Source of the DNA: a virus
IMG/VR virus record: IMGVR_UViG_3300025703_000018
Span: 1 to 21,632 of that record
Reading direction: 5' to 3' (one strand)
DNA length: 21,632 nt
The notes under the pieces are model-generated. The model did no database searches. It saw nothing but the letters and a program-made list of their open reading frames with translations, and was not told where the DNA came from. How positions within the stretch are numbered: the stretch's first letter is position 1; every line of letters begins with the position of its first letter. The translations under genes and the position numbers were made by a program. Positions 1 through 21,632 of this stretch are shown here, one piece after another.

Positions 1-2342
1 AGCATGGCAGCGGTCACGTCATAGAATGACGTTCCGAGTTTCGTCGCATCGCCCTGCAACGTGCCGTACAACGTGATGATGTTCTGAGTAACCTGGGCCT
101 GCTGTTGAGCCGTCAGGTTTCCCGCGGTGAGCTGATTCTCGTAATTCTGCAGCGCCTGAGTGTCGGCATCGTAGGTCGCCTGGAGCTTCGCATTGCCCTG
201 GTCGATCAGCGCCATCTGCCCGGCTGCCGTCGCGAAAGCCTGCCCCGCATTCGTCGCCGCGGTCTGCGCTTTTTTGTACGCTTCCGCGAGCGTCCCGAGG
301 CTCGTGGTCCCGTTGTCAAACTGCTTATTAAGATTCGCGTAAACGGTCTGGGATGAAGTTGCTTTCTCCTGAGCCAGTGTCATCTGCTGAGTGATGCCGG
401 CAATCGAATCCGCGAAGTCTTTACCGTGCGGCGCGGCAGCGAGGACCGCGGCGTCATAGGCACGCAACGCCGCGGCGTAGTTTTGCTGGCTCAGTGTGCT
501 GCCGTCGAGCGCGGCCTTTGCCAGTACGAGAACGTCGTGCGCATCCTTGACGGCGCTGTTTGCCTGGACCGTCGCGGCCTGGAGATCGGTCCAGCCTTTA
601 TTGGCGGCTGCCGTGATTGTGACAGTGATGCCAAGTTGCGCCGCAAGGGACTTGAATGAACTGCCAAGGCTATCAGCCGGCGCTTTGAGTCCGTTCAGCT
701 TCTCGAGAATTAAGTCGAGATCTCCACCGAGCGCGAGGATGTTCTGCTTGAACTGATCCATCCCCGGTGATGCGGCAAGGAGCGAAAATACCGGGATGCC
801 GTCTACCTTCAAGCCCGTCAGAGCGGTCTGAATATCCTTAACGGACAAGCCTACGCTTTGAAGCGCCTGAATTGGGGGCGTTGCGGAATTCTGAATACTG
901 TCGAATGCGGATGTCGCGACCCCAGCGACACCGGTCAGCGCGGTCTTGATTTGCCCGACGCTGTAACCGATGTTAGTAAGCGCCTGGACGGTGCTGCCCT
1001 CCTTTAGCGCCGAAATAATGGAATTCGAGATGATCTCTTGAAGAACGTCATCCCACTTTGCCTTCAGATCATCGAGCCCGGATCTGAAGGCGACGATCGA
1101 CGCGACCACCGGGCCCGCCGCTACCGCCGCCAATGCACCGAGCCCGATACCGAGCGCGGAAATGCTTTCGCCCGAGAGCGCCGCGGCTGCGCCAAGGCTT
1201 GCCGTGGTGACTTCCGTGGTGACGATGCCGGCGTTGGCCGCTTCCGTCGCCGTGGCAAGTTCTGTGGTCGCGGCAGCCGCCGCGGTCGTACCCGTCGCCG
1301 CTTCACCGCCTGCAATCCCCATCGATTCAAGCAGTGAGTTGATCGGCCCGACAAGCCCCTGAAGCCCGATGATGGCGAAACCTAGAGCGCTCGCCGCTGT
1401 CGTGAGCGCCGCGAGTGCGGGTACCGCGATAGCGACCGCACCGGCAACTTCCTTGAATGGCTCTGGCAGAGAGTTCCATGCCGCCATGACATTCTGCGCG
1501 GCTTCGAGTGCTCCCTTGCCAAAGTTCAAGATATCGGTGATTGCAGGCGTGAGTGCCTCGCCGACCCCGACCATCACTTCTTCGAACTGATTCTGGAAAA
1601 TCTGCCACTGGCCAGAGATCCCTTGAGCTTGCGCTTCAGCCGAACCGGCGAACTTCTCGAGAGCCGTGGTTAGAATGTCCAGCCGCTGCGACTGGTCGAG
1701 TGCCTTGAATGCCGTCGTGACCTGGTCGGCGGTCACGCCCATCGCGGTTCCGAGATCCGCGGTTCCGATACCAAGTTGAGTCAGTTGCCGCGCACCGACC
1801 GTTCCCGACAGTGCCATCCTGTCAAGTGAATTCGCGACCTGGCTGAATTGATTGCCGGTCGCGGCGGAAGCATCGGCCACGGCCTGCATGACGGTCGGAA
1901 GTTGTTCGGCCGAGACTCCCAACGCGACCATCTTCTGAATGGTCGGCGCGATTTCTGGAAACGCGAACGGCTCAGTTGCCGCGAGCTGCTTGATACTCTC
2001 GATGGCTTCGTTCGCGGTGTCGGCCGAGCCCGTCAGTTGAGTCAAGCCGATGGTGACCGACTGCACAGTGCCGTAGGCGTTCAGGGCTTCCTGGCCGAAT
2101 TCCTTGAGGCCTTCGGTGATCGCCAGGGCCTCCCCGATCCCAGCCAAGGCCTCGGCCATCTCCGTGAATTTGCCGCTTGCCTCATCCGCTGATGCGCCTG
2201 CGGTGTTGACCGCATCGGCGATGGATTGACTTCCCGCAGTCGCGGCGGTTTGCGCGTTGTTAATCGCCGCGATGAGCTCGGAGTAATCCCCGGTGATGGT
2301 GACCGAAAGAGCGCCCAGGCTCCCGCTATCGCCCGCTGCCAT
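1..2342 (-). CDS. Tape measure protein (N-terminal part, runs off the left edge)
   Basis: This frame is open from the ATG at 2342 to the window edge, giving 780 complete codons with no stop. In long-tailed phages this protein sets tail length and is ejected ahead of the DNA. The sequence is rich in Ala, Thr, Gln and Gly. It opens with a domain containing SELIAAINNAQTAA and later ESIKQLAATEPFAFPEI, a pattern typical of tape measure N-termini. Two hydrophobic helical stretches lie near residues 298-335 (EVAGAVAIAVPALAAL) and 394-420 (LGIGLGALAAVAAGPVV). The part after about residue 560 is Gln/Ala-rich and probably coiled coil. Its start overlaps the stop of the gp10-like gene by 1 nt (TAATG), so it is translationally coupled. 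The C-terminus is outside the window, so any lytic or metalloprotease domain there cannot be seen. The assignment is firm from length, composition and position after the tail chaperones. Confidence 0.92.
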   Translation of the reverse strand, partial: MAAGDSGSLGALSVTITGDYSELIAAINNAQTAATAGSQSIADAVNTAGASADEASGKFTEMAEALAGIGEALAITEGLKEFGQEALNAYGTVQSVTIGLTQLTGSADTANEAIESIKQLAATEPFAFPEIAPTIQKMVALGVSAEQLPTVMQAVADASAATGNQFSQVANSLDRMALSGTVGARQLTQLGIGTADLGTAMGVTADQVTTAFKALDQSQRLDILTTALEKFAGSAEAQAQGISGQWQIFQNQFEEVMVGVGEALTPAITDILNFGKGALEAAQNVMAAWNSLPEPFKEVAGAVAIAVPALAALTTAASALGFAIIGLQGLVGPINSLLESMGIAGGEAATGTTAAAAATTELATATEAANAGIVTTEVTTASLGAAAALSGESISALGIGLGALAAVAAGPVVASIVAFRSGLDDLKAKWDDVLQEIISNSIISALKEGSTVQALTNIGYSVGQIKTALTGVAGVATSAFDSIQNSATPPIQALQSVGLSVKDIQTALTGLKVDGIPVFSLLAASPGMDQFKQNILALGGDLDLILEKLNGLKAPADSLGSSFKSLAAQLGITVTITAAANKGWTDLQAATVQANSAVKDAHDVLVLAKAALDGSTLSQQNYAAALRAYDAAVLAAAPHGKDFADSIAGITQQMTLAQEKATSSQTVYANLNKQFDNGTTSLGTLAEAYKKAQTAATNAGQAFATAAGQMALIDQGNAKLQATYDADTQALQNYENQLTAGNLTAQQQAQVTQNIITLYGTLQGDATKLGTSFYDVTAAM

Positions 2343-2746
2343 TACGAGATCCCCGTGCTGATGTTGGATTTGAAAAGATCGAGAATAGAGCCCTTATTTT
2401 CATCCAGCGCCGGGCGCATATATGGCTGCGGCTTCATTCCCGGCCAAGTTTCAACGTGGGCGTAGGGCGCGGCTGGATCGCCGAGACGTCCGGTTCCGTA
2501 TTCGACATAATCCGCGTAATCCACATGGGGCCCCACGTTTCCGACCACGGTTGATCCCGACTCTTTTACCTCGGTGGTGATCGAATCCCTAAGTGCTCCG
2601 GTGTCCACAGGGCAATAAATCTGCGCGCTTTGCTGAATCACATTGACCGACGCCTGCACGGAAGCGATAACAGCCGGCACAACCTTGGCTTGAACGAACT
2701 GGCCGAGATCGTTACGAGGTGTAAATTGCGCGTGCGCGGAGATCAT
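2342..2746 (-). CDS. HK97 gp10-like tail/neck protein
   Basis: A 134-residue protein with the HK97 gp10 family signature: SAQIYCPVDTGALRDSI at residues 39-55, followed by VDYADYVEYGTGR and the C-terminal PYMRPALDENK. Proteins of this family act at the head-tail interface or in tail completion. They usually sit near the connector genes, whereas here the gene lies between the chaperones and the tape measure gene. The chosen start (MISAHAQF) overlaps the stop of the upstream gene by 4 nt (ATGA). An upstream extension in the same frame is possible but overlaps the neighbour by about 100 nt and has no family support. The stop TAA shares one base with the tape measure ATG. The family call is confident; the exact structural role is inferred. 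Confidence 0.87.
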   Translation of the reverse strand: MISAHAQFTPRNDLGQFVQAKVVPAVIASVQASVNVIQQSAQIYCPVDTGALRDSITTEVKESGSTVVGNVGPHVDYADYVEYGTGRLGDPAAPYAHVETWPGMKPQPYMRPALDENKGSILDLFKSNISTGIS

Positions 2747-3042
2747 AAAAGCCTCGCAGCGAAGCCCAGCTTCTCGACGCGGTCCATTTTTTCGAACTTG
2801 ACGATCCATTCCGCAAGCTCGGTCGGCTGTTTCAACGTCCACCGCAAGGCGTCGATCATTCGCGCAAGAATAATGGCCCGCTGGTAATTCTCATCCTTCA
2901 GCAATTCGAGATGCCGCGCGGCCTGCTGGTCGGCGGTCTCGATTACTACGCCGGTCTGCGGTGGTGCGCAGGCGCGCATGGCTCCTTCATACGCCATCTG
3001 CAAATGGCGTATGGCCGCGAGAATCTCCTGTGACGGTCTCAA
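2743..3042 (-). CDS. Small protein of unknown function in the tail module
   Basis: A 99-residue, mostly helical protein without a recognised motif. It is rich in Ala, Arg, Glu and Leu, with a long predicted amphipathic stretch (QQAARHLELLKDENYQRA). The start appears to be a TTG that overlaps the stop of the chaperone extension by 4 nt. AGGGG about 8 nt upstream could serve as the ribosome binding site. The first ATG in frame is at residue 16 (MAYEGAM) and is the alternative start. The stop overlaps the next gene's ATG by 4 nt, so it is translated as part of the tail operon. Its position between the chaperones and the gp10-like gene suggests an assembly factor or minor tail protein, but there is no direct evidence for a function. 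Confidence 0.7.
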   Translation of the reverse strand: MRPSQEILAAIRHLQMAYEGAMRACAPPQTGVVIETADQQAARHLELLKDENYQRAIILARMIDALRWTLKQPTELAEWIVKFEKMDRVEKLGFAARLL

Positions 3043-3524
3043 GCGATACCCCTATCCCGCTTCTCTTGCGCGGTCATCCGCGCCCATCCCGGAAGTCCTG
3101 AATCGTCGAAGCCCGGCTTGCGCATCGCCGCGCTCATAATCGAATCCCGCGCCAGTTCGCGCGCCAAGTCCATCGCGTCGATTGCCGTCTGGGGCGACTC
3201 GCTCACCTCTAGAAAGTCGCTTAACTGATACGCCCGGTTGTCTTGCCGGTGGAAGTGTGGCGCGTTGAGCCGCTCGACCCGCTCGACCAGCCACCGGCGC
3301 GTTTCCCCGTCGCGCCAGTCGCTGTAGACTTTGGCGCGCGCGGCGAACTCCCGCGGCGTTAGCTCCCAGGACTCCGCTGTGGACATCCCGAGACCACACG
3401 GGCTTGGTGAGGTTGCGAACGCCCATGAATCGAGCCATGGGTGCTCGCTTACTGGATCTGGATTTCGGGCGCTGCCGGCTCTTTGATCCGGAGTTTCAGT
3501 GAGGGCAGCACAAGATTTCCCCAC
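3039..3524 (-). CDS. Tail assembly chaperone, T extension (made by -1 frameshift from the G gene)
   Basis: This frame overlaps the end of the upstream chaperone gene and lies -1 relative to it. It has no good independent start: the frame opens with a GTG inside the other gene, and the first ATG (at 3386, MSTAESW) has no convincing ribosome binding site. A slippery heptamer GGGAAAT lies in the correct zero-frame phase at 3515-3521. Slipping there joins residues 1-93 of the G protein to 158 residues of this frame, about 251 in total. The fused region contains LTPREFAARAKVYSDWRD, a pattern resembling the T domain of lambda-type gpGT proteins. By analogy it would bind tail tube and tape measure protein during assembly and be absent from the virion. 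The stop overlaps the next gene by 4 nt. Confidence 0.85.
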   Translation of the reverse strand: MGKSCAALTETPDQRAGSARNPDPVSEHPWLDSWAFATSPSPCGLGMSTAESWELTPREFAARAKVYSDWRDGETRRWLVERVERLNAPHFHRQDNRAYQLSDFLEVSESPQTAIDAMDLARELARDSIMSAAMRKPGFDDSGLPGWARMTAQEKRDRGIA

Positions 3525-3793
3525 GCGTCGACCAACAAACGGAGGGCTTCATCGCGCTTATCAAAAAGCAGCTCGGCCAGGTCGTCCGCTGAGCCGGTAA
3601 ACCCGATAGCCAGCTTCATCACGTCCACGAGAACGTGGAAGTCGATTTTCGCTGTGTTGCCGTTGAATACCGGATTGAACTGGATTCCGGCTTTGCCCAT
3701 GCGATAAAACATCGCGCGAGTGAATTTGATGGTGTAAGGCGCTCCACCCAACTCGATAGTTGGGTAGTCGACGCCTTTCAGTTGGTCTTCCAT
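3449..3793 (-). CDS. Tail assembly chaperone, G form
   Basis: A 114-residue protein placed directly after the tail tube gene, the usual site of the lambda gpG counterpart. It begins with MEDQLKGVDYPTIELGG and continues with a tail-chaperone-like helical region (FTGSADDLAELLFDKRDEAL). The start has a clear ribosome binding site: TAGGAG overlaps the stop codon of the tail tube gene and lies a few bases before the ATG. The 3' part carries the slippery sequence used to make the longer GT form. Ribosomes that do not shift end at the TAA at 3449. The product is expected to coat the tape measure protein while the tube polymerises. The assignment rests mainly on position, size and the frameshift arrangement. 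Confidence 0.86.
   Translation of the reverse strand: MEDQLKGVDYPTIELGGAPYTIKFTRAMFYRMGKAGIQFNPVFNGNTAKIDFHVLVDVMKLAIGFTGSADDLAELLFDKRDEALRLLVDAWGNLVLPSLKLRIKEPAAPEIQIQ
3469..3521 (-). promoter_or_regulatory. Programmed -1 ribosomal frameshift site with downstream hairpin
   Basis: In the G reading frame the codons read TGG GGA AAT, which contain GGGAAAT (3515-3521), a perfect X XXY YYZ heptamer. A -1 slip enters the overlapping T frame. Downstream, GTGCTGCC (3504-3511) can pair with GGCAGCGC (3469-3476), an 8-bp stem with one G-U pair. The inner six pairs start 5 nt after the heptamer, a normal spacing for a stimulatory stem. The lambda G/GT site (GGGAAAG) is closely similar. Confidence 0.82.
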
Positions 3794-3801
3794 TCAGTCT
3801 C

Positions 3802-4275
3802 CTAGCAGAAGCTGGGCGCCTGGTCCGAGATGCCCATGGTTACTTGTGCCTCGAATACGCCCGCCACTTTGCCGGTGAGTCCGAACGAGGTCACGAAAGC
3901 CTCGAAGGAATCGCTCGGCGCGTTGCCGTTCGGATCGGACGGATAGTTCACGACCACCTGTCGAAGTAGTCGTTTGATCATCAGGTAGCGCAGTCCCGCG
4001 GTCACCGTCCCAGCATCGGCCGAGTTGCGGTGAGAAACCTCCTCGGGGATCCAGAACACCTTGAAGGTCGGTTCGCCGGGGTCAACGATGGTCGGCTGCC
4101 GCCGCACGAACTGGTCGCCCACGTTCGTCACCATGACGACGGTTGACTTCATCGCCTGGTTGTACTCTTCCTGGTTCGCGACGATACTCAGCGAATCGGG
4201 CGAACCCGCGGTGCCGATCGAGAGCGTTAGCCCGGTGATCGGTAAAGAGGCCGCAATAGCGGAAGTCGAAGGCAT
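3802..4275 (-). CDS. Major tail protein (tail tube)
   Basis: A 157-residue beta-rich protein preceded by a strong ribosome binding site (GAGGAG about 7 nt before ATG), as expected for an abundant virion protein. It starts MPSTSAIAASLPITG and contains short alternating beta segments (STVVMVTNV, LRYLMIKRLLRQVVV, GVFEAQVTMGI). It lies between a DUF3168-like tail terminator and the G/GT chaperone pair, the standard place of the tail tube gene in long non-contractile tails. No sheath gene follows, which supports a siphovirus-like tail. No sequence motif proves the assignment; it rests on size, expression signal and order. Confidence 0.8.
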   Translation of the reverse strand: MPSTSAIAASLPITGLTLSIGTAGSPDSLSIVANQEEYNQAMKSTVVMVTNVGDQFVRRQPTIVDPGEPTFKVFWIPEEVSHRNSADAGTVTAGLRYLMIKRLLRQVVVNYPSDPNGNAPSDSFEAFVTSFGLTGKVAGVFEAQVTMGISDQAPSFC

Positions 4276-4287
4276 GTTATTTTCTCC

Positions 4288-4719
4288 TCAAAGAAGTTCG
4301 TTGTTCCAGATTTTCGCATCGACGATTCGCCAGAACGTCACGGGCTGCGTTTGCGCTTGCCCGCGTTGCTGACGATTGATGACTTGATTCCGTTGGATCG
4401 GTGAATTGTCCCCCGCGTTGTACGCGTTGAACGTCGTCAGGAATTCCCGGATGGCCTGCTCGACCGCGCGAGCTACCTGCGGGTCCGTCGCCCATACCGT
4501 GAACTGGACCCGATACTCCGCGGTGATAAGCAACCCCGCAGTCGAGTATTGATCGATAGCACTGACGACAAGGATCGTGATTGCCGGAAACGCCGAGCCC
4601 GGCAGCTCCTGCATATCGAAAATCGCCGCGCCTCCGTCCGACCTGGTGGCCAGTAGAGACGTGAGCGGGGTGTACGCCTGCATCGCGGTTTGAAGTTTGG
4701 CTTCGAGGGTTGTGCTCAT
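4288..4719 (-). CDS. Tail terminator/completion protein (DUF3168-like)
   Basis: A 143-residue protein with the layout of DUF3168 tail terminators. An N-terminal helix (STTLEAKLQTAMQAYTPL) is followed by beta segments including PAITILVVSAIDQY and AEYRVQFTVWATD, then a helix (VARAVEQAIREFL). Proteins of this family cap the completed tail tube and join it to the head. The gene sits 6 nt after the head closure gene and 12 nt before the tail tube gene, in the expected order. The ATG at 4719 keeps the overlap minimal. The family is supported by pattern and position rather than by a unique motif. Confidence 0.8.
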   Translation of the reverse strand: MSTTLEAKLQTAMQAYTPLTSLLATRSDGGAAIFDMQELPGSAFPAITILVVSAIDQYSTAGLLITAEYRVQFTVWATDPQVARAVEQAIREFLTTFNAYNAGDNSPIQRNQVINRQQRGQAQTQPVTFWRIVDAKIWNNELL

Positions 4720-4725
4720 TCATCG

Positions 4726-5166
4726 TCACACCGTTATCAAACGCAACTTCACGCGCGTCTGTGTCCTCTGCGAATCCGTCTCGACCCCGAACACTTCGTA
4801 ATTGATGCCGCTGATCTGCGCGCGCCAATTCATGTTTTCGTTCTCGCCCTGCCAGTTGGTCACGATCTGCGGATAGTAGCCGTTCAGGGCAACATGCCTC
4901 ATGCCTTCGCCTTCGATCTCCTCGAGTGCCTTGGCTTCGAGTGCCGAAATCGTACCCGGTGAAAGCGGCGCATCGATACAGGTGATTTGAGTTGAGCCCG
5001 TAAAGAGGTCCACCAGCCCGGGAACGTTTACGAAATTCCCGCCCGGCGCGCCGCTCGGCCCGAATGTCCCATCCGGTTTCTGAAACTGAATCAGCGAAGT
5101 CAGGAGCCCCGAGTTGACCATCTCCCCAATCGCTTGCGTGATGTCGTAGCCGATGGATTGAAGCAT
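4726..5166 (-). CDS. Head closure / head-tail joining protein
   Basis: A 146-residue protein beginning MLQSIGYDITQAIGEM. It ends with VFGVETDSQRTQTRVKLRLI, a C-terminal pattern I associate with phage head closure (stopper) proteins. The middle holds a Gly-rich loop (GTFGPSGAPGGNF). The frame stays open much further upstream, into the connector gene, but that part is Arg-rich shadow sequence. The ATG at 5166 shares one base with the connector stop (TGATG) and is the better start. It would follow the connector ring and close the DNA-filled head before tail attachment. Function is inferred from position and the C-terminal pattern. Confidence 0.78.
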   Translation of the reverse strand: MLQSIGYDITQAIGEMVNSGLLTSLIQFQKPDGTFGPSGAPGGNFVNVPGLVDLFTGSTQITCIDAPLSPGTISALEAKALEEIEGEGMRHVALNGYYPQIVTNWQGENENMNWRAQISGINYEVFGVETDSQRTQTRVKLRLITV

Positions 5167-5609
5167 CAGCACTGATCCCTGACCATCATCGAAACGATGC
5201 GCTCCCGCATCGAGAAGTTGTTCACGACCATCTCGCTCACTGCGAAATACCCGTCGTTCTCTTCCGACGTCACGTAATCGTCGGCCAATTCCCGAAGCGC
5301 CGCGGCCGCCTGGGCGCCGCTGATCTTCGCGTCGAGCAATCCCGCAGTCGCCATCCGCGCTTTGTTCCCGGCGAGCGATCGCAAGAGAGTTGCGGCCGAC
5401 CGCCGGTAGCTGTAAATCTGCGTCACAGGAACGGCCAGGTTGTAGCCGGCCAGCCCGATGATGACACCCTGCGATGAGAACATTTGCAGGACCGCGTTGA
5501 TCTCTTCGTCCTGCCAGATCGGAAGTGGTGAAACGTCGACCGTATCCGACACAAGTAGCCGAACGGTTGCTACCGTTGGGTTGTTCGTGAAGTCGTAGGA
5601 GAAGCTCAC
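5166..5609 (-). CDS. Head-tail connector (gp6-like adaptor)
   Basis: A 147-residue, largely helical protein. It opens with NPTVATVRLLVSDTVDVSP followed by IWQDEEINAVL, matching the start of head-tail adaptor proteins (pattern: VRLLIGDT then D-E-I). Helices rich in Ala follow (AAALRELADDYV). The start is GTG, with TAGGAG about 11 nt upstream overlapping the capsid stop codon region. An in-frame stop lies just before the GTG, which fixes it as the first possible start. It follows the major capsid gene after 14 nt and is coupled to the head closure gene by a 1-nt overlap. The adaptor ring should sit under the portal. Confidence 0.84.
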   Translation of the reverse strand: MSFSYDFTNNPTVATVRLLVSDTVDVSPLPIWQDEEINAVLQMFSSQGVIIGLAGYNLAVPVTQIYSYRRSAATLLRSLAGNKARMATAGLLDAKISGAQAAAALRELADDYVTSEENDGYFAVSEMVVNNFSMRERIVSMMVRDQC

Positions 5610-5623
5610 TCAATCCGTGACTC

Positions 5624-7036
5624 CTAAGCGTTGCCAGTGCCCTTGGAAAAGACCGTCATGATCGGGTCGATGACCGTGCCGCCGAGTACGTGGCGCACCT
5701 TGTAGTGGATCGAATCCGTATCGAAGTCGCCGTCCATCGGGTTGCTGTTGGTCGTCCCCGGAAATACTCCCGGCCCGGGTCCCATCTGGCCTTCGCCGAT
5801 CGCTACCGAGTTCGGCAGCTTCATGAACAGCTCGGGAGTGACATGACCGCGCAGCCGGCCAAACTCGATTGCCGGACGTCCGCTCTCGGGATTCGAAAAC
5901 AGATACCATCCGGTCGTGCCCTGGGTCGAGTCGACGATCGGCAGGTAATAATTCACCGCCAACCGCACAATGTTCCTGGCCCAGTTCATGGCGTGCAGTT
6001 GCTGGGCAACGGTCGCCGACAGATTATTGCCATTAATCTGCTGAGTGCCGCCCTGATCGGCCATGTAGATGTAATCCGTGTTCAGGATGTTCATCGCCAC
6101 GGTTTTGAGCGACGGCGGAACCACCAGCGTCATCGACTCGATGCTGATCGGCTGCCCGGTCGTGTCGAGCTGGTTCATCATCACAACCATCGCCTGCTGG
6201 AGCGCGGTGATGGTCAATGGAGGATTGTTGGCCGAGAACGCCCCGCCGGCGTTGGCCGCATTCACTATGTTCTTGTTCGTGTTGTTATAGAACCCGAGGT
6301 TTCCTGCAAAGAGCGAGCTCACAAAGAATTCTTCCGTGCGCCGTGCGCCGCGCCCGAACCGCGCCGGGGTATCCTTCAGGGCGTTCAGGTCATCATTGAT
6401 GAACACTTCCCAGAAAAACGGCATCCGCTTTCCCTGCTTGAAAAGCTGATAGGTGTACTGCGCGTCCGTCAGGTAATCCTCGGGATACTGACTGCCTTGA
6501 GTCAATGGCGTCAGCTGGCCGGGGTTCGGATCGCTTGAACTTTGAATCTGCGAAAGCAAGCCCGTTCCGCCGTCGATACGAAACCGCTTCACCGGTCGGA
6601 AGTCGGAGACTTCCGCGGCATTGGCGATCAGATTCCAGGTGTACGGCGTCTCCAAATAGTTCGCCAGCACCGCCCGGTCGATCACGTCGCCGAACAGATG
6701 CGGAAAGTCCGAGGTCGACAAAGCTTCACGGATTCCACCCTGCATCGCGCGCTTCAAATGAAACCGCGCCATATCGGAGCCGCCGAACGCGGCCTTGATA
6801 AGTCCGGTAGCCTGAATCATGTCCGATTCGTACATCCGGCGCTGAATATTGGGGGGGGTGCCGGCACGGCGGTAGCCGACTTCACTCACTCCCTGGGCGC
6901 TGCCGTCCCAGTCACCGAGAGCCATCCCGCGATTGTCGACGCCTTCGCGCGCGCCACCGAAGCCGGCTTTGAACGGATTCGCGGCCCGGCGCCCGAAGTC
7001 GCCCCAGTTATTCACTACATCCATGAAAGGGGTCAT
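5624..7036 (-). CDS. Major capsid protein
   Basis: A 470-residue protein directly after protease/scaffold and decoration genes and before the connector, the normal place of the shell protein. It is preceded by AAAGGAG, a strong ribosome binding site. Visible features that fit a phage shell protein are a long N-terminal region with MYESDMIQATGLIKAAFGG, the segment NLIANAAEVSDFRPVKRFR, a helical segment (ARRTEEFFVSSLFAGN) and the late beta region (PIVDSTQGTTGWYLFSNP). The fold is presumably HK97-type, possibly closer to the Mu gpT group because it travels with MuF-like, DUF2190-like and protease genes. The mature N-terminus after proteolysis cannot be predicted from the sequence alone. Long open frames on the plus strand across this gene are shadows. 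Confidence 0.9.
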   Translation of the reverse strand: MTPFMDVVNNWGDFGRRAANPFKAGFGGAREGVDNRGMALGDWDGSAQGVSEVGYRRAGTPPNIQRRMYESDMIQATGLIKAAFGGSDMARFHLKRAMQGGIREALSTSDFPHLFGDVIDRAVLANYLETPYTWNLIANAAEVSDFRPVKRFRIDGGTGLLSQIQSSSDPNPGQLTPLTQGSQYPEDYLTDAQYTYQLFKQGKRMPFFWEVFINDDLNALKDTPARFGRGARRTEEFFVSSLFAGNLGFYNNTNKNIVNAANAGGAFSANNPPLTITALQQAMVVMMNQLDTTGQPISIESMTLVVPPSLKTVAMNILNTDYIYMADQGGTQQINGNNLSATVAQQLHAMNWARNIVRLAVNYYLPIVDSTQGTTGWYLFSNPESGRPAIEFGRLRGHVTPELFMKLPNSVAIGEGQMGPGPGVFPGTTNSNPMDGDFDTDSIHYKVRHVLGGTVIDPIMTVFSKGTGNA

Positions 7037-7049
7037 CTATTTTTCTCCT

Positions 7050-7499
7050 TTAGGCGCAAGGCGCATTCTTCAAAATCACGCGAATCATTCCGGTTGTACC
7101 CGCCGCCAGAGGATCGAGCGCGATCCCGACGAACGTCCCGGAACTATCCACGTCGAGCGAATTGTGGTATGTGATCCCAGACACCGGATCATAAATCCCG
7201 CCGTCCGCGAAGATCTCATCGCCGCGGTTGATGTTCGCGCCAGCCGAGGGCGATTTCGAGGTTTGAGCCGTCACGTTCAGGTTGTAGGCGCCCTCGAAGT
7301 CGACCGTCAGAAAGCCGGAATTGTTGTCATAGGACGGGTACGAACTGTTCTGCGACTCCTGCGCGACGCCAGCCATGATGTTGCCGCGACTGCCCACGTT
7401 GTGCCCGAACAACAACACATCGTTGCTGTTGATCGTGACGCCCGCTGGCATCAGCAGCGAGAACATCGAATACCGTTCCTGGTTCTTGTTGGTTGCCAT
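7050..7499 (-). CDS. Capsid decoration/cement protein (DUF2190-like)
   Basis: A 149-residue beta-rich protein. It contains INRGDEIFADGGIYDPVSG and, near the end, GTFVGIALDPLAAGTTGMI followed by VILKN. This is the usual DUF2190 layout, in which a small beta barrel ends in a G-x-A-L...G-x-I/V-x-V motif. These proteins stud or cement the capsid surface. The gene follows the protease stop with no gap (TAA then ATG) and lies 13 nt before the capsid gene, so it is co-expressed with it. The DUF2190 relationship is judged by eye, but position supports it strongly. Confidence 0.78.
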   Translation of the reverse strand: MATNKNQERYSMFSLLMPAGVTINSNDVLLFGHNVGSRGNIMAGVAQESQNSSYPSYDNNSGFLTVDFEGAYNLNVTAQTSKSPSAGANINRGDEIFADGGIYDPVSGITYHNSLDVDSSGTFVGIALDPLAAGTTGMIRVILKNAPCA

Positions 7500-7982
7500 T
7501 TACGCGGCCCTCCCGTTGATGAACGCCTTACGAGCTTCCTTGCGCCGCTCCCGCGCGTCGATGTCGCCGGACTTCGGCAGCTTGGGGCCGACGAAGATAT
7601 CGACCATGGCCGACATCGCCTCGGTGAGCGCTTCCCCGTGCTGCTTGCCCTGCGTCTCGATTTCCTTCTCGGTCATCCGGACGCCGATAGATTGCACCGT
7701 GGGCAGGCCGAGCTCGGCCAGGAAGTCGCGCTCGATCAGAGCCTCGGCCTCGACAACCTCGGTCAGCTTCTTATTATCCGCAAGCGTGGCCGAGTCAACC
7801 GACTCCGCAATCCGCTTGACGATCTTGTTTTTCGAAGCGTCGGGCAGGCGAATGTCTTTCAGCGCCTCTTTGATGATCCCGGGCGCCTTCGACATCGCCA
7901 ATTGCTCCCGAAGCTTCTTGTTCTCGGTTTCCACCGGAGCAACCCGAGCCTCGATAAGAGCCTGAACTTCCTTCAGATCCAT
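7500..7982 (-). CDS. Nested scaffold protein from an internal start (candidate)
   Basis: An ATG at codon 400 of the protease gene is preceded by GAAGGAGAGGAAGAC, a near-perfect ribosome binding site at normal spacing. Translation from it would give a 160-residue protein starting MDLKEVQALIEARVAPVE, a highly charged helical coiled coil without the protease domain. The same arrangement is known in lambda, where scaffold Nu3 is made from an internal start in the protease gene C. Production of free scaffold is inferred from the start signal and the domain boundary. It would be needed in larger amounts than the protease. Confidence 0.62.
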   Translation of the reverse strand: MDLKEVQALIEARVAPVETENKKLREQLAMSKAPGIIKEALKDIRLPDASKNKIVKRIAESVDSATLADNKKLTEVVEAEALIERDFLAELGLPTVQSIGVRMTEKEIETQGKQHGEALTEAMSAMVDIFVGPKLPKSGDIDARERRKEARKAFINGRAA

Positions 7983-9179
7983 GTCTTCCTCTCCTTCGGG
8001 GCGTGCCCCTTCCGTGAAAACTTTTCCATCGCGGCCGGCCTTCGTTACGAAGTCCACCGAAGCCGCATTTCTCAAAGCCGTGATGACGCGGGGCTTTCCG
8101 TCGGGAGCCCGCGCCGCTTCGTCCCGATCACCGCCGGCGCGGATAGACAGGCCGATATGCGGCCCCATCTCTTTCACGCGGTCGGCGTAATCGCCAAAAA
8201 CCTTCGCCTGGGCATACAAGCCCGGCCCGTCGTGTCCGTTTTCATGCCAAGCGGCATCCGTGGTCGTCACGGCAGCCAGGCGGTTCAGATCGCCCTCGGG
8301 ACGTTGCGACTCTTCAGCATCTGTGTCGTGGTTCCAGAACATCTGCGTTCCGGCCTTAAAGACTTTGGATTCAGCGGCTTTCTTGAGAGTCTCGGCAGGG
8401 TAATAGCCCGATGACCCGCGTCCCGGCGAGATCAGCTTGATCGGGTAGGACGTGGCGGCAGCTTCTTTCAGTCGCGGCTGCTCAACGAACATTGCGGAGG
8501 ATTCGACCAGCAGAACGCCATCCGGCCTCCACGTTCCACGTGGAGCACTTTCCTTGTCTGATGCGTCCTTGAGGGAATCTGGGAGCGGTAAGCCCTTGCG
8601 CTTGCCTATTTTCTTGATGTTGGCGCGAATTGTGTCGCCGGAATAGTTCCCTGGGCCCGCCCGGGGAATGCTCGATAGCGCGGCTGGGATGTCGGCGGCC
8701 GTGTCAATTGGAAAACTTCGGCCCTTACCGGCGAAATCGGAACTATCCAGTAAGTCGCGCTTTTTCTTCGAGATGAAGCGCTCATATACCGGAAGCTCTG
8801 TATACAGCTTGGCTTCGCGCATCGCCTCGCCCATCGCGGTGTAGTGGTCGGAGTCTTCCGCTTCAGGCACATACGTGGTTTGCGGAATGACGTTCTTGGA
8901 ATTGCCGAAGTCAATTGACGTGGCGGCCTTCCCGCCCGAGGTGCCGATTTCGTACGGCGCCTGGCGCATGTCGCCCTTGCACATGTACGTCACGTTGCCG
9001 TCTGTCCCGTCGCCGTCGTGGTCTACGTAGGAATCGTCCTTGTGCTTCGGCCCGGATGCGTTGACGTGATCGTTAATCGTGTCTTTCAGCCGGTCTTTCA
9101 CATCTCCGTGCTGCATTGCAGCTTCTTGGAGTTTGAGAGCGAGGGCATGAAATGCGGGGGAAAGCTCCGTCTCGGCCAT
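7500..9179 (-). CDS. Capsid maturation protease with C-terminal scaffold domain
   Basis: A 559-residue protein in several parts. Residues 41-80 hold an acidic loop (VDHDGDGTDG) resembling a calcium-binding DxDxDG loop. Residues about 113-200 resemble a DUF6582-like helical segment (SFPIDTAADIPAALSSI, GDTIRANIKKIGKRKG). Residues 220-382 form the prohead protease domain, with candidate catalytic His284 in MFWNHDT and Ser345 in GLSIRA, followed by ASVDFVTKAG. Residues 400-559 are a charged coiled coil that acts as scaffold. The protease would cut scaffold and capsid after head assembly. The start ATG has no clear ribosome binding site. The 77-bp gap upstream holds a palindrome and the start of a divergent gene. 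The family assignment is firm; the role of the long N-terminal part is unknown. Confidence 0.88.
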   Translation of the reverse strand: MAETELSPAFHALALKLQEAAMQHGDVKDRLKDTINDHVNASGPKHKDDSYVDHDGDGTDGNVTYMCKGDMRQAPYEIGTSGGKAATSIDFGNSKNVIPQTTYVPEAEDSDHYTAMGEAMREAKLYTELPVYERFISKKKRDLLDSSDFAGKGRSFPIDTAADIPAALSSIPRAGPGNYSGDTIRANIKKIGKRKGLPLPDSLKDASDKESAPRGTWRPDGVLLVESSAMFVEQPRLKEAAATSYPIKLISPGRGSSGYYPAETLKKAAESKVFKAGTQMFWNHDTDAEESQRPEGDLNRLAAVTTTDAAWHENGHDGPGLYAQAKVFGDYADRVKEMGPHIGLSIRAGGDRDEAARAPDGKPRVITALRNAASVDFVTKAGRDGKVFTEGARPEGEEDMDLKEVQALIEARVAPVETENKKLREQLAMSKAPGIIKEALKDIRLPDASKNKIVKRIAESVDSATLADNKKLTEVVEAEALIERDFLAELGLPTVQSIGVRMTEKEIETQGKQHGEALTEAMSAMVDIFVGPKLPKSGDIDARERRKEARKAFINGRAA

Positions 9180-9220
9180 TGCGTAGAATTGTCACGCCGT
9201 TGATTCCAAGGGCCTACGAG

Positions 9221-9232
9221 TCTTACGTAAGA
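9221..9232. promoter_or_regulatory. 12-bp perfect palindrome, possible operator
   Basis: TCTTACGTAAGA is a perfect inverted repeat in the 77-bp space between the divergent starts of the protease gene (minus) and the small plus-strand gene. It ends 7 nt before an extended -10-like sequence on the plus strand, so a bound repressor would cover the -35 region. No regulator for it is visible in the window. Confidence 0.4.
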
Positions 9233-9239
9233 ACTTTTC

Positions 9240-9248
9240 TGCTATTCT
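9240..9248 (+). promoter_or_regulatory. Extended -10 promoter-like site for the plus-strand gene
   Basis: TGCTATTCT matches the extended -10 form (TGn then TATNNT) and lies 8 nt before the ATG at 9257. There is no good -35 box, as is common for extended -10 promoters. The predicted transcript would start at or next to the ATG. It differs by one base from the site in front of the portal gene. Confidence 0.4.
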
Positions 9249-9256
9249 GGCGGTCG

Positions 9257-9514
9257 ATGCCGTCCATGCCCAAGGAATACATGCGCGATTACCGGAAAAC
9301 GGTCAAACCGAGGAACGAACGGGACGCGCGCGCGGAGGGTCGAAAAGAGGGCGTCGAGGCTTGCGTGCGGTTCCTCCGGCAGTTTATCGGTGACCGCGCA
9401 TTCACCGGACACCACGCGGCGCGCTTGATGGAAAAAGCGGTTGGGCTACCGAGCGGGGACGTGGAAGGCCGGCGGCGGTTGGTTCAATCGCTCGGCGGAA
9501 GTGACCCGGCCTGA
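9257..9514 (+). CDS. Small plus-strand protein of unknown function
   Basis: The only gene on the plus strand of this window that is not a shadow: no minus-strand frame covers this stretch. It encodes 85 residues, strongly basic. The beginning (MPKEYMRDYRKTVKPRNERD) resembles the short K-EYMRDY start of many small phage proteins of unknown role. Three starts are possible: ATG at 9257 (next to a -10-like site, leaderless), 9266 (best match to the family-like beginning) and 9281 (AAGGA 5 nt upstream). The C-terminal half (FTGHHAARLMEKAVGL) looks like a small helical domain. It is transcribed against the head operon, and its stop lies 1 nt from the stop of the converging gene. This placement is typical of an independently expressed accessory (moron-like) gene. 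Confidence 0.65.
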   Translation: MPSMPKEYMRDYRKTVKPRNERDARAEGRKEGVEACVRFLRQFIGDRAFTGHHAARLMEKAVGLPSGDVEGRRRLVQSLGGSDPA

Positions 9515-9515
9515 T

Positions 9516-10199
9516 TCACTGGGAAGCGAAAGACAGCAGTGTATTGTAATTCGACCCGGTTGTCGACGCGTTCGAGTCGAGGTAGTACATATAATTGTCG
9601 GGCGCGGTCGTGAAGCACGTGACCTTCGTGCTGGTCAGCACCAAAGACCAATTAACCCCGTCGCTTGACACGTAAAAGTTCAGCGACGTACCGGCGTTAA
9701 GTTTGACCCACATCGGCGCGCTGGAGATGCTGAGGGCTGAGTCAAGTTGGTTTGTGACCGTACCTCCCGAGGCCGTGCTAAAGCAGTTGCTTTCCAGGAA
9801 GAGGCCGCCAACGATCCCGATAGTTTGAATCTTCCCCGTCGCCGACTCATAGAACCCAACGCCGCAATCGTTGTGCGAAGCGAGTGTCATCGTGCACGTG
9901 AAAACAAACGTCGCGTTCGTGGTCGATGAAATCGGCGTGATTCGCCCGCGCACATTCACACCCGCCGTGCCGGGGTTGGTCATCGTCAACGCGCCATTGT
10001 CCGCTGCTTCACTGGCGCCTCCCTGGTTGACCCAGGAAAACGAGGCTGCGCTCGGCAAGGTTGCTGAATACAGGTACGGAGTCAGGTAATAGTGCGACCC
10101 GTCCGTGAGGTAGAATCCCTTCTTGGCCAGACCGGCAGGTGGCCCATATTGGGCCGCGAGCACACCAGCTGCAAGGCAGAGCGAGACGATAATTTTCAT
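9516..10199 (-). CDS. Exported beta-sandwich protein, function unknown
   Basis: A 227-residue protein with a clear signal peptide: a positive start (MK), a hydrophobic core (IIVSLCLAAGVLAA) and likely cleavage after residue 16. The mature part is Ser/Thr/Asn-rich and beta-structured. The segment NFYVSSDGVNWSLVLTS (174-190) resembles concanavalin A-like/LamG jelly-roll domains, which often bind sugars. The mature part has four cysteines (102, 112, 139, 195), an even number consistent with disulfides outside the cytoplasm. GGAAAC about 8 nt upstream of the ATG is a modest ribosome binding site. It follows another exported protein after 4 nt and lies inside the head operon, which is odd because virion proteins are normally cytoplasmic. 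It may act on the host envelope or be a surface fibre-like protein; no function is established. Confidence 0.8.
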   Translation of the reverse strand: MKIIVSLCLAAGVLAAQYGPPAGLAKKGFYLTDGSHYYLTPYLYSATLPSAASFSWVNQGGASEAADNGALTMTNPGTAGVNVRGRITPISSTTNATFVFTCTMTLASHNDCGVGFYESATGKIQTIGIVGGLFLESNCFSTASGGTVTNQLDSALSISSAPMWVKLNAGTSLNFYVSSDGVNWSLVLTSTKVTCFTTAPDNYMYYLDSNASTTGSNYNTLLSFASQ

Positions 10200-10203
10200 G
10201 GCT

Positions 10204-10545
10204 TTAGTTTCCGACTGCGCACGCTATCGTATCGCCGCTTGCGACATACACCCAAGTGGTTGACGGCGAATAAATGCAGTGCTCACAGGTGGGCGTGCTG
10301 TAGCCGGCGCCCGGCGCGATTGGCAGGCCACGCGTTGCCGTCACCGTCGAATCGCCAAACATCACATTCGCGGAATTGGTCGCCGGGGCGATGCACTGAA
10401 CCCAAAAAGATCGGGCTGAACCGGCGCCTATCGGGACCGCGACACCAGACCCGGTGATGGTCGCGAGCGTGCTGATGTTGGGAAACGCCAGCCCCGCAAT
10501 CAGAAGCAACAGCATTGCGATCCGTGGAAATGTTTTCATGCGCAT
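10204..10545 (-). CDS. Small exported protein, function unknown
   Basis: A 113-residue protein with an N-terminal signal sequence (MRMKTFPRIAMLLLLIAGLA, cleavage probably near residue 28). The mature part has a beta pattern (NVMFGDSTVTATRGLPIAPG, then TTWVYVASGD) like small phage decoration or fibre-base domains that present one residue loop per strand. Four cysteines (51, 87, 90, 109) suggest two disulfides. The ATG at 10545 is chosen because GGGGAG lies about 10 nt upstream; a second ATG two codons later is possible. The gene lies between the phosphatase-MuF gene and another exported protein. Both may form a pair acting outside the cytoplasm. I do not recognise the family with certainty. 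Confidence 0.75.
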   Translation of the reverse strand: MRMKTFPRIAMLLLLIAGLAFPNISTLATITGSGVAVPIGAGSARSFWVQCIAPATNSANVMFGDSTVTATRGLPIAPGAGYSTPTCEHCIYSPSTTWVYVASGDTIACAVGN

Positions 10546-10549
10546 GATC

Positions 10550-11365
10550 TTACCACTCCCCTTCGATTAGAGTTGCTACTTCAGCCAGTCTCAGTGCCGC
10601 ATCGACCGCCGCAAACGCTTCGCTGGTCACCATATCGAGTTCGTCTTCATCCCGGGCGACAACGTTCGGAGTCACCATCCAGTGCAGAATACCGCGGCGT
10701 GGAAGCGGCACGGCAGACTCCTGTAATGCGTCCCTGGTCTCTAAATCGCAATCGCAGTTTGGGTGTGCCGGGGGTTCGTCGTCGCCGCTCGGGAACGTGT
10801 CGTCCATATCGATCCACCCAGCATCGGAATTATCCTGGCACACTTCGCAGGTCCCGCCAACCCATGATTTTTCTGTATCGCCAGAGTCGACAGATTCGCG
10901 AAGTTTCAATGAGCGTTTTTGCTTCTGTTCTTCAGTAACCCCACCGACTGTTTCAAACATCGCTATAGTTGCGTGCGCGAAGTGAAACTGATTCGGAAGG
11001 TTTGAGCCCGTCAGATACGCCAACATCTTTTCGACCAATGGGCCGTGAGTAATCGCGATAACCGACTGCACGCCCTTGTCCTTACCGATGTCCTTGATTG
11101 CCTTCCATGCGATTTCCGGTTCGTTCTCTGGGTCGAGCTGCGGACAGATCATCGGCGCAAGTCCGAGTTGTTTCCCGACTCGCTGCGCCGTTGACCGCGC
11201 GCGGTGAAAGTTCGATTGCAGGATGATCTCGGGCTTCTCGACTTGCCGGGCCAGCCACTTCCCCATCATGCGCGCCTGGTCTTTCCCTGTGGGCGTGAGT
11301 TTGCGCGTCGGATCCATCTGCATACCAGACTCGGCTTCCGCGTGACGCATCAGGAAGAGTTTCAC
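10550..11365 (-). CDS. Histidine phosphatase fused to MuF-like head protein C-terminus
   Basis: A 271-residue two-part protein. Residues 1-135 form a histidine phosphatase domain of the SixA type. RHAEAES (7-13) holds the phosphate-accepting His8 with Arg7. LTPTGKDQA (23-31), SNFHRARSTAQ (51-61) and ITHGPLVE (105-112, His107) complete the active site. Residues 170-210 carry CEVC (173-176) with PSGDDEPPAHPNCDCD (192-207), the Cys/His metal-binding pattern found at the C-terminus of phage Mu gpF-like minor head proteins. The usual helical MuF domain is missing and the phosphatase takes its place. The start is GTG, overlapping the upstream stop by 4 nt. The gene follows the portal by one small gene, the normal MuF position. 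It may be packaged or attached to the portal; the substrate is unknown. Confidence 0.88.
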   Translation of the reverse strand: MKLFLMRHAEAESGMQMDPTRKLTPTGKDQARMMGKWLARQVEKPEIILQSNFHRARSTAQRVGKQLGLAPMICPQLDPENEPEIAWKAIKDIGKDKGVQSVIAITHGPLVEKMLAYLTGSNLPNQFHFAHATIAMFETVGGVTEEQKQKRSLKLRESVDSGDTEKSWVGGTCEVCQDNSDAGWIDMDDTFPSGDDEPPAHPNCDCDLETRDALQESAVPLPRRGILHWMVTPNVVARDEDELDMVTSEAFAAVDAALRLAEVATLIEGEW

Positions 11366-11589
11366 CAGATCCCCCTGCCGACCGGCTTACGCGCTTCCAT
11401 CATGAGCTTCCGCAGCATCGCGGCCTCGCGGCGCAGTCGCTTGGAGCTCAACATATCCGCGATGTGCTCCATCGATTCGTCATCCCCGATCTGACAAGTT
11501 GCCAGAATATCGCCGTTCGCGGCATGCTCAATCTCGATCAGCGTGCCGGTTCGGTGAATCAGGATCGGGCTTTCGTACTCATCGGCCAT
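11362..11589 (-). CDS. Small protein of unknown function between portal and MuF-like gene
   Basis: A 75-residue protein. The first half is beta-like and acidic (ILIHRTGTLIEIEHAANGD). The second half is a basic helix (SSKRLRREAAMLRKLMMEAR). It overlaps the portal stop by 11 nt and the phosphatase start by 4 nt, so translation is coupled on both sides. Small proteins in this slot are common in phages with MuF-type modules, but no function is known from the sequence. Confidence 0.72.
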   Translation of the reverse strand: MADEYESPILIHRTGTLIEIEHAANGDILATCQIGDDESMEHIADMLSSKRLRREAAMLRKLMMEARKPVGRGIW

Positions 11590-13570
11590 GCTTCACCATC
11601 GCAAGCGTGGCCTCTCTCAGATCGTTGATCGCATCCGCAAGCGCTTCCTTCGTCGCGGGTTTCGCGGCAGGAGCGGCTTTCGTCGGCGCGGCTCCAGGCT
11701 TAGCGGCGCCCGGCTTTGGAGGGACAGCCGGAACTGCGGGAACGCCCTCACCTGGTGCTGGTGGCGGCGGCACAACGGGAGCCGGTGGAGCTGGTGGCGG
11801 CGGAAGCGGTGGTGGAGTACTGAGATCCGTCAATGGCTTGCCCGTTGGCTGAGCCAGGAGCTGCGGAGGCACCTGAGACCGCTGGTCGGTCACGTCGGCA
11901 GCCGGATCGTACTTCTTGCCGTAAATCTTGTCCAGCAGTTCGCCACGATTCTCGAAGCCGATCTCCGCAAGCAGTAGATCGCAGATCGTTCGCCGGTCGA
12001 CCAAACCTGCCGCGATTCCTGTTCTCCCGCCCATTGATGCGATTTCTGTGATCGCCTGAATCATCGGCTGAATGTCGTGCTCGACCACGTTCGGGAATTT
12101 GATGCTGACCTTTCCGGGCTTCGTCACACCATTCTTCGCAGCTTCGCGCATCCGGCCTCCCGGCGTGGTCTTACTCACCTGAAGTACATAGTTGAACTGG
12201 CGCTTCAGAAAGTCTGAAATAAGCCGTTGCCGTTCGGTGAACTTCAATTCAGTAGGCCGGTCGAGCGATACAGCGGTTGCCAGAGATCCGGTCGACGCAT
12301 CGCCGAGGAACGTCTCAGGCAGTCCCGTGGCAGCGCAAAACATCAGCAGAATCCGGCGCGCCTGCTCTGGACTTGTTTGGACGTTCGCCGACTTGAACGC
12401 ACTGATCTGATTGCCCGGTCCGGAGATGTGCGCGGAACCGACTACCGGTGGAGGATTCTTCTCGATCTGCGTCCCGTTGCTATCCCCAAACGTCGTATTC
12501 AACAGCGCGTTGTACGCCGCGATTGCACCTGGTCCGCCCTTGGTCTCGATCATCAGCGCGAACCGTGAAAGCGTGCGCTGCACGGTCGCCCAGTCTTCGA
12601 GGAAATCCTTATACGCGCGCGCCCAGTCGATTGAAGCGTACATCGGAGGAATGCCCCAACGCCACTTCGCTGGGCATCCGACTTTCACCCTTTGAATCGG
12701 CATGTCCCAGTTGACAGGGATTCCGCCGATGCTGGTTGCTCGCGTCGGTGGAGGTTCCTCGAATAGCTCAAGGGCCGGATACCAGCACTTCTTGGGAGAA
12801 TAACTGCGGTTGCCGGTCGACGGGTCGAATTCGTCGCGGTTCCATTGACGATGAAAATACCAGGGTTTCGCGGTATCGTCCGGGTCGGTGATTACGTCCA
12901 TCACCTCCAGCGCGTCGACCATCTCGACATCAACGTCACCCTTTGGATCAGTCGCAAGCCCGAAGTACAGCGAGCCATCCGTCTCAAGCGCGCGAACCTT
13001 CTCTGCGAGTCCGATGTGGCCCAGCTCGGCCTTATTGTCTTCGAGGTACGCCTGAATCGTGTCGTCGGTCGCGGGATCGTCGGAGCGGATCTCGACTCCT
13101 CTACCGAGCACATACAGCGCGCAGATCTCAACGCCGCGTTTGATGAGCGGGTTTTTGATCGCATAGATCCGGCAGATCCGAATAAGCTGGCCAACGCCGA
13201 ACCTCGAAAACTCGAGTGTCGCCAGGGTCGTCTCGCGCACCCAGCCGCGGTCTTCGAGTGCCAATTCGAGTTCCCAAAGCCGTTCTTTCGCCTGCATTTG
13301 GACGGGAGCCGTCGCGCCGGCCTCGATCAACGCGGCATCCGGTGTCCGGCACATGGCGTCCGCGGTGCGGAGTTCCTGCATATCGCGGAGTCGTGAGCCG
13401 AGCGCGCGCTTTTGCATGGACAGCTCGGCGCCCATGGCTGAATTGATTTCCTGCTCAGCTTCCTGTGTTACTCGGGCTTCACGAATGACCGCGCCGGCAC
13501 GCGAAAGAACGTTGGTGATTGCGGGGATTCGCGGAACGTACTTCGCCGCCAGGCGGTCAAGAAACTTCAT
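11579..13570 (-). CDS. Portal protein with Pro/Ala-rich C-terminal tail
   Basis: A 663-residue protein. The core shows portal features: an N-terminal region with IKNPLIKRGVEICALYVLG, a clip/stem region with WARAYKDFLEDWATVQRTLSRF, and the late segment LMFCAATGLPETFLGDAS, which is characteristic of portals (CAATGLPETFL). The dodecameric portal forms the DNA entry channel and contacts terminase and connector. Residues 586-655 are a Pro/Ala tail with runs of prolines, followed by a short helix (LADAINDLREATLAMV). No Shine-Dalgarno sequence precedes the ATG. Instead an extended -10-like site lies 7 nt upstream. A terminator-like hairpin separates it from the small upstream genes. Confidence 0.93.
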   Translation of the reverse strand: MKFLDRLAAKYVPRIPAITNVLSRAGAVIREARVTQEAEQEINSAMGAELSMQKRALGSRLRDMQELRTADAMCRTPDAALIEAGATAPVQMQAKERLWELELALEDRGWVRETTLATLEFSRFGVGQLIRICRIYAIKNPLIKRGVEICALYVLGRGVEIRSDDPATDDTIQAYLEDNKAELGHIGLAEKVRALETDGSLYFGLATDPKGDVDVEMVDALEVMDVITDPDDTAKPWYFHRQWNRDEFDPSTGNRSYSPKKCWYPALELFEEPPPTRATSIGGIPVNWDMPIQRVKVGCPAKWRWGIPPMYASIDWARAYKDFLEDWATVQRTLSRFALMIETKGGPGAIAAYNALLNTTFGDSNGTQIEKNPPPVVGSAHISGPGNQISAFKSANVQTSPEQARRILLMFCAATGLPETFLGDASTGSLATAVSLDRPTELKFTERQRLISDFLKRQFNYVLQVSKTTPGGRMREAAKNGVTKPGKVSIKFPNVVEHDIQPMIQAITEIASMGGRTGIAAGLVDRRTICDLLLAEIGFENRGELLDKIYGKKYDPAADVTDQRSQVPPQLLAQPTGKPLTDLSTPPPLPPPPAPPAPVVPPPPAPGEGVPAVPAVPPKPGAAKPGAAPTKAAPAAKPATKEALADAINDLREATLAMVKHGR

Positions 13571-13577
13571 TGAGCGA

Positions 13578-13586
13578 ATAATAGCA
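13578..13586 (-). promoter_or_regulatory. Extended -10 promoter-like site in front of the portal gene
   Basis: TGCTATTAT fits the extended -10 consensus (TGnTATAAT) at eight of nine positions, counting n. It ends 7 nt before the portal ATG, so transcription would begin at the ATG or one base before it, giving a leaderless mRNA. There is no ribosome binding site in the 7-nt gap (TCGCTCA) and no good -35 box. The site lies just downstream of a terminator-like hairpin. Confidence 0.42.
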
Positions 13587-13590
13587 CGCC

Positions 13591-13625
13591 GGAAATAGAA
13601 ACGCCCACCGTTGCCGATGGGCGTT
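13591..13625 (-). terminator. Terminator-like hairpin
   Basis: On the minus strand AACGCCCA pairs perfectly with TGGGCGTT (8 bp, loop of 10 nt; arms at 13618-13625 and 13600-13607). A T-rich stretch (TCTATTTCC) follows. It lies 25 nt past the stop of the 40-residue gene and before the portal. The T tail is short, so termination may be partial. Confidence 0.5.
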
Positions 13626-13649
13626 CAATGTCGTTCCGTGACGGGGAAC

Positions 13650-13772
13650 TTAACTGTTTTGTTTCTTTTCCAGGTTGGCGATCTCCTGTTTCTGCGCCGG
13701 CGTACGATTCGCGGCAGCGACCTTGTTCAGCTCGGCCAGACGAGCGGCTTCGGTGGTATTCAGTTTGGACAT
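13650..13772 (-). CDS. Very small protein, 40 residues, unknown function
   Basis: The frame encodes 40 residues starting MSKLNTTEAARLAELNKVAA and ending NLEKKQNS. It is a hydrophilic, probably single-helix peptide with alternating Ala/Leu and charged residues. A strong ribosome binding site (GGAAGGAGG) lies 7 nt before the ATG, which is the main argument that the gene is real. It follows the 28-residue gene after 39 nt and ends just before a terminator-like hairpin. It may form a coiled coil or bind a virion partner. Nothing recognisable is present. Confidence 0.68.
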   Translation of the reverse strand: MSKLNTTEAARLAELNKVAAANRTPAQKQEIANLEKKQNS

Positions 13773-13811
13773 TTGATATTCCTCCTTCCCTTCAGGATTC
13801 AGCACCTTAGG

Positions 13812-13898
13812 CTAGTGCTTGGGGTTAGGATTCGGCGTCGGGTTCGGCGTCGGCGGGTTCGGCGTCGGCGGGTTCGGATTCGGGTTCGGATTGTTCAT
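13812..13898 (-). CDS. Pro/Asn-rich micro-protein, 28 residues
   Basis: An ATG preceded by a perfect ribosome binding site (AGAGGAGG, 7 nt spacing) opens a 28-codon frame: MNNPNPNPNPPTPNPPTPNP and a few more Pro/Asn/Thr residues, ending KH. Eleven or more of the residues are proline, and the DNA shows the matching short repeats. Such a peptide cannot form a helix and should be an extended polyproline-like chain. It could be a linker or binding ligand, or act through translation itself, since proline runs slow ribosomes. The strong start signal supports expression. No similar family is known to me. Confidence 0.55.
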   Translation of the reverse strand: MNNPNPNPNPPTPNPPTPNPTPNPNPKH

Positions 13899-14000
13899 GG
13901 TGAAACCTCCTCTTGGTAGAGTGGTCACCGGCTGGTTTTGTTTCAGGCCGCGATGTTAATCCACCCGATTAAAATAGTACGGAGGTAAATCCGAACGAAT
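13899..14000. other. Non-coding stretch before the small genes
   Basis: About 100 nt without a gene. It holds the ribosome binding site of the 28-residue gene and an inverted repeat TTAATC-CACCC-GATTAA (13956-13972). This repeat is not followed by T residues on either strand, so it is more likely an operator or chance than a terminator. TATTTT on the minus strand is a possible -10 box, without a convincing -35. Confidence 0.35.
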
Positions 14001-14060
14001 TTCCTCGCGGCTTCCTCGCGGCTTCCTCGCGGCTTCCTCGCGGCTTCCTCGCTGTTTCCT
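14001..14060. repeat. 11-bp tandem repeat
   Basis: Four perfect copies of TTCCTCGCGGC stand in a row, followed by one variant (TTCCTCGCTGT) and a partial copy that reaches into the stop codon of the neighbouring gene. On the minus strand each copy reads GCCGCGAGGAA, so each presents a GAGGAA sequence like a ribosome binding site. The unit is not a multiple of three, and the array sits immediately after the stop codon. Confidence 0.93.
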
Positions 14061-14797
14061 CAGGACGCGCCGGAATCGATCTCGGCAAATTTCACATCTC
14101 GATAGTAATCCGCGGGCTTGTTCCGCCCTTGCTTTCGTCCGAGCGGAGCCTGAAATGGCAAGTCGGGCAGGAATTCGATAATGGCCTCAACGGTTTCGCG
14201 CTGCTCTTTGTTCTCCAATAACAAGTCGGTCGGCGTTTCGTAGGCTGCCGCCAAGTGGAATATATCGTCTACCGTAAGACTTCTGTACATCCCAAAGTGA
14301 ATCGAGCTTACCGCGGGACCGAGGTACTTTCGAATCGAAGAAACCGGCTTAGATTCCTTTGCTGGCATGCGCTGGCTACGTGCAAGCATATTGTGAAGGA
14401 CAGTATTCTCTTTAACAACCAGACCCAATAGCGCGTCAAGCTCCGTGCTTGTTTCAAAGAGCGGGTCCCTCACGCCAGGCCTGCCTCCACTGCTTAGCAG
14501 GGTTGCTTCCCTTCGGGACTTCTTCAACTCCTCCTTGGATCTCCTCAACTCCTCCTTTAGGTGAGCCACGGTGTCCCTCAACCCCGCCATTTCAGACTCG
14601 GCGGGCGATGTTGGCCGCTGCGCCTCAGCGTCGCCCTTGCCCACATCGTAGGCGTAACAGAGGGCCGCGCCCCATGCGCGCGCAACGGGTCCCGCCATCC
14701 AAACCACATCGCTGGCTGTATACGCGCGAGGGTCCGTGATTCTCGTAATCGAACAGTAAACCCGCCACGCCTGCGCTTCTAATGTTTCTTGCGTCAT
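14060..14797 (-). CDS. Coiled-coil protein of unknown function
   Basis: A 245-residue protein starting MTQETLEAQAWRVY; the ATG overlaps the upstream stop by 4 nt. Residues about 70-100 are a strong coiled coil (VAHLKEELRRSKEELKKSRR). Residues about 152-197 (LTVDDIFHLAAAYETPTDLLLE) resemble the second half of a Cro/C1-type helix-turn-helix domain. The recognition helix part is poorly conserved, so DNA binding is uncertain. The C-terminus is basic (GRKQGRNKPADYYRD). It closes the glycosyltransferase cassette and is followed directly by the 11-bp repeat array. Its role is unknown; a regulator or a scaffold for the modifying enzymes are both possible. Confidence 0.75.
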   Translation of the reverse strand: MTQETLEAQAWRVYCSITRITDPRAYTASDVVWMAGPVARAWGAALCYAYDVGKGDAEAQRPTSPAESEMAGLRDTVAHLKEELRRSKEELKKSRREATLLSSGGRPGVRDPLFETSTELDALLGLVVKENTVLHNMLARSQRMPAKESKPVSSIRKYLGPAVSSIHFGMYRSLTVDDIFHLAAAYETPTDLLLENKEQRETVEAIIEFLPDLPFQAPLGRKQGRNKPADYYRDVKFAEIDSGAS

Positions 14798-15678
14798 ACG
14801 ACCCCAAATAAATCTAAGCCGGCGAACGCTGCCGGGCTGTGCTTCGTCCACATTTCCCGGCAAAGCCTTTCCTGGAACGGCTCAGCGTCGGGATTGAGGT
14901 ATTTCATCAGACTTCCGTACGGCAGCCACCACGAATCAGGAACGTCCGCGAACTGCCAATTATTCGGTTCACCTTGATGGGGATTACATCCCGTCTTCCA
15001 CCAGGAATACATGGTGTCGATGTCCGCGACTGGCTTGTCCGGAAACTTCAGCCGCTCCGACATTTTATAAAATGCGTGCTTAGCCCTAAGCCGCCGCTCG
15101 GTGACGCCCCACAGGTGCATGATGCCGCCGAATCCCTGGGAGATCGGCTGGTAAGGGTTGAGCCTCATCCCCTTCGGCTCGCGCTGGTGATGGTCGTAGC
15201 CGATCGGTCCGCGCGCCCAGTAAAGCCGCTCATCGTCCTTGAAGACGGTCGAGAACCAACGTCGGCCCCACGTGCCGTTGATATGGTAGCGATGCAGGCC
15301 GCCGCGCAGGTTGTAGCCCGGCAGCTGAAGCATCTGCCAGGACTCCGCAGTGCCGAGCGGCCGTCGCCAGATATCCGTTAGGTTCCCCGTCAACACTTCG
15401 TCCGCGTCCACAATCGCGATGTGCGTGGCCAGCTTCCCGCGCGCCAGGTCGAGCATCATTTCGCGGTGCTGCATTTCCGACCACTGCGGGTCCGGCGCGG
15501 AAAGCAGATGAACACGACCCGGATTCTCACGTTGCAGGTCGGCGATGATGTCGACCGATTCATCCTCGGAGCGGTGGTTTAGGATGACCAGCTCGTCACA
15601 CCACATGAGCGCAACGCGAGCCGATAGACCGAGCACCCAGGCTTCGTTTCTAACCGGCATCGTCGCGATGAGTTTCAT
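14794..15678 (-). CDS. Glycosyltransferase family 2-like protein
   Basis: A 294-residue protein. It opens with KLIATMPVRNEAWVLGLS, the typical N-terminus of GT-A family 2 enzymes (MPVRNE). It has VILNHRSEDESVDII and a DAD motif (IVDADEVL, residues 89-96) for metal and nucleotide-sugar binding. The second half has Trp/Tyr-rich segments (HRYHINGTWGRRWF, YDHHQREPKGMRLNPY) that probably form the acceptor site. The enzyme should transfer a sugar from a nucleotide donor, but sugar and acceptor are not readable. Its ATG follows the upstream TAA with no gap, and its stop overlaps the next gene by 4 nt. Confidence 0.88.
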   Translation of the reverse strand: MKLIATMPVRNEAWVLGLSARVALMWCDELVILNHRSEDESVDIIADLQRENPGRVHLLSAPDPQWSEMQHREMMLDLARGKLATHIAIVDADEVLTGNLTDIWRRPLGTAESWQMLQLPGYNLRGGLHRYHINGTWGRRWFSTVFKDDERLYWARGPIGYDHHQREPKGMRLNPYQPISQGFGGIMHLWGVTERRLRAKHAFYKMSERLKFPDKPVADIDTMYSWWKTGCNPHQGEPNNWQFADVPDSWWLPYGSLMKYLNPDAEPFQERLCREMWTKHSPAAFAGLDLFGVV

Positions 15679-16422
15679 TTAATAGTTTCCGTCAGCGATC
15701 AGCACCGTGTCTTCCGTCTCGCCGCCGCGATACGCGAACACGCCGGGTTGCTTGGTCAATTGACAACCCAGGCGCCAGGCGATCACGCTCAGCGCCGCCT
15801 GGTCGTGCCGGTGGCCCCAAACGTCAGGCGGTCCGCACGGCGCCGTCCCGCGGCTCGACTGGACCACCTCGGCGTTGCCATTTGTCCATGGTCCGCGGAA
15901 TGCCTTGGTTTTCGCCAAGCGAAGAAACTCATCGAAGATTTGAATGCCAAGTGGATGCGCCAGTGAAATACCGAATGTCGTCGCGACCACGTGCGGGATT
16001 TCCTTATTCGCAATTCTCGCCAGCGTGAGACCGCATTCCGGGAAAAGCTCCGGATAAGCTGAATCCGCCGTCCACTCATAGTTATTGTAAGGATTCCCTG
16101 AGATCCAATAGCCATCGCGCTCGATGCGTTCCCAAAGGCTTTCAAGCGGCTTCGCGCCCAGCACAATACAGGAATCAGCCCACAACAGCGACGTGTGGCC
16201 GGCTTTCATGGCCGCTTCCATCGCGTATGCCTTGAACGCATAGGGAACGCACTTCGCCAGGTCAGCCTTCAAGACTCCAGCCGTGCGATGCGGCGGGCTG
16301 CCCGCCGGGAGTTCATTGGTCCAGAACATGCCCGGCTGTCCAATGTCGTGCAGGATGCTCTTCAGCCGGTTCTGTCCCTTTACCCACGAATCGGAGGCGA
16401 CGTTCAGAACGATGCGGCTCAT
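15679..16422 (-). CDS. Glycosyltransferase-like protein (probable)
   Basis: A 247-residue protein with features of nucleotide-sugar-dependent transferases. It has a beta segment ending in SLLWADSCIVLG (residues 78-89, a possible metal-binding acidic site). A late VWGHRHDQAALSVIAWRLG (201-219) resembles the HR-x-DQ-x-x-x-S motif of several polysaccharide-type glycosyltransferases. Other conserved-looking parts are GYWISGNPYNNYEWTAD and VVATTFGISLAHPLG. It overlaps the upstream gene by 4 nt and abuts the next one. The call rests on the HRHDQ motif and on its neighbours, so it is less certain than for the two family 2 enzymes. Confidence 0.7.
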   Translation of the reverse strand: MSRIVLNVASDSWVKGQNRLKSILHDIGQPGMFWTNELPAGSPPHRTAGVLKADLAKCVPYAFKAYAMEAAMKAGHTSLLWADSCIVLGAKPLESLWERIERDGYWISGNPYNNYEWTADSAYPELFPECGLTLARIANKEIPHVVATTFGISLAHPLGIQIFDEFLRLAKTKAFRGPWTNGNAEVVQSSRGTAPCGPPDVWGHRHDQAALSVIAWRLGCQLTKQPGVFAYRGGETEDTVLIADGNY

Positions 16423-16712
16423 TCGTGCGACTCCATCGCGATTCCGATGAGAACTCCGTTCATGAAAACGTCCTCTATAAACATCCTCACAACCTGCTCG
16501 TCACTGACATTGGGGTGATCTGGGTGCTCAGAGATCAATCGCGAAGCACAAGATATGATGAAATCGCGCGTCAGCGGAGACGCGTGCATTTCTTTCGCCA
16601 AGGAAAGGCAACGCTCACTCGCGTCTTGGGCTTTCTTTAGCTTCGCCAGATCAACACCAGTGGCCGGTGTCCCGATCACCATCTCCTCCATCGCCTCTTC
16701 AAACGTTTTCAT
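16419..16712 (-). CDS. Small helical protein of unknown function
   Basis: A 97-residue protein starting MKTFEEAMEEMVIG; the ATG overlaps the FkbM-type gene's stop by 4 nt. It is helical and acidic, with two Cys, and contains SEHPDHPNVSDEQVVRMFIE near the end. The open frame continues upstream through Arg-rich sequence that is a shadow of the methyltransferase gene, so the shorter form is chosen. It is coupled to the following glycosyltransferase-like gene by another 4-nt overlap. No family is recognised. It could be a partner subunit of the modification enzymes. Confidence 0.7.
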   Translation of the reverse strand: MKTFEEAMEEMVIGTPATGVDLAKLKKAQDASERCLSLAKEMHASPLTRDFIISCASRLISEHPDHPNVSDEQVVRMFIEDVFMNGVLIGIAMESHE

Positions 16713-17290
16713 AAGCTGAACACCAGATTCTCGGCGCTGGCGTACACCTGCTTGTACCCGCGCTTCTGTGCCGCCATCTGTGCCTCGACCGCGCGCCCAT
16801 CGTGCTCCACGCAAATGCACCGTGGAAACATTTCGGTTGCCAGTAGGACGTGCAGAAGGTCGACGGAGGTTCCCTCTGTATCGATCGACACCATGTCGAA
16901 AGATCCCCACCGCGTCAGAATATCCCCGATGGTAATCGTGGGAATCAGCATCCTACCGATGTACCCGCCGCGCTCCTTCCACGTCTCGACCGTTTGATTT
17001 TGAGTGCTCGATACCGCATCGTCCGTAATCAGTATCTGTGCCATGCCGCGCTCGAAACCGACAGCGCCGCAGACAACCGTCACAGTCGGCGTGTCCGCGT
17101 ATTCGACTACCAAGTTGCGCACCGGGCCGGGTGACGGCTCAATCAGAATCGCGGACCAACCCAGCTCGATCAGCGCTCGGGAATTGCTTTTGTCTTTCGG
17201 GTCCCACGCGCCGATATCGAGAACGCGCCGCACGGTGGAAGATTTGCAGGCTTCGAGAATGTACTTCTCTTCGTCATTTTGGCTGTACAT
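16709..17290 (-). CDS. FkbM-type SAM methyltransferase
   Basis: A 193-residue class I methyltransferase. Motif I is VLDIGAWDPKDKSNS (23-37). AILIEPSPGPVRNL follows as the second SAM-contacting strand. FDMVSIDTEGTSVDLLHVL (131-149) is the hallmark of FkbM enzymes (SIDTEG.....L). FkbM proteins O-methylate sugars and other small hydroxyls, which fits neighbours that transfer sugars. The start is the ATG at 17290, which shares a base with the preceding stop (TGATG). A GTG three codons earlier is possible but gives a longer overlap. Substrate unknown; the family call is firm. Confidence 0.87.
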   Translation of the reverse strand: MYSQNDEEKYILEACKSSTVRRVLDIGAWDPKDKSNSRALIELGWSAILIEPSPGPVRNLVVEYADTPTVTVVCGAVGFERGMAQILITDDAVSSTQNQTVETWKERGGYIGRMLIPTITIGDILTRWGSFDMVSIDTEGTSVDLLHVLLATEMFPRCICVEHDGRAVEAQMAAQKRGYKQVYASAENLVFSL

Positions 17291-18027
17291 CAGTCGCACC
17301 TCGTAAAGTCAAAGTCACTCATCCGCCCGTCGAGTAGTTGCCGCCTCACGTCCGGGTCGGGCGTGTGATCCGGTGGTGCGAAATCCCCACGCCAACAGCA
17401 CGCCACCACGTGCGGAGTGAAGTACACCCGGCACTTGAATCCCTCCATCATCAGCCATTGAACGGCCTCGCGCACCGGATTGCCGATGAAATCGTGAAAA
17501 ATGATGACACCCGTTTCGGTGAGATGCTTCGCTGAGTCCTGCGCGTCTTCAAGCGGCTTGCCGGGCTCGTGGTCGCCGTCGACGCAAACCAGTCTGAACA
17601 GGCTACCTGCGCTTCTTCGGACGAAGAATTCATCAGACCGCTGAGCTACGGCGGTGGCTGAGCCGTTGACGTTATCGCGAAACCGCTGGTGAAACTCGGC
17701 CTTCGCGAACATCGGTTCAAGCGCAATCACGCGCATACCACCAGCAGCCATGTGAATCGAAGTCCATCCGGTGTGCGCGCCGATGTCGAGTGCCAGGCTT
17801 CCCGGAAACGTATAGGTGAGCCGGGCGCTTACGTCGAAGAGGATTGCGGCTTCGTCGTGAGTCCACATGCCACAGTTTTTGTAGAGCCCGAACACGGGAT
17901 CATCTTCGGCTTTGTCGGCCCAGTCTGACGGCACATCGTGTCCAAAGCTGTGCGGCATTGGTCTGACGTGAAGATGCTTGAAGTTCTGCTGAAGGGCAGG
18001 CGCGGTGAGATTGGATCGATAAATCAT
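17290..18027 (-). CDS. Class I SAM-dependent methyltransferase
   Basis: A 245-residue protein with motif I SLALDIGAHTGWTSIHMA (77-94) and MRVIALEP (98-105) as the acidic ribose-binding strand. LFRLVCVDGDHEPGKPLEDA (143-162) and GVIIFHDF (173-180) are typical of the Methyltransf_24-like group, which often acts on sugars or secondary metabolites. The C-terminus (DPDVRRQLLDGRMSDFDFT) has no known motif. It overlaps the preceding glycosyltransferase-like gene by 4 nt (ATGA) and the FkbM gene by 1 nt. It should modify the same acceptor as the neighbouring enzymes or the sugar they add. Confidence 0.85.
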   Translation of the reverse strand: MIYRSNLTAPALQQNFKHLHVRPMPHSFGHDVPSDWADKAEDDPVFGLYKNCGMWTHDEAAILFDVSARLTYTFPGSLALDIGAHTGWTSIHMAAGGMRVIALEPMFAKAEFHQRFRDNVNGSATAVAQRSDEFFVRRSAGSLFRLVCVDGDHEPGKPLEDAQDSAKHLTETGVIIFHDFIGNPVREAVQWLMMEGFKCRVYFTPHVVACCWRGDFAPPDHTPDPDVRRQLLDGRMSDFDFTRCD

Positions 18028-18836
18028 AGTGGTTCGTGGCCCGGGAATCCCGCGGCCTTCCTTTCTTCGAACATCTTCCGTGATTCGTTCCAGTGCTCAG
18101 ACGTGTTCCACTTCACCGCGTGCGGCGCTTTGACCACGAGGTCCGCAGCGTTTGCGAGCTTGCCGGGCTCTGGATGTCTCAGCGCGTGCTGGTGAAGCTG
18201 CGTCAAGTCCCGGCGCTGCCAGAGCACGCCCATCCTGATTGCCACCTCCTGCGCTTCCTCGTCAACGAACATGTGCCGGTAGCCTTCAAAGAGCGGGCCC
18301 TTGCCGCCGTACATCCTTCGGCAGTATTCGCGTCCGTACCACGCTGATCCGCAAACCCGATCGATAAGCGCGCCGCGGTTCTCGCCGTACCTCACTCGGG
18401 AATGCGGAGTGTCTTGCCAGCGATCCCCGGTCGGTTGACAGACCCCAAATGTCGATAGCGGTCCAATCTCTGCCGCATGATGCGCTTCGTTGCCATAGTG
18501 CAGCTTCGTAAAGTAGCCTTGGCACTGCGCCGCGATTTTCTCGGCTGGCACTTTCGGATCAGGCAACACGTCGTCACCCGCCGCAATAAACCACTCGGCG
18601 TCGGAGTCCACTTTCATCACAAGTTCGATCAGGTGATTTACGGCAACGGCATATCCGGGATATTGTCCGCCCCCAACACCACAGAGGCCATCGCACGCCA
18701 AATCCGCAGAGGCCGGGCAGGAGGCTCCAGAGTCCCGCCACAGTGCGATTTTATATCCCTGCTCGCGGTAAAGGCGAAGGACTTTTTCTGCCTCCTCAGG
18801 CGGTCTTGCAGACGGTATTGTCAACCAGACCGACAT
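18024..18836 (-). CDS. Glycosyltransferase-like protein (GT-A type, probable)
   Basis: A 270-residue protein from the ATG at 18836 (MSVWLTIPSARPPEEAEKVL). It has AEWFIAAGDDVLPDP (residues about 84-98), an aspartate pair like the DxD site of GT-A transferases. GYRHMFVDEEAQEVAIRMG and VLWQRRDLTQLHQHA resemble the C-terminal half of phage-borne transferases that recognise a sugar acceptor. A longer upstream frame is open but overlaps the small membrane gene and lacks family-like sequence. The start shares one base with the stop of that small gene (TGATG). Sugar donor and acceptor are unknown. Confidence 0.77.
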   Translation of the reverse strand: MSVWLTIPSARPPEEAEKVLRLYREQGYKIALWRDSGASCPASADLACDGLCGVGGGQYPGYAVAVNHLIELVMKVDSDAEWFIAAGDDVLPDPKVPAEKIAAQCQGYFTKLHYGNEAHHAAEIGPLSTFGVCQPTGDRWQDTPHSRVRYGENRGALIDRVCGSAWYGREYCRRMYGGKGPLFEGYRHMFVDEEAQEVAIRMGVLWQRRDLTQLHQHALRHPEPGKLANAADLVVKAPHAVKWNTSEHWNESRKMFEERKAAGFPGHEPL

Positions 18837-18973
18837 CAGAACCACCACTCGCTTTTCTTGAGCGCGTAACACGTCGCGAAACCGGCTAGCCAAACGCCAG
18901 GCAGCCCGGGAGTGCCAAAGAGCCCACAAAAGCCGCCAACGCCGATCCCGAGAATTACGATGATGATTTTCAT
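18836..18973 (-). CDS. Small membrane protein, 45 residues
   Basis: The frame from the ATG at 18973 encodes 45 residues. It begins MKIIIVILGIGVGGFCGLFG, continues TPGLPGVWLAGFATCYALKK and ends SEWWF. Two hydrophobic stretches separated by a Gly/Pro turn (GTPGLPG) suggest a helical hairpin or one long membrane span with a basic end. The ATG overlaps the upstream glycosyltransferase stop by 4 nt and the TGA overlaps the downstream start by 1 nt. It therefore bridges two genes exactly, which is strong evidence that it is translated. It could anchor the transferases at the membrane or move a lipid-linked sugar; neither is shown. Confidence 0.72.
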   Translation of the reverse strand: MKIIIVILGIGVGGFCGLFGTPGLPGVWLAGFATCYALKKSEWWF

Positions 18974-19680
18974 TTGAGAATCTCCCGCACGTGATCATCC
19001 CAGTCCGGAACGCGTTTCCAGTTCGGCGAGGCTTCGATACCCTGGTAGCCGTTCGATGAGTTACCGCCGTGAATCCGAGCGATCATGCGCGGCGTTGTGT
19101 GGTCAAGATAGCGCACGTCGTACCCAGGGTGAATGCTGGACTCAGCTTCCACGTGCCGCCCACGCAGGAAGTCCCAGTCTTCACCACCACCCCCAGGTTG
19201 CTTCCTTGGGAGCTGCGGATTGAAACGTCTCGCCTCCCACGTTTTGCGCCAGTAACAAAACGACGTGCCCAGAGTCTGACGAGGCGTATCGCCAGTGTAC
19301 AGCCAGGCTTCGCCTTCGCGCCAGAACAGCATTTCGTTGTAGCCCACCAAGCCGGCGCCGCTTGCCTGCAAAAGCTCGAGCTGTTCTGTGATGCGGTTCG
19401 GGTGAGCGTAATCATCATCGTCCCAATGCACGATCACGTCCGCGTTCACGGCCAGTGTGATTGCCGCGTTGCGCAGCGTCCCGATAGGTTCACCGCGAAA
19501 CTCACGCGCATCGCACCAGAGCTCTTGCGGCTGGTGTTCCATTTCAAGGTGCTGTTCGCCGGTGTCGAAAACTAGAAGGCTGGCAAGCGGGTAGGTCTGC
19601 GCGTCAAAACACTGAACCGCCTTCTTGGCCAGCTCGTGGCGATCTCGCGTAAGCATCACGGCGACAACGGTTGGATTCAT
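18970..19680 (-). CDS. Glycosyltransferase family 2
   Basis: A 236-residue GT-A enzyme. It begins MNPTVVAVMLTRDRHELAKKA, the usual family 2 start. It has GTLRNAAI and the DxD-type cluster VIVHWDDDDYAHPNRI (82-97), then GGGGEDWDFL and ARIHGGNSSN near the end, which are typical of transferases with an acidic catalytic residue (ED) in a late loop. The start chosen has AAGAGGAA about 4 nt upstream. Earlier in-frame starts lie between terminase and this gene and have no such site. It is the first gene of the modification cassette, 106 nt after the terminase gene. Confidence 0.88.
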   Translation of the reverse strand: MNPTVVAVMLTRDRHELAKKAVQCFDAQTYPLASLLVFDTGEQHLEMEHQPQELWCDAREFRGEPIGTLRNAAITLAVNADVIVHWDDDDYAHPNRITEQLELLQASGAGLVGYNEMLFWREGEAWLYTGDTPRQTLGTSFCYWRKTWEARRFNPQLPRKQPGGGGEDWDFLRGRHVEAESSIHPGYDVRYLDHTTPRMIARIHGGNSSNGYQGIEASPNWKRVPDWDDHVREILK

Positions 19681-19766
19681 CGGTTCCTCTTTTCGTGCCC
19701 CCAAGCGCTGAACGGAGCGGCAACCGATGAAAGAAGCACAAAGCCCAGCGCCTGAGGACAATCGGG

Positions 19767-19775
19767 AGTATATCA
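19767..19775 (-). promoter_or_regulatory. Extended -10 promoter-like site for the modification cassette
   Basis: TGATATACT fits the extended -10 form (TGn plus TATACT) on the minus strand, about 87 nt before the first glycosyltransferase start. TTGACT lies upstream (19785-19790) and overlaps the terminase stop, but the 12-nt spacing to the -10 box is too short for a normal -35 element. A promoter here would let the cassette be expressed separately from the terminase. Confidence 0.42.
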
Positions 19776-19786
19776 GAATTTCGAAG

Positions 19787-21133
19787 TCAATACCGGGATA
19801 TCGTGACCCGATGCCCGAGCGCCTGAATACCTGGCGTCTGTTCCATGTCGATCAGTAACTCAGTCACCGCCCACACCAGCGCATCCATCCTGTCCGGCGA
19901 TCTTTGATCCGAGCCCGGCACGAAACTGCACATCTGGTCTTCGAGGTTTGGAAACACGCCCACGTGGTGAACGCGCGCTTGTTCGTAAAGCGCCGCGACG
20001 GGCTCCGCGCGAACCATCTTCCCTCGGCTCGCTCGCACCGCCCGATACGAAACGTTGGGCGCCACGGCTCGAATGTTGGCCTCAACCAGATCGCCGCCGT
20101 TGTTCACCTCGCCCACGATTCTGTCGGCCCTCCGCGAAACATAGGCATTGACTGCGATCCTCGCCCAGGTGAGCGGCGATTCACGGCACGTCAAGTCATC
20201 GAGGATCAGAACGTGGCCGTTGCTGGTCAGTGCCGCAACGACGATGCCAGTCTCATCGGAAGTGTCCGACGCGCTGACCGCGGGATCGATAGCCACCACC
20301 ACGCGGACAAACGTATCGATATTCACCCGCCCAATACCGATTCGCGCGGCCTCAATCAGCCCTCGAGTCCATAATGCCCCGGGAACGTCTTCGAGAATCT
20401 CCGCGAGAATCTCCTGCCGGCCGAGCCGCGTTCCCTCGTACGGCGTGATTACCTTGCGGTAGTAGGTCTCCGAAAGGTTCGCGGAGTTGTCGTAGCTCGA
20501 CCCGCGGGTAACGACCGTGGCCGTCTCTGTGATGATCTCCTTGAGAACGGGTATCGGCTTCGGCGTGGTGGTGATGACGCCCTGCAAAGACTTTCCAGGG
20601 AGGCGAAAGCCGAACATGATCTGGTCCCATGCTTCGCGTGCAAACCGCCAGCTGCATAATTCATCTGCCCAGAACTTCGTGAACTGCGGACCACGCAAAC
20701 GTTCCGGTTCATCCGCCGAGCGCGTCATTGCAATTGCGCCGCTTGGAAACGTGACCAAATGCCGCGAAGGGTTGTAGGTCGGCCTTTCGCCCTGGGGATA
20801 GCAGGAAAGCAAACCGCTGGGTCCCTCAATCATGACCTCGCGCACGTCCGCCGCGGTCGGGGCGATCATCAGGATGCGCTCCAATGGATTATTCGCCCAG
20901 TCGCGAACCGCCTCGGCTCCTGTTCGGGTCTTGCCCCAGCCACGACCAGCCAGCACCAGCCAGAACAGCCAGTCGCCAACAGGTAGGATCTGATCCGGGC
21001 GCCCACACCAGCGCCAGTCGAAATTCAGCTCTTCAAGTTGGCTGTCCGAGAGCCCATCAAGCGCTTCCGCTACCACTTCGTCGCTCTCGAATGCGAGCGA
21101 TTCGAGCCGCGATAATTTCTCTTGAGGGGACAT
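19787..21133 (-). CDS. Terminase large subunit
   Basis: A 448-residue packaging motor. The ATPase has Walker A AGRGWGKT (62-69), Walker B FWADE (154-158) and the coupling motif TTTPKP (188-193). The nuclease domain has Asp283 in VVAIDPAVSA, Glu342 in VGEVNNGGD and Asp417 in SPDRMDALVWA, the acidic triad that binds the metal ions. The layout fits the Terminase_6-type family. The protein cuts the concatemer and drives DNA into the prohead through the portal. The ATG at 21133 overlaps the small subunit gene by 77 nt and has no good ribosome binding site; a GTG at codon 20 is possible. All catalytic residues expected are present. Confidence 0.95.
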   Translation of the reverse strand: MSPQEKLSRLESLAFESDEVVAEALDGLSDSQLEELNFDWRWCGRPDQILPVGDWLFWLVLAGRGWGKTRTGAEAVRDWANNPLERILMIAPTAADVREVMIEGPSGLLSCYPQGERPTYNPSRHLVTFPSGAIAMTRSADEPERLRGPQFTKFWADELCSWRFAREAWDQIMFGFRLPGKSLQGVITTTPKPIPVLKEIITETATVVTRGSSYDNSANLSETYYRKVITPYEGTRLGRQEILAEILEDVPGALWTRGLIEAARIGIGRVNIDTFVRVVVAIDPAVSASDTSDETGIVVAALTSNGHVLILDDLTCRESPLTWARIAVNAYVSRRADRIVGEVNNGGDLVEANIRAVAPNVSYRAVRASRGKMVRAEPVAALYEQARVHHVGVFPNLEDQMCSFVPGSDQRSPDRMDALVWAVTELLIDMEQTPGIQALGHRVTISRY

Positions 21134-21554
21134 TGGTTATTTGGATTGGACCACCATCGGAGCCGCTCACCTGCGAATCTAAGTTATCGCGCTGTCCCAG
21201 AAGCTGCTTGCCAAGCCAGATCAGCATCGTTGGGTTGCCGTCTAAGGCTACCTCCATTTGCTTTCTTCGAAGACTCGACCAGCCGCCGCAGTAGCCGCGC
21301 TCCATGGCTGCGGCGAACGCCGGATCGTCCTTAGCGCGATTCTGAATGGTGTCCACTGAGCAGTTGAAGAACGCCGCCAACTCCCGCTGCGTGGCGTTTA
21401 TGTGGCACATTTTCTCGAGCTGGATCAGATCAATCTGAACCGGTGGACGCCCGCCCTTTTCAGAGGACCGATCAACCTTGTCACTCAAAGGAGTTGAGCC
21501 ACTCGCCCCGCCAGGTCCCTCACGCTTTTCAGCACCATTATCTGTGTTTTCCAT
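21057..21554 (-). CDS. Terminase small subunit
   Basis: A 165-residue DNA-binding protein. GGRPPVQIDLIQLEKMCHI is followed by a helix-turn-helix (ATQRELAAFFNCSVDTIQNR). SLRRKQMEVALDGNPTMLIWLGKQLLGQRD then follows, a combination characteristic of phage small terminases. It recognises the packaging site and recruits the large subunit. The start is uncertain: the ATG at 21554 (MENTDNG) has a weak AAGG upstream. An ATG at 21596 would add 14 residues coded partly by codons that look uncommon here (ATA, AGG) and has no binding site. The gene overlaps the large subunit by 77 nt. No gene is seen between it and the right edge. Confidence 0.88.
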   Translation of the reverse strand: MENTDNGAEKREGPGGASGSTPLSDKVDRSSEKGGRPPVQIDLIQLEKMCHINATQRELAAFFNCSVDTIQNRAKDDPAFAAAMERGYCGGWSSLRRKQMEVALDGNPTMLIWLGKQLLGQRDNLDSQVSGSDGGPIQITNVPSREIIAARIARIRERRSGSGSA

Positions 21555-21618
21555 CGTTTGCCTTGCTTCATTTCCCCGATGCTCACGTATCCGCATCGTT
21601 CAAAAAACGGTACAGCCG

Positions 21619-21627
21619 ATTCTATCA
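21619..21627 (-). promoter_or_regulatory. Possible extended -10 site upstream of terminase genes
   Basis: TGATAGAAT on the minus strand resembles an extended -10 element, about 65 nt before the terminase small subunit start at 21554. The -35 region would lie at or beyond the window edge, so it cannot be checked. Confidence 0.25.
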
Positions 21628-21632
21628 CCCGC

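Follow-up and report, generated by a model that had tools for sequence, protein, structure and literature searches.

A SixA-type histidine phosphatase joined to part or all of a MuF minor head protein in the head module of mostly uncultured tailed phages

The window, by which we mean the whole 21.6-kb IMG/VR virus record analysed here (21,632 nucleotides), carries on its minus strand a head module in the normal arrangement, in which terminase, sugar-related genes, portal, a 75-aa ORF, a phosphatase gene, two small ORFs, head maturation protease, a probable cement protein and the major capsid protein follow one another (Table 1). The phosphatase gene is an unbroken reading frame encoding 271 aa, whose GTG start has a GGGGG stretch upstream and overlaps the stop of the preceding ORF as GTGA. 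The original prediction had placed an intact gene in the MuF slot next to the portal, and both the intact frame and the slot, downstream of the portal and upstream of the protease, are borne out, but the gene does not abut the portal, from which the 75-aa ORF separates it. The possibility of a frameshift or of two separate genes was rejected, fused frames recurring in relatives. The sugar cassette (14794-19761) occupies an unusual place between terminase and portal, and comprises a glycosyltransferase (14794-15678), a methyltransferase (17290-18027) and a possible second glycosyltransferase (18970-19761).

Table 1. Features of the phosphatase gene and its head module in the window
Feature	Positions	Strand	Evidence or remark
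Terminase large subunit	19787..21133	-	PF03237/PF17289
Portal protein	11579..13570	-	phrog_10963 portal, E 3e-65
75-aa ORF between portal and phosphatase	11362..11589	-	stop overlaps GTG start
Whole protein: SixA-type histidine phosphatase with nested MuF knob	10550..11365	-	271 aa, GTG start
Phosphatase core, residues 1-141, first part of SixA fold	10943..11365	-	TIGR00249; AF2 pLDDT mostly >85
Codons of Arg7-His8	11342..11347	-	invariant in 23 phage SixA domains
Codon of Arg55	11201..11203	-	invariant in 23 domains
Codon of His107	11045..11047	-	invariant in 23 domains
Insert in last hairpin, residues ~143-222: charged helix, knob, linker	10700..10939	-	missing from L066, L026, L069, L070
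MuF C-terminal knob, residues ~164-212, CxxC...HPNCDC (173-206), presumed metal-binding	10730..10876	-	
Last SixA strand (LHWMVTPNVVARDE) and C-terminal helix, residues ~223-271	10553..10699	-	AF2, alignment, class C relatives
Head maturation protease	7500..9179	-	phrog_15531, E 1e-27
Probable cement/decoration protein	7050..7499	-	Phage_cement_2, 18.6 bits, under its cut-off of 24
Major capsid protein	5624..7036	-	PF25209, E 8e-35

The N-terminal part of the protein is recognised by the NCBIfam SixA profile TIGR00249 over residues 2-138 at 92 bits (equivalog cut-off 74.5; E 3e-26), by Pfam His_Phos_1 (E 9e-13) and by the solved E. coli SixA, PDB 1ujb (E 3e-15), and the relative L004, which has the same layout, scores 84.4 bits against TIGR00249. 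Structure prediction, proposed together with the original prediction, gives a SixA fold: an AlphaFold2 (AF2) model built from 9 sequences (mean pLDDT 71; mostly >85 in the core and mostly <50 in the insert) aligns to 1ujb in VIA-align with Z 22.8 at 2.4 Å over 153 of 156 residues, spanning model residues 1-237, so that the stretch beyond the knob is needed to complete the SixA domain. The last SixA strand lies at residues 225-231 of the model, within a region (~223-238) that holds the strand and the start of the following helix and that is uninterrupted in the relatives of class C described below. With SixA the window protein shares the fold, the core size, Arg7-His8, Arg55, His107 and a last strand with a tryptophan; it differs in that the phage proteins are encoded in head modules, bear a MuF knob as an insert or a MuF protein at the C-terminus, and extend the C-terminal helix.

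Of the SixA active site originally read from the letters, Arg7-His8, Arg55 and His107 are present, whereas the 'RAR' motif at 55-57 dissolves into a single conserved residue, Arg55. Across 23 aligned phage SixA domains, with a mean column identity of 37%, these four residues are among 11 invariant columns, an outcome that simple counting gives a chance of ~2e-5, and they are still kept when E. coli SixA is added to the alignment; the expected conservation of His8 and His107 in homologues thus holds, with one exception (L002). In SixA itself His8 is the phospho-accepting nucleophile, essential in the E. coli enzyme (PMC7948535). The dN/dS of the SixA part is 0.11 for the pair L010-L014 and 0.07 for L004-L007, the latter saturated; estimates for pairs other than L010-L014 are approximate, dS being high or, in the closest pair, very low. 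Judged by such comparisons, the domain is under purifying selection in the relatives. The gene product is predicted to be a catalytically competent SixA-family phosphatase, and this forms part of the explanation preferred below.

The knob of the window protein corresponds to the last third of the Phage_Mu_F domain. Taken alone, it gives weak matches to PHROG portal and minor head profiles (E 5e-4 to 2e-2), and the whole protein has no match to PF04233 at E up to 1. Its homology is firm because relatives share the tail: a tail query from the window is 84-92% identical to L004 and L002, and the window tail is 76% identical to the end of L005, which contains a full PF04233 match (45.8 bits, cut-off 29.6); L004 aligns to PF04233 positions 77-111, weakly (E 0.11; 13.6 bits against 29.6). 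L005 (3805-6144) is itself a fusion of portal and complete C-terminal MuF domain in one chain. Both halves of the window protein, as originally proposed, therefore have real homology, the SixA half directly and the knob via relatives.

The knob interrupts the phosphatase within its last beta-hairpin, ahead of the final SixA strand, a nesting that both the knob-less relatives and the AF2 model display. Four knob-less close relatives (L066, L026, L069 and L070; 69% identity to the window in the SixA part of L066) continue straight through '...HFAHAAVAHFETTTGKRGIMHWLVTPNVVARD...', the very point at which the window protein, L004, L007, L068 and L079 have at least 80 extra residues including the knob; L068 and L079 hold a recognisably different version of it at the same insertion site. 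For the knob itself AF2 gave no usable fold (pLDDT mostly <50). The helical MuF body, present in class A relatives, has no such region in the window protein. These results modify the original picture of a phosphatase that takes the place of the N-terminal MuF domain ahead of a C-terminal CxxC...HPNCDC pattern: the MuF homology of the pattern stands and the MuF body is indeed gone in the window lineage, but the knob is internal, nested inside the phosphatase fold, and across the family simple replacement does not apply, since class A consists of complete MuF proteins to which SixA is added as an N-terminal domain.

The same SixA-MuF fusion, which it had been proposed to seek in viral databases, was found in IMG/VR head modules. 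Relatives were recovered by profiles of the knob, the SixA-MuF protein, the protease and SixA, and counted from locus tables; 34 further contigs have an intact SixA in the head slot, every one with the portal upstream, the protease downstream, or both. Four layouts occur, namely SixA with a complete MuF protein (class A, 14 contigs), the knob inside SixA (class B, 7 contigs and the window), SixA followed by the knob (class B', 6 near-identical contigs) and SixA without MuF or knob (class C, 7 contigs). The carriers are tailed phages of one family, most of them uncultured, in which SixA is resident in the head-assembly module at a fixed place between portal and head protease. It is class A, by fusing SixA to a full MuF protein, that ties the phosphatase to a virion protein. 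The MuF part of class A is recognised by PF04233 (above the cut-off in L080, 31.5 against 29.6, and slightly below it in L089), by PHROG head morphogenesis and minor head families (matches down to E 5e-16) and, at the level of structure, by matches to minor capsid proteins of phages. In the AF2 model of L080 a SixA domain (1-150; Z 20) precedes a long helical MuF body and then the knob; its viral structure matches include minor capsid proteins and histidine phosphatases, and among solved structures the list is filled by the phosphatase half, so that the MuF half is barely tested there. The domain facts are solid.

Several single loci depart from these layouts. L002 has SixA-derived sequence before its knob, with all catalytic residues lost; an unrelated N-terminus was considered for it and rejected, direct comparison matching L086 (E 3e-18) and L035 (E 2e-16). 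In L084 (7001-9022; IMGVR_UViG_3300021437_000045) a SixA-MuF protein holds an intein/HINT-like stretch of ~200 residues, starting AVLEGSTF and ending VVSN, which splits the knob motif exactly between HPN and CDC, and for which Pfam reported no intein family. Related phages without SixA are L011, L030, L042, L044, L009, L038 and L047; MuF without SixA also occurs among related phages, as does the knob alone, in small ORFs of the same slot (L009:4592-4987, L038:5918-6328, L047:3077-3421), and the sequence that precedes the knob in L047 resembles the SixA C-terminal helix and may be what is left of a lost phosphatase. In both L002 (upstream of 5578) and L011 (~2280-2480) the MuF or knob gene is directly preceded by a small ORF with a zinc-ribbon-like WTCPKCG motif.

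On a protease tree with a 31-member ingroup, SixA-bearing phages fall on both main branches, the nearest relative of the window being the knob-less L026, and layout class changes at least 16 times against a shuffled mean of 24.4, so that layout is clustered but labile. On the SixA tree a fully supported branch separates the phage domains from E. coli SixA and three bacterial-like sequences. A SixA profile anchored on E. coli found 26 IMG/VR loci, 23 of them in the head slot, the other three looking like bacterial SixA in isolate-genome records; this profile includes family members and uses two peptide patterns, and its count is not an unbiased census. A portal-based scan for relatives returned L002 alone. 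No relative of this kind turned up among 50,697 phage records, and tblastn of phage isolates with the window, L013, L014, L037 and L066 proteins yielded nothing but MuF tails, from Arthrobacter and Methanoculleus phages and Brevundimonas phage Strzyga, and one SixA in a Salmonella record. The latter, OR850995.1 (Salmonella phage S.Kent 1-2-1, 3660 bases), holds an unannotated SixA homologue of 29-33% identity and may be host DNA. Bacterial genomes, scanned with a few peptide patterns only, gave no relatives; prophages of the group may nevertheless exist.

Comparison with known systems places these proteins as a fresh variation on an established theme. With MuF proteins of the SPP1 gp7 type (PF04233) they share the position downstream of the portal and the CxxC...HPxCxC end, class A having a complete MuF; the window protein differs by its want of a helical body and of a PF04233 match, and by a knob that sits inside another domain. 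MuF proteins fused to effector domains have already been described (PMC5512222, PMC5576092, PMC3482391), as the original prediction had stated, with the PBECR RNase, 2H phosphoesterase, RelA/SpoT, PRTase, zeta-like kinase and toxins as partners (PMC5512222, PMC5576092), and MuF-enzyme fusions have been interpreted as injected effectors (PMC5512222); we found no histidine phosphatase there. These polyvalent proteins and MuF polymorphic toxins likewise combine an enzyme with a virion-associated MuF part and are presumed to be delivered when the phage infects, but their toxin domains are C-terminal, whereas the histidine phosphatase is N-terminal or wrapped round the knob. As a MuF polymorphic toxin the window protein would have its domain order reversed, and it shows no toxin domain and no toxin/immunity signature. 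Viral histidine phosphatase or PGAM genes (giant viruses; Acinetobacter phage ME3, Tenacibaculum phage PTm1) share the superfamily fold, but give weaker, superfamily-level matches whose names mention no MuF part. In the open-access literature, outside which most subscription journals lie, no SixA-MuF protein or histidine phosphatase in a minor head protein was found; the original prediction knew of no described case in which a phosphohistidine phosphatase replaces the N-terminal domain.

The best explanation, to which we assign a probability of roughly 0.58, is a phosphohistidine phosphatase carried in the virion and ejected with the genome. Beyond the observed homology, conservation and gene context, we infer packaging, activity and substrate as follows: the MuF part (in the window, the knob) would anchor a small number of copies in the head interior close to the portal, the phosphatase would be ejected together with the genome into the infected cell, and the ejected enzyme would dephosphorylate phosphohistidines of host proteins in the early phase of infection. 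The known substrates of SixA suggest nucleoside diphosphate kinase, phosphocarriers such as NPr, PfkA or HPt domains as candidate targets. The enzyme is often joined to a head protein that presumably travels within the particle, which makes delivery into the cell with the viral DNA probable; on the 7 contigs with SixA but neither MuF nor knob, packaging is less certain. Virion delivery and action on host phosphorelays, which the original prediction had put forward, are suggested by the complete-MuF fusions and by analogy with published work: in SPP1 the portal targets few copies of gp7, of the MuF type, to the procapsid interior, and gp7 supports the start of infection (PMC6316719), while SixA dephosphorylates NPr, Ndk, PfkA and, in vitro, ArcB (PMC12934123, PMC7948535). 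The more specific proposal that a head-packaged, MuF-tethered SixA is ejected with the genome and acts as a phosphohistidine eraser, so that signalling or metabolism based on histidine phosphate in the host (NDP kinase, phosphotransfer proteins) is reset as infection starts, is one that we hold tentatively.

The enzyme might instead be made late and act in the producing cell, as an auxiliary metabolic or moron gene located in the head module but unpackaged, a view that fits the stand-alone SixA genes in the slot on 7 contigs and the listing of sixA in a review among unvalidated soil-virus auxiliary metabolic genes (PMC12713726); we consider it unlikely, however, given the 14 contigs in which SixA is fused to an entire MuF minor head protein and the retention, in the window protein and others, of a knob for which a soluble late enzyme would have no need. 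Delivery in the virion could also serve a small-molecule phosphatase, acting on a nucleotide, sugar phosphate or signal molecule, possibly against nucleotide-based defence. Small-molecule phosphatases are also found among SixA-fold enzymes, and the AF2 model matches RosC, the MutT1 C-terminal domain, PhoE and alpha-ribazole phosphatases at Z ~18; yet SixA proteins are the best sequence and structure matches and a PADLOC search for defence genes returned no match, which leaves such a substrate improbable. A structural role, in which the SixA fold is a binding or plug domain of the minor head protein and catalysis is secondary or lost, would account for the persistence of the domain where the MuF body is lost and for L002, which keeps the fold by sequence with its catalytic residues gone, so that catalysis is not always needed; since Arg7, His8, Arg55 and His107 persist in every other member sampled, amid divergence of most of the remaining sequence, we regard this role as rather doubtful. 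A chance motif, frameshift or assembly artefact, to which the weak knob match in the window alone might have pointed, can be practically discarded in view of the same gene structure in independent contigs, including knobs at the same insertion place.

With these findings, the enzymes that apparently enter cells on MuF proteins come to include a phosphohistidine-type phosphatase, a partner that is undescribed in the literature found. The findings also uncover a natural series, from SixA-MuF through SixA with the knob inside, SixA-knob and SixA alone to MuF alone, in which a head protein and a cargo enzyme have been recombined and nested, and they suggest that some of the sixA genes counted as soil-virus metabolic genes may be head-module proteins.
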